Origin: a virus
Virus record (IMG/VR): IMGVR_UViG_3300018429_000008
Coordinates: 1-40,701 of that record
Length of the DNA stretch: 40,701 bases
Strand: one strand, 5' to 3'
In this document: in pieces, positions 1-40,701 of the stretch
Position numbering within the stretch: position 1 is the stretch's first letter
Layout of the letters: every line of letters begins with the position of its first letter
Notes under the pieces: generated by a model
What the model was told of the DNA's origin: nothing
Seen by the model: the letters and a program-made list of their open reading frames with translations, nothing else
Databases searched by the model: none
Made by a program: the position numbers and the translations under genes

Positions 1-109
1 AGCAACCCGGCCGGTCAGGCTAGCTCGGGGTGAGAACAGAGGGCCGGCTACGCTCGTAGACGCTGTATTCGCACGACCGCGGACGTGGGTTCGATTCCCA
101 CCGTCTCCA
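1..109 (+). ncRNA. ssrA: tmRNA (ssrA), 3' part only
   Basis: This is the 3' end of transfer-messenger RNA, which rescues stalled ribosomes. A tRNA-like T arm is visible: GTGGG (85-89), loop TTCGATT (90-96), CCCAC (97-101). It is followed by an acceptor strand CGTCTCC (102-108) and discriminator A109, with CCA not encoded. Upstream, GGTCAGGCTAGCT (12-24) resembles the conserved TCAGGCTAG segment of tmRNA, and the stretch before the T arm has the usual tmRNA form rather than a tRNA anticodon arm. The 5' half and the tag reading frame lie outside the window. ssrA is a frequent phage attachment site, and phage genes start directly downstream. Confidence 0.85.
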
Positions 110-123
110 TAGGTGCAACCGGG

Positions 124-270
124 TGCGACAATCCGGGACACCCGCTCCAGAACACCGCTTCTGGAGCGGGTGTAGGTGCGACAGACTGCGACACGTTTGC
201 AGGGACTTTCGCCAGAGCGGCGGCCATCCAGTCGCAGCCCAGTCGCACGCCGGCCCCTAACCCAGTCGCA
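124..270. repeat. Cluster of TGCGAC repeats in two orientations
   Basis: Three direct copies of TGCGACA (124-130, 177-183, 187-193) are followed by three exact copies of the inverted form CCAGTCGCA (228-236, 239-247, 262-270). All lie within 150 bp of the ssrA 3' end. Short repeats in both orientations beside an attachment site resemble the arm-type sites of tyrosine integrases. No integrase gene is present in the window, so this is an inference. Confidence 0.5.
138..173 (+). terminator. Strong hairpin after ssrA
   Basis: Perfect 15-bp inverted repeat: ACACCCGCTCCAGAA (138-152), 6-nt loop CACCGC, TTCTGGAGCGGGTGT (159-173). It starts 28 nt past the tmRNA 3' end and has no T-tract. It probably terminates or protects the 3' end of ssrA transcripts, or insulates the prophage from host transcription. 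It could also belong to the phage attachment region. Confidence 0.6.
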
Positions 271-287
271 AACGGGGCCAGCGCCTG

Positions 288-1592
288 ATGGGCAAGCTGA
301 TCTGCACGGCGTGCGAGCACGTCAACGATGCCGACTTCGGTGTCAAGGCCAAGCCCTGCGAGGGATGCGGCGAGATCGCGACGACACGCTTCAACCAGTC
401 GCGTTCGGAGCTGCGCCAGGTCGGCGTCGCCCGGATGGAGGCCGAGGGCGACAAGCTGCGCGAGCGCGGGTCGACACTCCGATCCCGTCGCCGCCAGAAG
501 TTCTCGACCGCGGAGTTCCACCACCTCGTCACCGACGACGACACGTCGGGCTGCGCGCTCGCACACGACGGGGGATGCTGGGGTGGAATACAGGCCCACC
601 ACTACGTTCCGCAGCAGCGGATCAAGCGGGCGGGGCTGTCCGAGAAGAATCTCGACTTCGCGCTGACCGATCCTCGCAACGGGGTTCCTCTTTGCCATTT
701 CCATCATGCTTACCGAGCGGGGGCGGTTGGCGGCATGAGCGAGGTCCGCTACTGCGCGAACCTGGACTGCGTGGACGGCGATGGCCGCAGGACGGTCATC
801 GACCAGGAGCGGGTCCGTGCCCGGCCGAACATCAAGCACTGCTGTGCGGCCTGTAAGACGCAGGTCTGGCGCCAGGGTCGCGACGACGCCCCGGAGGGGC
901 GGCGTGACGGCACAGGCGACGGGATGCGGCGCAGGACAGGCGGTCCGCGCGGCGCGGACATGCCGTGGCGACGTTCGGTCTCCGTGGCCGCCGATGGGTT
1001 GCTTGCCCTGGACCGGCTTCCCGAGACTGCGGCGGAGGCCGCCGAGGTTGCGGAGCGGCTTCTCGCCCCGGCACTCAACGCCAGGCAGGCCGCCCGCGTC
1101 GGTCTGACGCCGATGGCCATAGCTGGCCGTGAAGCCCCCCCCGGAGACGACGAGCTAGCGAAGCGAATCGCCCGTGCACACAACGCGCTCCGCGCCGTGG
1201 CAGACGGCGGTGTGCTGGCGTTCTCGGAGCAGGGCCGCGCTCTCTGGCCACTCGCCGACGGCAACCAGTACGGACTACCGATAGACCGGCTGCCGTTCCC
1301 TGTCCGCGACCAGGACGTCACCGCCGGGGACGTGGCCGCTTGGCTTGCGGAGCACCGCGAGTGGCAGGCCGCCGCCTTCGAGCAGAGGGAGCGCGAGCGG
1401 GCCGAGGCGCATGCTCGCGGCGAGATCCGGCGGGGCGAGCAGGAGCGCCACTACGGGATGGTTCGTGGCGCGGCGAACTGCACGTCGTGCGGCGCGCTGA
1501 AGTCCCGCCCGTCCGCTGTTTGCACCCTCTGCGGGGACGAGCCGTCAGCGGACACGCGCGCCTACGACATCGCGTGCGGGTACGCGGCATGA
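288..1592 (+). CDS. HNH-nuclease-like zinc protein
   Basis: 434 aa. An N-terminal zinc ribbon (C6, C9, C24, C27) is followed by an HNH-like centre with H104-H105, N131 in a DPRNG turn, and H139-H140 in CHFHH. This order fits the H-N-H metal-dependent nuclease fold. The C-terminal half is alanine- and arginine-rich and ends in a second ribbon (CTSCG...CTLCG). It is the first gene inside the prophage, where an integrase would often be. A possible internal start lies at 735, but no stop separates the halves, so a fusion of an HNH protein with a second zinc protein is possible. The stop overlaps the next start (ATGA). The substrate cannot be told from sequence. Confidence 0.6.
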   Translation: MGKLICTACEHVNDADFGVKAKPCEGCGEIATTRFNQSRSELRQVGVARMEAEGDKLRERGSTLRSRRRQKFSTAEFHHLVTDDDTSGCALAHDGGCWGGIQAHHYVPQQRIKRAGLSEKNLDFALTDPRNGVPLCHFHHAYRAGAVGGMSEVRYCANLDCVDGDGRRTVIDQERVRARPNIKHCCAACKTQVWRQGRDDAPEGRRDGTGDGMRRRTGGPRGADMPWRRSVSVAADGLLALDRLPETAAEAAEVAERLLAPALNARQAARVGLTPMAIAGREAPPGDDELAKRIARAHNALRAVADGGVLAFSEQGRALWPLADGNQYGLPIDRLPFPVRDQDVTAGDVAAWLAEHREWQAAAFEQRERERAEAHARGEIRRGEQERHYGMVRGAANCTSCGALKSRPSAVCTLCGDEPSADTRAYDIACGYAA

Positions 1593-1873
1593 GCGCCTGC
1601 CGGTCGTGCGGTGCGTCGCTGAGGTGGGCGTGGATCGGCCGGGTTCGGATGCCGCTCGACTCGGAGCCGGTCGGGTTCGAGGCGGTTGGTCTTGTCGCCT
1701 ACAACCCGGCGACCGGCGGCGGCAAGGTGCTGGCTGGCGGCGACCTAGCCCGCGTGGGCGAGTGGAAGGGGTCGGGCGCGACGCTCCACCGTTCGCACTT
1801 CGCTACCTGCCCCGACGCGGCCGAGCACCGTTGCGAGACGACCGGCCAGCTTGAACTCGGAGCGGTGTCGTGA
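1589..1873 (+). CDS. Small zinc-ribbon protein
   Basis: 94 aa, starting with ATG inside the ATGA overlap with the previous stop. C4xxC7 at the N terminus, plus a histidine/cysteine group near the end (HRSHF..C..AEHRC), suggest one bound zinc ion. No catalytic motif is recognised. It is probably co-translated with the HNH-like gene. It ends 8 bp from the stop of a convergent reverse gene. Confidence 0.6.
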   Translation: MSACRSCGASLRWAWIGRVRMPLDSEPVGFEAVGLVAYNPATGGGKVLAGGDLARVGEWKGSGATLHRSHFATCPDAAEHRCETTGQLELGAVS

Positions 1874-1881
1874 CGCTCTGT

Positions 1882-2226
1882 TCACCGAAAGCTGCGCCGT
1901 CGTCCCGACGGTCGGAAAAGCTTGATCTCGCAGCCGGGCGGTGTCGGCGAGTCGTGCGTCCACGGCGTCGCGCGGACTTCGATCCGGTCCCGCCAGTCGT
2001 CTCGGGTGTCATCGAGCGCTTCGAGCGTTCGTCCGATCGGGTCGGGCCAGTGCGTGCCGACGTAGAAGGACGCTACGTCGCAGCCGGGGTCGTCGAGCAC
2101 GGAGTTCCGGTCGATCTTCGGGATGGGCCGGTTGAGTTTGGTGGCGACAGCGGCGATCAGGTCGTGCGTGACGTCGTCCTCTTGGAGCAGGACCAGACGG
2201 ATCACGAACGGCGGCAGGGCCATCAT
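1882..2226 (-). CDS. Unknown reverse-strand protein
   Basis: 114 aa, family not recognised. The reverse strand is preferred here because its codons have G/C in almost every third position and the protein has a balanced composition, whereas the forward frame (1870-2250) looks like a shadow. Acidic and aromatic residues are well spread and there is no membrane segment. It diverges from the methyltransferase gene (start 2247) with only 20 bp between start codons, and converges on the zinc-ribbon gene. No clear ribosome site is seen before its ATG. It is one of only a few minus-strand genes in the window. Confidence 0.6.
   Translation of the reverse strand: MMALPPFVIRLVLLQEDDVTHDLIAAVATKLNRPIPKIDRNSVLDDPGCDVASFYVGTHWPDPIGRTLEALDDTRDDWRDRIEVRATPWTHDSPTPPGCEIKLFRPSGRRRSFR
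1897..1911. terminator. Short hairpin at convergent junction
   Basis: CCGTCG-TCC-CGACGG forms a perfect 6-bp stem just inside the 3' end of the reverse gene, 24 bp after the forward gene stop. It may act on both strands. There is no T-tract. Confidence 0.3.
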
Positions 2227-2246
2227 CCGAGTGTAGGAGCGGGAGC

Positions 2247-3506
2247 GTGAGCTGGCGTGTCGAGCAGGCGGACTGCGTCGAGCAGATGCGGGCGATGGAC
2301 GTGGCGTCCGTCGATGCCGTCGTGTGCGACCCGCCCTACGGAATCCGGTTCATGGGGCAGGCGTGGGACGGTGCGGACATCGAGGCTGCTGCACGAGCAC
2401 GTGCCGGCCAGGACTTGAGCCTGACGGCGAACGAGGCTTTCCAGGCGTGGTGTAAGGAGTGGGCCGGGGAGGCGCTGCGCGTATTGAAGCCGGGCGGCCA
2501 CATGCTCGCCTTCGGCGGCACCCGCACCTATCATCGGCTCGCGGCGGGGATCGAGGATGCGGGGTTCGAGATTCGCGACTGCCTCGCTTGGCTATTCGGG
2601 AGCGGGTTCCCGAAGTCGCTGAACGTCGGCAAGGCAACCGACGCCGCTGAGTGGGACGGCTGGGGCACTGCGCTCAAGCCAGCGCATGAGCCGATCGTCG
2701 TAGCCCGTAAGCCCCTCGTCGGCACGGTCGCGGCGAACGTGTTGGAGCACGGCACCGGCGGACTGAACATCGACGGGTGCCGGATCGACACGGTCAGCGA
2801 TGGGCCGGGCTCGACGCCGCCCACGGCGAAGGGCAGCGGTCGGACGATGGAGGGCGGCGAGATCGTCCGCGAGCCCTACGACGGGTCGCGGGGCCGTTGG
2901 CCAGCAAACGTCGTCCTCGACGAGGCAGCGGCGGCAACGCTCGACGAGCAGTCGGGTGAGCTCGTCAGCGGCAAGTCGGACGGCTTCTCCGGCGAGCACC
3001 GCGCCGAGGTCTATGGCCGCTACGCCCGCAACGAGCTCCGGCAGAGTCGATCTACGGCGAATCGCGGTGGCGCGTCTCGCTTCTTCTACCGCGCGAAGGT
3101 GTCGAGGGCGGAGCGCAACGTGGGGCTTGAGGGCTTCGACGCGAAGGCGCTGAACTGGTCGGCTGGCGATCAGTCGCCCGGCACGTTTCAAAGCGACGGG
3201 ACTGACAAGACCGCTCGTAACTCGCATCCGACGGTCAAGCCGATCGCGCTCATGCGCTGGCTGGTCCGGCTGATCACCCCGCCCGGCGCGGTTGTCCTTG
3301 ATCCGTTTACGGGGTCCGGCACGTCGGGCTGCGCCGCGGTGCTCGAGGGTGTCGACTTCGTTGGCATCGAGCGCGAGGCCGAGTACGTCGCGATCGCGCA
3401 GGCGCGGATCGCGCACGTCGAGAAGCACAGCGAGGACTACCTAGCGCCGGCTCCGAAGCCGGCTGAGCAGATCGCGGGCCAGCTCGGATTCGAGGATGCG
3501 GCATGA
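2247..3506 (+). CDS. DNA methyltransferase, beta class (N4-C or N6-A)
   Basis: 419 aa. It transfers a methyl group from S-adenosylmethionine to an amino group of A or C in DNA. The catalytic motif DPPY lies at residues 28-31, and the AdoMet-binding motif (DPFTGSGT, residues 352-359) lies near the C terminus. This order is typical of beta-class enzymes. The long middle part is a probable target-recognition region. Start GTG is supported by AGGAG at 2235-2239, 7 nt upstream. No restriction endonuclease lies beside it, so it probably protects phage DNA from host restriction or marks it for regulation. The target sequence is unknown. Confidence 0.88.
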   Translation: MSWRVEQADCVEQMRAMDVASVDAVVCDPPYGIRFMGQAWDGADIEAAARARAGQDLSLTANEAFQAWCKEWAGEALRVLKPGGHMLAFGGTRTYHRLAAGIEDAGFEIRDCLAWLFGSGFPKSLNVGKATDAAEWDGWGTALKPAHEPIVVARKPLVGTVAANVLEHGTGGLNIDGCRIDTVSDGPGSTPPTAKGSGRTMEGGEIVREPYDGSRGRWPANVVLDEAAAATLDEQSGELVSGKSDGFSGEHRAEVYGRYARNELRQSRSTANRGGASRFFYRAKVSRAERNVGLEGFDAKALNWSAGDQSPGTFQSDGTDKTARNSHPTVKPIALMRWLVRLITPPGAVVLDPFTGSGTSGCAAVLEGVDFVGIEREAEYVAIAQARIAHVEKHSEDYLAPAPKPAEQIAGQLGFEDAA

Positions 3507-3537
3507 ACGGCGCTCTCCAGGTAGACGGGAGGCGAGG

Positions 3538-3954
3538 GTGACCCTCACGGCTTACTGCCCGACGTGTCGCGAGGACGCCCTGGTCCGCGACGGGCTCTGC
3601 GTGTGGTGCGAGACGCCGACACGGACCCGGCTGGGTAAGCGCGTCGGCGTTCACGGCAAGCTGTCCGACGACCAGCTCCGCGAGCTTCACCGGGTCCACG
3701 ACGCGCGGGGCGTGTCGATGCGGGCGATTGCTCGCGCGATCTGGGAGAAGGTGGGGTATGCGTCGGAGGGGTCGTGCCTGGAGGGGATGCGGGCGGGGTG
3801 GAAGCGGCTGCACCTGGCGTCGCTGTCGCAGGGTGAGGCGACCGCGCGGGCGAATCGCGCTCGTCGCCTGCCGGACTCGCCGGGTCGGGAGAACTCCAAG
3901 GAGTATCGGCGGTGGCGTCTCGCGCGTGAGCGGGCGCGAAGGGCGGCGGCGTGA
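3538..3954 (+). CDS. Zinc-ribbon / helix-turn-helix protein
   Basis: 138 aa. GTG at 3538 is chosen because GGGAGG lies at 3527-3532; an upstream ATG at 3496 lacks this. The N terminus has two CxxC knuckles (C7, C10, C21, C24). The middle part (about residues 55-95) looks like a DNA-binding helix-turn-helix with MRAIARAIWEKVGYAS. The C terminus is strongly basic (RERARRAAA). It is probably a nucleic-acid-binding regulator, with no family assigned. It begins about 30 nt after the methyltransferase stop. Confidence 0.6.
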   Translation: MTLTAYCPTCREDALVRDGLCVWCETPTRTRLGKRVGVHGKLSDDQLRELHRVHDARGVSMRAIARAIWEKVGYASEGSCLEGMRAGWKRLHLASLSQGEATARANRARRLPDSPGRENSKEYRRWRLARERARRAAA

Positions 3955-4065
3955 TGGGGCTGGCGCTACTTCCCCTGCCGGCCAGTAGCCGGGTTCACGG
4001 CCACGAGGAGTACGGCAACGCCCTCATTTCTCGGCTTGTACGGGGGCGTAATTGGAAAGAAACCA
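3954..4065 (+). pseudogene. Possible gene remnant
   Basis: ATG at 3954 overlaps the preceding stop (TGATG), and the first 25 or so codons show high third-position G/C, as in the real genes. The frame then runs on to 4520 with poor codon use, through the antisense HTH gene and the promoter region, so a full-length product is unlikely. It probably represents the start of a gene whose rest was lost when the regulatory segment arrived. Confidence 0.3.
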
Positions 4066-4194
4066 ATGCGCCGCTCTGCCTTCGATACCCGACCGACGCT
4101 CCGTCAGAAACTACGGGGGTCGATGGTGCGCGTTTTGGAGGGTGCTGCGGGGAGCGCCGTCTTCTATCTGGTGCTCAAGTTGGTGGGCGGCTAG
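4066..4194 (+). CDS. Possible 42-aa protein
   Basis: A short ORF with ATG preceded by GGAAAG at 4054-4059. It has a basic N-terminal half and a hydrophobic C-terminal end (GSAVFYLVLKLVGG) that could touch a membrane. It ends tail-to-tail with the reverse HTH gene, overlapping its stop by a few bases. Codon use is less biased than in surrounding genes, so it may be fortuitous. Confidence 0.35.
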   Translation: MRRSAFDTRPTLRQKLRGSMVRVLEGAAGSAVFYLVLKLVGG

Positions 4195-4388
4195 TCGTCG
4201 AACATCGCGTAGACGGTCGGCTCGCTCAGCTTGGTGCGGCGAGCGATCTCCGCTTTGGTGATCCCGGCGGCCACGGCCTTCGGCGCGAGGTTGGTGATCT
4301 TGAGCATGACCTGGTGGCGGTCTGCCTCGGCTTTGGCTTTCTCGTCGCCGAGCTGTGCGAGCTGGCGAAGGATCTCGATGTCGTCCAT
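4191..4388 (-). CDS. Small HTH regulator of the divergent switch
   Basis: 65 aa. Residues 1-35 form a charged helix that could dimerise. Residues 43-62 (ITKAEIARRTKLSEPTVYAM) are a clear helix-turn-helix of the resolvase/Hin-like DNA-binding type, without any recombinase domain. It is transcribed away from the long forward operon that starts at 4513. Its own promoter (-35 at 4418-4423, -10 at 4395-4400) places the transcription start at or beside the A of the ATG, so the mRNA is predicted leaderless. It probably binds the palindrome at 4406-4424, repressing itself and the forward promoter. Whether it is a lysogeny repressor or a Cro/excisionase-like factor is not settled. Confidence 0.7.
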   Translation of the reverse strand: MDDIEILRQLAQLGDEKAKAEADRHQVMLKITNLAPKAVAAGITKAEIARRTKLSEPTVYAMFDD

Positions 4389-4394
4389 GCGCTG

Positions 4395-4423
4395 AGCCTA
4401 ACCCGCTTGACACGAAAGGTCAA
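4395..4423 (-). promoter_or_regulatory. Promoter of the reverse HTH gene
   Basis: On the minus strand: -35 TTGACC (4418-4423), 17-bp spacer, -10 TAGGCT (4395-4400). Six bases separate the -10 from the ATG at 4388, which predicts a leaderless transcript. Confidence 0.6.
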
Positions 4424-4424
4424 G
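4406..4424. promoter_or_regulatory. Palindromic operator shared by both promoters
   Basis: CTTGAC-ACGAAAG-GTCAAG is a perfect 6-bp inverted repeat with a 7-bp spacer. Each arm contains the -35 box of one of the two divergent promoters, so one bound dimer could block both. The adjacent HTH gene product is the obvious candidate ligand. Confidence 0.6.
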
Positions 4425-4435
4425 TACTTTAGGGT
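4407..4435 (+). promoter_or_regulatory. Forward operon promoter
   Basis: TTGACA (4407-4412), 17-bp spacer, TAGGGT (4430-4435): a near-consensus primary sigma factor promoter. It lies about 70 bp upstream of the first gene (4513) of the long run of overlapping forward genes. Confidence 0.65.
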
Positions 4436-4495
4436 GTGGGTACAACGTAAGACGGACCGGCTTGGTGTTGGAAGCACCGCCCCGGTCCTAACCAA

Positions 4496-4512
4496 AGGAG
4501 CAGTGACCTCCT
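4496..4512 (+). promoter_or_regulatory. Ribosome site inside a hairpin
   Basis: AGGAG (4496-4500) can pair with CTCCT (4508-4512), with a 7-nt loop, and the ATG follows at once (4513). The Shine-Dalgarno is 12 nt from the start, which is long for a linear spacer. The stem may limit translation of the operon's first gene or set its spacing. Confidence 0.35.
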
Positions 4513-4878
4513 ATGGCTGAGACGCAGCCTAACGCCGTGCCTGAGGAGTTCGACGCGACGACCCTGGCGGGTGCGGTCGCCCAGTGCGTCGCTGACCGTC
4601 TCGACCCGCCGGAGCGCGGCCAGGTCGACAACCGTGTCGCGACTGCCTGCCAACGGATCGCGGACCACTACGGCCAGGGCGATTGGGTCGTCGCGGAGGA
4701 GACGTTGTGGGAGCGCGAGTTCGCCCCGTTGATCGACCGGATCAGCGAGGGCACGACAGCCCACGGTACGGACGCGCTGGCGAACGCCGCCCGACTCCCC
4801 GCGGACGAGGACGCCGATAACGACAAGATCCGCGATGCGCTGATCGATCTGGTCGCGCAACTGGAGTCGGGTCGATGA
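4513..4878 (+). CDS. Unknown acidic protein, first of the operon
   Basis: 121 aa, acidic and helical, with no membrane segment, zinc site or known motif. It is the first gene after the forward promoter and its stop overlaps the next start (ATGA), so it heads a translationally coupled series. Its position suggests an early-expressed phage protein. No family is recognised. Confidence 0.7.
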   Translation: MAETQPNAVPEEFDATTLAGAVAQCVADRLDPPERGQVDNRVATACQRIADHYGQGDWVVAEETLWEREFAPLIDRISEGTTAHGTDALANAARLPADEDADNDKIRDALIDLVAQLESGR

Positions 4879-5411
4879 CCGCCCCGTCGATCATCAAGGA
4901 CAGCGAGGCACGAGAGATCGCGGAGCTGTACGCGCATCACTCGATAGCGTCGGCCGGGTCGCCGATCGGCCGTTTCGCGCGGACCGGCGAGATCACCCGA
5001 CGCTTTGTCGAGATCGCACGTGACCCCGCTCAGCGCGAGGCTCATGAGCCGGTCTCTGAGCCGCTCATGGCCTACGTCTCCCATCACGGGGAGCGGGGAC
5101 CGCAGACCGGCCACTACGTCGTGACGGTCAGCGAGTCGCGGCCGTGCGTTCACGGCACGCAGTTCTGCGTTGGCGCGGCGTGCGAGTGCTGCGAGGGCGC
5201 GGGAACGTGGCTGGCCGAGGTCGAGCGCCATCCGGTCGACACGCTGGAGGAGGCGCGGGAGGCGGCGTACCTGAAGTCGCGGGATCACACCGACGACAAC
5301 TCGCTGCCCCGCGGCACGTTCTTGCTGAGCATCGGCCTGGACGGCGGCTCAGTCTCCCTACCCGACGGCGCGATCTCGGTGGAGCGGGTCGCTGACTGGG
5401 GAGAGCGATGA
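4875..5411 (+). CDS. Unknown protein with cysteine cluster
   Basis: 178 aa, coupled by ATGA overlaps on both sides. Residues near the middle carry a Cys-rich stretch (C..H..FC..ACECC), probably binding zinc. The N-terminal part is helical and ends in arginine-rich segments; the C-terminal part looks like beta strands (GTFLLSIGLDGGSVSL). Function is not recognised. Confidence 0.65.
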   Translation: MTAPSIIKDSEAREIAELYAHHSIASAGSPIGRFARTGEITRRFVEIARDPAQREAHEPVSEPLMAYVSHHGERGPQTGHYVVTVSESRPCVHGTQFCVGAACECCEGAGTWLAEVERHPVDTLEEAREAAYLKSRDHTDDNSLPRGTFLLSIGLDGGSVSLPDGAISVERVADWGER

Positions 5412-5794
5412 GCGTCCGGTTGGCGTTCACCTGTGACGGCTGTTTCGCTGAGGTCGAGGGCACCGACTGGCTGCGTAAGCGTTTCCGGAGCTTCAGCGGG
5501 AAGGACCACGGGTTCGGCGTCTATGTCGTTGACGAGGTCGAGTCGGTTGTACCTGGGGGATGGGTCGCGTTCGACCCGTACACGCAGTGCACGTACTGCC
5601 CGTCGTGCTGGACTCAGATCGAGTCGGGAGCGGCGGGGGATAGCGATGAGCCGCCGCCGACGGACAACTCCGGAGACGCCGCCAGTGGATCTGTGGTTGA
5701 CGCGGGCGATCAAGCTGGGCATCGCGGCAACGATCTGGGCGGAGCTGATCGGCCGGCTGTAGCCGTGCCGTCTACTGGATCGGGGGAGCAATGA
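5408..5794 (+). CDS. Zinc-ribbon protein with low-complexity tail
   Basis: 128 aa. Residues 1-75 contain two cysteine pairs (CDGC and CTYCPSC) and a compact beta-rich region. From about residue 78 the protein becomes Asp/Gly/Ser-rich and third-position G/C drops, because another reading frame (5646-5762) with better codon use lies across it. The stop again overlaps the next start (ATGA). Either the tail is truly dual-coded, or a frame change separated the original zinc gene from its end. Confidence 0.6.
   Translation: MSVRLAFTCDGCFAEVEGTDWLRKRFRSFSGKDHGFGVYVVDEVESVVPGGWVAFDPYTQCTYCPSCWTQIESGAAGDSDEPPPTDNSGDAASGSVVDAGDQAGHRGNDLGGADRPAVAVPSTGSGEQ
5646..5762 (+). CDS. Nested 38-aa ORF
   Basis: Lies wholly inside the 3' part of the zinc-ribbon gene in another frame. 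It has an Arg-rich start (MSRRRRTTPETPP) and an amphipathic or weakly hydrophobic end (AIKLGIAATIWAELIGRL). Nearly all of its third codon positions in the second half are G or C, while the host frame loses this bias there. GCGGGGG upstream may serve as ribosome site. Confidence 0.45.
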   Translation: MSRRRRTTPETPPVDLWLTRAIKLGIAATIWAELIGRL

Positions 5795-6120
5795 GCGACA
5801 CGATCTACGAGGTCGGGGACCGGGTGCGAATGGCGTGCGATGCGCGTCCGCGTGACTACGGCCGGGTGGTCGAGGTCGGTGACTTCGACGGCGACGTGGA
5901 CGAGGAGGGCCGTCTCTACGGCATCGCGCCGGAGGTGATGGTGCGGTTCGTGGACGGCGATGAGGTCTACTTCGCGACTTGCTCGCCGTCTCGCTTCGGC
6001 GATAGCGGCGAGCCGTATGTGTGCGAGGACTTGGAGCCGGTCGGTTGGCTGCGCTACCTGCTGGCAGCGACGGTCGTGCGACTCGCCGCCGCTTTTTCCC
6101 AGGGGGAGGACAGCCGATGA
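5791..6120 (+). CDS. Unknown small protein, SH3-like fold possible
   Basis: 109 aa. The N-terminal 60 residues (YEVGDRVRMACDARPRDYGRVVEV...VMVRFVDGDEVYF) look like a small beta-barrel of the SH3/KOW kind that often binds nucleic acid or protein. The end is hydrophobic (WLRYLLAATVVRLAAAF), perhaps an amphipathic helix. ATGA overlaps on both sides. Confidence 0.6.
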   Translation: MSDTIYEVGDRVRMACDARPRDYGRVVEVGDFDGDVDEEGRLYGIAPEVMVRFVDGDEVYFATCSPSRFGDSGEPYVCEDLEPVGWLRYLLAATVVRLAAAFSQGEDSR

Positions 6121-6392
6121 AGGCGGTGTGGAAGTTCCCGTTGCGTCTGTCGCTCGGCCCGGTCGAGCATGTGGTCGAGATGCCCGGAGGCGCGGAGGTT
6201 CTGCACGTCGGCGTTCAGGGCGGCGACCCGACCCTCTGGGCGCTCGTCGACCCTGACAAGACCGTTGGCGAGTCGCGGACGTTCCGGCTGGTCGGTACCG
6301 GCCATCGGGAGGTCGGGTCGGGGATGCGGTTCGTCGGCACCGCGCTGGTCAGCGAGTCGTTCGTGCTGCACGTCTTCGAGGTGTCGTCGTGA
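6117..6392 (+). CDS. DUF7352-like phage protein
   Basis: 91 aa. The pattern KxVWKFPL...VEMPGGAEVLHVGVQ...LWALVDPD...FRLVGTGH...FVGTALV...FVLHVFE matches the small beta-rich family DUF7352, common in actinobacteriophages. Its function is unknown. The start at 6117 lies in an ATGA overlap, and it ends in a GTGA overlap. Its presence supports an actinophage origin. Confidence 0.75.
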   Translation: MKAVWKFPLRLSLGPVEHVVEMPGGAEVLHVGVQGGDPTLWALVDPDKTVGESRTFRLVGTGHREVGSGMRFVGTALVSESFVLHVFEVSS

Positions 6393-6736
6393 CCGCGGGA
6401 CCGTTTGTAGTCAGGCACCTAAAGCCGGACGAGGCGCATTCGATGGGTCTGTCCGAGCCGGGGCCGGTGGTGCTGTCCGTGAAGGCAGTAGAGACCCTTC
6501 AGGACTTCACCCGTGACGACTGGCGGTGGACGCTCGACCAGTTACGAGCGGCAGTTGATGGCGAGCCGATCAAAGAGCCGGACGGCTCACAGGTAGTCGT
6601 AGAGGCGACGAGCTACGCGGTTCTCGCGTCGAAGGTCCCCGGCTTCGACATTCACGGCTTCGAGGGCTCCACGGTCGAGGCGTGCGCCGCGATCCTCACG
6701 GCTTTCAACGCCGCGCAGTCCGAGGGGGTGCGGTAG
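6389..6736 (+). CDS. Unknown protein
   Basis: 115 aa, GTG start inside the previous stop (GTGA). Mixed alpha/beta composition, no cysteines, no membrane segment. The C-terminal 35 residues form a likely helix (STVEACAAILTAFNAAQS). No family recognised. The next gene begins immediately after its stop (TAG ATG). Confidence 0.6.
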   Translation: MTAGPFVVRHLKPDEAHSMGLSEPGPVVLSVKAVETLQDFTRDDWRWTLDQLRAAVDGEPIKEPDGSQVVVEATSYAVLASKVPGFDIHGFEGSTVEACAAILTAFNAAQSEGVR

Positions 6737-7216
6737 ATGGCCGCCGGCCCTCCTCGGACGATTGATCGCGATGCGGTCGAGCGCCTTCGCGGCGAGGGCT
6801 TGTCGTACGCCGAGATCGCGCGTCGGCTGGGCTGTTCGTCAGCGGGTGTGCTGAAGGCAGCGAATCCCGAGCGCGCTGTCGAGTATGCCCGCCGCGACCG
6901 TGCCCGGCCGGGCCGTCGAGAGGCGAAGCGGGAGAGCGACTGGCGCACCTCGCGAGCGCCCTGCAAGGGCGGCTGCGGACGGCTGATATGGAAACGGTCG
7001 GGAAGCGGCTACTGCTCCGACTGCGGCGAGGTCGCCCAGCGGGCACGCGAGAGGACGGAAACCATCGTTCGCATGTGGGGCGAGGGCGCGACCCTCCGCG
7101 AGATCGCGACGGTGCTCGATAGCACCAAGGCTACCGTCGGTGTCGATATCGCCCGCCTCCGCAAGCGTGGCTATGACCTTCCGTATCGGTGGGGGCCGGC
7201 TCGTGACTGTCTCTGA
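6737..7216 (+). CDS. Double-HTH protein with central zinc ribbon
   Basis: 159 aa. The first helix-turn-helix (about 22-42, LSYAEIARRLGCSSAGVLKA) and the second (about 117-140, ATLREIATVLDSTKATVGVDI) flank a zinc ribbon (CKGGCG...YCSDCG). Both HTH parts resemble sigma-70 region 4 or resolvase-type motifs. Two DNA-reading heads joined by a zinc module suggest a transcription factor that contacts repeated sites. It lies mid-operon. Confidence 0.7.
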   Translation: MAAGPPRTIDRDAVERLRGEGLSYAEIARRLGCSSAGVLKAANPERAVEYARRDRARPGRREAKRESDWRTSRAPCKGGCGRLIWKRSGSGYCSDCGEVAQRARERTETIVRMWGEGATLREIATVLDSTKATVGVDIARLRKRGYDLPYRWGPARDCL

Positions 7217-7637
7217 CCGTCAGATAGAGATGGCACGGGCTTACGGGAACCCGCGCGATTCGGAGTTGACGCGGTGGCTGGTCGAGAAGGCCGAGGCGGG
7301 CGAGCTTGAGCAGACGACGGGCCGTGGCTTGCCGGCGCACGAGTTCCACGTCGTCAAGGCCATCCTGCGCGGCGAGGTCGTTCCGGTCGGCGACGGCGTG
7401 GCAGTCGTCGAGCAAACCGTTACGGCGGATGTCGGCGACCGCGACGAGTGCCTGTGCTGCCCCGGTCGCCACGTCTTCGCCGTCGGCGGCCCGCGCGAGC
7501 TGGGCGAGTGGGTCCGGGCGCGAATCATGGCCCGCTACCCAGCCGTGGATGGCATGCGGGTCCGCGTCACCTTCGAGATTCTTGAGGACGGCACCGCGCC
7601 GCCTCCCGTCGAGCGAGGAGATCCCGATGGCCGGTGA
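7203..7637 (+). CDS. Unknown protein
   Basis: 144 aa from GTG at 7203, which overlaps the end of the double-HTH gene by 14 bp; a longer version from 7140 would overlap more. A CLCCPGRH motif in the middle may bind metal. The end is beta-rich (RVRVTFEILEDG). No family recognised. Confidence 0.6.
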   Translation: MTVSDRQIEMARAYGNPRDSELTRWLVEKAEAGELEQTTGRGLPAHEFHVVKAILRGEVVPVGDGVAVVEQTVTADVGDRDECLCCPGRHVFAVGGPRELGEWVRARIMARYPAVDGMRVRVTFEILEDGTAPPPVERGDPDGR

Positions 7638-8103
7638 CCGTCAGTCGATCAACGGGGTGCGGCGGTGGACGCTCGTCATTCGACGCGACGACCAGGGCGT
7701 CGAGCACGGCTGGCTGAACGGGCCAGGCGTTGATCCAGCGAACGTGCCGCCGGACTTGGAGCTGGTCCCGACGCTCGCCGTCGAGAGCGTGCGGGCGGTG
7801 GTCGACGCCCTGAACGACAAGGTCCAGGCGCAACGTCATGCCTCGCCGGAGGCACGCCAGGCCTGCGCGATTCGTGCTCGACGCCGTGGCCGAGTTCCTT
7901 GGCTTGGACGGAGGCGGGGACTGATGGCCTGCTCGATCCCCGGCTGTATCGCGTGCGGTGACCGGTCGCTCGAGCCGCTGCTGCCTCCGCTCCCCCCGGA
8001 GCTGCCGAAGACGTGTCCGGTGTGCGGCGGCGAGATGGCGGGCGAGGTCTGCCTGAACCCGGACTACCACTATCTGATCGGAGCGGGTCGTGTCTGTGTC
8101 TAA
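7627..8103 (+). CDS. Unknown protein, frame switch suspected
   Basis: As an open frame this gives 159 aa from ATG 7627 (AGGAG at 7616-7620). Residues 1-80 look real (beta-rich, then helix). From about 7860 to 7923 the frame is Arg-rich with poor codon use, whereas a different frame there (7838-7924) has strong G/C third positions and stops at 7922-7924, exactly overlapping the strong start at 7924. The natural protein may therefore end at 7924 through a frameshift, with the last 59 residues belonging to a separate gene. Confidence 0.5.
   Translation: MAGDRQSINGVRRWTLVIRRDDQGVEHGWLNGPGVDPANVPPDLELVPTLAVESVRAVVDALNDKVQAQRHASPEARQACAIRARRRGRVPWLGRRRGLMACSIPGCIACGDRSLEPLLPPLPPELPKTCPVCGGEMAGEVCLNPDYHYLIGAGRVCV
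7924..8103 (+). CDS. Zinc-ribbon protein (independent start)
   Basis: 59 aa, sharing its frame with the upstream ORF. An independent start is likely because GGAGG at 7910-7914 lies 9 nt upstream and a TGATG stop-start overlap is present. Cysteine pairs (CSIPGCIACG and CPVCGG...C) suggest a zinc ribbon. A proline-rich link (PLLPPLPPELP) sits between them. Confidence 0.55.
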   Translation: MACSIPGCIACGDRSLEPLLPPLPPELPKTCPVCGGEMAGEVCLNPDYHYLIGAGRVCV

Positions 8104-8629
8104 GTCGGTTGACGTACTGGTAGCCGAGGCGGCTGAGCGGGTTCGGTTCAAGCGTTACGGACCGGCTGACAGGTATCCCGTGCGGGTGGTTGTCGCGATG
8201 CGCGAGAAGTTCGAGCGGGTGTTGGTCGACGCGGGCTACCCGGCGCTGGTGGAGGGCCTGAGCGAGCTGTTTGAGGCAACCGATCCGTACTACGAGGACG
8301 CGGCCCCGGGCGAGGAGTTGAACGGCGTTTGGGCGCAGCGCTTCGGTGCGCTGTCCCACGCTCGCGTCGCCGCCCTCAAAGCCCTTGGTGGCGAGGTGCG
8401 GGTGTCTGGACGAGCAGAGCTAGAGGCCCGGCTGGTCGAGCTTCAAGGCGCGGTGGATCGCGCCCATTCGGTCATGCACAGCAGCGAGTACGTGGGCGGC
8501 CCGTCAGAGCGCGATGCGTGGCAAGAGGCCATGTCAGAGCTGGGCGCTGTCGCGACTCAACACCAAGGCGAGAACCGCGAGGCGGCGGCTGTAGACGGCG
8601 AGACGACAACGACGAAAGGCGGCAACTAA
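8090..8629 (+). CDS. Unknown helical protein
   Basis: 179 aa, GTG start overlapping the previous gene by 14 bp. Mostly helical, with a predicted helix at about residues 105-130 (SGRAELEARLVELQGAVDRAHSV). No cysteines, no membrane segment, no known motif. Ends with a polar Thr/Gly tail. The next ATG overlaps its TAA stop by one base. Confidence 0.6.
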   Translation: MSVSKSVDVLVAEAAERVRFKRYGPADRYPVRVVVAMREKFERVLVDAGYPALVEGLSELFEATDPYYEDAAPGEELNGVWAQRFGALSHARVAALKALGGEVRVSGRAELEARLVELQGAVDRAHSVMHSSEYVGGPSERDAWQEAMSELGAVATQHQGENREAAAVDGETTTTKGGN

Positions 8630-8802
8630 TGGACCCGAACGGACACATCTACGAAGGCGAGAACGTCCCGGCTGAGGACAAGGCCCGGCTAGACGGGTTC
8701 CTGCGTGGCCGGGCCGAGGGCGATGCCGAGAAGAAGGCCGCGCTCGCGGACGCTCAGGCTGCGTTGGAGCGGGCCGAGACGAAGCGGGTCGCAGATGCCT
8801 AG
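8629..8802 (+). CDS. Small charged coiled-coil protein
   Basis: 57 aa. Acidic first half, then a continuous helix with Ala/Glu/Lys heptad character (EKKAALADAQAALERAETKR). It starts in a TAATG overlap and ends overlapping the following gene by 8 bp. Possibly an assembly partner or regulator; no family recognised. Confidence 0.55.
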   Translation: MDPNGHIYEGENVPAEDKARLDGFLRGRAEGDAEKKAALADAQAALERAETKRVADA

Positions 8803-9079
8803 CCCTGACGCTTCAGAGGGAAGGGAGCCGGCGGCGGACGATCTGACGCCCAGCCACCTGTTGATCGCCCGAGCGTGCGACTCCGACCCGGATGGCCGTA
8901 GCGCCGAGGCCCGCGTCGGGTTCGTCGCCGAGCCGACCGAGAGCGACCTCGCCTACTACCGCGAGGCCATTGTCAGCGCGTTCCGCGAGGGCATGGGAGC
9001 CGAGCCCGAGCGGGTCGCCGTGGCGGTCCTCCCGTGGGCCAACGACCTTGACGACGACCAGGAGACGAACCGTGTCTAG
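8795..9079 (+). CDS. Unknown protein
   Basis: 94 aa, acidic, one domain of mixed alpha/beta (LLIARACDSDPDG...YYREAIVSAFREG). No diagnostic motifs. Placed in the coupled series by overlaps on both sides (8 bp each). Confidence 0.55.
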   Translation: MPSPDASEGREPAADDLTPSHLLIARACDSDPDGRSAEARVGFVAEPTESDLAYYREAIVSAFREGMGAEPERVAVAVLPWANDLDDDQETNRV

Positions 9080-11117
9080 CGACCCCGTTTCTCCCATAGG
9101 GCCGGAGGCCTGTCCGTTCGTCAACGCTTTCGGCCGGTGCGGCTTGCCGTCTGGGCACGATGGCGACTGCGAGCCCACGGTCGAGCGGGCCGAGTTTCTA
9201 AAGCGCGAGGTCGAGGGCGTCAACGCCTACCACAGGCAGCCGCACCCGGCTTCCATAGGACACGAAGGGCTGCGGGTGACGCTCTGGCGGTATCCGACGA
9301 CCGGTTCGGCGACGGGCTGGTCTGAGTGGTCCGAGGCCGCACCGCATCTGGTCGAGCGCCAGCGCCAGGAGGGCTGGGAGGTTGTCGAGGTCGCGGCGGT
9401 CAAGTCGCTGGCGCAGTTGGAGAAGCAGCGCGAGGAGGCCATTTCGGCTCTAGAGGTAGAGCGCCGTCGGACCGGACGGCTACGCGGTGTTCTCGACACG
9501 GCCATCGCGGAGTTGGGCTCGACCGAGGTCACCGACAACCACGCGAACCTGATGGAGCACGCCTCGGATTTCGTCGAGGCGGCGAAGGCTGAGCTGGCCT
9601 CCCTCGATGCCGGGGAGTCCGAGCCGGCCGATGATGGAAAGACAGAATCAATCTGTCATGGGTCCCCGTCTCCCGTAGGAGAGCGGGAGGACTGCGATGA
9701 CGTGTGCGAGCGGATCGCTTCAACGATCAGTGGGGCGACGTGGGACGAGCCGCGATTCGGCCCGGTCAACATGGGCGAGCTGGTCGGCTACGTCCTCCAC
9801 CGCGCCGAGCAGGCAGGTTGGCGTGCGCCGGTCCCCGTAGAGGGAGAGCGGCCGGAGCAGATCGCGCGTGCGGCAATCGCTGCGTTCGTGACGGGGCTTC
9901 GCCGCAACGGGCTTGAGATACGGCGCTGGCCGGAGGTCGGCACGGACCGCACGCCGTGGCTCGCCGCAGCCGAGACGCAGGCAGTCAAAGCCACTGTGGA
10001 CGCTCTGGCCGGGGTAGTCCCCTCTGGGCCGAGCGGGGTCCAGCGCTGCGCTTGCGAGACCGCCGAGTGCCGGGACATCGACCTGAAGAAGACGCTCATC
10101 GAGCTAGGCGAGTCACGTGCCGAGCGGCTGACGTCGCTGACCGAGGGCGACCCGAACACGATCTATCACGAGCACGCTGAGCAGCGGAAAGAGATCGAAC
10201 GGCTGGAGAAGGAGGTCACGACCTGGAAGACGCGGCTCATCGACGACAACGAGCGGCTGCGCGAGGGGCTGCGGTTCAGCATCGAGGCGACGGACACCTA
10301 TCGGGAGATGGTGGACTCCCTGCGTGCCGCCAGGTCGTTGTCCACGGACCTGTTGCGCAAACCGCCGGACGAGCTGCTCGCGGTGACCCGACGGCTGTTC
10401 GGCTGGAACTCGGACGGACGGGTGAAGGAGGCGTTCGTAGGCCTCGCGGACGTGTTAGATCGGGACTCTCCGTCCTCCCTAGATGAGCAAAGCGACGACG
10501 GGCGCGACTGCGAGTTCAAGCTGCTTTTCGGCAAGGAGTCGTGGCCGGGTGCAGGCTGGGTCGTTCCGAACGGGATGCCCGGCGAGGTCAACCTGATCGT
10601 GCCGATCGAGGGCAAGACGCCACCGCTCGCTCAGCCGCCGTGGCCGGGCATCGACACACCGCACGTCGCCGTGACGTTCGTGGTGGCCGATCTACTCGCC
10701 GCCCTTCGCGTGCCGCCGCATGCCGTGGGACTGACGGTGGAGGACCGCGACGATCTGGAGCTGAGGATTCTCGACGTACTGGAGAACCCGCCGGATGCCA
10801 AGAGCTATCCCGGCGAGAGCTACACGGTGCCCGAGCGCCTTGCCCGCGCTCTCGCGGATCGGCTGGGCCAGCGGGTGAAGGCCAAGGTGGAGTACACGGC
10901 GGATGGCCGGCCGGCGTTCTCGGCGGCTCAGTTAGCGGCGCTCCCTGCTGATCTTGCCGGTGCTCGCCGCTACATGACCAGCCACCAGGAGCCTGAAGGC
11001 GGCTGGACGGTCGAGGACCTGATGCACGACGTGGAGTCGCCGGGGATCGAGGACCCGAAGTACGCAGCGCTGGTGCTTGCGCTGTCCGCTGTCTCTGGGG
11101 GTCCTGACGATGAGTAG
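9072..11117 (+). CDS. Large mosaic protein of unknown function
   Basis: 681 aa from GTG 9072, by far the longest early gene. The N terminus has a Cys/His zinc site (CPFVN..RCGLPSGHDGDC) of a type seen in phage proteins. It is followed by a beta segment with repeated Trp, coiled coils at about 115-150 and 370-420, and several helical parts. Short Pro-rich joins such as SPIGPE, SPSPVGE and PVPVEGE separate the segments, as if small proteins had been fused in frame. A small perfect inverted repeat (GACAGA/TCTGTC, 9641-9657) marks one join. There are no catalytic or membrane motifs. Confidence 0.6.
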   Translation: MSSDPVSPIGPEACPFVNAFGRCGLPSGHDGDCEPTVERAEFLKREVEGVNAYHRQPHPASIGHEGLRVTLWRYPTTGSATGWSEWSEAAPHLVERQRQEGWEVVEVAAVKSLAQLEKQREEAISALEVERRRTGRLRGVLDTAIAELGSTEVTDNHANLMEHASDFVEAAKAELASLDAGESEPADDGKTESICHGSPSPVGEREDCDDVCERIASTISGATWDEPRFGPVNMGELVGYVLHRAEQAGWRAPVPVEGERPEQIARAAIAAFVTGLRRNGLEIRRWPEVGTDRTPWLAAAETQAVKATVDALAGVVPSGPSGVQRCACETAECRDIDLKKTLIELGESRAERLTSLTEGDPNTIYHEHAEQRKEIERLEKEVTTWKTRLIDDNERLREGLRFSIEATDTYREMVDSLRAARSLSTDLLRKPPDELLAVTRRLFGWNSDGRVKEAFVGLADVLDRDSPSSLDEQSDDGRDCEFKLLFGKESWPGAGWVVPNGMPGEVNLIVPIEGKTPPLAQPPWPGIDTPHVAVTFVVADLLAALRVPPHAVGLTVEDRDDLELRILDVLENPPDAKSYPGESYTVPERLARALADRLGQRVKAKVEYTADGRPAFSAAQLAALPADLAGARRYMTSHQEPEGGWTVEDLMHDVESPGIEDPKYAALVLALSAVSGGPDDE

Positions 11118-11304
11118 GGCTCGCGACGTGATCCCTGACCGGGTTCTGGGCGCTGCTCGCGCTGTCGGTCTTCGCTCCCCGTTGTGGTGGGTGGGGCGTA
11201 GGAAGGCGTGTGGGCCGGTGTCGGGGCCGGGTGTTGGTGGGCTGATGGCGTTGGCGCATCGGCAAGCAGAGGGTCCTGACCAGAACGGAGGCGACGATGA
11301 GTAG
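11110..11304 (+). CDS. Unknown small basic protein
   Basis: 64 aa, starting in an 8-bp overlap with the large mosaic gene and ending in an 8-bp overlap with the next. Arg-rich at the N terminus and glycine-rich in the middle, with no fold recognised. Codon use towards its 3' half is weaker than in its neighbours, so it could be an intergenic segment with a chance ORF. Confidence 0.4.
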   Translation: MSRARDVIPDRVLGAARAVGLRSPLWWVGRRKACGPVSGPGVGGLMALAHRQAEGPDQNGGDDE

Positions 11305-11725
11305 TCGCGGCAAGATCAACGGCTACGTGTGCGACACCTGCAACCGGGCGACCTACATCGTCCACGTCGCAGACGGCGTCACGCCGATGTTCCTCGCCTG
11401 CCGTGCGGAGGGCGTCGAGCCGGCCGAGGCCGAGTGCAAGGGCCAGGCCACGTCGATGATGTACCCGACCCCGCCGGTCCCTGACTACGTGGTCGCGGCG
11501 GTCATGTGGGAGTGGTTCGGCGCGGAGCCGCCGCCGAAACGCCGGTTCGACTTCCAGACCAAGCGCTTCTACTTCCCGCCCGATCCGCTGACGCCAGACG
11601 AGCGGGAGCACGTCAGCAAGGGCGGGCTGCTGCTTCGTCCGCTGACCGACGTGGGCCGTGAAGTGCTCGCAGAGATGGTGGCCGGGGGTCCTGTAGACGA
11701 ACGACCGGACGGGGGACGCACATGA
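11297..11725 (+). CDS. Zinc-ribbon protein, phage type
   Basis: 142 aa. An N-terminal ribbon (CDTCN...C...C) is followed by an aromatic-rich part (MWEWFGAEPPPKRR.DFQTKRFYF). Proteins of this arrangement occur in phages and are probably nucleic-acid- or protein-binding, but no role is established. ATGA overlap with the next gene. Confidence 0.65.
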   Translation: MSSRGKINGYVCDTCNRATYIVHVADGVTPMFLACRAEGVEPAEAECKGQATSMMYPTPPVPDYVVAAVMWEWFGAEPPPKRRFDFQTKRFYFPPDPLTPDEREHVSKGGLLLRPLTDVGREVLAEMVAGGPVDERPDGGRT

Positions 11726-11970
11726 TCGAGTGGCGGGTCTGCTGGAGCGCCAGCAGCAACATCAGCTTCCGGGGCAAGTCGAAGTGGGGGGTCTGGGACG
11801 GCGACGAGGACGCGACGGCGGACGAGGTCGAGATCGAGCTGTCGGAGGACGATGGTGGCGAGCTTGCGCCCGCGCTTCAGCAGGCCATCGACCTGTCGGG
11901 CTTCGAGTGCTGGGTCGAGACCCGCGAGGTGGACAACGACGACCAGGAGGAGAGAACCGATGATCGTTAG
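11722..11970 (+). CDS. Unknown acidic protein
   Basis: 82 aa, beta-rich at the start (MIEWRVCWSASSNISF), with an acidic helix and a tail rich in Asp/Glu. Overlaps its neighbours at both ends. Family not recognised. Confidence 0.6.
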   Translation: MIEWRVCWSASSNISFRGKSKWGVWDGDEDATADEVEIELSEDDGGELAPALQQAIDLSGFECWVETREVDNDDQEERTDDR

Positions 11971-12187
11971 TGCCGAGATCGCTGTGTTGCCTAGTGGTGT
12001 GCTTCGCGGGATGGGGAGGATGGCGACTGGTCCGCATCAGTCAACGCCACCCGACGTGTATGACGCGCGCCGCGCGTTCAAAGACCTTGCGCTGTTGGAG
12101 TTGTTTCGGCGCGGTGAGGAGTCGTGGCTTCCGTGGCATTTACGTCAGCGGGGCGACGACCGGGAGGATCGACATGCAGGCGACTGA
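11960..12187 (+). CDS. Unknown small protein
   Basis: 75 aa. The C-terminal half (DVYDARRAFKDLALLELFRRGEES) is a charged helix; no domain recognised. ATG at 11960 overlaps the previous gene by 11 bp and its end overlaps the next by 14 bp. Confidence 0.5.
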   Translation: MIVSAEIAVLPSGVLRGMGRMATGPHQSTPPDVYDARRAFKDLALLELFRRGEESWLPWHLRQRGDDREDRHAGD

Positions 12188-12470
12188 GCAGAAGTTGCGG
12201 CGACCGTTCGCGATCAGCTTCATGGGCTTCGGCTCGAATCCGAAGCTGTGGTGGGACGTGAAGCTGCCGAAGGGCTGGCTGGTCATTCAGGCGGGGCGCT
12301 TGCGCAAGCCGGCGTTGCCGCGCATCTACTGGTCGCCGAACGCGACGCCGTGGCATCACGGTGCCCGGTCGATCTTCCGGGCGAATCGTGTTGGTCACGA
12401 CCGCGACCGGTGCGTCTGTGACGAGTGCCGGCCGCCCGTCGTCCGAGAGGAGGACGGCCATGCCGACTGA
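12174..12470 (+). CDS. Unknown protein with cysteine pair
   Basis: 98 aa. Rich in Trp and Pro (KLWWDVKLPKGWLVIQAGRL, RIYWSPNATPWHH). CVCDEC near the end may bind zinc. ATG start at 12174; overlaps both neighbours by 11-14 bp. No family recognised. Confidence 0.55.
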   Translation: MQATEQKLRRPFAISFMGFGSNPKLWWDVKLPKGWLVIQAGRLRKPALPRIYWSPNATPWHHGARSIFRANRVGHDRDRCVCDECRPPVVREEDGHAD

Positions 12471-13188
12471 CGCACCGAAGCGCAAGGGACGCGGCTACCA
12501 GCTCAGCGTTCCGCCGGCCGGCACGATGCTCTACGGCGGCGGCGACCAGTCGATGGTGGCCGACTCGCTCGACGAGGCGAAGGATCTGTGGGAGGACTGG
12601 ACCGGCGAGCGGCCCGACTACATGCACTCCTACATCGGGGTCTGCCGGGTCCTCTACAAGCGCGACGTCGACAGCGGCGACTGCCACGAGGACGCCGAGC
12701 CGGGCGATACGTCGCTCGACTACTCCCGTGACGATGGCCGCGAGCTGCGCTCGGACGAGTGCCGCGTCTGGGAGCCGGGGCCGCCGTCGTGGCACTGGTC
12801 GTACAAGCCGTTGCCCCAAGAGCCGATCCACCCGCGCGACATTCCGGTCGGCTGCTCGATCGGGCTGCGCAACCCGATCCGTTCGGCGCGGACCACTGAG
12901 ACGCCGCACGAGGTAGACGGGGCGTGGGTCGTGGACGTGGCGATCTGGCCCGATGGCAGCCAGCACGAGCGGGTCGACGTGCTCGCCGCCGACGTGCTGA
13001 TCCTCGGGACGGGCGACTGGCCGATACTCCGCTTCGAGCTGACCGTCGAGGGCGAGGTTCTTGGCACCGGCACTGAGGCCGAACTGCGCGTGCTGCGTGA
13101 CGAGCGTTGCGCTGGGCTGAGCGCGAAGTGGAAGGCCGACCAAGACCGGGCGGCGGCTTCCGGTGGGGGAGACGCCACCAATGGGTGA
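12460..13188 (+). CDS. Unknown protein
   Basis: 242 aa from ATG 12460. N-terminal basic segment, then an acidic middle with scattered cysteines (C..VLYKRDVDSGDC), then a beta-rich C terminus (ADVLILGTGDWPILRFELTVEGEVL). No enzyme motif found. Overlaps the following methyltransferase start by 8 bp, so the two are probably co-translated. Confidence 0.6.
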   Translation: MPTDAPKRKGRGYQLSVPPAGTMLYGGGDQSMVADSLDEAKDLWEDWTGERPDYMHSYIGVCRVLYKRDVDSGDCHEDAEPGDTSLDYSRDDGRELRSDECRVWEPGPPSWHWSYKPLPQEPIHPRDIPVGCSIGLRNPIRSARTTETPHEVDGAWVVDVAIWPDGSQHERVDVLAADVLILGTGDWPILRFELTVEGEVLGTGTEAELRVLRDERCAGLSAKWKADQDRAAASGGGDATNG

Positions 13189-13729
13189 GAGCAGGGCGGG
13201 CCATCGCTTCAGCAACGATCTCCGCTACCGCGACGAGGCGCACCCGCAGCAGACGCAACTTACGCCTCCCTACGTGCTGGACCCGGTGCGCGAGGCGCTA
13301 GGCGGCACGATCGGGCTGGACCCCTGCACGCTGCCCGAGAACCCCTGTGAGGCCACTGTGTTCTTCCACCCGCCGCAGGACGGTGCGGAGCTTCCGTGGC
13401 GCGCGGAGTCGATCTACTGCAACCCGCCGTATGGCAAGGCCCGAGAGCGATGGGTGAAGCGTTGCGTCGAGGTGGGAGATGCCGGCTCGCGCGTCGTGCT
13501 GTTGATCCCGGCCGCAATGGACACCCGGATCGTGCAAGACGCTCTCGCGTCGGCGGACAGCATCGTGTTCATCCGGGGCCGCGTGAAGTTCGGTGTGCTG
13601 CGCCCGAATCGTCGCCAGCAGGCCGCTTCGCACCCGTCGTGTCTGATCGGGTGGAACGTTGACCTGAAGCCGTGCGAGCACCTTGGCCGGCGTGTCGATC
13701 TGAAAGGCAGGTTGGCCGATGCCGCCTAG
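13181..13729 (+). CDS. DNA N6-adenine methyltransferase, phage Dam type
   Basis: 182 aa. The catalytic NPPYG motif lies in IYCNPPYGKARERW, and the opening part (TPPYVLDPVREALGGTIGLDPCT) is typical of the phage Dam family (PF05869), which transfers methyl groups to adenine N6. ATG 13181 is favoured by GGGGGAG at 13165-13171; GTG 13163 is an alternative. It is the second methyltransferase of the prophage, likely protecting DNA from restriction. No partner nuclease is seen. Confidence 0.85.
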   Translation: MGESRAGHRFSNDLRYRDEAHPQQTQLTPPYVLDPVREALGGTIGLDPCTLPENPCEATVFFHPPQDGAELPWRAESIYCNPPYGKARERWVKRCVEVGDAGSRVVLLIPAAMDTRIVQDALASADSIVFIRGRVKFGVLRPNRRQQAASHPSCLIGWNVDLKPCEHLGRRVDLKGRLADAA

Positions 13730-13931
13730 CGACCGCTTCGCTTCCTCTATCCCGATCCCCGATTTCGTCGTGGGTTTCGCGTACGACGACGGGACGTTCC
13801 GCTGCCGTCGCGAGCCGGCGCGATGCGTGGTGGGCAAGACGGTGCTCAAGGACTACGTGCCGCCCGGCGCACGGTGCTCTACCTGCCATGTAGAGCTGGC
13901 CCCTGCGGGTCTGGGGGATCGGTCGTCGTGA
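13719..13931 (+). CDS. Small zinc-binding protein
   Basis: 70 aa with four cysteines (FRCRREPARC, ARCSTCH), probably one zinc site. Overlaps the Dam gene by 11 bp and the next gene by a GTGA. No family recognised. Confidence 0.55.
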   Translation: MPPSDRFASSIPIPDFVVGFAYDDGTFRCRREPARCVVGKTVLKDYVPPGARCSTCHVELAPAGLGDRSS

Positions 13932-14287
13932 GTCTGAACGTCAACACGCGACCCGCTGTCGAGAACCCGACGACGCCGGAGGACTGGATCAACGACGAGA
14001 CGGCCGCTGCCGCTCGTGCGCTCTGGGAGAAGAACCCGAAGGCGTCGCAGATCGAGTGCGCGTTGATCGCCGCGACGCACGCGATCCGGCCCATGCGTCG
14101 TCAGGTGTTGGAGTCGGTAGTAGAGGGCGGCGCGCAGCGGCTTCACGACGAGAGCGGCGCAAGGCCATTGAAGTGGGCGGACCGACCGGAGGGAGCAAAG
14201 GACTTCTGGCGGGCGAAGATGCGCCGGGCGCTCGGGATCGGAAACCGTATGGGCGAGCCGCTCGGGGTAGAGGGAGAGGGGACCTGA
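13928..14287 (+). CDS. Unknown helical protein
   Basis: 119 aa, GTG start in a GTGA overlap. Helical centre (ETAAAARALWEKNPKASQIECALIAATHAI), no conserved motif. Its stop overlaps the next start (TGATG). Confidence 0.55.
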   Translation: MSLNVNTRPAVENPTTPEDWINDETAAAARALWEKNPKASQIECALIAATHAIRPMRRQVLESVVEGGAQRLHDESGARPLKWADRPEGAKDFWRAKMRRALGIGNRMGEPLGVEGEGT

Positions 14288-14562
14288 TGGGGCTCTGGGC
14301 GATGCCTTACTCCGACCGGCCGGACGGCTCGAAGTCGATGGTGGTGCTGATCCAGCGCCGTGGCCAGCGCTGGCACGAGCTGTTCTGCTCCGGCCGCCGC
14401 GGCCACTACTACGAGGACGGGGGTTGCGAGCACACGGATGCGGTCCTGGCGGCCCTGACCGACTACGGGCAGCAGGTGACGAAGGTGAAGCCGTTCGGGC
14501 CGGAGGGCATCCCGCCGAAGAGGTTCGCTCGACGCCCTGCCGGAGAGGCACAGGATGGCTGA
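14287..14562 (+). CDS. Unknown small beta-rich protein
   Basis: 91 aa. MVVLIQRRGQRWHELFCSGRRGHYY forms likely beta strands, then a helix and a Pro-rich basic end. It has two cysteines but no full zinc motif. Overlaps both neighbours. Confidence 0.55.
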   Translation: MGLWAMPYSDRPDGSKSMVVLIQRRGQRWHELFCSGRRGHYYEDGGCEHTDAVLAALTDYGQQVTKVKPFGPEGIPPKRFARRPAGEAQDG

Positions 14563-14755
14563 CCGCTACTGGCGCTTCCTGACGTGGCTGGTCGGTGCGC
14601 TGTTGCTGCACATGGCAAAGCTCGCCGACCGTCGTAGCGATGTCCATGAGCTGCGGCATATCGGCGCCCAGATGGACGCCGGCGACACGACGGATTGCAA
14701 GCCGGGCGAGTGCCCGCATTGGCCGGCCGGCGAGGGTAGCGAGACACTCCGATGA
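14555..14755 (+). CDS. Small membrane-anchored protein
   Basis: 66 aa. One short hydrophobic segment at residues 7-20 (RFLTWLVGALLLHM) could anchor it in the membrane, with a polar C-terminal part holding two cysteines and histidines (CKPGECPHW). There is no cleavage site. Function unknown. Confidence 0.5.
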   Translation: MADRYWRFLTWLVGALLLHMAKLADRRSDVHELRHIGAQMDAGDTTDCKPGECPHWPAGEGSETLR

Positions 14756-15117
14756 GCGACACGCGGGCGGACATCTTCGCTTCGGTCAGGGCGCTGCGCG
14801 ACCAGGCGGCGCACCTGGAGAGCATCGCGTCGCGTCTTCGGGATACGGCCAACGAGCTGGAGACGGAGTGCGCTGGCGACCTCGAGCTGTTGCGCGGCCA
14901 GGAGATCACGAACGCGGTTGCTGGCCTGCTTGATGATGGAGAGGCTCAGCACTACATCGCGATTCACGGGATTCTTCGGGGCGCGGGCATGATCGCGTCG
15001 GGTGTGGACCCGCAGGCGACGTTGCTCGCCGCTTTGAGTCGGGATGACCGGTTCGAGCCGGCGGGCCGCGGTGTGTATCGCTACGTCGCGGCGAGGGCGG
15101 TGAGCGCTGGTGGTTAG
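14752..15117 (+). CDS. Coiled coil plus HARE-HTH-like domain
   Basis: 121 aa. The first 45 residues form a coiled coil (VRALRDQAAHLESIASRLRDTANELE). Residues about 68-115 (IAIHGILRGAGMIASGVDPQATLLAALSRDDRFEPAGRGVYRY) resemble the HARE-HTH winged-helix family that reads modified or structured DNA. The last part (RFEPAGRGVYRY) is the most typical piece. It may sense DNA in a dimer. Overlaps both neighbours. Confidence 0.55.
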   Translation: MSDTRADIFASVRALRDQAAHLESIASRLRDTANELETECAGDLELLRGQEITNAVAGLLDDGEAQHYIAIHGILRGAGMIASGVDPQATLLAALSRDDRFEPAGRGVYRYVAARAVSAGG

Positions 15118-15292
15118 CTCTGCACAACTGCCGACTGGCAAGGAGCTGGACGCGATCTATGGCGCTGCGTTTCGCGATGCTCGGGACCGCAATCGCGACC
15201 CGACGCCGGCGCACTATGACGCCCTTACCGCAGTCGTTGAAGAGGTAGAGCCGTACATCCGAGAGCAGGCTAAGGAGGCAGCGGGTGACTGA
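15110..15292 (+). CDS. Unknown small helical protein
   Basis: 60 aa, GTG start with an 8-bp overlap to the previous gene and another 8 bp to the HD gene. Two charged helices, no motif. It may be a partner of the HD hydrolase-like protein because of the coupling, but this is only positional. Confidence 0.55.
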   Translation: MVSSAQLPTGKELDAIYGAAFRDARDRNRDPTPAHYDALTAVVEEVEPYIREQAKEAAGD

Positions 15293-15734
15293 TCTCGATC
15301 GAGCGATCGCGTTCGCCACGGAGGCCCATAGCGGCCAGGTGGACAAGCTGGGGGAGCCGTATATCGATCATTGCCTTCGCGTCATGGATGCGGTGAGCGA
15401 GCCGGCGAAGCGGGTGGCGGTGTTGCACGACGTTGCCGAGGACTGCGGCTACTCGTTCGGCGCGATCCTGCACGCGACGAAGATCGACTCTGACGAGGTG
15501 CTGGCCCTTGACCTCTTGACCCGCGACTGGGCGCGCTGGCCGGCCTATGCGGACTACATCGCCCGCATCGCTGATCCGGGACGCGGCTACGAGGCAGCGG
15601 CCCCGATTGCGCGCGAGGTGAAGGTCGCGGACCTGCGGGACAACCTTGGCCGGTGGGTGCCGGAGTTGGGCGAAGACTTAAAGCAGCGTTATGAGCGGGC
15701 GTTGGAGCGGTTGACTAAGGAGAAGACGACGTGA
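15285..15734 (+). CDS. Small alarmone hydrolase-like HD protein
   Basis: 149 aa, single domain. The pattern AHSGQ..KLGEPYIDH, then LHDVAED, then KVADLRDN matches the hydrolase domain of the SpoT/MESH1 family, which removes pyrophosphate from (p)ppGpp with Mn2+. Expected metal ligands are present: H29, H48-D49 and D116, with E52-D53 for catalysis. Length fits single-domain small alarmone hydrolases; the synthetase domain is absent. It could lower (p)ppGpp or (p)ppApp during infection or neutralise toxic alarmone synthetases used in defence. Substrate choice is not provable here. GTG start overlaps the upstream gene. Confidence 0.75.
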   Translation: MTDLDRAIAFATEAHSGQVDKLGEPYIDHCLRVMDAVSEPAKRVAVLHDVAEDCGYSFGAILHATKIDSDEVLALDLLTRDWARWPAYADYIARIADPGRGYEAAAPIAREVKVADLRDNLGRWVPELGEDLKQRYERALERLTKEKTT

Positions 15735-15976
15735 GCGACGAGACGAAGATCAACGAGGTGCTGCAAGCGATCCACGACGCTGAGCAGGCTGGCGATCCGG
15801 CGACGACGTGGGACTTGGCTGAGCGTTGGAACACGCCCATCGGTGAGACGTCGACGCGCGTGTTCCCGACGCTGAATGCGGGCTACGCCGAATGCGACCT
15901 GGATGGCGGGGCGTTGACGTTGACTGATGCGGGCAGGGCCCGTATCGGTGTGACGGATGGAGGAGGTAGCGAATGA
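15731..15976 (+). CDS. Unknown protein, possible winged helix
   Basis: 81 aa, GTG start in a GTGA overlap with the HD gene. TTWDLAERWNTPIGETSTRVFPTLNAGYAECDLDGGALTLTDAGRARI has the run of a small winged-helix domain, ending in a 'TDAGR' strand seen in MarR-like and transcription-factor wings. Might regulate or bind nucleic acid. Confidence 0.5.
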   Translation: MSDETKINEVLQAIHDAEQAGDPATTWDLAERWNTPIGETSTRVFPTLNAGYAECDLDGGALTLTDAGRARIGVTDGGGSE

Positions 15977-16218
15977 GCGACTTGCACGAGGCGGTGAACG
16001 CCGCGAACGAGGCGGCGACGGCTGAGCTGCGGCGACGGGGCTTTGAGCCTGAGGCGGTGGTCGTTCACGCAGCTATCGCGGGTGCTGCGGACGACCCGTT
16101 CAACTACGGGGTCGCTTCGATGCCCGAGCGTCCGTCGCTGACGCTGGCACGGTCGCTTCGGCAGTCGGCGGCGCAGATCGCGCAGCAGGCGGCGAGGGGA
16201 GCAGACCACGATGGCTAG
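15973..16218 (+). CDS. Unknown helical protein
   Basis: 81 aa, ATGA overlap. Long Ala/Glu-rich helices (AVNAANEAATAELRRRGFEPEA and TLARSLRQSAAQIAQQAARG). No known motif. Confidence 0.55.
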   Translation: MSDLHEAVNAANEAATAELRRRGFEPEAVVVHAAIAGAADDPFNYGVASMPERPSLTLARSLRQSAAQIAQQAARGADHDG

Positions 16219-16927
16219 AGCGAAGCACTTCCATTCGCCGCCGACGGCGCGTGTCGATCGCGGCAAGCTGGTCGTGTCGCGGGAGGTGCGCGAGAAGCTG
16301 TTCCGCGGCTCTGACGTGTTGCCGGACATCACGATCACGGGCACGGTGTCGTGTCCGATCAAGCCGCCGTACGAGTACGTGCTGTCGCCGAAGTTGAAGC
16401 TGGTCGTGACGGGCATCGGCAAGCACCCCCACGGGCATCACAACCTTGTCTATACGTTGCAGGATCGTCGGGACCCGGCCCGGATTCTTCGCCGGACGCC
16501 GGGCATCAGCAGCGAGGGCTTTGGCGCGATCCGGCGGTCGTTCAACGAGTTCGGTGAGCCTGGGGAGCCGACGGCTGGCGCGATCGAGCGGGCTGGCGAG
16601 GAGTCTTCGTACACAGGGGCTGGTTCGTCGCTGTCTGATGCTGGCGAGGCGGTGAACGCACACGATCAGGAGAGGTTGACGGCCATTGCCCGGAAGGAGC
16701 GCGTCAGTGAGCGCGAGCTCCGCCGCAAGTATCAGGGGCTTCTCGGTGCCGAGGCTCGAGCGAAGGAGTTCCTGAAGGAAGGGGCTCACCGTCGCGTCGA
16801 TATGCGCAACGAGCGCCGGCTGCTCCACCGACTGTTGAGGCAGGGCAAGCCGATCGACAGCGTCGTGCAGGGCATGCAGCGGAAGCTCGATCGGGATGTT
16901 CAGCCGGTGAAGCGAAGGGCGGCGTAG
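16211..16927 (+). CDS. Unknown basic protein
   Basis: 238 aa. N-terminal half beta-rich (ITITGTVSCPIKPPYEYVLSPKLKLVVTGIG) with a His cluster (GKHPHGHHN). C-terminal half is a very basic helix set (RRKYQGLLGAEARAKEFLKE...ERRLLHRLLRQ) that may bind nucleic acid. No family recognised. It is the last large gene before a series of micro-ORFs. Confidence 0.6.
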   Translation: MARAKHFHSPPTARVDRGKLVVSREVREKLFRGSDVLPDITITGTVSCPIKPPYEYVLSPKLKLVVTGIGKHPHGHHNLVYTLQDRRDPARILRRTPGISSEGFGAIRRSFNEFGEPGEPTAGAIERAGEESSYTGAGSSLSDAGEAVNAHDQERLTAIARKERVSERELRRKYQGLLGAEARAKEFLKEGAHRRVDMRNERRLLHRLLRQGKPIDSVVQGMQRKLDRDVQPVKRRAA

Positions 16928-17064
16928 TGGTTCCGTCCGCGCCACCGTTGACACTGCTGTCTACGTCCTCGGGTCAAGCCGCTCATAGTCCGGTGATCCC
17001 AGTCGCGGCGCCTAGCTGCTGCATGGGAAGGTTCGGCCGCGTAGCCCTCGGGAGGCGGGGTTAG
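16927..17064 (+). CDS. Possible 45-aa ORF
   Basis: GTG start adjoining the previous stop, running to TAG 17062-17064. Rich in Pro, Ser and Ala with a C-C pair. Codon bias is weak and no ribosome site is seen. Treat as doubtful; the stretch may be an intergenic spacer. Confidence 0.25.
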   Translation: MVPSAPPLTLLSTSSGQAAHSPVIPVAAPSCCMGRFGRVALGRRG

Positions 17065-17065
17065 C

Positions 17066-17206
17066 ATGGTGCGGGTGAAGCGTCTCGCTTGTCTAATCCG
17101 TCGCCACGACTGGTCGCTGTCTGCCGTTTACCACGGCCGCGCCGCCGTGTGGCGGTGCGAGCGTTGCGGTGCGGAGTCTGTGACCAGTGCGGCGGGGGAG
17201 GCGTAG
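17066..17206 (+). CDS. Zinc-ribbon microprotein (46 aa)
   Basis: ATG at 17066 with GGAGG at 17051-17055. The product has a basic start, an HDW motif and a CERCG pair, together with an earlier Cys, as in small zinc-ribbon proteins of actinobacteria and their phages. Third positions are G/C rich. The next gene begins 4 bp after its stop. Confidence 0.6.
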   Translation: MVRVKRLACLIRRHDWSLSAVYHGRAAVWRCERCGAESVTSAAGEA

Positions 17207-17210
17207 AGCC

Positions 17211-17492
17211 GTGGCTGAGCGGGTCTACCTAATCTTCGGCGGTCGCCAGTACTACCCGGAGGGCGGAACAGGCGATCTGATCGCCGACCCATTCAGTTCG
17301 GCTGATGCGGCTGCTGCACTCCGACATGGCGAGCGGGTGGCCGAGGACCACTTGAACCAGCAGGGGCCGAACGCCGGGGACTGGTGGGAGTTGGCCGAGA
17401 TCATGCCTCGTCGAGTCCGTGTGATCGCACGCGGCTGGCGGCTTACGCCGGACGAGTTCGACCGCGAGGTGTTCGCTGCGGATGCCGACTGA
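17211..17492 (+). CDS. Unknown protein
   Basis: 93 aa from GTG 17211 (GGGAGG at 17196-17201). Starts with a beta strand (VAERVYLIFGGRQYYP), then helical (ADAAAALRHGERVAEDHL). No motif. An upstream GTG in the same frame at 17187 is less likely. Overlaps the next gene by 11 bp. Confidence 0.55.
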   Translation: MAERVYLIFGGRQYYPEGGTGDLIADPFSSADAAAALRHGERVAEDHLNQQGPNAGDWWELAEIMPRRVRVIARGWRLTPDEFDREVFAADAD

Positions 17493-17709
17493 CTCTCCCA
17501 TAGAGCCAGAGGGCCGCCATAACTGCCGCTGCTCACCAACACCGCTTGATCGGTCCGCCTATCACGGGCCGACGGTCAGTCTCGACGGCCGTCCGTTCCG
17601 GCGCTACCTCGATCACGTCGAGGCATGCGCGACGTTTCAGGACGATATGGAGCGCCTCCTCGATCCCGCGTCGGTGGCCCGGAAGGCTTTGGGTGAGTTT
17701 CATGCGTAG
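17482..17709 (+). CDS. Unknown protein with Cys motif
   Basis: 75 aa. HNCRCSP near the start may bind metal together with a later HVEAC. Its opening SPIEPE echoes SPIGPE in the large mosaic gene at 9072, and the DNA shares TCTCCCATAG there. Overlaps the following small membrane gene by 8 bp. Confidence 0.55.
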   Translation: MPTDSPIEPEGRHNCRCSPTPLDRSAYHGPTVSLDGRPFRRYLDHVEACATFQDDMERLLDPASVARKALGEFHA

Positions 17710-17815
17710 CCGTCTCGTCTTGTGGGGCTGGTGGCTCGAGGATCGCGGCTACGCCCAGTTCGGGATCGTCGTGGCCTTGCTGGTCGTCAGCTGGTACGGA
17801 GCGTTGACGGCGTGA
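17702..17815 (+). CDS. Single-pass membrane microprotein (37 aa)
   Basis: The first half is basic and Trp-rich (MRSRLVLWGWWLEDRG). Residues 20-37 (FGIVVALLVVSWYGALTA) form one transmembrane helix. It is too small for a classical holin, but a role in membrane insertion or superinfection control is possible. It overlaps the upstream gene by 8 bp. Confidence 0.55.
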   Translation: MRSRLVLWGWWLEDRGYAQFGIVVALLVVSWYGALTA

Positions 17816-17827
17816 GGGTGGCGAGCG

Positions 17828-18040
17828 GTGACCTGGATAGATGACCTTGCGGTGCTGACGGCGCATCAGCGCGCCCGGCAGATCGAGGATGCCCTGGTCA
17901 AGCACGACGTGGTCGCCGTCCCGGTCGTCGGCGATGAGTGCATCGTGTATCTCGTGCCGGGCTGGCGTGAGGCTCCGGTCCGCCGGGCGAAGATCGCCTG
18001 GTACCGGTTGCGTCGGCGTTTGTTCGTCGCCGGACGCTGA
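17828..18040 (+). CDS. Unknown small protein
   Basis: 70 aa, GTG start. Alternating helix and strand (ARQIEDALVKHDVVAVPVVGDECIVYLVPGW), ending in a basic helix (IAWYRLRRRLF). No family recognised. It is the last gene before the tRNA region. Confidence 0.5.
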   Translation: MTWIDDLAVLTAHQRARQIEDALVKHDVVAVPVVGDECIVYLVPGWREAPVRRAKIAWYRLRRRLFVAGR

Positions 18041-18059
18041 ACTTTTCTGAGCGGTCACC

Positions 18060-18137
18060 ATGCCTTTGCGGGTGGCGTACCGCTTCACCCTTCGCCGCGA
18101 GGCGATGACCGGGGTGGAACCCGAGAGGGGCTGCTAA
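18060..18137 (+). CDS. Possible 25-aa ORF
   Basis: ATG 18060 to TAA 18135-18137; almost every third base is G or C, like true genes here, but it is very short and lacks a clear ribosome site. The same bases contain a GGGG-CTGCTAA-CCCC loop that resembles a serine tRNA anticodon arm. Confidence 0.25.
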   Translation: MPLRVAYRFTLRREAMTGVEPERGC

Positions 18138-18163
18138 CCCCGTCGTCGCGGCCGCGTCGGCCG

Positions 18164-18180
18164 GCCGGGTCACTCCCGGC
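18164..18180 (+). terminator. Hairpin before tRNA pair
   Basis: GCCGGG-TCACT-CCCGGC, a 6-bp perfect stem with 5-nt loop, followed by TTTGGATT. It could end the preceding operon or separate it from the tRNA transcript. The T-run is short. Confidence 0.35.
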
Positions 18181-18237
18181 TTTGGATTGTGGATGCCGCT
18201 GGCGGTTAGCGAGAGACGCGCTCGCCCGCCACCCTTG

Positions 18238-18313
18238 CCCCTGGTAGCTCAGTCTGGACGAGAGCGCCCGCCTCCTAAGCGGGATGTCCTCGGTTCGCAT
18301 CCGGGCCAGGGCA
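18238..18313 (+). tRNA. tRNA-Arg (anticodon CCT)
   Basis: Decodes AGG. D arm GCTC...GAGC, anticodon arm CCCGC-CTCCTAA-GCGGG, T arm CTCGG-TTCGCAT-CCGGG. In the acceptor stem, CCCCTGG pairs with CCAGGGC except for C1-C72. A G just before position 1 (18237) would pair with C72 if one C were absent, so the gene has one extra or altered base. The T loop is TTCGCAT rather than TTCGAAT. CCA is not encoded. Function is probable but slightly impaired processing is possible. Confidence 0.8.
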
Positions 18314-18412
18314 TTCATTGCTCCTCGGCGTCCGGTCCCCTTGTGGGGCCGCACTGGCGGGGTATCGACCTTCGAGGCAGCGCGCGCCTTGGCCTCGTTG
18401 CTCTCCGTCCTC

Positions 18413-18485
18413 GCCGGGCTAGCTCAACTGGTAGAGCGCCTGCCTCGTAAGCAGGGGGTTCGAGGTTCGAGTCCTCGGCTCGGCT
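18413..18485 (+). tRNA. tRNA-Thr (anticodon CGT)
   Basis: Decodes ACG. Full cloverleaf: acceptor GCCGGGC/GCTCGGC (one G-T pair), D arm GCTC/GAGC, anticodon arm CCTGC-CTCGTAA-GCAGG, T arm CGAGG-TTCGAGT-CCTCG, discriminator T; CCA not encoded. It lies 99 bp after the tRNA-Arg gene. Phage tRNAs often supply codons used more by the phage than by the host. Confidence 0.92.
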
Positions 18486-18528
18486 TGGACGCGCGAGCTG
18501 TTCTGCTTCGACCTGGAAGGGAGACGCC

Positions 18529-18597
18529 ATGCAACGTCTGCTCGCTTGGCTGCTTCCTCTTGAGCCGTTCGGCTTCTACCTGGAGGTGAAGCGATGA
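18529..18597 (+). CDS. 22-aa leader-like ORF
   Basis: ATG 18529 follows a good ribosome site (GGAAGGGAG at 18515-18523) and the stop overlaps the next ATG (ATGA). The peptide is hydrophobic and aromatic. It may be a leader peptide that couples translation of the zinc-ribbon gene at 18594 after the tRNA genes. Confidence 0.45.
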   Translation: MQRLLAWLLPLEPFGFYLEVKR

Positions 18598-18833
18598 CGG
18601 CTTCGGCTGTGCTGTTCCCAACGTCTCCTGGTCGTGTCCCTTCGGGTCGTCCGTTGGAGGCTCGGCCGTGTCGGTGTGGCGATCAGCGCCTCTTCGACGG
18701 CTTCACCTGTACCCGTTGTGGCTACCACTTGCTGGCTCAGATCAGGGAGACGTGGGCGTTGGCCGCCCAGCGCATGAGTCGTTCCACCCAGCCGAACTCG
18801 TTGCCGGGCCGGTTGACGAAGGTGGCGACGTGA
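18594..18833 (+). CDS. Zinc-ribbon protein
   Basis: 79 aa. C-x-C-G...C-x-x-C-G (PCRCGDQRLFDGFTCTRCGY) at residues 26-43 forms a typical zinc ribbon, followed by a helix. ATGA and GTGA overlaps link it to both neighbours. Confidence 0.65.
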   Translation: MTASAVLFPTSPGRVPSGRPLEARPCRCGDQRLFDGFTCTRCGYHLLAQIRETWALAAQRMSRSTQPNSLPGRLTKVAT

Positions 18834-19285
18834 GCGACACCGCCGAGCTCACGGAGCGCGGTTGGCCACGTCCGATCATCGGCGGCTGGCCGATCGCGTG
18901 GGTGACGCCGCCCGATGCACTCAGCAAGACAAACCCGGACCGTCACGGCGAGGTCATCGTCAAGAAGCTTTGCCAGGTCTGCGGCGAGGGACACGGGCCG
19001 AACGACATCGCCTACGTCCTCGTCAAGGACAAGCCGCTGCCCGACGCAGACATCTCGTGGGCATGGGCGCAGGCTATGGACGATGGAGTCCTGCACGAGC
19101 GGTGCCTGCGTCTCGCGGTTGGTCGCTGCCCGAAGCTTAAGGCCCTCCGCGCGGCGGGTGAGCTGGCGATCATTGCCTGCCCCGCGCACGCGATTCGTTG
19201 TCGCGCGGATGGCGAAGAGGGCGGCCGCCTCATGGCAGATGGGGACCACTGCACGGTGCTCGATACTGAGGGCTTCTTGTCCTGA
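18830..19285 (+). CDS. Unknown zinc-binding protein
   Basis: 151 aa, GTG start. CQVCGEGH is one zinc half-site and HERC/CP the probable other, in a treble-clef-like arrangement (KLCQVCGEGHGPNDIAYVLV ... VLHERCLRLAVGRCPKL). Likely a nucleic-acid- or protein-binding factor. Its stop overlaps the next start by one base. Confidence 0.6.
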   Translation: MSDTAELTERGWPRPIIGGWPIAWVTPPDALSKTNPDRHGEVIVKKLCQVCGEGHGPNDIAYVLVKDKPLPDADISWAWAQAMDDGVLHERCLRLAVGRCPKLKALRAAGELAIIACPAHAIRCRADGEEGGRLMADGDHCTVLDTEGFLS

Positions 19286-19704
19286 TGCTGCTTCCGGCTC
19301 TCTTCCACTGGTCGCCGGCTGACCGCCGCACGGACATCCTGCGCGATGGCTTGAAGCCGTATGCGCCGCCGGCTGTGAGCGGTGGTGGCGAGATGTCCGC
19401 TATCGCTTGGCCGTATCTGTGCTTCGGCACGACCCCTCAGGCAGCGTGGCGCTACTCGGGCGACCTGGACTACAACCATCTGGACGACGTCGAGTGGGAC
19501 CTGTGGCAGGTGTCGCTGTCGGACACGGACGAGGTCCACATCCGCCCAGACTTCGGCAACGCGGTCAAGGAGGTGCGGGTCCACAACGCGATCCCTGCCG
19601 ATCGTGTGTGGTGGGTCGCTCGACGGTCGGGCCTCGTCGCCCGTTGCGAGCACGGGGCGGAGATGCCTGCTGATTGTCCTGCCGACTGCTTCCCCAAGGT
19701 GTGA
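19285..19704 (+). CDS. ADP-ribosyltransferase-like protein
   Basis: 139 aa. The order LFHWSP, then ILRDGLKP, then LCFGTTPQAAWRYSG, then EVRVHNAIPADRVWWV resembles the ART fold (KptA/RES-like): a histidine on the first strand, a 'GL' turn, an S/T strand and a late acidic strand. Such proteins use NAD+ to modify proteins, RNA or DNA. The exact catalytic triad cannot be proven by eye. In phages they can reprogram host enzymes; here it may also be a toxin or a decayed family member. It overlaps the next gene by 4 bp. Confidence 0.45.
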   Translation: MLLPALFHWSPADRRTDILRDGLKPYAPPAVSGGGEMSAIAWPYLCFGTTPQAAWRYSGDLDYNHLDDVEWDLWQVSLSDTDEVHIRPDFGNAVKEVRVHNAIPADRVWWVARRSGLVARCEHGAEMPADCPADCFPKV

Positions 19705-20015
19705 AGGCGCTTGCCGTTCATACCTGTCCTGTCTACGACCGGCCGGGTGCGCTGCCTCACATCGGCTTCGAGCCTTACCTGCCTGATCTTCCTGTTGCTG
19801 GCTGGTGCAACGTGCTCGAGGTCGTGATCGCAGGCTGTTGCTTGGGCCAGATGCGGCGCTTGGGTCTGACGACAGGGCTGAGTGAGCTAGCGCTGCCCTG
19901 CCGAATGCGACGGGTGGCTCGTCTGGCTGCTGGTCGCTGGGTAGTGGGTCAGTTTGACCAAAGTGACCCACTACCGGTCGCTGAGCTTCGCACCGAGCAG
20001 CTTGCCTATGGCTAG
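19701..20015 (+). CDS. Unknown protein, last of the early operon
   Basis: 104 aa from GTG 19701 (GTGA overlap). Contains scattered cysteines (HTCPVYD...CNVLEVVIAGCCLG) and hydrophobic stretches. It converges on the reverse gene at 19971-20228 and overlaps it by 45 bp. A large inverted repeat lies in its end, which may stop transcription. Confidence 0.5.
   Translation: MKALAVHTCPVYDRPGALPHIGFEPYLPDLPVAGWCNVLEVVIAGCCLGQMRRLGLTTGLSELALPCRMRRVARLAAGRWVVGQFDQSDPLPVAELRTEQLAYG
19940..19975. terminator. Bidirectional hairpin at convergent junction
   Basis: Perfect 12-bp inverted repeat GGTAGTGGGTCA (19940-19951) and TGACCCACTACC (19964-19975) with a 12-nt loop. It covers the meeting point of the forward early operon and the reverse gene. 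Acting on both strands it could separate early genes from the packaging genes. An operator function is also possible. Confidence 0.55.
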
Positions 20016-20228
20016 TAGCCCGTGTAGCTGAGCGCATTGGATCTCGTCCTCACCCATAGGCTCGGGATCTAGCTGGGCCGCGCGTCCGTCACCTCGCGCT
20101 TGCACGTTCGCGAGGACGCTTGCTACCTGTTTGAGGTGATCGCTTGCGCTCATCTCAAGGTTGTCAGCACCGTAGCCGGCGACCATGTGCCTGAACTCGG
20201 TCGCCTTGGCGCCCTCGCCATCGAGCAT
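19971..20228 (-). CDS. Unknown reverse-strand protein
   Basis: 85 aa. Supported by a strong reverse-strand ribosome site (AGGAGG, complement at 20235-20240) 6 nt before the ATG, and by a normal composition with acidic and Ala-rich helices (DHLKQVASVLANVQARG). No motif. It diverges from the HNH/terminase genes, so it may regulate the switch to late transcription, but that is positional inference. Confidence 0.6.
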   Translation of the reverse strand: MLDGEGAKATEFRHMVAGYGADNLEMSASDHLKQVASVLANVQARGDGRAAQLDPEPMGEDEIQCAQLHGLLAIGKLLGAKLSDR

Positions 20229-20272
20229 CTAACGCCTCCTGTGTCGGACCAGTAAGGCGGTGAGCGTAACCC

Positions 20273-20575
20273 ATGCCTGTCGGTCGACCGACCACCACCG
20301 AACGCGGCTACGGACACGCCCACCAGCGGCTACGGAAGCGCTGGGCACCCAAGGTTGCGACGGGCACGGTGTGCTGCTGGCGCTGCCTAGCGAACGGCAA
20401 GCCTGAGACCGAGGCGCTGATCGCGCCGGATGACGAGTGGGATCTCGGCCACGACGACCGGGACCGCAACGTGTACCGCGGCCCGGAGCATCGCCGATGC
20501 AACCGAGGCACTGCGGCACACCGCCCGCCTCGAAAGCGCCCGCCGGAACCACATCCTGGCCTGCTCAACGCCTGA
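20273..20575 (+). CDS. HNH endonuclease of the packaging module
   Basis: 100 aa. RGYGHAHQRLRKRW, then CCWRC, then DLGHDD, then YRGPEHRRCNR is the standard small phage HNH protein found next to terminase, with the zinc cysteines and the H/N/H residues in place. Related proteins (HK97 gp74 type) assist terminase in cutting cos DNA. It starts the packaging and head operon. Confidence 0.88.
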   Translation: MPVGRPTTTERGYGHAHQRLRKRWAPKVATGTVCCWRCLANGKPETEALIAPDDEWDLGHDDRDRNVYRGPEHRRCNRGTAAHRPPRKRPPEPHPGLLNA

Positions 20576-20579
20576 CGGG

Positions 20580-20596
20580 TGGGGGGAGGCCCCCCA
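20580..20596 (+). terminator. Hairpin between HNH and small terminase
   Basis: TGGGGGG-AGG-CCCCCCA, a 7-bp stem with 3-nt loop, just after the HNH gene. The region 20576-20708 has no ORF and also contains GCCCC/GGGGC at about 20670-20682. It could carry the cos/pac packaging site or slow transcription. No T-tract. Confidence 0.35.
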
Positions 20597-20708
20597 TAGC
20601 ACATATCGCAAATGGCCGAGGGGTTAGCGGCAGAGACCTTGTACGAGTTTTGAAGTCTGTTGCCCAGGCGCCCCGAAGGGGGCTCTGGCCGACCGAGAGG
20701 AGGCCCGA

Positions 20709-21137
20709 ATGGGCTCTCGCGGACCAGTACCCAAGCGTTCGACGCAACGTCGTCGGCGCAACAAGGATGAGGAGCCCGAGTCGGCTCCCGCGACGGCGCC
20801 GACGGTAGCGATCCCGGCGGCCAGCGAGCATTGGCATGAGTCGGCGACCCGTTGGTACGAGTCGCTCGCCGAGTCCGGGCAGGCGCAGTTCTTCGAGCCG
20901 TCGGATTGGGCGGCGGCGCAGATCGTGGCGGGTCAGCTATCGGAGTTCCTGACGGCCTCGAAGCGCTCGGCGATGATGTTTTCCCACCTGTGGTCGGCTA
21001 TGACCGACCTCCTCACTACCGAAGGTGCTCGCCGGCGCCTGAAGATCGAGATCGACCGCGATCAGCCGTCGGTGGATGATGGTGAGGCCGCGACGGTTGC
21101 GAGGCTGAATGACTACCGCAGCCGGTCCGCCGGCTGA
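20709..21137 (+). CDS. terS: Terminase small subunit
   Basis: 142 aa. The opening MGSRGPVPKRSTQRRRR is the typical start of the actinophage small terminase, and the middle contains the helical DNA-binding and oligomerisation part. It recognises phage DNA and guides the large subunit. Supported by AGGAGG at 20698-20703 and by position. Overlaps the large terminase by 29 bp. Confidence 0.85.
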   Translation: MGSRGPVPKRSTQRRRRNKDEEPESAPATAPTVAIPAASEHWHESATRWYESLAESGQAQFFEPSDWAAAQIVAGQLSEFLTASKRSAMMFSHLWSAMTDLLTTEGARRRLKIEIDRDQPSVDDGEAATVARLNDYRSRSAG

Positions 21138-22794
21138 CCGGCTCTCGACGCTTCCGCCGGGTGAACCGAAGCTGACGCTTGGCTGGTACGCGGCGGCGTG
21201 GGCGACGGGACAGCTGCCTGAGTTCAGCGGGCTAGTCCAGCCGAATGGGCCGAAGGCGCGGAAGCCGTTCGAGTTCACTCCAGGCCAGTTGCGCTTTCTG
21301 CTCTGGTGGTACGCGCTCGACGACAACGGCCGATGGCTGTTCAACCACGGGGTCCGCCGGCTCGCGAAGGGGTCGGGCAAGTCGCCGTTCGCGGCGGTCC
21401 TGTCGCTGATCGAGTTTTGCGGCCCGGTGCGGCTCAAGGACTTCGACGAGCGGTATCCCGGCGGCTGTGTCGGTCAGCAGGTCGACATGCCTCTTGTCCA
21501 GATCGCTGCGACTGCCGAGTCTCAGACGGCGAACACGATGCGCATGGTCCGTGCGTTCGCTTCGAAGGGTTCCGCGATCGTCGAGACCTACAAGCTCGAC
21601 CCGGGCAAGACGAGGTACTACAAGCTGCCCGAGGGGACGCTTGAGGTCATCACTTCGTCTGCGACCGCAGCGGAGGGTAGCGAGGGCTCGTTCATCGTTG
21701 GTGACGAGACTGAGCACTGGAAGCCAGCGAACGGCGGGGTTGAGCTCGCGTCCACGCTCGAGGACAACCTCGCGAAGTCGGGCTCTCGACTGCTTGAGAC
21801 CTCGAACGCATGGGTGCCAGGGCTTGAGTCGGTCGCCGAGAGTTCGTGGGAAGCGTGGCTCGCCCAGGAGGAGGGGCGCACCCGCGGCAAGACGAAGATT
21901 CTTTACGACGCGACGATCGCGCCGCCGGACACCGAGATGTCCGACCCGGACTCGTTGCGCGCTGCGCTGGAGCACGTCTACGCCGACTGTCCGTGGGCTG
22001 ACGTTGAGGTTCTCATGGAGCGCATCTGGTCGCCGAAGTCGCGGCCGGACGACTCCAAGCGGAAGTACCTCAACTGGCCGACGGCCGCCGAGGATTCGTG
22101 GGTTGCGCCGGAGGAATGGAACCGGCTCGCCGACCCTGACCATGTCGTGCCGAAGAAGGCCGAGATCGTGTTGTTCTTCGACGGGTCGAAGTCGCGTGAC
22201 GGGACGGCGCTGATCGGCTGCGAGGTCGAGACCGGCCACGTTTTCACTCTGGGGGTCTGGGAGCCCGACCCAAACGACGATCTCGAGACGGTCGATGTCT
22301 TCGATGTCGACCGTGCCGTTCAGTTGGCGTTCGAGAACTACCGCGTCTGCGCGTTCTTCGCCGACGTGCGTGAGTGGGAGTCCTTCGCGCTCACCGAATG
22401 GCCGACGCGATACAAGCATCGGCTTCGGCTGATGGCGGTCCCGAAAGGCAAGCCGCCCCAGCCGATCGCGTGGGACATGCGCGGCCACCGGGTCGAGTTC
22501 GCCAAGGCCGCCGAGGCGTGCCACGAGGAGATCACCGCCAAGCGCGAGGTCGACGGCGAAACCCTGTACGGCGAGTTCACTCACGATGGCGACTCGCGCA
22601 CCGCGCGCCACGTCGCCAACTGTCGCCGCCGACCCACAGGGCTGTACGTGTCGGTCGGTAAGGAGTCGCCGGACTCGCCGCTAAAGATTGATGCCGGTGT
22701 GTGCGTCATCGGCGCCCGGATGGTGCGTCGGCTCTACCTCGGCACGCGCAAGCGGCAGCGGACCCGCAAGTCGAAGGCCGTGTTCGCTGGATGA
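21109..22794 (+). CDS. terL: Terminase large subunit
   Basis: 561 aa. N-terminal ATPase with Walker A (RRLAKGSGKSPF, about residues 83-94) and Walker B-like FIVGDETEHW; C-terminal RNase-H-like nuclease starting IVLFFDGSKSRDGTALIG with the first catalytic Asp. It pumps DNA into the procapsid and cuts it. The sequence is full-length without breaks, which suggests recent function. Confidence 0.93.
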   Translation: MTTAAGPPADRLSTLPPGEPKLTLGWYAAAWATGQLPEFSGLVQPNGPKARKPFEFTPGQLRFLLWWYALDDNGRWLFNHGVRRLAKGSGKSPFAAVLSLIEFCGPVRLKDFDERYPGGCVGQQVDMPLVQIAATAESQTANTMRMVRAFASKGSAIVETYKLDPGKTRYYKLPEGTLEVITSSATAAEGSEGSFIVGDETEHWKPANGGVELASTLEDNLAKSGSRLLETSNAWVPGLESVAESSWEAWLAQEEGRTRGKTKILYDATIAPPDTEMSDPDSLRAALEHVYADCPWADVEVLMERIWSPKSRPDDSKRKYLNWPTAAEDSWVAPEEWNRLADPDHVVPKKAEIVLFFDGSKSRDGTALIGCEVETGHVFTLGVWEPDPNDDLETVDVFDVDRAVQLAFENYRVCAFFADVREWESFALTEWPTRYKHRLRLMAVPKGKPPQPIAWDMRGHRVEFAKAAEACHEEITAKREVDGETLYGEFTHDGDSRTARHVANCRRRPTGLYVSVGKESPDSPLKIDAGVCVIGARMVRRLYLGTRKRQRTRKSKAVFAG

Positions 22795-22809
22795 GAGAGG
22801 AGGTGTTCG

Positions 22810-24183
22810 ATGCTCAAGCCCGCCGCTGCGATAGAGCAGGTCAAGCGCCTCCACTCGATTCACCTCAACGAGCGCGCGTCGTTCGACCTCGCACGCCAGT
22901 ACTTCAAGGGGGTGCAGGCCCGCCCCGCCGCGATTCCCTCTGGGTCGCCCCGAGAGGTTCAGGTGATGGCGCAGAGCTCGCGGGTCAACGTCGTCCAGAT
23001 CATCGTCAACTCGCTCGTGCAGTCCATGTTCGTCAGCGGGTTTCGGGCAAGGCGGGAAGCCGACAACGCCGACGTGTGGAAGATCTGGCAGGCGAACCGG
23101 CTAGACGCGCGGCAGACCGCAATCCACCGGGCCGTCTTTCAGTACGGCGTGGCGTACGCGACGGTGCTTTCCGGGAAGCCCGAGCCCGTCATCCGCGGCA
23201 AGTCGCCACGAAGCATGACGACGCTCTACGGCGAAGACCCCGACTGGCCGATGTGGGCGCTCGAGCGGTGCGGCAACGGGCTGTGGCGCCTCTACGACGA
23301 TGAGGCGACCTACTACGTCGAGCTGGAGAACGAGACGGACAAGGGCTCGTTCATCTCGGCCGCAGAACACGGCCTCGGGGTGTGTCCCGTCGTCCGGTAT
23401 CTCGATGAGGACGACCTCGACGCCGACGATGAGGTCGAGTCCGCCGACAAAGCCCGCGGCGGGGTGCGCCCACCGCTTCGTGGTCAGGTAACTCCGACGA
23501 TGTCGGTACAGGACCAGATCGACATGACGACATTCGATCTCCAGGTCGCCCAGCACTTCGGGGCGTTCCGGCAGCGGTACATCATCGGCTGGACCGCGTC
23601 GAGCGAGGAGGAGCTGCTGAAGGCGGCCGCTTCACGCATATGGACCTTCAAGGGGGACCCCGACGACGATGACGGCCCCGGACCCGGCGACGACGAGCCC
23701 AAGATCGAGCTCGGCGAGTTCGGGCAGACAGACCTGAAGGGATACCTGGAGTCTCGCGAGGCGTCACTTCGCCACGCCGCGACCCTGTCCCAGACGCCGG
23801 CCCACGAGCTCACGGGGCAGCTGATCAACATGGGCGCGGAGGCGCTCGCGGCGGCCGAGAAGGGGCGAGACCGCAAGGTCGACGAGCGTCAAACCGTCAC
23901 CGGCGAGTCGCACGAGCAGGTGCTCTGGCTGTCCGGTCGCGCAAAAGGTGTCGAAGTGCCCGCCGACGCGCAAGTTCGGTGGAAGGACACCTCGGCGATG
24001 TCGTTCGCGGCACGGGTCGACGGTCTCGGCAAGATGGCCACGATGCTCGAGATTCCGGTCGAGGCGCTCTGGGAGCGCGTCCCGGACGTGAGCGACCAAG
24101 ACCTCGCCCTGTGGAAGCAGGCGCGCGACGCCGGGAGTTCCTTCCAGCAGTACGCCGAGCTGCTCGAGCGCCAGGCCGCCTGA
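22810..24183 (+). CDS. Portal protein (SPP1 gp6-like)
   Basis: 457 aa. Forms the dodecameric ring through which DNA enters and leaves the head. Features: helical N-terminal part (RASFDLARQYFKG), core NVVQIIVNSLVQSMFVSGFR, acidic loop (DPDDDDGPGPGDDEPK), C-terminal helices with ELTGQLINMGAEALAAAE. Matches the Phage_prot_Gp6 portal family. AGGAGGT at 22798-22804 supports the ATG. Confidence 0.9.
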   Translation: MLKPAAAIEQVKRLHSIHLNERASFDLARQYFKGVQARPAAIPSGSPREVQVMAQSSRVNVVQIIVNSLVQSMFVSGFRARREADNADVWKIWQANRLDARQTAIHRAVFQYGVAYATVLSGKPEPVIRGKSPRSMTTLYGEDPDWPMWALERCGNGLWRLYDDEATYYVELENETDKGSFISAAEHGLGVCPVVRYLDEDDLDADDEVESADKARGGVRPPLRGQVTPTMSVQDQIDMTTFDLQVAQHFGAFRQRYIIGWTASSEEELLKAAASRIWTFKGDPDDDDGPGPGDDEPKIELGEFGQTDLKGYLESREASLRHAATLSQTPAHELTGQLINMGAEALAAAEKGRDRKVDERQTVTGESHEQVLWLSGRAKGVEVPADAQVRWKDTSAMSFAARVDGLGKMATMLEIPVEALWERVPDVSDQDLALWKQARDAGSSFQQYAELLERQAA

Positions 24184-24186
24184 GTC

Positions 24187-24939
24187 GTGGCGACCACCGT
24201 CCAGGGCGACGGACTGACCGTCCAGCACCGCCGCGCCCAGAACCAGTTGAGCGCCAGGATGCAACTCGACTGGCTGCGGCTCTGGCCCATCTGGGACGAG
24301 GACGACCCCGCAACGTTCCGCCAGCTCGTAGACGCGACCCTCACGCTGCTCGTCGTCGGCTACGGCCTCTCCAGGCAGCTAGCAGCCTCCTACTACCAGG
24401 CATTCAGGTTCGCCGAGGAGATCTCTGGCGACTTTGCGCCAGCCCTCGCGCCTGACCTCGATCGCGGTCGCGCCGCCGGCACCCTGTACAAGGTCGGGCT
24501 AGAGATGCATCGCGACGCGCTGCGGTCTGGGCGGGCTGTTGCGGACGCGCGCGAGCAGTCGCTTCTGCGCATGTCCGGCAGCGTGTCCCGGCAGGTGCTT
24601 GAGGGTGGCCGCGAGACGGTCGTCGCGTCTACGCGCGCCGACCCGCAAGCGCGCGGGTGGGCCAGGATCGCCGGCCCCAACTGCTGCGCCTTCTGCGCCA
24701 TGCTGGCCGGTCGCGGACCGACCTACAAGTCCGCCCAGACCGCGAGCTTCAAGGCGCACGATGCGTGCGCGTGCGGCATCGAGCCGGCCTTCGCCGGCTA
24801 CCAGATGCCCGCCCAGTCGTCCGAGTACAAGCGCCTCTACAACCAGGCGCTCACCGAGGCACGCGCCAGCGGCGACTACGACCGCGGCACTTCGAACGAC
24901 TCGCTCAACGCTTTCCGCCGGCTGCTGAACCGCCACTAA
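24187..24939 (+). CDS. MuF-like minor head protein
   Basis: 250 aa, GTG start 3 bp after the portal stop. C-terminal motif CCAFCAMLAGRGPTYKS...HDACACGIEP is the zinc-type head-morphogenesis pattern of the MuF/VG15 group. It is injected or bound to the portal during assembly. The N-terminal half is helical. Position between portal and scaffold fits. Confidence 0.82.
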   Translation: MATTVQGDGLTVQHRRAQNQLSARMQLDWLRLWPIWDEDDPATFRQLVDATLTLLVVGYGLSRQLAASYYQAFRFAEEISGDFAPALAPDLDRGRAAGTLYKVGLEMHRDALRSGRAVADAREQSLLRMSGSVSRQVLEGGRETVVASTRADPQARGWARIAGPNCCAFCAMLAGRGPTYKSAQTASFKAHDACACGIEPAFAGYQMPAQSSEYKRLYNQALTEARASGDYDRGTSNDSLNAFRRLLNRH

Positions 24940-24986
24940 GGCCCGCAGCCGCCAGAAGCCGCCCCGAACAGGGCGGGCCCGTAACC

Positions 24987-25002
24987 GGCGCCGAACGGCG
25001 CC
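24987..25002 (+). other. Hairpin in scaffold leader
   Basis: GGCGCC-GAAC-GGCGCC, a 6-bp stem with 4-nt loop, in the 80-bp gap before the scaffold gene, followed by its ribosome site AAGGAGG (25009-25015). A second stem (GCCC/GGGC) lies just upstream. May stabilise or process the mRNA of highly expressed capsid genes. Confidence 0.4.
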
Positions 25003-25019
25003 CGACTCAAGGAGGCCGA

Positions 25020-25598
25020 ATGGCCGACGAGGAGACCACGACCGACGAGACGGTCGAGGAGAACGAGACCACCGAGGAGACGAACGTCACCGAGGAGGAG
25101 AACGAGACCACGTCCGAGCAGGAGACCGAAAAGGTCACCAGCGACGACGACTGGAAGACCAAGGCTCGAAAGCACGAGAACTCGGCGAAGGCCCTGCTCA
25201 AGCGTGCGGAGGCGGCCGAGGCCGAGAACAAGAAGCACGAGGACGCCAACAAGACCGAGGGCCAGAAGCTCGCGGAGGCGAAGACGTCCGCCGAGCAGCG
25301 TGCCACCACGGCCGAGGGAGACCTCGCCCGACTGCGCGTCGCTCTCAGCAAGGGCCTCACCGGCGACAAGGCGTTGGCGCTCGCCAAGCGTCTCGTCGGT
25401 GAGACCGAGGAGGAGCTCGCGGCTGATGCCGACGAGCTGATCGCGTCGTTCGCCGAGGAGAACACGGAGTCCGCCGAGGACGACGACGCGAAGGCGCGTC
25501 GTCCGAGGGAGCGGCTGCGCCCCGGCGGCGTGCCCGGGGCCGAGCCGGACGAGACGGACCCCAGAAAGCTCGCCGAGCAGGTCTCGAGCGACTGGTAG
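25020..25598 (+). CDS. Capsid scaffolding protein
   Basis: 192 aa, very acidic and rich in Thr/Glu at the N terminus (EETTTDETVEENETTEET), with a long coiled coil (about 45-120) and a basic RPRERLRPGG tail. This is typical for phage scaffolds that shape the procapsid and then leave. It lies directly before the capsid gene. AAGGAGG precedes the ATG by 4 nt. Confidence 0.85.
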   Translation: MADEETTTDETVEENETTEETNVTEEENETTSEQETEKVTSDDDWKTKARKHENSAKALLKRAEAAEAENKKHEDANKTEGQKLAEAKTSAEQRATTAEGDLARLRVALSKGLTGDKALALAKRLVGETEEELAADADELIASFAEENTESAEDDDAKARRPRERLRPGGVPGAEPDETDPRKLAEQVSSDW

Positions 25599-25673
25599 CA
25601 CCCTCCGCACGACCCCAAGACACGGTGGTCATCGCGGCGGTTCATCCAACCCTGAATCACAGGAGGTACCACC

Positions 25674-26633
25674 GTGTCGACGTTCCTCAAGGCAGAGAAG
25701 ATCGTCGCCCAGGGACTCGGGTTGCTTCAGCGCGAGCTGATCCTCCCGCGTCTCACCGTCCGCTACGGCGCGGCCGACTTCGTGGGCGCCAAGAACGACA
25801 CCGTCAACATCCGCATCCCCTCGATCCTGAAGGGACGCGAGTACGAGTGGCGTACCCGCAACACCTCGATCACGACCGATGATCTCGACGAGTACACCGT
25901 CGCGATCGCGCTGAACAAGCACCCGTACAACGCGGTCAGGATTACCGACGAGGAGTTGACCCTCGACATCCAGTCGTGGGGCGAGCAGGTCGCCCGTCCG
26001 CAGATCCGTGCGGTCGCCGAGCTGCTCGAGGGCTACATCGCAACGGCGATGGAGGACGCGAACTACCGCCACGATGTGCCGTTCGTCGAGGGCGACGGCG
26101 GCGCGGACGACCGGGCGTTCTACCAGGCGGCAATCGCCGCCCGGAAGCACCTCAACCAGGAGAACGTCCCGGCCGCGGGTCGCAAGATCGTTCTCGGCGC
26201 CAACGTCGAGGAGGCGGCGCTCAACTCGCCGCACCTCATCAAGGCGAACGAGGCCGACAGCGACGACGTACTCCGCAACGCGGTCATCGGCCGTATCGCC
26301 GGGTTCGAAGTGATCGGCAACGTGAATTCCGTCGATCCCGACTTCGCGGTCGCGATGCACCCGACGGCGTTCGCGTTCGGCAACGTCGCCCCGAAGGTGC
26401 CGGACGGCGTGTCGGCCGGCGCGACCCTGACGTTCGACTCCCTGGCCATGCGCTGGATCAGGGACTACGAGTCGGAGAAGCTCCGCGATCGGTCGGTCTA
26501 CTCGGCATTCGCCGGGGCGGCGTCGGTCGAGGACGGCCGCGACCTGACCTCCGAGGTCGGCGACGGCTTCGGCGAGCTGACGGACGAGAACGTCCGCGCG
26601 GTGAAGATCGACTTCACCCCGGCGGGCAGCTAG
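25674..26633 (+). CDS. Major capsid protein (P22 gp5-like, HK97 fold)
   Basis: 319 aa, GTG start with AGGAGGT at 25661-25667. The opening LKAEKIVAQGLGLLQRELILPRLTVRYG and VNIRIPS segment fit the P22-type coat group. No protease cleavage delta domain is obvious, in keeping with a separate scaffold. It builds the head shell. Confidence 0.88.
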   Translation: MSTFLKAEKIVAQGLGLLQRELILPRLTVRYGAADFVGAKNDTVNIRIPSILKGREYEWRTRNTSITTDDLDEYTVAIALNKHPYNAVRITDEELTLDIQSWGEQVARPQIRAVAELLEGYIATAMEDANYRHDVPFVEGDGGADDRAFYQAAIAARKHLNQENVPAAGRKIVLGANVEEAALNSPHLIKANEADSDDVLRNAVIGRIAGFEVIGNVNSVDPDFAVAMHPTAFAFGNVAPKVPDGVSAGATLTFDSLAMRWIRDYESEKLRDRSVYSAFAGAASVEDGRDLTSEVGDGFGELTDENVRAVKIDFTPAGS

Positions 26634-26655
26634 CCGAGGCGAACCACAGGCACCA

Positions 26656-26686
26656 GGCGGGGGAGGGCGTTGAGCCCTCCCCCGCC
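26656..26686 (+). terminator. Strong hairpin after capsid gene
   Basis: GGCGGGGGAGGGC (26656-26668), loop GTTGA, GCCCTCCCCCGCC (26674-26686): a perfect 13-bp G/C stem. Flanking CCAGGC and GCCTGG extend it beyond a 3-nt bulge. Located 22 bp after the capsid stop, it is likely to lower downstream transcription so that capsid is made in excess, or to protect the capsid mRNA 3' end. Confidence 0.65.
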
Positions 26687-26704
26687 GCCTGGGGAACCGA
26701 CGAG

Positions 26705-27157
26705 ATGGCCTTCGCCACCATCGAAGACTTCGAGGCCCCTCACGGGGCGCTCGGTGACACCGACAAGGGTGTCGTCGAGGCACGGCTTGACGACGCCTCC
26801 ACGCTCATCCTGAGCGAGGCCGCCGAGTCCACAAAGGAGTGGGTTACCGGCGGCGACGATCCGCCAGCGGCGGTCAAGCTGGTCTGTATCCAGGTCGCCT
26901 ACCGCGCCTGGCGCAACCCCGACGGGATCGCCCGCCAACAGCTCGGCGAGCACGCGGTCACCTACCGCGGCGACGACCAGCCCGACGCGATCTACCTCAC
27001 CCGCAACGAGCGTCGGATCATCCGCAGGGCCGCCCGGGCCGCCAGCGAGCCCCGCCTGACATCCATCGGGCTCGTCTCGCCACACCCCTTCAGCAACGGG
27101 ACCGAGATCAGCCCGCTCGACTTCTACCCGGACGGACTCGACGGCGAGGGGTCGTGA
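26705..27157 (+). CDS. Head-tail connector (Gp19/Gp15-like)
   Basis: 150 aa. N-terminal helix bundle (FATIEDFEAPHGALGDTDKGVV...LILSEAAESTKEWV), then a segment AVKLVCIQVAYRAWRNPDGI, typical for the adaptor that binds under the portal. Starts 18 bp after the hairpin. Overlaps the following glycosyltransferase gene (GTGA). Confidence 0.75.
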   Translation: MAFATIEDFEAPHGALGDTDKGVVEARLDDASTLILSEAAESTKEWVTGGDDPPAAVKLVCIQVAYRAWRNPDGIARQQLGEHAVTYRGDDQPDAIYLTRNERRIIRRAARAASEPRLTSIGLVSPHPFSNGTEISPLDFYPDGLDGEGS

Positions 27158-27816
27158 CGGTCCCGCGTGTTGTGCATCGCCTCTGGCTCGGTGGGCTGGA
27201 GCCGGAGTGGTGCCAGCCGTTCGCCGACACCTGGCGCCAGCCGGGCTGGGAGCTGCGGCAGTGGACCGACGACAACGTCGGCGAGTTGTTCCCGCTCGTC
27301 AACCAGGACGTCTACGACCGCGCTGAGCAGATCGCGCCCGACCATGTCGGGCAGCTCCGTTCAGACGTGCTGCGCTACGAGATCCTGCACCGCCACGGGG
27401 GCGTGTGGGTCGATACCGACTTTGAGTGCCTCAAGCCGATCGACGGTCTGCTCGAAGGGGTTGAGTGCTTCGCCGCGTGGGAAGAGCCGCGTCGGTGGAT
27501 CGCCAACGGGTTCATGGGTGCCGTGCCCGGCCACCCGTTCCTCGAGCGGCTGATCGACGATCTGGCGGCGAACGTCGAACGCCACCAGGGATTCAAGCCG
27601 AACAAGCTCACCGGCCCGCAGTTTTTCACCCGCCAATGGCTACAGCACGGCCGCGGGGTGACCATCCTCGACCGCGACCTCGTCTACCCGTTCGGGTGGC
27701 GGGAGGCGGGCGACTTCACACCCGGCACGTTTGACCCCGCCGAGCGGTGGCCGGACGCGCTGGCAGTGCATTGGTGGGCCAACAAGCGCAGAGAGCGAGG
27801 CATCCCGTGCAGTTGA
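27154..27816 (+). CDS. Glycosyltransferase, GT32/OCH1-like
   Basis: 220 aa, GTG start. IPxxxHRLWLG at the N terminus, SDVLRYEILHRHGGVWVDTDFECLKP with the DxD metal/nucleotide-sugar site, and a late NGFMGAVPGHPF are hallmarks of the Gly_transf_sug/GT32 group. Transfers a sugar from an NDP-sugar, probably onto a phage structural protein. First of three sugar-modification genes placed between head genes, coupled by overlaps. Confidence 0.85.
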   Translation: MTVPRVVHRLWLGGLEPEWCQPFADTWRQPGWELRQWTDDNVGELFPLVNQDVYDRAEQIAPDHVGQLRSDVLRYEILHRHGGVWVDTDFECLKPIDGLLEGVECFAAWEEPRRWIANGFMGAVPGHPFLERLIDDLAANVERHQGFKPNKLTGPQFFTRQWLQHGRGVTILDRDLVYPFGWREAGDFTPGTFDPAERWPDALAVHWWANKRRERGIPCS

Positions 27817-28427
27817 CGATCGAGGCGCACGACGCCAGCTACAAGATCAACGACCCCGGCGGCATCATCGGGAACTGCCTAAACGCAGGCAGCCCCTACG
27901 AGCGCAAGGTGCTCGAGCGGATCTACCGGGCCGGCCTTACCGGTACGGCCATCGACGCGGGTGCCGGCATCGGCAACCACACCCTGTGGCTTGCCGCCGT
28001 CTGCGGACTGCGAGTGATCGCTGTCGAGCCGCTCGACCACCTTCGCCTTGCCGAGAACGTCGCGCTGAACCCCGACCTCGACATCGAGGTGTGGCCTTGG
28101 GCGCTCGGCGATCGGCTCTACACCGGCCACGTCACAGGCGCCCCCGCGCACGTCATCGGCGACAGCTTCCCCGAAGACGGGGTTCGCATCCGCCGCCTCG
28201 ACGACGCGGCCGTAGAGAACGTGTCGTTGCTCAAAATCGACGTGGAGGGAATGGAAGCGGAAGTGCTCCGCGGTGGGCTGGAGACGATCCGGCGCGACCG
28301 GCCGCTCATCTTCGCCGAGGCGATCGACAGCGCCGCCCGCGAGTCCGTCGCGGCCATCCTTGAGCCGCTCGGCTACCAACACGTCAAGACCTACGGCGCC
28401 ACGCCCCTCCTGGAGTGGCTGCCGTGA
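27807..28427 (+). CDS. FkbM-family methyltransferase
   Basis: 206 aa, GTG start. AIDAGAGIGNHTLWLA is the AdoMet-binding loop; VIAVEPLDHLRLAENVALNP and LLKIDVEGMEAEVLRGG are characteristic FkbM motifs. Family members methylate hydroxyls of sugars or polyketides. Between two glycosyltransferases, it probably caps the added sugar as a methyl ether. Overlaps both neighbours. Confidence 0.88.
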   Translation: MQLTIEAHDASYKINDPGGIIGNCLNAGSPYERKVLERIYRAGLTGTAIDAGAGIGNHTLWLAAVCGLRVIAVEPLDHLRLAENVALNPDLDIEVWPWALGDRLYTGHVTGAPAHVIGDSFPEDGVRIRRLDDAAVENVSLLKIDVEGMEAEVLRGGLETIRRDRPLIFAEAIDSAARESVAAILEPLGYQHVKTYGATPLLEWLP

Positions 28428-29227
28428 CCCGCCTGTCCGTCGCGCTCATGTGCCACCCGAGCCGCAAACGGTTCGTCGACGAACTCGCCGAGCAGCTACC
28501 CGAAGCTGAGATCGTCTGGGACGAGCGCAACGACCGCTGGCACACAGGGTCGCGCGCGCTGCTCGCCCACGACCCATCGGCCGACTTTCATCTCGTCGTC
28601 CAAGACGACGTGATCCTCGGCCGCAACCTTGTCGCCGGAGCCACCGCGGCGGCCGCCGCCACAGACGGCAAGCGACCCATCGCCCTCTATACCGGCAAGG
28701 TCCGGCCGAAGAGCGAGCTCGTAACGCCGCTCATAGAGCGCGCCCAGAGGATCGGCTCCCCTTGGCTAGAGATGCCCGGCCCGTGGTGGGGGCCAGGGCT
28801 CATCATCCCGACCGCCCACATCGTCGACATCGTCGAGTGGTGGGAGCGACAGACGCTGAAGGTCCAGCGAAGCGTGAAGAACTACGACCGCCGCATCGAA
28901 ACGTTCTACACGTTCGAGCGCGACGGAATGGACTGCTGGTACACGCTGCCGTCGCTAGTCGAGCATCGCGGCGTCGACAAAAACCCGTCGCTGGTCGAAG
29001 GCCGCACCGGCAATCGGCATGCGCACACCTTTATCGGCGACGCCGACCCGTGCGCGATCGACTGGACGCGACGACCTGTGCGCTTGGACGACCCCATCGT
29101 CTACCACCATCGCAACACCGGCCGTGTCCGCACGGTCAAAGCCGGCTCCGCCCAGGCCCGGCAGATGCACCGTCACCGCAACTGGATCGAGGAGGCACCC
29201 GATGCCGACATTCCGCTCGCCGCGTAA
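28424..29227 (+). CDS. Glycosyltransferase-like protein
   Basis: 267 aa from GTG 28424 (GTGA overlap). The opening VALMCHPSRKRFVDELAEQL, then HLVVQDDVILGRNLV with an acidic pair, is like nucleotide-sugar transferases of the GT25/GT2 type. A later part has GPWWGPGLIIPTAHI and an acceptor-like region. Third member of the glycan cassette. The acceptor may be the capsid, a head decoration or tail protein. Confidence 0.7.
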   Translation: MTRLSVALMCHPSRKRFVDELAEQLPEAEIVWDERNDRWHTGSRALLAHDPSADFHLVVQDDVILGRNLVAGATAAAAATDGKRPIALYTGKVRPKSELVTPLIERAQRIGSPWLEMPGPWWGPGLIIPTAHIVDIVEWWERQTLKVQRSVKNYDRRIETFYTFERDGMDCWYTLPSLVEHRGVDKNPSLVEGRTGNRHAHTFIGDADPCAIDWTRRPVRLDDPIVYHHRNTGRVRTVKAGSAQARQMHRHRNWIEEAPDADIPLAA

Positions 29228-29717
29228 CCCCAACTTCTGGCTGAAGCCGACTCGTCTCGGACGGAAGCTCCAGTTCAAGGACGGCGCCTACGAGACCGAC
29301 GACCCCGACGAGATCGCGATCCTGCGACGCAACCAAAACGTCACCGAGGACAAGGGGACCAGCGAGCGGACCGGCGAGTTCCACCGCGGCGGCATCGTCC
29401 CGAACGGCGGCTCAGGGGTAGCAACCATCGTTGGTCCCGAGAGCATCCTGTCGCCAGCGCAGGCGATCAAGGATGTCGCCGTCGATGTCCGTGACGAGGT
29501 CGCGGACGATGCGCTCCCCGCCCTCGACACCCTGATCGGCCTCGCGGACAGGCTCGAAGAGAGCGGCCTGTCGAACCGCGAGCTGCGCGAGCACGCTGAG
29601 ACGCTCGGGATCGACATCCCGGACCGGGCGGGCAAGCGGGTGCTCCTGGACGCTATACGCGCCGCCGAGCATGACGCGGCCGACGACTTCGACCCGAACG
29701 ACCCCGACGGCTCCTAA
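29202..29717 (+). CDS. Head protein with HeH/LEM-like domain
   Basis: 171 aa, ATG preceded by GAGGAGG (29189-29195). N-terminal part PRNPNFWLKP..RKLQFKDGAYETDDPDEIAILRRN is typical of small head or connector proteins. C-terminal LSNRELREHAETLGIDIPDRAGKRVLLDAI is a HeH/SAP-like helix-extended-loop-helix. Probably a head-tail joining component. Confidence 0.65.
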   Translation: MPTFRSPRNPNFWLKPTRLGRKLQFKDGAYETDDPDEIAILRRNQNVTEDKGTSERTGEFHRGGIVPNGGSGVATIVGPESILSPAQAIKDVAVDVRDEVADDALPALDTLIGLADRLEESGLSNRELREHAETLGIDIPDRAGKRVLLDAIRAAEHDAADDFDPNDPDGS

Positions 29718-29722
29718 CCCCG

Positions 29723-30106
29723 GTGACCGCCGCCCGCCTCATCAATCAGCCTTGCGTACTGCTACTCCGCACGGCCGGCGGCGAGGACGCACACGGCAAC
29801 CCGACAGCGGGCGAGCCGAAGCGAGTCGACTGGTACTGCGAGCTACAGCAGCTCAAGCGTTCCGAGCCGGCCGCCGAGGGCGAGACCTCGGACACCGTCT
29901 GGGACCTGTTCCTCCGCCCGGAGATCGTTGATGAGCCCGACGAGCCCGTCGAGGTAGGGACCGGAGACGCCATCGAGATCACCGGCCGGGTCTACGAGTT
30001 CACCGGAGACCCCTGGGATGTCCGCAGCCCGTTTAACGGGCGCGTATCCCACATCGAGGCGACCGTCCGCCGCGTCAACGGGGCGGTAAGGGAGGCGGGT
30101 TCCTGA
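29723..30106 (+). CDS. Head-tail adaptor / stopper
   Basis: 127 aa, GTG start. Beta-barrel pattern (CVLLLRTAGGEDAHGNPTAG...DAIEITGRVYEFTGDPWDVRSPFNGR) matches phage head-tail joining proteins. Position and size agree. Overlap of one base with the next gene. Confidence 0.7.
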   Translation: MTAARLINQPCVLLLRTAGGEDAHGNPTAGEPKRVDWYCELQQLKRSEPAAEGETSDTVWDLFLRPEIVDEPDEPVEVGTGDAIEITGRVYEFTGDPWDVRSPFNGRVSHIEATVRRVNGAVREAGS

Positions 30107-30498
30107 TGGTGCCCGACGCCGAGTCCGTGATCGTCGCCTACCTGCGCGACGAAGCATTCCGGGCGAGCACCGCTACCCCCGACGATCGCGAAGACCCGTG
30201 GGTTCGCGTGACGCTACTCGACGACCCACCGACCGACGGAGGGGTCACCGACCACCACATCGAGGCGTTCCTCCAGATCGATTGCTACGCCGGCACCGCC
30301 GAGAACTCGTCCGTCGTCGCGAGCGGCCTGTCGATTGACGTACGGGAGGCGCTACGCACGATGAAAAACGCCGTGCTCGACGACGCGGTAGTGACAGGCG
30401 CCCGTTCCTCGCGCGCGCACATCCCCGACACCGCCATTGGCGAGGCCGCCCTCGAGCGCTACATCATCTCCGCGACGGTGTGGATGCGCGGCAAGTGA
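30106..30498 (+). CDS. Tail terminator / completion protein
   Basis: 130 aa, ATG in a TGATG overlap. The alternation of strands and VIVAYLRDEAFRA ... IEAFLQIDCYAG...VREALRTMKN resembles tail-terminator proteins that cap the tail tube and join it to the head. Assigned mainly by position, so its place could be exchanged with the next gene. Confidence 0.6.
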   Translation: MVPDAESVIVAYLRDEAFRASTATPDDREDPWVRVTLLDDPPTDGGVTDHHIEAFLQIDCYAGTAENSSVVASGLSIDVREALRTMKNAVLDDAVVTGARSSRAHIPDTAIGEAALERYIISATVWMRGK

Positions 30499-30806
30499 TC
30501 CGCTATCGCGCCGAACCCGGATGGGAAGAGAAGCTGCGCGCGCAAGCGTTGCCGGACATGACCAAGCGCGCGGAGATCGTCGCCGCTCACGTCAACCGCA
30601 CCCAAGAGGGCAAGTTCATGGCCCAGAAGGGCATCTGGCCCGTCGTCGTGCGTGTCCGTCACGGACGGGTGTTTGTTTACAACACCAAGCGCGGCTGGCA
30701 CCTCCAGGAGTTCGGCTCGACGCGCAACGTTATCCAGGCGCCGCTACGCCGCGGCGTCCTCGAAGCCGGCCTGCGCTTCTCACCTGCCCCACCGCCCGGC
30801 GTCTAA
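30495..30806 (+). CDS. HK97 gp10-like neck/tail completion protein
   Basis: 103 aa, GTG start in a GTGA overlap. N-terminal helix (EEKLRAQALPDMTKRAEIVAAHVN), then beta strands (WPVVVRVRHGRVFVYNTKRGWHLQEFGS). The 'HLQEFGSTRN' stretch is typical for gp10-type proteins that sit at the neck. Confidence 0.65.
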   Translation: MIRYRAEPGWEEKLRAQALPDMTKRAEIVAAHVNRTQEGKFMAQKGIWPVVVRVRHGRVFVYNTKRGWHLQEFGSTRNVIQAPLRRGVLEAGLRFSPAPPPGV

Positions 30807-30826
30807 CCACCTTCACCACGTAGCAC

Positions 30827-30865
30827 CCGCGCCACGGCGCGGACCCTTGCCGCCTGCAGGGCGGC
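30827..30865 (+). other. Two hairpins before major tail gene
   Basis: CCGCGC-CACG-GCGCGG (30827-30842) and GCCGCC-TGCAG-GGCGGC (30849-30865) lie in the 106-bp gap before the tail tube gene. Adjacent G/C stems may act as partial terminator plus mRNA stabiliser for this highly expressed gene. The gap is one of the few real spacers in the structural module. Confidence 0.45.
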
Positions 30866-30912
30866 CCATACGCATCAATCAACCGCCCTGCAAGGGGCAG
30901 GAGGAACGCCTC

Positions 30913-31485
30913 ATGGCTCAGAACGCCAGTGAGTTGCAGTACGCCACCGATGGCGACATCCTGGTCGCCCCCTACGGCACCGCTCTGCCTGAGACCATCT
31001 CGGACGAGCTCGATCCCGCATTCGTCAACCTCGGCTACGCGACCACCGATGGTGTCACCGAGAACACCGGGCAGGAGGTCACCGAGACCGACGCGTGGCA
31101 GTCCCCGACACCCATCGACCGAAAGGTACTCAAGCGCCTCAAGGGTATCGCGGCCACCCTGCTCCAAACCAACCGCGAGAACTACAAGATCGCGTTCGGC
31201 GGAGGCGAGTGGGCCGAGACCGCCCCGGGCGAGTACGAGTACACACCGCCGGCCGACACGGCTGGGCTCCCCGAGTACGTGGTGATCGTCGAGGTCCGCG
31301 ACGAGGACATCCACGACCGGATCATCCTCAAGCGCGCCACGATGGGCGAGGAGATCGAGGTCCAGCGCGTCCGCGACAAGGCGGCCCAGTACCCGCTGAA
31401 GTTCGACGCCCTGACCCCGGACGGGGAGAGCACCGCGTGGGGCTTCCAGTCCGACAACCCGGCGTTCGCTGAGGCGGGCTCCTAA
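30913..31485 (+). CDS. Major tail tube protein
   Basis: 190 aa, ATG with AGGAGG at 30899-30904. Forms the stacked hexamers of the tail tube. Sequence has beta-rich segments and ends IHDRIILKRATMGEEIEVQRVRDKA...FDALTPDG, characteristic of siphophage tail tubes. Its stop overlaps the next start by one base. Confidence 0.85.
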   Translation: MAQNASELQYATDGDILVAPYGTALPETISDELDPAFVNLGYATTDGVTENTGQEVTETDAWQSPTPIDRKVLKRLKGIAATLLQTNRENYKIAFGGGEWAETAPGEYEYTPPADTAGLPEYVVIVEVRDEDIHDRIILKRATMGEEIEVQRVRDKAAQYPLKFDALTPDGESTAWGFQSDNPAFAEAGS

Positions 31486-31835
31486 TGGCCGCGACCACCA
31501 CGACCCGGAAGGCGGCCCCGAAGAAGGGGGCCGCCGCACGGGCCGCGACGACAGAGCAAAAGGTCGCCACCAAGAAGATCAAGGCGGCCGGCCTCACGTT
31601 CACCATCCCCGCCGAGATGCCGGGCATCCTGCTCCTGCACTTCGGCGACATGGAGGGCGGCAAGATGATCTCGCCCGTCCAAGATGTCCTCAAGGACACG
31701 CTCGGCGAGAACCAGTACGCCGGCCTGGTCGCCTCGATCCGCGAGCAAAAGCTCAACGGCCAGCAGGTCGGTGACCTCCTCGGGTCGCTGACCGAGCAGA
31801 TCACCGAGGCGTACGGGCTGACTGAGGGGGAATAG
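31485..31835 (+). CDS. Tail assembly chaperone (gpG-like)
   Basis: 116 aa. Basic Ala/Lys/Thr-rich start (ATTTTRKAAPKKGAAARAATT), then the helical chaperone part. It ends at TAG 31833-31835, right after the slippery run GGGGGAA (31826-31832). The short form binds the tape measure during tail assembly. Confidence 0.85.
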   Translation: MAATTTTRKAAPKKGAAARAATTEQKVATKKIKAAGLTFTIPAEMPGILLLHFGDMEGGKMISPVQDVLKDTLGENQYAGLVASIREQKLNGQQVGDLLGSLTEQITEAYGLTEGE

Positions 31836-32221
31836 CCAGCCTCGCCCACGTTTTCACCGAGAGGTGGAATGAGGCCGAGGCCGACTTCCAGAGGTACTAC
31901 GGGCTCGACCTTCGGGACGAGTTCGACACGGCTGGATGCCGGCGCCTGTGGGCACTGGTATCCGGCCTTCCGCCCGACGCGGCGATCCACCGCGGCGAGG
32001 GGCTAACGCCCGACGACGTCCAGCGTCAGATCCTCACCCAGATCAGCGGTTGGGGCGCGGCGAACTACACCGCGCTACTTCGACTGGGCGGCCAGAAGAT
32101 CAAGCTGTTCGCGCCGCCTGGCATCTGGGACATCGAGGCGCCCGGCGAGGAAGCACCAGAGCCGCCCCCCATGACCGCCGAGGAGCGCTCGCTCCAACGC
32201 GCGCGGGCGTTCACCGGCTGA
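31485..32221 (+). CDS. Tail assembly chaperone, -1 frameshift fusion (gpGT-like)
   Basis: After a -1 slip on G-GGG-GAA (31826-31832), reading continues in a frame with no start codon near its beginning (31832-32221), giving a fusion of about 245 aa. The added part (IASLAHVFTERWNEAEADF...RLWALVSGLPPD) is a typical T-domain. Nearly all long-tailed phages make such G/GT pairs in a fixed ratio. Third positions in 31835-32218 have strong G/C bias, which confirms coding. The only in-frame ATG lies near 32170. Confidence 0.85.
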
Positions 32222-32243
32222 GCCCTGAAGGGGGTGAGCACGC

Positions 32244-35200
32244 ATGGCAGCAGGAACGAAGGTCGGGACGGGATACGTCGCGATCGAGCCGGACTTTTCC
32301 GGCTTCCAAGAGGAGATCGAGCGTGCTCTACGCCGCCGGTTCTCGAAAGTCGGCGACGACGCTGGCCGGGACTTCTCGGCAGGCATCACCCGTCGTTTGC
32401 GCAACCAGCGGGACGGGTTCGGCCTCGGCGCCGTGCTCGCCCCGCTGGTCAAGCGCTTCGAGAAGGCCGGCGACCAGGCCGGCAAGGTTCTCGCCGACAG
32501 GATCGGCAAGGGCGCTGGACGCGCGAAGGGCGACACCTTCGGCCTCGCCGCCGCGATAGCCCAGGTCGAGAAGAACTCGACTGCCGCTGCCCGAAACCTC
32601 CAGGGCCTCGAGCGCGACATGTTCGGCATCGGCCGAGCGGCGAAAACGTCCGGCCGGAACCTAATCAGCGCGCGCACCTCGCTAGGCGCATGGCACACCG
32701 AGGCAGGGACCGGCTCTCGCGTCACCCGCACCTTGGCTGGCCGCCTTGGCGGCCTGAGCTCGCGGCTGCGAGAGGTCACGTCAGGCGCTCGTTCAGCGGC
32801 TGGCGGCTTCGGCGGCATGAACGGAGCGATGGCGCGCGTCAACCGCGGCGCCCAGTTCTTCCGCAACATCACCCGCCTGCTCCGCTTCCCGGCGCTAATC
32901 ACCGGGCTCGGGCTTCTCACCCAAGGCCTAGCTGCGCTCGCCGCCGGATTCGTGGCCGCCGGCTCGTCGATCGGCACACTCGCCGGCGGGCTCGTAGCAC
33001 TCCCCGCCCTCGCGGCCACCGCCGCCCAGGCATTCGGCGCGCTAAAGCTCGCCACCGCCGGAATCGGCGACACCATCAAGGCCGCCCTCGACGCCCAGGT
33101 CAAAGGCGGCTCGCAGGCCGTCGACACGATGGGCCAGCAGCGCGCAGCAGCGGACCGCGTCGCAGACGCCGAGTTCTCGCTTGCCGACGCTCAGCGCCAA
33201 ACGAAGATCACTCAGGACGATCTCACCGCCGCGCGGAAAGACGCGCGTCGAGAGCTAGAGGACATGGCCCTCGCCGCTGAGCGCACGGGCTCGGTTGAGG
33301 AAGAGGGAGCGCTGCGACTCCGTCAGCTCCGCGAGCAGCTTCTCGAGACGGCGCTCGACCCCGACTCGACCGAGCTCGACATCCGGCTCGACGAGAACGC
33401 GCTCAAGCAGGCGCAACTCGACCTCAAACAGACCCGCATCGAGGCCAAGCGCACCCGCGCCGACTACAAGGACGCCGCCGACGAAGGCGTCAAGGGAATG
33501 CCAGCGATCGTCGCGGCCCGTCGCGCCGAGGCCGACGCATCGCGTGCAGAGACCGCCGCCCAACGCGACCTACAGCGCGCCGTGGAGGCCAGCACCGAGC
33601 AGATGGGCGCCCAGGGCGCCGCCGCCGACAAGCTCGCCGAAGAGATGGGCCAGCTCCCACCGGCCGCCCAGGCATTCGTCCGCCAGATCATCTCCCTCAA
33701 GCCGAAACTCGACCAGCTCCGCGCAACCGCCGCATCAGGCCTGTTCCCCGGCGTCTCCCAAGGCCTACGCAGCGTCATGGGCAACTTCGGGGTCGTCAAC
33801 CGCATCGTCGGGCAGACCTCCACCGCTTTCGGGGGGCTAGCCGCCAAGGCTGGCGAAGCGCTCGGCGGCAAGGAGTGGGGCCGAGACCTCCAGCTCATCG
33901 GCCGCCAGAACGTCCGAACGATCAACCAGATGGGCGCCGCCGGCGGCAACCTCGCCGACACCTTCCGGCACCTTCTCGTCGCCGCCCGGCCGTTCGTGAA
34001 CTGGCTCGGCAAGGGCACCGTCGCCCTCACCGGATGGATCAAGACAGAGGCGAAGGCCGGACGTGAATCGGGCCGCCTCGCCGCGTTCTTCGACCGCACC
34101 AAGCAGACCATGCAGCTCCTCGGCCCGATCCTCAAAGGGGTCGGCGGCGCGTTCCTCAACATCGGGAAGGCCGCACGGCCGCTCGGCAACGAGATCCTCG
34201 GTGCCCTCGGGCGCGCAGCAGAAGGATGGCGCAAGTGGACCGGCTCCGTTCAGGGACAAAACAGCCTCCGCAAATACTTCGCCGACGCCAAGCCCGCCAT
34301 CTTCGAGATGGGCCGCCTCCTCCGAGACGTAACGAAGGCGTTCTTCGAAATCGGCAACCAGCCCGGCGCCGCGCCACTCATCAAACAGGTGCGGACCCAG
34401 CTCCTCCCGGCACTAACCGATGTCGTGCGCACCCTCACCGGCGCGCTCGGGCAGGCGCTCGTCTCGACGTTCACCAGCGTCGTCAAGCTGGTTGAGCAGC
34501 TCTCCAAGGTCAACGGGCCGCTCGTCACCATCGTCAAGGGCGTAGGTGCTCTCGCCGCCGGGCTCGCGTTCGCCATCGACAAGATCCCAGGCGTCGACAT
34601 TCTCGTCTCAGGAATCCTCGGTGCCGTCGTAGCCATCAAGGCATGGACAGTCGCGCAACGACTGCTGAACGTCGCGATGTCCCTGAACCCGATCGGGGCC
34701 GTGGTCGTTGCCCTCGCCGGGCTCGGGTTCGCGCTCTACACCGCATGGACGAAATCCGAGACGTTCCGCAAAATCGTCACCGGCGCTTTCGACGCCGTCG
34801 TGTCCGCCGGCAAGTTCCTCGCCGACAAGTACCTCGGCTACATCACCACCATCCTCGGTGGGTTCTCCTCCCTCGTCTCGGCGGGCTCCAAGTTGCCGTT
34901 CGTCGGCGGCAAATTCAAGGGGCTCGCCGGAGCGATCGACAGCGCCCGCGACGAGATAGACGGCTTCCGCGAAAGCCTGCGTGGCGGCAACCGCGACGCT
35001 TCCAGGACCGCCGGGCTGAAGGCCCAGCAGACCGAAGTCGACCGGCTCAAGAACAAGCTAGGCGGATTGAAGAAGGGCACCCGCGAGTACAAGGAGACCG
35101 CGGAGAGGCTCCGCGCGAAGTCAGTTGAGCTGAAGAAGGCGCTTGAGGACATCAAGCCCGCTGCCGGCAAGGCCGGAAGCGGCATCAACACCCTCAAGGG

Positions 35201-38200
35201 CAATGTTGGGAACCTCGGCGGCGGGATGGGCACCGTCGCCGAGTACACCCAGAGCGAGCTCAACAAGATCCTGCGCGAGTTCGGCGCCAAGCCGATCAAG
35301 CACAAGGCAAAGCCGTTCCCGAAGCTCGTGCCCCTGCAGCAGTTGAAACGGCAGCGTGGTGGCCCGATCAACGTTGGTGCTCCGTCAGGGGATTCGGTCC
35401 CGGCACTGCTTGAGCGCGACGAGTACGTGCTCAATCGCAAGGCCGTGAAGACGGTCGGTCGCGCGACGCTCGATGCAATCAACTTCGGCATGGCGCCGCG
35501 CTTCCAGAAGGGCGGCGCAGTCGGCGACATCGGCGGACTCTCGCCCGGCGCGTTGAAGCTCGCGGCCATTCTCGGCAACCGCTACGGCCAGACCGTCAGC
35601 TCCGGCCGACGCGCCGGCGACACCGACAGCATCCACTCCACCGGCAACGCAATCGACACAACGGGCGGCGACTGGCGCGGAGCGGCCCGCTACGTCAACA
35701 GCATCGGCCCGTCGCTACTCGAGGGGATCTACAACCCGGCGGTCTTCGGCGGCCCGCCCGTGTCATGGGATAGCGGCCAGCAGGTTCCCCACGGCTTCTG
35801 GGATGCCGACTGGGGCAGGCACATGGACCACATCCACTCTGCGGTCGGCGCTTCCTTTAAGGCTGTCGCGACGCAGATCAAGCGGCTACTCATCACCGGC
35901 GGCACCAAGACGACCAACGCCGCGTTGCAGGGCGCGTCGGACCGGCTCATCAAGGGCGCGAACCAGTACATCGAGTCCGTCATGCCGCGCGTGTCGCACA
36001 GCAACCTCGGCCCGACGATGTCCGGCGACGGCGATGTCGAAGCGACCTTCGCAAAGATCGCCAAACGGCTCTCCAAGTCAAAGATCGCCACGCTCGCGCT
36101 CGGCATGGCCGGCTACGCAGAGTCCGGTATGGAGGATCTCTACTACGGCGACCGTGATTCTCAGGGCGCCCTGCAGGTTCGGGCGGGCGTCCATCCGGGC
36201 GTTGACCCGCACAACGAGGGGCAGATCGCTTCGCTGTTCCTCAACTCCGGCTTCACCGGGCGCGGTGGCGCGAACGTGCTCGCTGCGCAGGGCCTCCCCG
36301 CGCACCTCGTCGCCCAAGCCGTACAGGGTTCCTTCGACCCGACCGGGTCGAACTACCTCCGTCAAGAGGGTGCCGCGCGCGCCTGGATGAAGCGGTTTGG
36401 CCTCAAGAAGGGCGGCCTCGTCGGAATGGTCGGCGACAGCCTTGGCGTCGGGACTGCGCCACCGCTCCGTGAGCGGCTCAAGACGCTAGGCCTGGGGCTC
36501 AGGGCCAACGTGCAGGGCAGCCGACCGTCCACAGGGGCTGCGGGGATGTTCAACGCGCTCGGACTCGGGAAGGCCGCCCAGTACGTGTTCGACCTCGGCA
36601 CCAACGACACATCCGTGTCCGCGCTCAAGGCGAACCTCGCAGCGGTCGACCGCACGACCGGCGACTCGCCGCTGCACGCCCTCACCGTCCTCGGCGACCA
36701 TGCCCGCGAGAAGAACGCGGCGCTGCGCTCCGTCGCCGGAGCGAACATCATTGACTGGGCCAAGATCGCCGGGTCCTACGTCGCCTCCGACCCGATGGGG
36801 CTGCACCCGACCGGCGCCGGTTACAGTAAGCGTGCCGAGCTACTCAAGAAGGCCATCAAGGCCGCTGCCCCCAAGAAGCCCGCGAAGCCGGGGGGCTCCA
36901 CCGTCAAGGGCGGCATAGGGAGCCCGCTCGGCGAGATCGACGTGTCGCTCGCGTCCGGCCGCTGGAACCTTCCGCAAGCGATCCACAAGTCGCTACAGCG
37001 GACCCGTCGTCCCCAGTCGAAGAAGGGCACACGTCGGAAGCAGATCGCGGGTCTCGTCAAGCGTCTGAAGGATCAGTACTCGCTTGATGGCTGGGCCGGC
37101 GAGGGCCTGCCCGGCTTGGCCGGTCGGATAGCGGGCTTCGATGGCGACGACGAGTACCTAGCCGATCAGATTTCGCGCGCGGACTCCCAAACGTTCGACG
37201 TGCTCGACGCCGACGACGAGCCGGTCCTTGACCCGGACGGCCGCCAGGTGGTCTCGCTCGGCAGGATGGACGGCAAGACCGCCGGCCAGTGGGCGAGCGA
37301 CCGCCTGCAGTTCCTGCTTGAGCGGCGCAACGACTTCATCGAGGCGCGCGCTCGCGTCACGGAGATGCTCGCGGACATCACGAAGCGCCTCGAAGCGATG
37401 CGCGAACGTGCCGCATTCCTGAAGGAGCGGATCGCGCAGCAGATGGACGTCCGCCTTGGGCTCGGCGACCTAGTCGACGCAAAGCGGCGTCCGAACAAGC
37501 TGAAAGCCAAAATCGAGCGCCTGGCGGCGGACCTCGCGCCGAAGCTGAACAAGTTCTTCCCCAAGAACCTTTGGTCGAAGAAGGTCACTGCGAAGCTGCT
37601 GCGCGAGGAGCCGCTTGGGCGGTCGCGCGACCGAATCGGTGCGGCCCTTGGTGCCCGAAACGCGAACCTCCGCGAGCGGAATGCGATCGTCAGGCAGATC
37701 ATCCCGACCCTCACCGACCGGCATGAGCTGCTAACCGGCGACCAGGAGACCTATCTGGGTGCGCTGACCGGCCTACAGGGGCGCGGGCGCGGCGACACCC
37801 GCGGCGACAAGTTCTCGGGCACACCGGTCTTCGGCCAGTTCTCGGGATCGATCTTCGACGCTCATCAGCAGCTCAACGAGATGAACACCCCGCCGCCGAT
37901 CATCAAGCGCGATAAGGGCGAGGCCGACAACAGCCGCAACCTCGACCGCGAACTGTTCAACCAGCAGTACGGCATCAAGGCGCTCGAGGAACTACAGAAG
38001 CGGATCAGCGAGGGAGCCACCAGGCTCGTCCCGTTCGGCGGCGTGTTCCACGAGGGCGGCAAGATCCCCGGCCCGGTCGGCCAAGAGCGAATGATCCTCG
38101 CCCAGTCCGGCGAGGGCGTCATCCCCCTCGACAAGATGCACGACCTACGCGCTCCCAGCAGGGACGGAATGACCATCCAACTGATAGTGGAGGACGGAGC

Positions 38201-38309
38201 CGTGGACGAAAGCAAGATCAAGGCCATCGCCCGCGACCAGGCCGGCCGCGAGTATCAGGTTCAGACCAAGCGAGAGCGCAGCGTGATGCGGATGGGGGCA
38301 AGGCCGTGA
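32244..38309 (+). CDS. Tape measure protein with three enzyme-like domains
   Basis: 2021 aa; sets tail length and enters the cell wall at infection. Typical TMP start (VAIEPDFSGFQEEIERALRR), hydrophobic regions at about 215-282 and 782-835, and coiled coil at 302-452. At about 1100-1210 an M15-like peptidase signature: H1131-STGNAI-D1138 and H1193, H1196, H1198. At about 1265-1385 a lytic-transglycosylase/lysozyme-like domain (GMAGYAESGM, candidate E1293; GDRDSQGALQV). At about 1392-1535 an SGNH hydrolase: GDSLG (S1399), LGTND (N1454), DPMGLHPTG (D1516, H1521). The C-terminal part is helical and basic. Enzyme domains may open peptidoglycan and remove acyl groups; activity is inferred. Confidence 0.88.
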   Translation: MAAGTKVGTGYVAIEPDFSGFQEEIERALRRRFSKVGDDAGRDFSAGITRRLRNQRDGFGLGAVLAPLVKRFEKAGDQAGKVLADRIGKGAGRAKGDTFGLAAAIAQVEKNSTAAARNLQGLERDMFGIGRAAKTSGRNLISARTSLGAWHTEAGTGSRVTRTLAGRLGGLSSRLREVTSGARSAAGGFGGMNGAMARVNRGAQFFRNITRLLRFPALITGLGLLTQGLAALAAGFVAAGSSIGTLAGGLVALPALAATAAQAFGALKLATAGIGDTIKAALDAQVKGGSQAVDTMGQQRAAADRVADAEFSLADAQRQTKITQDDLTAARKDARRELEDMALAAERTGSVEEEGALRLRQLREQLLETALDPDSTELDIRLDENALKQAQLDLKQTRIEAKRTRADYKDAADEGVKGMPAIVAARRAEADASRAETAAQRDLQRAVEASTEQMGAQGAAADKLAEEMGQLPPAAQAFVRQIISLKPKLDQLRATAASGLFPGVSQGLRSVMGNFGVVNRIVGQTSTAFGGLAAKAGEALGGKEWGRDLQLIGRQNVRTINQMGAAGGNLADTFRHLLVAARPFVNWLGKGTVALTGWIKTEAKAGRESGRLAAFFDRTKQTMQLLGPILKGVGGAFLNIGKAARPLGNEILGALGRAAEGWRKWTGSVQGQNSLRKYFADAKPAIFEMGRLLRDVTKAFFEIGNQPGAAPLIKQVRTQLLPALTDVVRTLTGALGQALVSTFTSVVKLVEQLSKVNGPLVTIVKGVGALAAGLAFAIDKIPGVDILVSGILGAVVAIKAWTVAQRLLNVAMSLNPIGAVVVALAGLGFALYTAWTKSETFRKIVTGAFDAVVSAGKFLADKYLGYITTILGGFSSLVSAGSKLPFVGGKFKGLAGAIDSARDEIDGFRESLRGGNRDASRTAGLKAQQTEVDRLKNKLGGLKKGTREYKETAERLRAKSVELKKALEDIKPAAGKAGSGINTLKGNVGNLGGGMGTVAEYTQSELNKILREFGAKPIKHKAKPFPKLVPLQQLKRQRGGPINVGAPSGDSVPALLERDEYVLNRKAVKTVGRATLDAINFGMAPRFQKGGAVGDIGGLSPGALKLAAILGNRYGQTVSSGRRAGDTDSIHSTGNAIDTTGGDWRGAARYVNSIGPSLLEGIYNPAVFGGPPVSWDSGQQVPHGFWDADWGRHMDHIHSAVGASFKAVATQIKRLLITGGTKTTNAALQGASDRLIKGANQYIESVMPRVSHSNLGPTMSGDGDVEATFAKIAKRLSKSKIATLALGMAGYAESGMEDLYYGDRDSQGALQVRAGVHPGVDPHNEGQIASLFLNSGFTGRGGANVLAAQGLPAHLVAQAVQGSFDPTGSNYLRQEGAARAWMKRFGLKKGGLVGMVGDSLGVGTAPPLRERLKTLGLGLRANVQGSRPSTGAAGMFNALGLGKAAQYVFDLGTNDTSVSALKANLAAVDRTTGDSPLHALTVLGDHAREKNAALRSVAGANIIDWAKIAGSYVASDPMGLHPTGAGYSKRAELLKKAIKAAAPKKPAKPGGSTVKGGIGSPLGEIDVSLASGRWNLPQAIHKSLQRTRRPQSKKGTRRKQIAGLVKRLKDQYSLDGWAGEGLPGLAGRIAGFDGDDEYLADQISRADSQTFDVLDADDEPVLDPDGRQVVSLGRMDGKTAGQWASDRLQFLLERRNDFIEARARVTEMLADITKRLEAMRERAAFLKERIAQQMDVRLGLGDLVDAKRRPNKLKAKIERLAADLAPKLNKFFPKNLWSKKVTAKLLREEPLGRSRDRIGAALGARNANLRERNAIVRQIIPTLTDRHELLTGDQETYLGALTGLQGRGRGDTRGDKFSGTPVFGQFSGSIFDAHQQLNEMNTPPPIIKRDKGEADNSRNLDRELFNQQYGIKALEELQKRISEGATRLVPFGGVFHEGGKIPGPVGQERMILAQSGEGVIPLDKMHDLRAPSRDGMTIQLIVEDGAVDESKIKAIARDQAGREYQVQTKRERSVMRMGARP

Positions 38310-39790
38310 CCGTCACGACACTGCGTCCGATCGCGACAATCACTGGCGACATGGCTGTGGGGGGCGGCGCAGGATCGGACCACGCAGCCGTCAACGACGA
38401 CAGCGACAGCACCTACCTGCACGGACAGGTCTCAGAGATCGAGCGACTCGGTTGCTCGGAGCCTTCTCTTCCAGCGGGAGCGGTTGCTAAGGACATCACG
38501 CTACGGATGCGTACGGCGAAAGAGGGGCTTGCCTCACCAAATTCGCTCGCGTGTGACGTCGCCGGTTACGGCGAGGTACTCGCTTCGACCAGCCCTAATC
38601 TGACTCCGGGGTGGAGCGGAATCACGACCTCCACCGTCCTTTCCAAGCCGCTGCCAGCGGCTGCGCCCACGGACGTCATCGTCTATTGGCGAATTATGTC
38701 CGGTGGGACGGGTGCGGCGCGCATCTACGAGGTGTTCGTAGATGTCACCTACGTTGAGAAACCCGGCCTGACGGTTGAAACCCCTACCGGAACGATCGTT
38801 GATACCAACTCTCCGGTAGTCGCTTGGACGCCGGATCTCGACAGCGACGGTGGCGCTCATACCTACTACGAGGTTGCCGTGGTCGCGAACGGCGACGACC
38901 CGGAGACAGATCCGACCATTGTCGGTTCAGGGGCGCTCGCCGGGTCAGCGACATCCTGGCACCTCGATGAGCCGCTGCCCGATGGAACCTACGACTGCTA
39001 CGTGCGGATCGCGCAGACCGTTAACAGCGTGCAGCACTGGTCCGATTGGGAGAAGTCGGACTTCGTTATCGACGTTCTGCTGCCCGGCGATCCGACCGTC
39101 ACCTTGGTCCCAGAGCCTAACGACGGTCGGATGCGAATCGACATAGAACACGACGCTGGCGGTGACGCAACCACAGACGGATTTGAGGTCCAGTGTTCCT
39201 ACGATGGTGGCGACACCTGGATTCACGTCCGTACCGCTATTGGCAACGGGCTACTGCTAGGCACATCAGGCTCGGCGTGGAATCGGGAGGGGCCTAACGG
39301 AACGACCGTGGCGCACCGGGTGCGTGCAGCACACGTCTATTCGACAGATCCCCTTTCGGTTGGGTGGTCGGCCTGGGTTCAGGAATCTGGCATGTGGGGA
39401 CCGACGAACGACCAATGGCTGAAGCATCCGGCCTATCCGGCGCTCGACATGAAGGTCACTATCCACGCATACGCGGGTGCTGAGCGGTCGGCACGTCAGG
39501 GTCGGTTCCAGCCACTCAGCCGCTCGACGGTCATCGTGACCGGCGACAAGCGCGCACCCTGGTCAGGCAACCTTGAGCTACTGACCCGCAACGATGCCGA
39601 ACGCGCTGCGCTCGACGCGCTGCTCGACGCGAACGTGGGTATCCCGCTACTGCTCCAGGTCGGCGCAAACGACAAGCGCCCTGATCGGTGGGTCATGTTC
39701 GGCAGTCACAGCCGGAACGCCCTGGTCGACAAGGCTTACATCGGCGACATGATCGAGGGGCTGGAGTGGGTCGAGGTTGGTCGGCCCTAG
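38306..39790 (+). CDS. Tail protein with FnIII-like domain
   Basis: 494 aa, GTG start in a GTGA overlap. N-terminal beta-rich module (about 1-150), then an FnIII-like repeat (about 151-255: SPVVAWTPDLDSDGGAHTYYEVAV...GTYDCYVRIAQT). A C-terminal module (about 385-494: GDKRAPWSGNLELLTRNDAERAALDALLDANVGIPLLLQV) resembles distal tail or baseplate proteins. Likely forms the tail tip and binds carbohydrate. It is the last structural gene in the window. Confidence 0.78.
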   Translation: MTVTTLRPIATITGDMAVGGGAGSDHAAVNDDSDSTYLHGQVSEIERLGCSEPSLPAGAVAKDITLRMRTAKEGLASPNSLACDVAGYGEVLASTSPNLTPGWSGITTSTVLSKPLPAAAPTDVIVYWRIMSGGTGAARIYEVFVDVTYVEKPGLTVETPTGTIVDTNSPVVAWTPDLDSDGGAHTYYEVAVVANGDDPETDPTIVGSGALAGSATSWHLDEPLPDGTYDCYVRIAQTVNSVQHWSDWEKSDFVIDVLLPGDPTVTLVPEPNDGRMRIDIEHDAGGDATTDGFEVQCSYDGGDTWIHVRTAIGNGLLLGTSGSAWNREGPNGTTVAHRVRAAHVYSTDPLSVGWSAWVQESGMWGPTNDQWLKHPAYPALDMKVTIHAYAGAERSARQGRFQPLSRSTVIVTGDKRAPWSGNLELLTRNDAERAALDALLDANVGIPLLLQVGANDKRPDRWVMFGSHSRNALVDKAYIGDMIEGLEWVEVGRP

Positions 39791-39796
39791 CTGCAA

Positions 39797-40342
39797 CTAC
39801 GCCCGGCTGCTGCGGATCAAGCGACAGATTGATCGCATCTGTCGCCGAGTGGGTTCAAAGGCGTAGCCAACGGCGTAACGCCTAGCGAGTTCCCCGCCGA
39901 GCGCACACTTGGCGTATGCCTCAGCGAACTGCTCGTGAGGGCTGTTCGGTGAAGTTCGCCACGGGCGAGCGTCTCGCATAATCAGCAGAAAGCGCTGTCG
40001 ATCGGCATCCGAAAGACGGGTGTAGTCGAGCTGGTGACCAAGCTCGTGCAGGAACTCGCCCTGCACCCTCGCCGACGCCTTGTTTGGGTCGCCGTACCAG
40101 GCGCGGTTAAAGTGGATCGGGCCGCCGGGCCAGGTACAAGCCGGCTCCTCGCGGCCAGGGCAGGCCGTCTCGGAGATAGTCAGTAACGCGAGGCGCGGCA
40201 TGTGTACCCACGCCGCCTCAACCCACCGCTGGTAGGGCTGTGCGACTTGACCGTCAGGCGTGACGAGAGTGACCGCCTGAGCTTCCCCCGCCGCTCCCAG
40301 CATCACCGCTAGTACGGCTACTGCGAACCCTCTCCTCAACAC
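39797..40342 (-). CDS. Secreted metallopeptidase-like protein
   Basis: 181 aa. Start read as GTG at 40342; no good ribosome site is seen, so the exact start is uncertain. A signal peptide is evident (LRRGFAVAVLAVMLGAAGEAQA). The zinc motif H99-E-L-G-H103, followed by LDY, and a later EQFAEAYA helix (candidate third ligand in 137-141) make a complete zincin site. Two cysteine pairs may form disulfides. It is the only reverse gene behind the tail genes, so it is likely a lysogeny 'moron' that is expressed from the prophage and changes the host surface. A structural or regulatory role is not excluded. Confidence 0.72.
   Translation of the reverse strand: MLRRGFAVAVLAVMLGAAGEAQAVTLVTPDGQVAQPYQRWVEAAWVHMPRLALLTISETACPGREEPACTWPGGPIHFNRAWYGDPNKASARVQGEFLHELGHQLDYTRLSDADRQRFLLIMRDARPWRTSPNSPHEQFAEAYAKCALGGELARRYAVGYAFEPTRRQMRSICRLIRSSRA
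39821..39845. terminator. Hairpin at tail/metallopeptidase junction
   Basis: GCGACAGAT (39821-39829), 7-nt loop, ATCTGTCGC (39837-39845): perfect 9-bp stem, 30 bp after the tail gene stop and inside the 3' end of the reverse gene. Probably terminates from both sides. No T-tract. Confidence 0.45.
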
Positions 40343-40372
40343 GACCGGGAACCTAGCAGGAGGGCGGACGTT

Positions 40373-40564
40373 CTACCGGGCCTCGTTCAGCAACTCGAGC
40401 AGGCGGCTCTTGCTCAGTTCGGCCGTGCGCTGGATGCCGCTCAGGATGGGGCACCCGATTTTGAGGCCCGTCCACGCCTTCTTGATGGGGATCTTGCCCC
40501 GCTTTGTCGGATGGGCGTACACGGCGGCGTGGTTACCACCCGGCCCCTCGTCGAACCATCCGTC
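40373..40564 (-). pseudogene. hicA: hicA-like toxin gene, 5' end removed by IS
   Basis: 63 codons plus a stop remain on the reverse strand: GWFDEGPGGNHAAVYAHP, followed by KRGKIPIKK and ending in LSKSRLLELLNEAR. The GWxxxxxxGxHxxY-HP pattern is typical of HicA mRNA interferases, with the catalytic His in NH. The normal first 12-14 residues, including the start codon, are absent: the frame meets a stop upstream and no start codon is present. The break lies at TA 40565-40566, next to an IS630-like end. No hicB antitoxin is seen on this side of the insertion. Confidence 0.6.
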
Positions 40565-40701
40565 TAGTGACCTGAGTTGTTAGTTCGCAGGGATGGGGTT
40601 GTGCCTGGTCGAAGTTCTTCTCATCAACGACGATGGGAGGCGGTTATGGCACGGCGTGTGGAGGTCGTCCTCAGCGACGATGAGCGAGAGGTCTTGGAGC
40701 G
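40565..40701 (+). mobile_element. IS630-like insertion sequence, left end
   Basis: Begins at a TA dinucleotide (40565-40566), the usual IS630/Tc1 target, with a candidate terminal sequence GTGACCTGAGTTGTTAG (40567-40583). The transposase gene starts 60-80 bp inside. The rest is beyond the window, so the right end and the TA duplicate cannot be checked. Confidence 0.55.
40646..40701 (+). CDS. IS630-family transposase, 5' part
   Basis: Only 18 codons are visible: MARRVEVVLSDDEREVLE. The L-S-D-[DE]-E-R-x-x-L-E pattern is the standard N-terminal start of IS630-type DDE transposases in actinobacteria. GGGAGG at 40635-40640 is the ribosome site. Continues past the end. Confidence 0.7.
   Translation, partial: MARRVEVVLSDDEREVLE

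Follow-up and report, generated by a model that had tools for sequence, protein, structure and literature searches.

We found that the tape measure protein of an uncultivated virus carries, as read from its uninterrupted gene, three putative wall-active modules in series: a LAS-type zinc peptidase, then a domain resembling lysozymes and transglycosylases, and last an OatA-like SGNH domain, which has its active-site blocks present. On balance we favor the view that this tape measure is a wall entry kit in which the SGNH domain would strip O-acetyl groups from muramic acid, after which the adjoining cutter would act. The stretch of DNA analyzed (the window) is the full 40,701 bases of a linear virus record, possibly a fragment. 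The original prediction of three wall-active modules in one tape measure was borne out by profiles, a model of the SGNH domain and leave-one-out controls, and its coordinates and residue numbers proved exact (H1131, E1293, S1399 with GDSLG starting at 1397, and GTND at 1452-1455).

The protein was identified as a tape measure by its length, the tail-assembly genes upstream and tape-measure profile matches. Residues 5-858 matched PHROG tape-measure families (best 6.5e-79), other stretches were matched too, and phages of Gordonia, Mycobacterium and Rhodococcus gave distant matches to the tape-measure body. Upstream lie the genes for terminase and portal, followed by those for the tail terminator and a tail assembly chaperone. 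GC content by codon position within the cassette (residues 1098-1540) was 0.66/0.52/0.87, a strong third-position bias. Pfam yielded no significant match for any of the three cassette modules, and residues 1545-2021 gave no confident Pfam or PHROG match. The features are as follows:

30106-30498: tail terminator, upstream of the tape measure gene
31485-31835: tail assembly chaperone, upstream of the tape measure gene
32244..38309, plus strand: tape measure protein gene, 2021 aa, uninterrupted open reading frame with PHROG profile matches
35535..35867, plus strand: module 1, residues 1098-1208, LAS/M15-type zinc peptidase (leave-one-out profile E 4e-18)
36051..36398, plus strand: module 2, about residues 1270-1385, lysozyme/lytic-transglycosylase-like (PHROG endolysin family 6.7e-9)
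36423..36863, plus strand: module 3, residues 1394-1540, OatA-like SGNH domain (profile, model, Foldseek)
36438..36440, plus strand: codon of Ser1399, Block I nucleophile (GDSLG), invariant in 7/7 relatives
36603..36605, plus strand: codon of Asn1454, Block III oxyanion residue (GTND), invariant in 7/7 relatives
36789..36806, plus strand: Block V, D1516-P-M-G-L-H1521, a two-residue insertion relative to D-x2-H
36876..38306, plus strand: C-terminal part of the tape measure, residues 1545-2021, downstream of the cassette

Several other genes of the window were recorded. Two glycosyltransferase-like genes (26839-27816 and 28415-29227, plus strand; Gly_transf_sug 1.9e-8, PHROG glucosyltransferase 3.5e-20) sit between the tail genes and the gene for a P22-like coat protein (25674-26633) and possibly serve virion glycosylation. 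On the strand opposite the tail genes, 39797-40342 (minus) encodes a small protein that begins like a signal peptide and contains a HELGH zinc-metallopeptidase-like motif; Pfam gave no match for it. A DNA methylase gene (2247-3506, plus strand; N6_N4_Mtase 3.5e-31) and two phage tRNA genes, Arg(CCT) and Thr(CGT) (18238-18313 and 18413-18485, plus strand), were also found.

Leave-one-out profiles were built from relatives without the window, with E values scaled to 1e6 sequences. In case of the first module, the LAS/M15 profile matched residues 1103-1201 with an E value of 4e-18 and 71 bits, compared with at most 9.7 bits for 1000 shuffles of the region. All seven phage peptidase proteins share the motifs S-x-H-xx-G-x-A-x-D and H-xx-H-I-H, with S1129, H1131, G1134, A1136, D1138, H1193, H1196 and H1198 invariant, and the zinc-ligand motifs H-x6-D and H-x-H were kept in all seven rows. 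By analogy with the LAS superfamily, H1131, D1138 and H1198 are likely zinc ligands, while D1195 or H1193/H1196 are likely catalytic. Further, the family profile matched the Hedgehog N-product (2e-6); Hedgehog and M15 peptidases form one zinc-binding group, LAS. The module has the S-x-H-xx-G-x-A-x-D and H-x-H motifs in common with phage LAS/M15 peptidases and differs from them in the residue ahead of HIH, a position where the window has Asp and some relatives have Asn.

The second module matched a PHROG endolysin family (6.7e-9) and a PHROG tape-measure family (2.4e-4) and was 39.6% identical to an Arthrobacter phage endolysin over 89 aa. E1293, G1302, D1303, S1306, G1308 and Q1311 (GDxxSxGxxQ) were invariant in the three rows compared, and E1293 is likely the acid residue of the predicted glycan cutter. 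A search of the module profile against solved structures returned no significant match. Lysozyme or lytic transglycosylase is a moderately supported candidate identity for this module, the least secure of the three.

Structure prediction, originally proposed as a check on the cassette, succeeded for the SGNH domain (pLDDT 82, pTM 0.80), whereas the joint model of the peptidase and the middle module was poor (pLDDT 45). Using the SGNH model, Foldseek placed the catalytic domain of S. aureus OatA on top (6vjp, E 2e-6, TM 0.77), with further matches to sialate O-acetylesterases and acylhydrolases. Independently of this fold search, the SGNH alignment profile ranked OatA (6wn9, 3e-12) first among solved structures. 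The leave-one-out SGNH profile matched residues 1395-1539 (E 2e-30 scaled to 1e6 sequences, 111 bits), compared with at most 8.0 bits for 1000 shuffles of the region. The predicted model is a 147-residue alpha/beta domain without insertion, and its fold, together with Blocks I, III and V containing S1399, N1454, D1516 and H1521, places it in the SGNH superfamily. In Block II, Ser1426 precedes the invariant Arg, and a Gly-to-Ser change in this block has been published for OatA homologues (PMC6174289). As for the motifs named in the original prediction, GDSLG and GTND are present but D..H is not: four residues rather than two separate D1516 from H1521, which puts the Block V Asp five residues ahead of the His instead of three. 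The Asp itself is kept, and the D-x4-H spacing is common to three tape measures (window, L020 and L023), while L021, L022 and secreted host relatives have D-x2-H. This departure from the standard spacing counts against the predicted esterase reading.

When the window SGNH domain was used as a single-sequence query, nothing was found in phages, viral contigs or genomes, and degenerate motif scans and alignments were therefore needed. A collection of 2.9 million viral contigs was scanned with SGNH motifs only, ignoring neighboring domains. Among 17 first pattern matches, two (L006 and L014) truly had an SGNH domain, the other 15 being rejected as chance or low-complexity frames. Apart from the window, the motif scans found four close SGNH proteins (L020-L023), three of them tape measures, where L021 was classed as such by its length and by matches to the window tape measure outside the cassette. 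In all five close viral copies (window included), each found by SGNH motifs only, the SGNH domain adjoins a cutting domain, and four of the five are on tape measures representing at least two backbones. The window, L021 and L023 share the order LAS peptidase, cutter, SGNH. L020, with a different backbone (PhageMin_Tail 3.9e-44), has an NlpC/P60-like domain followed by a transglycosylase and the SGNH domain. The fifth copy is a 566-residue protein (L022:8056-9756) which is not a tape measure and shows the reversed order of SGNH, cutter and peptidase, the latter two assigned largely by eye from their motifs and the peptidase by a weak profile match. It had no PHROG or Pfam match and is a candidate virion-associated lysin.

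Other tape measures carry the peptidase and no SGNH domain (L068, L071, L072 and also L002; the L068 peptidase is 61% identical to that of the window over the matched stretch), which makes the SGNH domain an optional module. Two Firmicutes-like phage tail proteins (L066:2618-7996 and L067:9341-12622) each contain a glucosaminidase recognized by Pfam (1e-35 and 2e-34) together with a remote SGNH domain, and may be a parallel example of joining a cutter to a deacetylase. A late motif scan found one free-standing SGNH protein (L088), and the C-terminal alignment was too variable for use as a scan query. The SGNH domain had originally been called unusual in a tape measure. This fits described phages, as three queries against 50,697 records found nothing at E 0.01, but among uncultivated viruses the domain recurs. 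A match in Lactococcus (E 0.2) was discarded as a chance hit, and the remote query L067 gave matches in Listeria that lie in records without annotation.

To locate the origin of the module, bacterial and archaeal genomes were also covered. A motif scan of 84,980 species genomes gave only two confirmed relatives, both from Solirubrobacterales MAGs, and a profile search within this order gave matches in 65 of 201 genomes. The stronger matches are mostly free-standing proteins, many of which start with a hydrophobic stretch resembling a signal peptide. The weaker ones fall in frames of about 650-750 residues; four of these were read from end to end, and all four are AT3-SGNH proteins. The secreted proteins are about 30-40% identical to the phage domain and have the same blocks but are free-standing and show D-x2-H. 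In the tree, the five phage SGNH domains form one clade (99/98) inside the free-standing secreted group, with deeper branching uncertain and the window copy on a long branch. Further, the window portal is 58% identical to a Solirubrobacterales portal from a prophage region (L079, genome G084). Sampling the phylum gave at best 50% across the full length, or 54% across a fragment. The prophage shares this portal and one neighboring gene with the window, but a counterpart of the window's tape measure was not found in it; one of its tail proteins has LT-like and NlpC/P60-like stretches. Based on the SGNH relatives and the portal identity, the host probably belongs to Solirubrobacterales or a nearby group, and the module probably derives from a secreted SGNH protein of that host group.

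Some host SGNH relatives adjoin AT3-SGNH or MBOAT O-acyltransferases. This neighborhood is at most suggestive, four of these loci having been picked because two matches lay close together. One Solirubrobacterales locus (L084:3695-6755, minus strand) encodes an MBOAT acyltransferase, a DUF459 protein and an SGNH protein in a row, with a second, divergent SGNH gene, and looks like a polymer O-acylation cluster.

For the cassette we infer catalysis, substrate, order of action and host. Once the tail opens, the tape measure would exit the tail tube and its modules would act locally on peptidoglycan. The peptidase would cut stem peptides or cross-bridges, and the SGNH domain, as a serine esterase (S1399 and H1521, with D1516), would take the O-acetyl group off C-6 of MurNAc, making the glycan cleavable by the adjoining cutter. 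This reading draws on the properties of such cutters: lytic transglycosylases depend on MurNAc having its C-6 hydroxyl free and are blocked by O-acetylation, which also hinders lysozymes (PMC1199599; PMC6174289). Help with DNA injection by a tape-measure hydrolase has been described for TM4 (PMC1796659). As OatA is a transferase, fold likeness alone does not indicate an esterase. O-acetyl removal is the best-supported hypothesis because OatA is nearest by both fold and sequence, a cutter always adjoins and O-acyltransferases are neighbors of some host relatives; the original suggestion that the domain might assist DNA entry by deacylating O-acetylated peptidoglycan stands as the leading prediction.

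A less probable reading, which we nevertheless take seriously, is an active esterase for another acylated envelope polymer in the tail's path, such as a secondary wall polysaccharide, a teichoic-type polymer or capsule. SGNH esterases have many substrates, the fold matches include both sialate O-acetylesterases and acylhydrolases, and host relatives near acyltransferases could serve any acylated polymer. However, the domain always adjoins peptidoglycan-cutting domains and is not found in a tail fiber or spike, and the first rank of OatA by fold and profile also argues for peptidoglycan. It seems unlikely that the domain has lost catalysis and now binds the wall or plays a structural role in the tape measure. 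The changed distance between Asp and His in three tape measures and the long branch of the window copy would fit this reading. Against it, none of the five phage copies has lost Ser, Asn, Asp or His, although the remainder is only 36-41% identical to the window. Addition of acetyl groups by an OatA-like acetyltransferase, for example limiting damage after entry or hindering other phages, is improbable: OatA is indeed the nearest structure, but in vitro its domains also hydrolyze activated esters (PMC6174289), and searches of the SGNH-bearing tape measure revealed no AT3, other acyltransferase or acetyl-donating membrane domain. We give similarly little credence to a virion-borne acetyl editor, in which phages of a little-studied actinobacterial order would use the OatA-related enzyme to strip and possibly later restore peptidoglycan acetyl groups at the entry hole, switching the cutter on and off. 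LysB-style hydrolysis of mycolyl or arabinogalactan esters, the other substrates originally suggested, has a negligible chance of being correct and was rejected on host and fold evidence, as only the distant phage matches to the tape-measure body given above favor it, whereas the SGNH relatives and the portal point to Solirubrobacterales, an order not known to make mycolic acids, and no LysB-like fold or family match was listed for the tape measure or its SGNH domain.

The proposed de-O-acetylating cassette can be compared with several known systems. Its SGNH domain shares with the C-terminal domain of OatA (6vjp, 6wn9, 5ufy) the fold and the best profile match, and also the GDS and GTN blocks and the Gly/Ser variation before Arg in Block II (PMC6174289). 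It differs in its fusion to a tape measure, the missing AT3 membrane domain and the D-x4-H spacing, and unlike OatA it is probably hydrolytic. Ape1-type O-acetylpeptidoglycan esterases belong to the same superfamily and carry out the reaction which is only proposed here, but Ape has an inserted beta-sandwich, a putative carbohydrate-binding domain (PMC6174289), whereas the phage module is a single domain. Wall-cutting domains inside a tape measure are shared with TM4 motif 3 (PMC1796659) and enterococcal TMP-LT (PMC10194240), which have a single cutting domain each, compared with two cutters plus SGNH here; in the enterococcal survey, LT was the sole lysin type in tape measures (PMC10194240). 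A literature search, largely without subscription journals, found no report of an SGNH module in a tape measure and no paper on tape measures of Solirubrobacterales phages. Each part of the cassette is known, their combination in a tape measure is one for which we found no published report, and the protein falls among the tape-measure lysins.

In conclusion, many phages enter with lytic transglycosylases or lysozymes, the very enzymes that peptidoglycan O-acetylation blocks or hinders. If the proposed function is true, fusing a deacetylase-like module next to the cutter would counter this block directly, and an SGNH-bearing tape measure may mark phages of Solirubrobacterales.
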